Assembly: GCA_946537585.1 (NCBI GenBank)
Contig: CAMNFX010000026.1
Coordinates: forward strand, 1-10,813
DNA from: an uncultured Lachnospiraceae bacterium
GTDB lineage: Bacteria > Bacillota > Clostridia > Lachnospirales > Lachnospiraceae
Reading direction: 5' to 3'
DNA length: 10,813 bases
Numbering within the stretch: the first letter of the stretch is position 1; every line of letters starts with the position of its first letter. Below, piece by piece: positions 1-10,813 of this stretch. The translations under genes were made by a program, and so were the position numbers. The notes beneath the pieces are model-generated. The model was given only the letters and a program-made list of their open reading frames with translations. It had not been told where the DNA came from and did not search any database.

Positions 1-804
1 GCCAATCTGGATGTTGTCTTAAATTCCGCGGTTACAGTCGTAGACGCTAAAAAGTGCCGCATGTACATGAAGAACTTCGGTGAGTTCTTTAATAACCAGG
101 TACAGTATGCCGGAACGATCGTGCTCAGCCGTACGGACATTGTCGGTCAGGATGTGATCGATGCCGATGTGGAAATGATCCGCAGCTTAAATCCTGCAGC
201 GGAGATCGTGACGACTCCGGTCGCTGAATTGGGCGGCGCAAGACTTCTCGAGATCATCGAGAAACGTGATGATATGCTCGAGCAGATGCGTCTGGAGGCA
301 CTTTCCGAGCCTGACGGAGAATCTGAAGAAGAGCATATGGCACATCATCACCATCATCATGATGAGGATGAAGAGCATGAACATCATCATCACCACCATC
401 ATGACGAGGATGAGGAGGATGAGGAGCACGAGCATCATCACCACCATCATGACGAGGATGAGGAGGATGAGGAGGATGAGGAGCATGAGCATCATCACCA
501 CCATCATCACCATCACCATGGACATGATGCGGATGAGATCTTTGAATCCTTCGGATGGACCAATGTGCCTCCCATCTCCAGGGATAAGCTCGAAACTGCT
601 CTGCAGACACTTGCCAACGATGAACATGCCGTGATCCTTCGCTCCAAGGGCATGCTGAAGGCAGCGGATGCCGATGCCTGGTACTATTTTGATATGGTTC
701 CGGGAGAGTATGAGATCCGTGAGGGCGCTCCGGATTACACCGGAAAGGTCTGCGTGATCGGCAGTGAGCTCCGTGAGGATGACCTTAAGAAGCTTTTCTT
801 CTGA
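1..804 (+). CDS. CobW/COG0523 (G3E) GTPase, 5' partial, with His/acid metal-binding tract
   Basis: The reading frame is open from base 1 and ends at TGA 802-804, so 267 C-terminal residues are present and the P-loop and CxCC region lie upstream of the window. The first residues (VTVVDAKKC, then TIVLSRTD at about 117-140) fit the late G domain of COG0523 proteins; SRTD occupies the place of the guanine-specifying NKxD. Bases 343-525 encode 33 His and 27 Asp/Glu in alternating blocks. The last part (about 526-800: SFGW, VILRSKGML, WYYFDMVPG, VCVIGSELR) is a good CobW C-terminal domain. The family comprises GTP-driven metallochaperones or metal-insertion factors, and His-rich members usually handle zinc, cobalt or nickel. 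Zinc is my guess because the next gene has a YcgQ-like domain, and YcgQ belongs to the B. subtilis Zur regulon. It is cytoplasmic as far as can be seen. An internal ATG at 61 is not the true start, because conserved sequence continues upstream of it. Family call is firm; metal identity is inferred. Confidence 0.5.
   Translation, partial: ANLDVVLNSAVTVVDAKKCRMYMKNFGEFFNNQVQYAGTIVLSRTDIVGQDVIDADVEMIRSLNPAAEIVTTPVAELGGARLLEIIEKRDDMLEQMRLEALSEPDGESEEEHMAHHHHHHDEDEEHEHHHHHHHDEDEEDEEHEHHHHHHDEDEEDEEDEEHEHHHHHHHHHHGHDADEIFESFGWTNVPPISRDKLETALQTLANDEHAVILRSKGMLKAADADAWYYFDMVPGEYEIREGAPDYTGKVCVIGSELREDDLKKLFF
343..525 (+). repeat. His/acid staircase repeat inside the CobW-type gene
   Basis: Sixty-one codons encode only His, Asp, Glu and one Gly. 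Blocks of 6, 7, 6 and 10 His alternate with acidic blocks DEDEE, DEDEEDEE and DEDEEDEEDEE, each acidic block being followed by HE and the next His block. The acidic block thus grows by one DEE unit at each step. At DNA level, bases 385-426 and 433-474 are a perfect 42-base direct repeat at a 48-base period, and the first 18 bases recur at 490-507. The reading frame is kept throughout. This looks like expansion by slippage or unequal recombination under selection for a metal-binding tract. Confidence 0.5.
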
Positions 805-816
805 GGGACTTAAGTC

Positions 817-1779
817 ATGGCAGATACTATTCAGAACAATGAAATCCCGGTTTTCCTGATCAACGGATTTCTGGAGGCGGGAAAAACTTCCTTTATTGCA
901 TATACACTGGGAGAAGAATACTTCCATATTGACGGAAATACGCTGCTGATCGTCGGTGAAGAAGGTGAAACCGAGTATGATCCGAAGCTTCTGAAGCGGG
1001 AGAAGACGCATCTCGTCATTGTCGATGACCGTGAACAACTGACAAAGGAATACCTTGCCAGGCTGGGGGCCATGACCAGGGCTGAACGCGTGCTGATCGA
1101 ATACAACGGCATGTGGAGCGACCCCGGCCTTCTGGATCTTCCTGACAGCTGGGTCCTTTATCAGCAGATCACCGTAATGGACGGAAGCACGCTTGGAACC
1201 TATCTGACCAACATGCGCTCACTGATGGGACCTCTTCTTCGCAATTCAGAGCTTTGCATTGTAAACCGCTGTGACGGAAAAACCACTGACGAGCTGCAGG
1301 AATACAAGAAGCAGCTCCGTCCCATGCTGCTGAAGGGCTCCATGATCGTTATGGAGAACAAATACGGCGAGGTCCAGCTTGATACTCTGCCGGAAGATCT
1401 TCCGTATGATGTCAGTGGGGATACGGTCGTCCTGCAGCCGGAGGACTACGGGACCTGGTTTTTCGATGCCAAGGACTATCCCGACCGCTATATCGGCAAG
1501 ACGATTGAATTTACAGCAAGGATCATGAAATCCAAGCGGCTTGAAAAGGGTGTGTTTGTTCCCGGCCGCATGTCCATGACCTGCTGCGAGGCTGATATGA
1601 CCTTCCTGGGTTATCTTTCCTATTATAGGGAGCTGGACGCGTACAGTGACGGCGCCTGGGTACACCTCAAGGCAAAGTTTGAGCTCAGGAACAGAAAAGA
1701 ATACGAGGGCGAGGGACCATTTCTCATGGTTCAGTCCATGAGCCTGACCGGTCCGATCACAGAACCGGCCGGTTTCTGA
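817..1779 (+). CDS. G3E-type GTPase fused to a YcgQ/TIGR03943-like C-terminal domain
   Basis: This 320-residue protein has a clear Walker A (GFLEAGKTS, residues 17-25), a VIVDD strand near 67-71, IEYNG at 94-98 (matching the E-x-x-G stretch of CobW proteins) and NRCD at 150-153 as the guanine motif. The G-x-x-x-CxCC metal motif expected after Walker A in COG0523 is absent; GEEGETEYD stands there. Residues about 205-320 resemble the C-terminal part of YcgQ/TIGR03943: GKTIEF, then VFVPGRMSMTCCEAD (CC at 256-257), then WVHLKAKFEL. That region is an OB-like domain in a family encoded next to a YcgR-type permease and under Zur in B. subtilis. The ATG lies 12 bases after the upstream GTPase, with GAGGG at 803-807 overlapping its stop codon, so the two are surely cotranscribed. 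Likely role: nucleotide-dependent partner in metal trafficking. The domain reading is from memory of the families; function is inferred. Confidence 0.5.
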   Translation: MADTIQNNEIPVFLINGFLEAGKTSFIAYTLGEEYFHIDGNTLLIVGEEGETEYDPKLLKREKTHLVIVDDREQLTKEYLARLGAMTRAERVLIEYNGMWSDPGLLDLPDSWVLYQQITVMDGSTLGTYLTNMRSLMGPLLRNSELCIVNRCDGKTTDELQEYKKQLRPMLLKGSMIVMENKYGEVQLDTLPEDLPYDVSGDTVVLQPEDYGTWFFDAKDYPDRYIGKTIEFTARIMKSKRLEKGVFVPGRMSMTCCEADMTFLGYLSYYRELDAYSDGAWVHLKAKFELRNRKEYEGEGPFLMVQSMSLTGPITEPAGF

Positions 1780-1838
1780 GGCTCCCGGTCCTCATGTAAC
1801 TGCCGCCGGAACACCCTGATAAGTGAACTTTATTTGAT

Positions 1839-2537
1839 ATGTCGAAAAGAGCAGACTACAATATCATCGTAAAACCCGGCAGTTCTGATGTGGAAGTTAA
1901 GAAGTCCCACTTTATCACTTCCCTGAAATGCTGCAGAACAGAGGATGAAGCAAAAGCCTTCATAGAGGAGATACGAAGAGCCAACCGGGACGCCCGACAC
2001 AACTGCTTTGCCATGAGGATCGGCGATCCTTCCCGGATATTTGAGCGCTTCAGTGATGACGGCGAGCCGCAGGGAACTGCCGGCAAGCCCATGCTTGAAC
2101 TGCTGAAAGGGGCTCAGCTGACAGATGTCTGTGCTGTTGTGACGCGTTACTTTGGAGGCACCCTGCTTGGTACCGGCGGTCTTGTGCGGGCATATTCCGA
2201 CTCTCTGAAGGAAGCGCTTTTATCGACCGAAACGGCAGCATTGAACACCGGATACCGTATCGATGTGTGCTGTGACTACAGCACTGCCAACCGTCTGAAG
2301 CGTCTTGCTGCATCCATGGAGCTTTATACGATGGATGAAGTCTATGGCACCGGCTGCGAACTGATTTACCTCGTTCCTGAGGAACAGACGGACGGGTTTA
2401 TCCGGAAGATCACGGATGCAAGCTCCGGAAGTGCCCGTATAAAAACAGGCGAAAAGGTCCTTTATTACGGCACGGAAAAGCCGGCGGTTTATGCCGTATC
2501 TGAAGCTGAAAGCGATCCGCGGAAAGGAGCAACTTAA
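1839..2537 (+). CDS. yigZ: YigZ/IMPACT (UPF0029) family protein
   Basis: A 232-residue protein matching YigZ of E. coli and YvyE of B. subtilis in length and order. The N-terminal UPF0029 domain has RHNCFAMRIG (53-62), DDGEPQGTAGKP (73-84) and TRYFGGTLLGTGGLVRAY (102-119), the diagnostic signatures. The C-terminal DUF1949 domain covers about residues 136-210. The eukaryotic relative IMPACT modulates Gcn2. The bacterial role is unsettled, with ribosome or nucleic-acid binding suspected. The start fits the family N-terminus (VEVKKSHFI follows shortly), but no Shine-Dalgarno sequence is visible in the 59-base gap upstream, which is unlike the neighbouring genes. The stop codon TAA (2535-2537) overlaps the next ATG by one base, so the gene heads a coupled trio. 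Confidence 0.5.
   Translation: MSKRADYNIIVKPGSSDVEVKKSHFITSLKCCRTEDEAKAFIEEIRRANRDARHNCFAMRIGDPSRIFERFSDDGEPQGTAGKPMLELLKGAQLTDVCAVVTRYFGGTLLGTGGLVRAYSDSLKEALLSTETAALNTGYRIDVCCDYSTANRLKRLAASMELYTMDEVYGTGCELIYLVPEEQTDGFIRKITDASSGSARIKTGEKVLYYGTEKPAVYAVSEAESDPRKGAT
2523..2529 (+). promoter_or_regulatory. Ribosome binding site for the 73-residue ORF
   Basis: AAAGGAG lies inside the last codons of yigZ, seven bases before the ATG at 2537. It fixes that start and shows the overlapping TAATG arrangement is real. Confidence 0.5.
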
Positions 2538-2758
2538 TGATCAATTTTCAGGAAGAGATCAAGCGCTTTAAGCCATCCCTTGATGTGGATGATATTGAAG
2601 ATACGATCACGGGTATTGACCTCACCGATATGAATGATCTGATGCTGCAGATGGTGAAGGAGACCTCTGAGCGCAGCCGACGCGCAAACGCAAGGACGCC
2701 CGTTGTGGCGGAACATGAGGCATCCGGCCATCCTGCTGACGGATTTACGGAATTATGA
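2537..2758 (+). CDS. Small conserved-looking protein of unknown function (73 aa)
   Basis: I do not recognise a characterised family. The protein begins MINFQEEIKRFKPSLDVDD and continues with an acidic helical stretch (DIEDTITGIDLTDMNDLMLQMVKE, about residues 19-42, quoted here only by its limits and key LTDMNDLM core), then a basic patch (RSRRANAR, 46-53) and a loose tail. There is no signal peptide, membrane span or cysteine. It is tied to both neighbours: its ATG overlaps the yigZ stop by one base behind a good AAAGGAG, and its TGA (2756-2758) overlaps the start of the TPR gene as ATGA. I recall similar short proteins at this place in other Lachnospiraceae, which suggests a conserved partner of the TPR membrane protein, but this is memory and inference only. 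Confidence 0.5.
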   Translation: MINFQEEIKRFKPSLDVDDIEDTITGIDLTDMNDLMLQMVKETSERSRRANARTPVVAEHEASGHPADGFTEL

Positions 2759-4059
2759 TCTATCCTGCAGACCTGTCTAAAATAGCAAACGCATACTATA
2801 ACCGCGGTCTTGAACGGGCTCAGCTGCAGGACTTAAGCGGAGCTGCCATTTATCTGAAGGAGGCGCTCCGTTTTGACAAATACTGCACGGATGCGAGAAA
2901 TCTTCTGGGGCTGATCTTTTTTGAAATGGGTGAAACAGCCGCTGCGCTGGTGCAGTGGGTCATCAGCCTGAACCTTGACCCGGAGAACAATCCTGCCGAC
3001 AGGTATCTCGATGAGATCCAGAGGAAGCCGGCAGTTCTTTCCAATGCCGCTTCCACGATCAAACGCTTCAATCAGGCGCTGTTTCTTGCGCAGAACGGCC
3101 AGGAGGATTTTGCTGTAATCGAGCTGAGGGATATTGCCGGAAAGAATCCGAAGTATGTAAAAGCACAGCTTCTCCTTTCGATCCTGTATATGCAGAGCTC
3201 CGACAATGTCAAGGCCGGCCGGGCTCTGATGGAAGTCCTGAAGGTGGACCGCAACAATCCGCAGGCACTGGTGCTCATGGACGAAGTCAAAAAGCGAACC
3301 GGCCGTGCGGATATTGAGAAATCAAAGCTGGAAAATGCCTTTTCACACAGGCAGATGGAAGATGACGACGTTATACTGCCGAAAGCCAGAAGACAGGCGA
3401 CCGCCGAGCAGATCCTCCTCTATGTGATCGCCGGCATCGCAGTGGGACTCCTGAGCTTTTATCTGCTGATCCTTCCGACGATCCGCAAGGGATACCGGGA
3501 CGAACTGAACCGGAATCTGATCGACAACAGCCAGGAGCTTTCCTCGATCAATGCGGATTATACACGTCTGAAAGAAAACTTCGACAGCCTGCAGGCAGAG
3601 TATTTGGATGTCAGTCAGAAGCTGACCGCATATGAGGAGGAAAATGCCGCCTTCACCTCCATGTACGAGAAGCTGAACTCCATCATCGACGATTACAATG
3701 CCGGCGACATCGTGAGCGCCGTCAATTCCTATCTGGAGATCGACAGGGAACGTGCTTCCCAGGAGCCGCTTCTGGGACAGCTTCAGGAAGTTGACCGCCT
3801 GATCATCAACGACGGATTCAATACCATCCTGGAGACAGGAACGACTGAGTGGAACGCCGGAAAGGTCCAGGAGGCGGAGTATTATTATGACCTGGCGCTG
3901 AAGATCAAAAACGATGATCCTGAAGCAATGTATCTGATGGCGCGGCTGATGCAGTCGCAGGACCGTATAACGGAGGCAAACGCGCTGTTTGACCGTATTG
4001 TCGGCGAGCATCCCGAAAGCCGCTATGCGCAGCGAGCCATTGAAGCCAGAGGATATTGA
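2755..4059 (+). CDS. TPR-repeat membrane protein with central coiled coil
   Basis: A 434-residue protein of three parts. Residues 8-190 contain several TPR-like helix pairs (AYYNRGLERAQLQDLSGAA at about 13-31, NLLGLIFFEMGETAAAL at 49-65, and a further set at about 137-180). One hydrophobic span lies near 219-241 (core LLYVIAGIAVGLLSFYLLIL). A heptad-like stretch at about 250-310 follows, then a second TPR set at 350-430 (EWNAGKVQEAEYYYDLALKI, EANALFDRIVGEHPES). Such proteins act as scaffolds on either side of the membrane. Positive charges flank the span on both sides (KARR before, RKGYR after), so orientation cannot be called. Translation starts by ATGA overlap with the upstream gene and without a visible ribosome site, implying translational coupling. 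The ending EHPESRYAQRA resembles YbgF/CpoB-style TPR C-termini, but there is no other support for that identity. Confidence 0.5.
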   Translation: MIYPADLSKIANAYYNRGLERAQLQDLSGAAIYLKEALRFDKYCTDARNLLGLIFFEMGETAAALVQWVISLNLDPENNPADRYLDEIQRKPAVLSNAASTIKRFNQALFLAQNGQEDFAVIELRDIAGKNPKYVKAQLLLSILYMQSSDNVKAGRALMEVLKVDRNNPQALVLMDEVKKRTGRADIEKSKLENAFSHRQMEDDDVILPKARRQATAEQILLYVIAGIAVGLLSFYLLILPTIRKGYRDELNRNLIDNSQELSSINADYTRLKENFDSLQAEYLDVSQKLTAYEEENAAFTSMYEKLNSIIDDYNAGDIVSAVNSYLEIDRERASQEPLLGQLQEVDRLIINDGFNTILETGTTEWNAGKVQEAEYYYDLALKIKNDDPEAMYLMARLMQSQDRITEANALFDRIVGEHPESRYAQRAIEARGY

Positions 4060-4077
4060 TTATTCCTGTGATTTTTT
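4047..4077 (+). terminator. Possible weak intrinsic terminator after the TPR gene
   Basis: AGGATA (4050-4055) pairs with TATTCCT (4061-4067) with one bulged T, extended by two pairs at 4047-4048 and 4069-4070 beyond one mismatch, and is followed by six T at 4072-4077. The five-base loop 4056-4060 contains the stop codon TGA. The stem is short and only partly GC, so efficiency is doubtful, but its place before a 106-base gap fits a transcript end. Confidence 0.5.
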
Positions 4078-4113
4078 CGGAATCCCGGACATTATCCGTG
4101 CCGGAGATCCGTA

Positions 4114-4119
4114 TATAAA
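4114..4119 (+). promoter_or_regulatory. Candidate -10 element upstream of typA
   Basis: TATAAA within an AT-rich run (4112-4120) sits about 47 bases before the typA start. The best -35 position at 17-base spacing (4091-4096, ATTATC) is poor, so this is a weak suggestion, supported mainly by the possible terminator just upstream. Confidence 0.5.
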
Positions 4120-4127
4120 TGTATATC

Positions 4128-4150
4128 CTCCCGGGCTGTGATCGCGGGAG
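4128..4150 (+). other. Hairpin in the typA leader
   Basis: CTCCCG (4128-4133) and CGGGAG (4145-4150) form a perfect six-pair GC stem with an 11-base loop, 15 bases upstream of the typA ATG. No T run follows, so it is not a terminator. The right arm contains a GGGAG that resembles a ribosome site, but it is too far from the start to be the main one. It could influence translation of typA. The real ribosome site is probably the weak AGAGG at 4157-4161. Confidence 0.5.
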
Positions 4151-4165
4151 AAAGCAAGAGGTTAT

Positions 4166-6001
4166 ATGAGCGTACAGAAAAGAGAAGACATTCGAAACGT
4201 AGCAATTATCGCACATGTCGACCATGGCAAAACGACTCTGGTCGACGCCCTGCTTCATCAGAGCGGCGTGTTCCGTGACAATCAGGAGGTGGCGGAACGC
4301 GTAATGGATTCCAATGCCATCGAGCGTGAGCGTGGAATCACGATCCTGAGCAAGAATACCGCGATCAATTATAAGGGTCACAAGATCAATATCGTTGACA
4401 CTCCCGGTCATGCTGATTTCGGCGGAGAAGTCGAGCGTGTCTTAAAGATGGTCGACGGCGTTGTACTGCTGGTCGATGCATTTGAGGGTCCCATGCCTCA
4501 GACTAAATTTGTTCTCGGAAGAGCAATGGAGCTGGACCTTCCCGTCGTTGTCTGCGTCAACAAGATCGACCGTGACGGCGCCCGTCCGCAGGAGGTAGTG
4601 GACGAGGTCCTTGAGCTTCTCCTGGATCTCGGCGCATCCGACGAACAGATCGACTGTCCCTTTGTATTCGCCAGCGCAAGAGCCGGCGCATCATCCCTGG
4701 ATCCTGATGAGCCCGGGGTCAACATGCAGCCGCTCCTTGATACGATCATCGAGCATATTCCCTGTCCGGAGGGAGATCCGGATGCTCCGCTGCAGATGCT
4801 GGTCTCAACGATCGACTATAATGACTATGTCGGCAGGATCGGCGTCGGCAAGGTATCCAACGGCAAGATCAAAGTCAATCAGCAGGTTGTGCTTTGCAAC
4901 CATCATGACAGCAGCAAAATGGTCCGCACGAAGATCTCCAAGCTGTATGAATACAACGGACTTGCGCGCACGGAGGTCAACGAGGCCGGCATCGGTTCCA
5001 TCGTTGCGATCTCCGGCATACCCGAGATCCATATCGGAGATACGATCTGTGCCGCCGACCATGCATCGCCGATCCCGTTCCAGAAGATCTCGGAGCCCAC
5101 GATCGCAATGTATTTCATGGTCAATGACAGCCCGCTTGCAGGTACGGAAGGAAAGTACGTCACCTCCCGTCATATCCGGGACCGTCTGTTCCGTGAGCTG
5201 AATACCGACGTATCTCTTCGTGTGGAGGAAACCGAAAACGCGGACTGCTTCAAGGTCTCGGGACGCGGCGAGCTGCACTTAAGCGTCCTGATCGAAAACA
5301 TGAGAAGAGAAGGCTATGAGTTTGCGGTTTCCAAGGCTGAGGTCCTTTATAAGACGGATGAAAACGGAAAACGTCTTGAGCCTATGGAGACAGTCTATAT
5401 TGATGTGCCTGAGGAGTTTTCCGGAACGATCATCCAGAAGCTGACACAGAGAAAAGGCGAGCTGATCGGCATGACTCCCGTCGGCACAACAAATACGCGC
5501 CTGCAGTTTTCCATTCCGTCCCGCGGTCTGATCGGTTACCGGAATGAGTTCATGACCGACACAAAGGGCAACGGTATCATGAATACTGCTTTTGACTGCT
5601 ATGGTCCCTATAAGGGAGATTTAAGCTATCGGCCGACCGGGTCGATCATCGCGTGCGAGGCAGGCGAAGCGATCACTTACGGACTGTTCAACGCGCAGGA
5701 AAGAGGCACCCTGTTCATCGGTCCCGGCACAAAGGTATATAATGGCATGGTCGTGGGCCAGTCTCCCAAGACAGAGGATGTCGAGATCAATGTTTGCAAG
5801 ACAAAGAAGCTGACCAACACGCGTGCTTCCGGTTCCGATGAGGCGCTGCACCTGACGCCTCCCAGGATCATGTCTCTTGAGCAGTGCATGGACTTCATCG
5901 ATACGGATGAACTTTTAGAGGTCACGCCGAAGTCTCTCAGGATCCGAAAGAAGATCCTGGACCCGCTGCTCCGCAAGAGGGCATCTTTCAAAAAGGGCTG
6001 A
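4166..6001 (+). CDS. typA: Ribosome-associated translational GTPase TypA/BipA
   Basis: The 611-residue length and whole-length pattern are those of TypA/BipA. G-domain motifs are complete: AHVDHGKTT (16-24), RGIT (56-59) for switch I, DTPGH (78-82), NKID (132-135) and ASARAG (169-174). They are followed by the EF-G-like domains II, III and V and the BipA-specific C-terminal domain (GLIGYRNEFMTDTKGNG and the LTPPRIMSLEQCMDFI segment). TypA binds the 70S ribosome and supports late 50S assembly and growth at low temperature or under stress. The start gives the standard N-terminus IRNVAIIAHVDHGKT. It follows a 106-base gap holding a possible terminator, a weak -10 and a hairpin, and sits 40 bases before nadE. 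No unusual residues seen. Confidence 0.5.
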   Translation: MSVQKREDIRNVAIIAHVDHGKTTLVDALLHQSGVFRDNQEVAERVMDSNAIERERGITILSKNTAINYKGHKINIVDTPGHADFGGEVERVLKMVDGVVLLVDAFEGPMPQTKFVLGRAMELDLPVVVCVNKIDRDGARPQEVVDEVLELLLDLGASDEQIDCPFVFASARAGASSLDPDEPGVNMQPLLDTIIEHIPCPEGDPDAPLQMLVSTIDYNDYVGRIGVGKVSNGKIKVNQQVVLCNHHDSSKMVRTKISKLYEYNGLARTEVNEAGIGSIVAISGIPEIHIGDTICAADHASPIPFQKISEPTIAMYFMVNDSPLAGTEGKYVTSRHIRDRLFRELNTDVSLRVEETENADCFKVSGRGELHLSVLIENMRREGYEFAVSKAEVLYKTDENGKRLEPMETVYIDVPEEFSGTIIQKLTQRKGELIGMTPVGTTNTRLQFSIPSRGLIGYRNEFMTDTKGNGIMNTAFDCYGPYKGDLSYRPTGSIIACEAGEAITYGLFNAQERGTLFIGPGTKVYNGMVVGQSPKTEDVEINVCKTKKLTNTRASGSDEALHLTPPRIMSLEQCMDFIDTDELLEVTPKSLRIRKKILDPLLRKRASFKKG

Positions 6002-6028
6002 AACATTCCGAATTGCTGCGGTTTTTAC

Positions 6029-6034
6029 AGGAGG
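6029..6034 (+). promoter_or_regulatory. Consensus ribosome binding site of nadE
   Basis: A perfect AGGAGG lies seven bases before the ATG at 6042, fixing the start. It is the strongest Shine-Dalgarno match in the window. Confidence 0.5.
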
Positions 6035-6041
6035 AAGGCTT

Positions 6042-8234
6042 ATGTTTAACGGATTTATTAAAACTGCTGCAGTCACCCCCAGGATGATCGTAGGAGACGT
6101 TGACTATAATGTCTCGGAGATCATCGACAATATGTACAAGGCTTCCGATGAGGGCGTGAGGATCCTTGTCTTTCCGGAGCTCTGCATCACCGGTTCCACC
6201 TGCGGGGATCTCTTCCGGCAGGATCGTCTGATCGAAGCTGCCCAGTATGGCCTGCAGGACATTCTGGATGCCAGCACGGACCTGGATATGCTGGTCTTCG
6301 TCGGACTGCCATGGCGTAAGGACGGAAAGCTTTATAACGTGACTGCTGCTGTCAAGAGCGGCACACTGCTTGGTCTCGTTCCAAAGGTCTATCCGGAAAC
6401 AAGCCTTGATTCTGATGAATGCCGCTGGTTTGAAAGCGGACAGGAGGTTCCGGAGCTGATCACTACGGAACTGATGTACGGTATCGGTCCCGTTTTTGAC
6501 GATGACGACGATGATGACGATGAGGGTTCCGGTCCCGTGCTTGTAGAGGATGAGGACAATGAGCTTTCCGATGATCCTCTTGAGATCGATCCGGAATACT
6601 TCAAGGACTGGAAGGATGTCTCCGACTTCGATGATGATGACGACGATGACGACGACTACGATGATGATGATGATGACGATGATGACGACGATGACGACGA
6701 TCCCGGTTTTGAACAGATCGAAGTCTCATTCGGACACAATCTGATCTTCGAATGCACGGACGCCGAAGGTCTGGCGATCGCAGTCATGTCCGGAGACGAA
6801 TACAAAATGGCGTTTTCTCCTGCGGCATCGATGGCATCGGCCGGCGCATGCATTATTGTCAATCCGTGTGCCCACATTGCGGAAGCAGGGTGTATGAAAG
6901 AGGCGGAAAACGATCTGGAGCTCGCTTCAAGACAGCTTTTCTGCGCCATTATCAGAGCCGGTGCCGGCACCGATGAGTCCACCACGGACTTTGTGTATGA
7001 CGGATGCCGTCATATCGTTGAAAACGGCGAGACGATTGCCTCGGCAAAGGCGCTTACAAACGGCATGCTCATCACCGACATTCATTATGCGGCTCTGGAT
7101 GCGCTCCGGAGAAACAGCCGGGTCTTTGCTCCCCTGGATGAGGCGGAGGCTGATGTCTGTTATGATTATATCGGGTTTATGTACTCTGATCTGTCCGGTG
7201 CTCCCCTCGGCAGAAAGATCGAAACCAATCCTTTTGTTCCGAAATCACGCACGAAAAGCATCTGCAGGGATGTATTCGACATCCAGGCAGCGGCCCTTGC
7301 CAGACGCATGCGTCATACCGGTTCCCGAAAAATGGTCCTCGGGCTTTCGGGCGGACTGGATTCTGCCCAGGCGCTTCTTGTCTGTACTCAGACTGCAAAG
7401 CTGCTTGGCCTTCCTTCTTCCTCCGTGCTCTGCCTTTCAATGCCTGCGTTCGGCACCTCCGAAAGGACACATGATAACTCGGCGGCCCTTGCCAAAGCGC
7501 TTGGAGCGGATTTCCGTGAGATCGATCTGAAAGCAAGCCTTTTGCAGCACTTTGCGGATATCGGCCATCCTGTCGATGTACACGATGCGGCGTATGAAAA
7601 TGCGCAGGCACGTGAGCGCACGCAGATCCTCATGGACATTGCCAACATGGAAAACGGCATAGTTGTCGGAACAGGAGACATGTCCGAGGCGGCACTGGGA
7701 TGGTGTACCTATAACGGAGACCAGATGTCCATGTACAACGTCAACGCCGGTGTGCCGAAGTCGGTGATCCGGCTTACGGTCCGATACGCGGCGGACACAG
7801 CCGATGATCCGCAGCTTCGGGATATACTTACAGATATCCTGGACACTCCGGTATCTCCCGAGCTTCTTCCGGCCGGATCTGACGGAGAGATCTCCCAGGT
7901 CACGGAGGACCTGGTCGGACCGTATGAACTGCATGATTTCTTCCTCTATTACATGCTGAAATACGGATTTGCTCCGGACAGGCTCGCCTGGCTTGCCGAG
8001 CAGGCCTTTGCCGGAAAATACAGCCGCAAAGAGATCCTGCACTGGCTCATGATTTTCAGCAAACGCTTTTTTGCTTCACAGTTCAAACGAAGCTGTGCTG
8101 TGGACGCACCGAAGGTATTCGATATCTCCTTAAGCCCGCGCGGCGGTCTGAATATGCCGTCGGACGCATCCTCGATCCTCTGGACGCGTGATCTTGAGAT
8201 CCTTTCCATGATCGAAGAGCAATACGGAGAATAA
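6042..8234 (+). CDS. nadE: NAD+ synthetase, glutamine-type architecture with a degenerate, Asp-expanded nitrilase domain
   Basis: A 730-residue protein with the two-domain layout of glutamine-dependent NAD+ synthetase, which amidates deamido-NAD+ using ATP. The C-terminal synthetase domain looks intact: LGLSGGLDS (433-441, PP-loop), FGTSERT (470-476), ENAQARERTQILMDIAN (519-535), GTGDMSEAALGW (543-554), YNVNAGVPK (565-573), DTPVSPELLP (601-610) and ELHDFFLYYML (629-639). The N-terminal nitrilase domain keeps Glu46 (FPELCITG) and Lys115 (VPKVYP) of the catalytic triad, but the third motif, ICEDLW in the family, reads MSGDEYK at 249-255 with Gly251 where the nucleophilic Cys should be. The PNYSEFYE-like and NxSAS-like segments are altered too. 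About 70 acidic residues (152-221) with Asp runs of 8, 9 and 14 are inserted, against a family length of about 630-660. It probably uses free ammonia or a partner. Synthetase call is firm; loss of glutaminase activity is inferred. Confidence 0.5.
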   Translation: MFNGFIKTAAVTPRMIVGDVDYNVSEIIDNMYKASDEGVRILVFPELCITGSTCGDLFRQDRLIEAAQYGLQDILDASTDLDMLVFVGLPWRKDGKLYNVTAAVKSGTLLGLVPKVYPETSLDSDECRWFESGQEVPELITTELMYGIGPVFDDDDDDDDEGSGPVLVEDEDNELSDDPLEIDPEYFKDWKDVSDFDDDDDDDDDYDDDDDDDDDDDDDDPGFEQIEVSFGHNLIFECTDAEGLAIAVMSGDEYKMAFSPAASMASAGACIIVNPCAHIAEAGCMKEAENDLELASRQLFCAIIRAGAGTDESTTDFVYDGCRHIVENGETIASAKALTNGMLITDIHYAALDALRRNSRVFAPLDEAEADVCYDYIGFMYSDLSGAPLGRKIETNPFVPKSRTKSICRDVFDIQAAALARRMRHTGSRKMVLGLSGGLDSAQALLVCTQTAKLLGLPSSSVLCLSMPAFGTSERTHDNSAALAKALGADFREIDLKASLLQHFADIGHPVDVHDAAYENAQARERTQILMDIANMENGIVVGTGDMSEAALGWCTYNGDQMSMYNVNAGVPKSVIRLTVRYAADTADDPQLRDILTDILDTPVSPELLPAGSDGEISQVTEDLVGPYELHDFFLYYMLKYGFAPDRLAWLAEQAFAGKYSRKEILHWLMIFSKRFFASQFKRSCAVDAPKVFDISLSPRGGLNMPSDASSILWTRDLEILSMIEEQYGE
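6495..6704 (+). repeat. Poly-Asp low-complexity insertion in nadE
   Basis: Residues 152-221 include Asp runs of 8 (6498-6521), 9 (6630-6656) and 14 (6660-6701), the last two separated by a single Tyr codon. Between them lies an acidic but more complex spacer (EDEDNELSDDPLEIDPEYF). Codons are mixed GAT and GAC, so this is not a pure triplet repeat. It falls between the Lys motif and the place of the missing Cys in the nitrilase domain, just before FGHNLIFEC. Confidence 0.5.
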
Positions 8235-8254
8235 TAAATATAGGACTGTTAAAG

Positions 8255-9082
8255 GTGGACGGACGGAAACGCAAGTTTATACTTGAATTGCAGAAAAAAT
8301 CCCGGCTCCGGCGGGAGTCGGGACTGTATGTCATAGACGGTCCCAAAATGGCAAAGGAAGTGCCGTCTGAGATCGTTGAGGAGATCTGTGTAACAAAGGA
8401 GTTTATGAGCTCCGTCCACATGGCGGAATGCTCACAGCTTCTTAAGGAGGCCGGATTTACTGTCATCAGTGAATCCGAAATGCGCCAGATATCGGATACA
8501 GTTTCCCCGCAGGGAATTCTTATTGTGGCTCGTCAGAACAGGATCCGCGGTCTTAAGGAACTCCTTTCATCCGGCGGAACGCCCCTTCTGCTGATTCTGG
8601 AGACTATCCAGGACCCCGGGAATCTCGGCACGATCTTAAGAGCCTCGGAAGCCGCAGGCGTCACCGGCGTGATCATGGACAGGGAAACCGTGGATGTTTA
8701 TTCACCGAAGGTCGTCCGTTCGACGATGGGTGCGATACTGAGGGTTCCCTTCCTGTGTGTGGAGGATCTCGTGAAAGCGGCTGTCACGCTGAAGGAGGGC
8801 GGCATTCCCGGACAGCCTTCCGTGACTCTTTACGCTGCACATCTTCTGGGGGCGGCAGATTACACCGAAGTAAGCTACCGCGGTCCGTCTGCAGTAATGA
8901 TCGGAAATGAGTCAAAAGGCCTCAGCGATACTCTGGCCTCTCTGGCTGACCGCCGCATCCTGATCCCGATGTGCGGACATGTGGAATCACTGAATGCTGC
9001 AATGGCAGCCGCCGTCATTTCCTTTGAGGCGGCAAGACAGCGCAGGGGAACCGGAATTTTGACAGAAAAACAGGAACTGTGA
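8255..9082 (+). CDS. SpoU/TrmH-family RNA 2'-O-ribose methyltransferase
   Basis: A 275-residue SPOUT methylase that uses S-adenosylmethionine to methylate a ribose 2'-OH in rRNA or tRNA. The N-terminal substrate-binding domain spans about 1-100 (YVIDGPKM at 25-32, SDTVSPQGILIVA at 80-92). The SpoU knot carries motif 1 ILETIQDPGNLGTILRASEAAG (ending at 135, with Asn123 and Arg129), motif 2 MIGNESKGLS (215-224, Glu219) and motif 3 IPMCGHVESLNAAMAAAV (about 237-254, with Ser245 and Asn247). Overall it is closest in style to the TsnR/RlmB-like 23S rRNA enzymes often misnamed TrmH; the exact target cannot be read from sequence. The start is GTG at 8255, the only start codon near the N-terminus, with AGGA at 8242-8245 nine bases upstream. 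Only 20 bases separate it from nadE, so cotranscription is likely. Confidence 0.5.
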   Translation: MDGRKRKFILELQKKSRLRRESGLYVIDGPKMAKEVPSEIVEEICVTKEFMSSVHMAECSQLLKEAGFTVISESEMRQISDTVSPQGILIVARQNRIRGLKELLSSGGTPLLLILETIQDPGNLGTILRASEAAGVTGVIMDRETVDVYSPKVVRSTMGAILRVPFLCVEDLVKAAVTLKEGGIPGQPSVTLYAAHLLGAADYTEVSYRGPSAVMIGNESKGLSDTLASLADRRILIPMCGHVESLNAAMAAAVISFEAARQRRGTGILTEKQEL

Positions 9083-9088
9083 TATAAT
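9059..9088 (+). promoter_or_regulatory. Strong SigA promoter, consensus -35 and extended -10
   Basis: TTGACA (9059-9064) and TATAAT (9083-9088) are both perfect, 18 bases apart, with TG at 9080-9081 making an extended -10 (TGATATAAT). Transcription should start near 9095. The -35 and spacer lie within the last codons of the methylase gene, and the TG is part of its TGA stop codon (9080-9082). It would drive the small membrane protein gene and rpoD. Confidence 0.5.
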
Positions 9089-9119
9089 AATTATTTAAGC
9101 CCGTTAATTCAGGCATGAC

Positions 9120-9140
9120 CCGCAGTATGATGAGCTGCGG
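9120..9140 (+). other. Leader hairpin ahead of the small membrane protein gene
   Basis: CCGCAG (9120-9125) and CTGCGG (9135-9140) form a perfect six-pair stem with a nine-base loop, a few bases before the ribosome site at 9147-9151. No T run follows. It may protect the transcript end or tune translation. Confidence 0.5.
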
Positions 9141-9156
9141 CCCGAAAGGAGAACAC

Positions 9157-9465
9157 ATGGCCCCCAAGCGTAGCTACTCACCGAGAAAGCTCGGCACCAT
9201 GCTTGACACAGCACATATCGTGATCGGTCTGGCAGTGGTGATCATGGCTTTCTTTGCGGTGCTGGAGCCCATGAAATATATGTTTCTATTCCCTGTGATC
9301 TTCCTGCTGGCTGCAGTACTGACTCTGATTACTTCATGGTTTATGTTTACCGCGTTTAAACGTAATTCACGAAAAAAGATCGCAGGCATCATCTATCTGA
9401 TCACGGGACTTCTGCTCATGGGCCTTTTTGTGATCAGCGGGATCTCCATCTGGATCCGCGGCTGA
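9157..9465 (+). CDS. Small three-span membrane protein of unknown function (102 aa)
   Basis: The protein starts with a basic tail ([13 protein letters not shown]) and has three hydrophobic segments: about residues 20-36 ([17 protein letters not shown]), 41-66 ([20 protein letters not shown] and beyond) and 76-100 ([20 protein letters not shown]). A basic loop KRNSRKK joins the last two, and the end is WIRG. The positive tail and loop put the N-terminus and the second loop on the cytoplasmic side. I chose ATG 9157 because AGGAG (9147-9151) lies five bases before it; the in-frame ATG at 9115 has no ribosome site and sits in the leader next to a hairpin. It is the first gene after the strong promoter and precedes rpoD by 61 bases. 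I do not recognise a family with confidence. Confidence 0.5.
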
Positions 9466-9468
9466 TCA
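9431..9468 (+). other. Long imperfect hairpin across the stop codon, upstream of rpoD
   Basis: TGATCAGC (9431-9438) pairs perfectly with GCTGATCA (9461-9468); inside a 1x3 internal loop, GGATC (9440-9444) pairs with GATCC (9453-9457) around an eight-base loop. Thirteen pairs are possible. The TGA stop of the membrane protein gene (9463-9465) is in the right arm. Only a broken T stretch (TTCAGTTTTG) follows, so it could be a leaky terminator, an attenuator setting the rpoD share of transcription, or an RNase processing barrier. Confidence 0.5.
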
Positions 9469-9511
9469 TTCAGTTTTGAGAGCGGTATGTCTGAAGCGAA
9501 GCATTTGCAGG

Positions 9512-9519
9512 AAAGGTGG
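9512..9519 (+). promoter_or_regulatory. Ribosome binding site deciding the rpoD start
   Basis: AAAGGTGG lies seven bases before GTG 9527, favouring that codon over the in-frame TTG at 9476, which has no ribosome site and would add 17 residues unlike the family. Confidence 0.5.
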
Positions 9520-9526
9520 AAGTGAA

Positions 9527-10717
9527 GTGGATAAAGACAAGCTTCTGGAAAAAGTCAGCAAACTTGCGGAAAATGCAAAAAATGCTCATAACACGCTGAG
9601 CTATGAGGAAATCGGAGAGGCATTCAAGGAAGACGATCTCAATGCCGATCAGATGGATAAGCTCTATGCGCTCATTGAGTCAAAAGGCATTGATATCGTC
9701 AATTCCGACAAGGATACGGACGACGAGCCGATCCCTGATGACGGTTTCGCAAATCTCGATCTGAATAAACTCGATAATGTTGACGACGTGCTCGGCGACG
9801 AACTTGATGATGATTATTCGGATGAATTTTCCGAAAAAGAGATCGATGACAATGTGGATCTCGATGCCGTTGACCTTTTAGAGGGTGTCGGTACAGACGA
9901 CCCTGTCCGCATGTATCTGAAAGAGATCGGCACGGTGCCGCTGCTTTCCGCGGATGAAGAGATCGAACTTGCAAAGCGCAAGGCCGACGGCGATGAGGCT
10001 GCAAAGGAGCGTCTGATCGAGGCAAACCTTCGTCTGGTCGTCAGTATCGCAAAACGCTATACAGGCCGCGGCATGAGCTTTCTTGATCTTGTCCAGGAGG
10101 GAAATCTCGGCCTGATCAAGGGTGTTGAAAAGTTCGACTATACCAAGGGCTATAAGCTTTCCACCTATGCAACCTGGTGGATCCGTCAGTCCGTGACCAG
10201 AGCGCTTGCGGATCAGGCACGTACCATCCGTGTGCCGGTACACATGGTCGAAACGATCAATAAGATGTCCAAGATGCAGAGAAAGCTCACGCTGGAGCTC
10301 GGTTATGAGCCCAGTATTCCGGAGCTGGCAAAGGCACTGGATATGTCAGAGGAAAAGGTCATGGAGATCATGCAGATCGCCCGTGAGCCTGCCTCCCTGG
10401 AGACCCCGATCGGTGAGGAAGATGATTCCAACCTCGGCGATTTCGTCGCCGACTCCAATGTGGTCACCCCTGAGCAGAACGTGGAATCCGTGATGCTCAG
10501 AGAACACATCGACACGCTTCTCGGAGACCTCAAGGAAAGAGAGCGGCAGGTCATCGTCCTTCGTTTCGGCCTCGAGGACGGCCATCCGCGTACGCTGGAG
10601 GAAGTCGGCAAGGAATTCAATGTTACGCGCGAGCGAATCCGCCAGATCGAAGCAAAGGCGCTTCGCAAGCTCCGCAATCCGGTGCGCTCGAAGCGGATAC
10701 GCGATTTCCTGCAGTAA
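9527..10717 (+). CDS. rpoD: Primary (housekeeping) sigma factor RpoD/SigA
   Basis: With GTG 9527 as start the protein has 396 residues, a typical size for Firmicutes SigA. Residues 2-60 form region 1.1. Residues 61-121 are an Asp-rich linker ([12 protein letters not shown]). [21 protein letters not shown] (from about 125) is region 1.2. Region 2 contains [17 protein letters not shown] and [20 protein letters not shown], responsible for -10 recognition and melting. Region 3 runs from [11 protein letters not shown] to about 310. Region 4 ends with [15 protein letters not shown], the helix-turn-helix [28 protein letters not shown], which binds the -35, and KRIRDFLQ (long stretches are named here by their limits and core residues). 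It directs RNA polymerase to promoters of the TTGACA/TATAAT kind, such as the one at 9059-9088 that appears to drive this gene. The usual partner dnaG is not immediately upstream; a small membrane protein gene is there instead. Confidence 0.5.
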
Positions 10718-10813
10718 ATGATATACCTAAGTTTATATCCATGTATGTGTCCGACAATGCTTCGGCACTTCGACTTGGAAATGCTGCGCCGCCTATGAGG
10801 GGCTGCCTGCGCA
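10718..10813 (+). other. Intergenic DNA after rpoD with hairpin potential; possible dispersed repeat
   Basis: No gene with a ribosome site is seen in these 96 bases. GTG-T-CCGA (10747-10754) can pair with TCGG-CAC (10762-10768) with one bulge, and TGCGC and GCC in the last 30 bases can pair with GGC and GCGCA at the very end. The reverse strand gives an open frame containing RSAEALSDTYMDI, which I recall meeting in spurious short ORFs of Lachnospiraceae genomes. That suggests a dispersed intergenic element rather than a gene. The rpoD terminator may be part of this or lie beyond the window. Confidence 0.5.

Follow-up and report, generated by a model that had tools for sequence, protein, structure and literature searches.

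How does a long, two-domain NAD synthetase obtain its nitrogen once the nucleophile of its glutaminase domain is gone? This question is raised by nadE in a stretch of 10,813 nucleotides (the window) from an uncultured Lachnospiraceae bacterium. The gene (6042..8234, + strand, as are all features below) encodes 730 aa plus a stop and is directly preceded by GGAGGA (6030-6035). Its product is very probably an ammonia-using NAD synthetase in which a dead glutaminase domain has been kept as a structural core.

The first half of the glutaminase-like (nitrilase) domain was placed with a model at residues 1-148 (6042..6485; PF00795 at 8-135) and the second half, by alignment to M. tuberculosis NadE, at residues 223-391 (6708..7214), with nitrilase-fold matches extending to residues 359-373. 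Between the halves lies an acidic poly-Asp insert (residues about 149-222; 6486..6707). The synthetase domain (residues 398-730; 7233..8231; PF02540 at 418-577) contains SGGLDS (436-441) and Asp560, the counterpart of the last ammonia-transfer Asp497. Against NF002730 (long NAD synthetase), the protein scores 671.6 bits, above the curated cut-off of 473, which bears out the initial annotation of this locus in holding that the synthetase motifs are kept. Window NadE has the two-domain fold of a solved long NAD synthetase and, owing to its nitrilase-fold domain, falls outside the single-domain ammonia-dependent class, which has no glutaminase domain.

Active-site residues, chosen as those named in the available part of PMC6946656, were mapped onto wild-type M. 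tuberculosis NadE (PDB 3dla). The HMMER alignment spans residues 226-717 of window NadE and places LAIAVMSGDEYKMAFSP on FVLHVEICEDMFVPMPP of the reference free of gaps, setting Gly251 (codon GGA; 6792..6794) on the catalytic Cys176, with no gap near Gly251. The ORF translation has no Cys between C238 and C270. Both results agree with the initial annotation, which had proposed a Gly in place of the nucleophile and a Cys-free stretch from FGHNLIFEC to GACIIVNP. It had also listed Glu46 (6177..6179) and Lys115 (6384..6386) as retained, and these align with the catalytic Glu52 and Lys121. The YRE loop, described in the same part of PMC6946656 as binding glutamine and coupling the two active sites, has its counterpart in SLDSDE (residues 121-126; 6402..6419), which keeps only the last Glu of six places. 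ETSLDSDE had rightly been taken for a changed FYE-like segment, but it occupies residues 119-126 and not 118-125; the altered NxSAS segment NPCAH, close to the old pocket, lies at residues 274-278 (6861..6875), just where it had been put. Of the hallmarks of a glutamine-dependent NAD synthetase, window NadE therefore has the catalytic Glu and Lys and lacks the nitrilase Cys and the YRE loop: judged by alignment, it has lost its catalytic Cys and its glutamine-binding loop, with the synthetase intact.

The same Gly is found in P0002, a protein from a separate contig that is 92% identical to window NadE and equal to it in length, and in five other genomes of the genus (G003, G004, G005, G006 and G010), the close relatives in which the initial annotation had wanted it sought. 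Together with the gap-free local alignment, these matches disfavour a sequencing error or a local frameshift, the latter already judged unlikely in the initial annotation, and, as far as the sequences tell, the loss of the Cys is no local error. In these five genomes, as in the window, nadE is flanked by typA upstream (typA/bipA in the window; 4166..6001; PF21018, PF00009) and by a gene for a SpoU-family RNA methyltransferase downstream (8255..9082; PF00588), in G005 on two contigs. The methyltransferase gene adjoins nadE at the loci of clades A and B and at three Cys-bearing loci of the genus that were examined. The window's own genome is 59% complete. At the start of the window, a CobW-family protein (1-804, open at the window start) carries a long His/Asp/Glu-rich tract between GTPase and CobW_C, perhaps a metal-binding loop, and is adjoined by a second CobW-like GTPase fused to a DUF1980 C-terminal domain (817-1779).

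How far the site has been remodelled was tabulated for 31 Cys-less rows: 13 of clade A (some near-duplicates), 8 of clade B and 10 others, with the strongly eroded L155, L157, L172, L182 and L296 kept outside. All 13 clade-A rows have Gly at the Cys176 place, Ala or Ser for Tyr58, and none of the YRE-loop residues Tyr127, Phe130 and Tyr131; Phe/Trp180 is replaced by Lys, Arg or Met, and Lys644 is kept in 9/13. Two Cys-less proteins, P0014 and P0202, carry the source name "glutamine-hydrolysing", yet are without the Cys. One could imagine that glutaminase activity persists through a relocated nucleophile, Cys276, which sits near the old pocket, aligns with Ser201 and was not mentioned in the initial annotation. 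A Cys is found there in 8 of the 13 clade-A rows and in 2 of the 10 other rows (the L059/P0013 pair), but the remaining five clade-A rows have Ala or Ser there, no clade-B row has a Cys at this place, and the glutamine-binding loop is gone; we consider this extremely improbable.

The retained residues invite another reading, in which the dead site serves as a new entrance for ammonia or ammonium: the exchanges of Cys for Gly and of Tyr58 for Ala or Ser would open up constriction 1, and, where the old tunnel begins, the retained Glu-Lys pair would assist in converting ammonium to ammonia. Consistent with this are the Tyr58 exchange throughout clade A and, in all 31 rows, a Glu at the Glu52 counterpart, Lys (28) or Arg (3) at that of Lys121, and the Asp497 counterpart, which is also present in 199/199 Cys-bearing rows tabulated; an alternative ammonia path has moreover been proposed for CPS1 (PMC4655335, in the part available). 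Glu and Lys are better conserved than would seem necessary for a domain that is nothing but a scaffold. However, of the 8 clade-B rows, 4 carry Trp or Phe where the nucleophile would be and all 8 retain Tyr58, the eroded rows have lost the Glu (L155, L182) or the Lys (L155, L157, L182, L296), and retention of the pair may serve folding alone. Erosion around the nucleophile place has gone so far in L172 and L182 that the assignment of Ala and Met, respectively, to it is uncertain. An entrance is accordingly an unlikely role for the site, and it is similarly doubtful that the glutaminase domain of Clostridial NadE has repeatedly become an assembly core and a port for ammonium without catalytic function. 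If true, this would be a third architecture, between the glutamine-using and the single-domain enzymes, marked by the loss of the Cys and the glutamine loop and by a Glu-Lys pair kept in the less eroded lineages.

The acidic insert inside the glutaminase domain (residues 149-222, pLDDT <50, predicted disordered) was absent from the initial annotation. Acid-rich inserts occur at the same loop in the Cys-bearing L034, L061, L068, L130, P0010 and P0017 (poly-Asp in L034), while the segment is short in the clade-B genomes and P0013 and only short and weakly acidic in the clade-A P0009; none of L040, L059, L195 and L220 belongs to the long-insert rows. As a cause or mark of Cys loss, the insert was rejected, being present in Cys-bearing relatives and short in several Cys-less enzymes.

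Loss of the Cys extends beyond the window's genus. Within the genus, 22 of 25 genomes (own included) match the window protein, two of these with the short type only; long NadE is present in 20 (own included), 9 without and 11 with the Cys, and G007, G008, G009, G013 and G022 have only a short single-domain NadE. In the family, 347/397 genomes match at E 1e-30. The 118 loci read from other genera were not chosen at random: 28 were the top scorers outside the genus, 60 were picked from the listing, and 30 were the best among 34 low-scoring genomes. The Cys motif is present in 107 of them, 3 are unreadable there and 8 are Cys-less (L040, L059, L155, L157, L172, L182, L195, L220). Among the best 80 loci listed in a GTDB scan, 79 have the Cys and one (L110) does not. 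A DNA pattern search of 391 genomes of the class found Cys-less NadE in G467 and G790, from two other families, and in the 397 family genomes only in the already known G079, G198 and G244; of 41 pattern hits read, five lie in NadE (L264, L271, L274, L284, L293) and the rest mostly in other proteins. Three class-level genomes were added for comparison, of which G430 and G774 are Cys-less and G756 has the Cys. In protein searches, where the best 120 of about 6,000-8,000 matches were listed, 14 of 121 rows (window protein included) are Cys-less among the best matches of the first, 5 of 80 new rows among those of a further one (P0122-P0126), and 5 of the best 120 in a third (P0202, P0203, P0204, P0260, P0282; the N-terminal part of P0203 fails to align). 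Apparent domain losses were rejected in L156, where the gene is split over two overlapping frames, and in L164 and L169, where the match reaches the end of the sequence. G014 encodes a second long NadE with an intact Cys motif (L025) on a separate tree branch, as well as a third PF02540 protein (312 aa, 140 bits).

Trees were built on the synthetase domain only; they count changes and do not give their direction, which we read as loss because most of the relatives read, like the wild-type enzymes of solved structure, have the Cys. On a 63-row tree, the Cys label needs 5 changes (bootstrap range 5-6), at least 3 of them forced by starred branches, and on a 77-row quick tree built without bootstrap it needs 8, at least 5 of them forced. 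A single origin of all Cys-less enzymes was rejected by the AU test (p = 0.0394, 16 rows), weakly if taken alone, and is seen in 0/200 bootstrap trees. Grouping clades A and B as one is not rejected (AU p = 0.454), so these two may share one loss. For the joint loss of Cys and loop, an independent-pairs test had only 5 starred-branch pairs, too few for significance. Taken from these trees, related Clostridia appear to have made the switch several separate times.

Selection on the dead domain was estimated as omega by the Nei-Gojobori method, with values that are rough because dS exceeds 1 in most pairs, leaving synonymous sites near saturation. Read in this way, four clade-A pairs give 0.073-0.105 for the first half of the dead domain and 0.037-0.147 for the synthetase; for the second half, one pair gives 0.070 and three are saturated. 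The dN ratio of second half to synthetase is about 1.8 to 2.9 in clade A and 0.6 to 3.7 in Cys-bearing pairs, whose glutaminase domain has a similarly rough omega of 0.03-0.12. Clade B is looser than clade A, at a rough 0.20-0.32 for the dead domain vs 0.09-0.12 for the synthetase. These rough figures point to a dead glutaminase domain that remains under purifying selection.

They also bear on whether long NadE is simply decaying because a short NadE makes it redundant. The search for a second nadE, advised by the initial annotation, showed that two clade-A genomes, G004 and G006, encode a short NadE as well, so that their long enzyme could be redundant. Decay is advanced in L157, L172, L182 and L296, and the Cys-less NadE of G467 (L284) has an in-frame stop, real or an assembly error, in the former YRE loop, with the remainder open. 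However, across 30 rows, clade A among them, many columns of the synthetase show no variation, and omega, if rough, is far below 1. Furthermore, a PF02540 search yielded no second clear NAD synthase in 13 Cys-less genomes that are at least 90% complete (G010, G023, G077, G244, G079, G198, G349, G234, G238, G467, G790, G430 and G774), a group that includes the genomes of the eroded L157 and L172. Here, a clear NAD synthase means a PF02540 protein above 45 bits; the next best scores 43.5 (G349), while seven short NadE proteins reach 152-220. Decay through redundancy is therefore a very unlikely explanation.

The initial annotation had offered, as an alternative, a synthetase supplied by a separate amidotransferase. 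A glutaminase subunit of this sort works in the two-subunit Thermus NadE, and stand-alone G-subunits are known (PMC3376133, in the part available). Other PF00795 proteins are present in 8 of 13 Cys-less genomes searched, but not in G000, G002, G016, G077 and G079 (59-95% complete), and a scan of the eight other window ORFs gave no match to an amidotransferase family. Judging from the fold, the kept domain would also occupy the docking place. These findings, which cover the PF00795 family and the window ORFs, weaken the suggestion, and we regard a separate glutaminase as highly improbable. AmtB was rejected as a sign of adaptation to ammonia: with 14/14 controls positive, only one of 20 genomes, the Cys-less G238, has it, and its absence from Cys-less and Cys-bearing genomes alike makes it uninformative. 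NadD scores above cut-off in 19 of 20 genomes, the exception being G006. A second amidotransferase without its own glutaminase exists besides NadE: L304 (G000 contig 118, 3395-4387, 331 aa) is a stand-alone GMP synthase ATP-pyrophosphatase without a glutaminase domain, matching NF000848 at positions 187-512 of 512. Its counterparts L305-L309 (70-88% identical) are found in G006, G008, G009, G010 and G013, while G003, G004 and G005 have long frames (516-545 aa) that begin with a GATase-like part.

For the favoured ammonia-using enzyme, we propose the following course. The ancestor would have been a glutamine-dependent two-domain NadE that lost glutamine hydrolysis, presumably where ammonia was abundant enough in the habitat to make glutamine unnecessary; we take the prefix in RUG11623, the name attached to the Cys-less L110, to point to the rumen. 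The synthetase domain would adenylate NaAD and amidate it with free ammonia, and the nitrilase domain, lacking nucleophile and glutamine loop, may serve as a folded core of the oligomer or octamer. The ammonia-only enzyme with a pseudo-glutaminase domain envisaged by the initial annotation thus gains support from the alignment, the repeated, clade-wide Cys loss, the lost loop and the retained synthetase, and it also fits the frequent absence of a second clear NAD synthase. Long NadE enzymes can use free ammonia, according to the part of PMC6946656 at hand. Several observations weigh against this course: the possible redundancy of long NadE in G004 and G006, the completeness of only 59% for the window's own genome, NadD below cut-off in G006, the strict retention of the catalytic Glu and Lys, the advanced decay in some lineages, and the rough omega together with the faster change of the second half of the dead domain in clade A.

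The closest known system is the octameric glutamine-dependent NadE (M. tuberculosis, PDB 3dla/3syt; type F in the accessible part of PMC3376133), from which window NadE differs by the Cys-to-Gly exchange, the lost YRE loop and the long acidic insert of its clade. With the single-domain ammonia-dependent NadE (type N), it would share free ammonia as nitrogen source, whereas it keeps the whole nitrilase domain and a long-type C-terminal part. Like the Thermus two-subunit NadE (type C), it links a synthetase to a nitrilase-type glutaminase, which in Thermus is a separate, working subunit. The nearest parallel is vertebrate CPS I, which keeps an inactive glutaminase-like domain, has its Cys replaced (Ser294 in human CPS1) and uses free ammonia (PMC4655335, in the part available). 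It differs in its glutaminase class (Cys-His-Glu triad) and its reaction, and CPS1 has been studied biochemically. Fish CPS III is said to have changed convergently towards ammonia with the triad retained (PMC7657897, likewise in part).

As far as the available part of PMC3376133 goes, NAD synthetases are classed there as fused, clustered, remote or none, the fused enzymes characterised by then use glutamine, and a two-component architecture with interface elements is taken as a mark of glutamine use. A fused NadE with a dead glutaminase falls outside these four kinds, at least as set out in that part. In the open-access literature in PMC, we found no description of a NadE with a dead nitrilase domain. 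The same part of PMC3376133 raises the question of the in vivo nitrogen donor of the single-domain enzymes. Having lost the nucleophile several times, the Cys-less long NadE enzymes are natural experiments on the nitrogen donor question, and they allow us to ask why a dead domain is retained. With no other clear NAD synthase found in many of their genomes, an ammonia-only NAD supply becomes testable in Clostridia.
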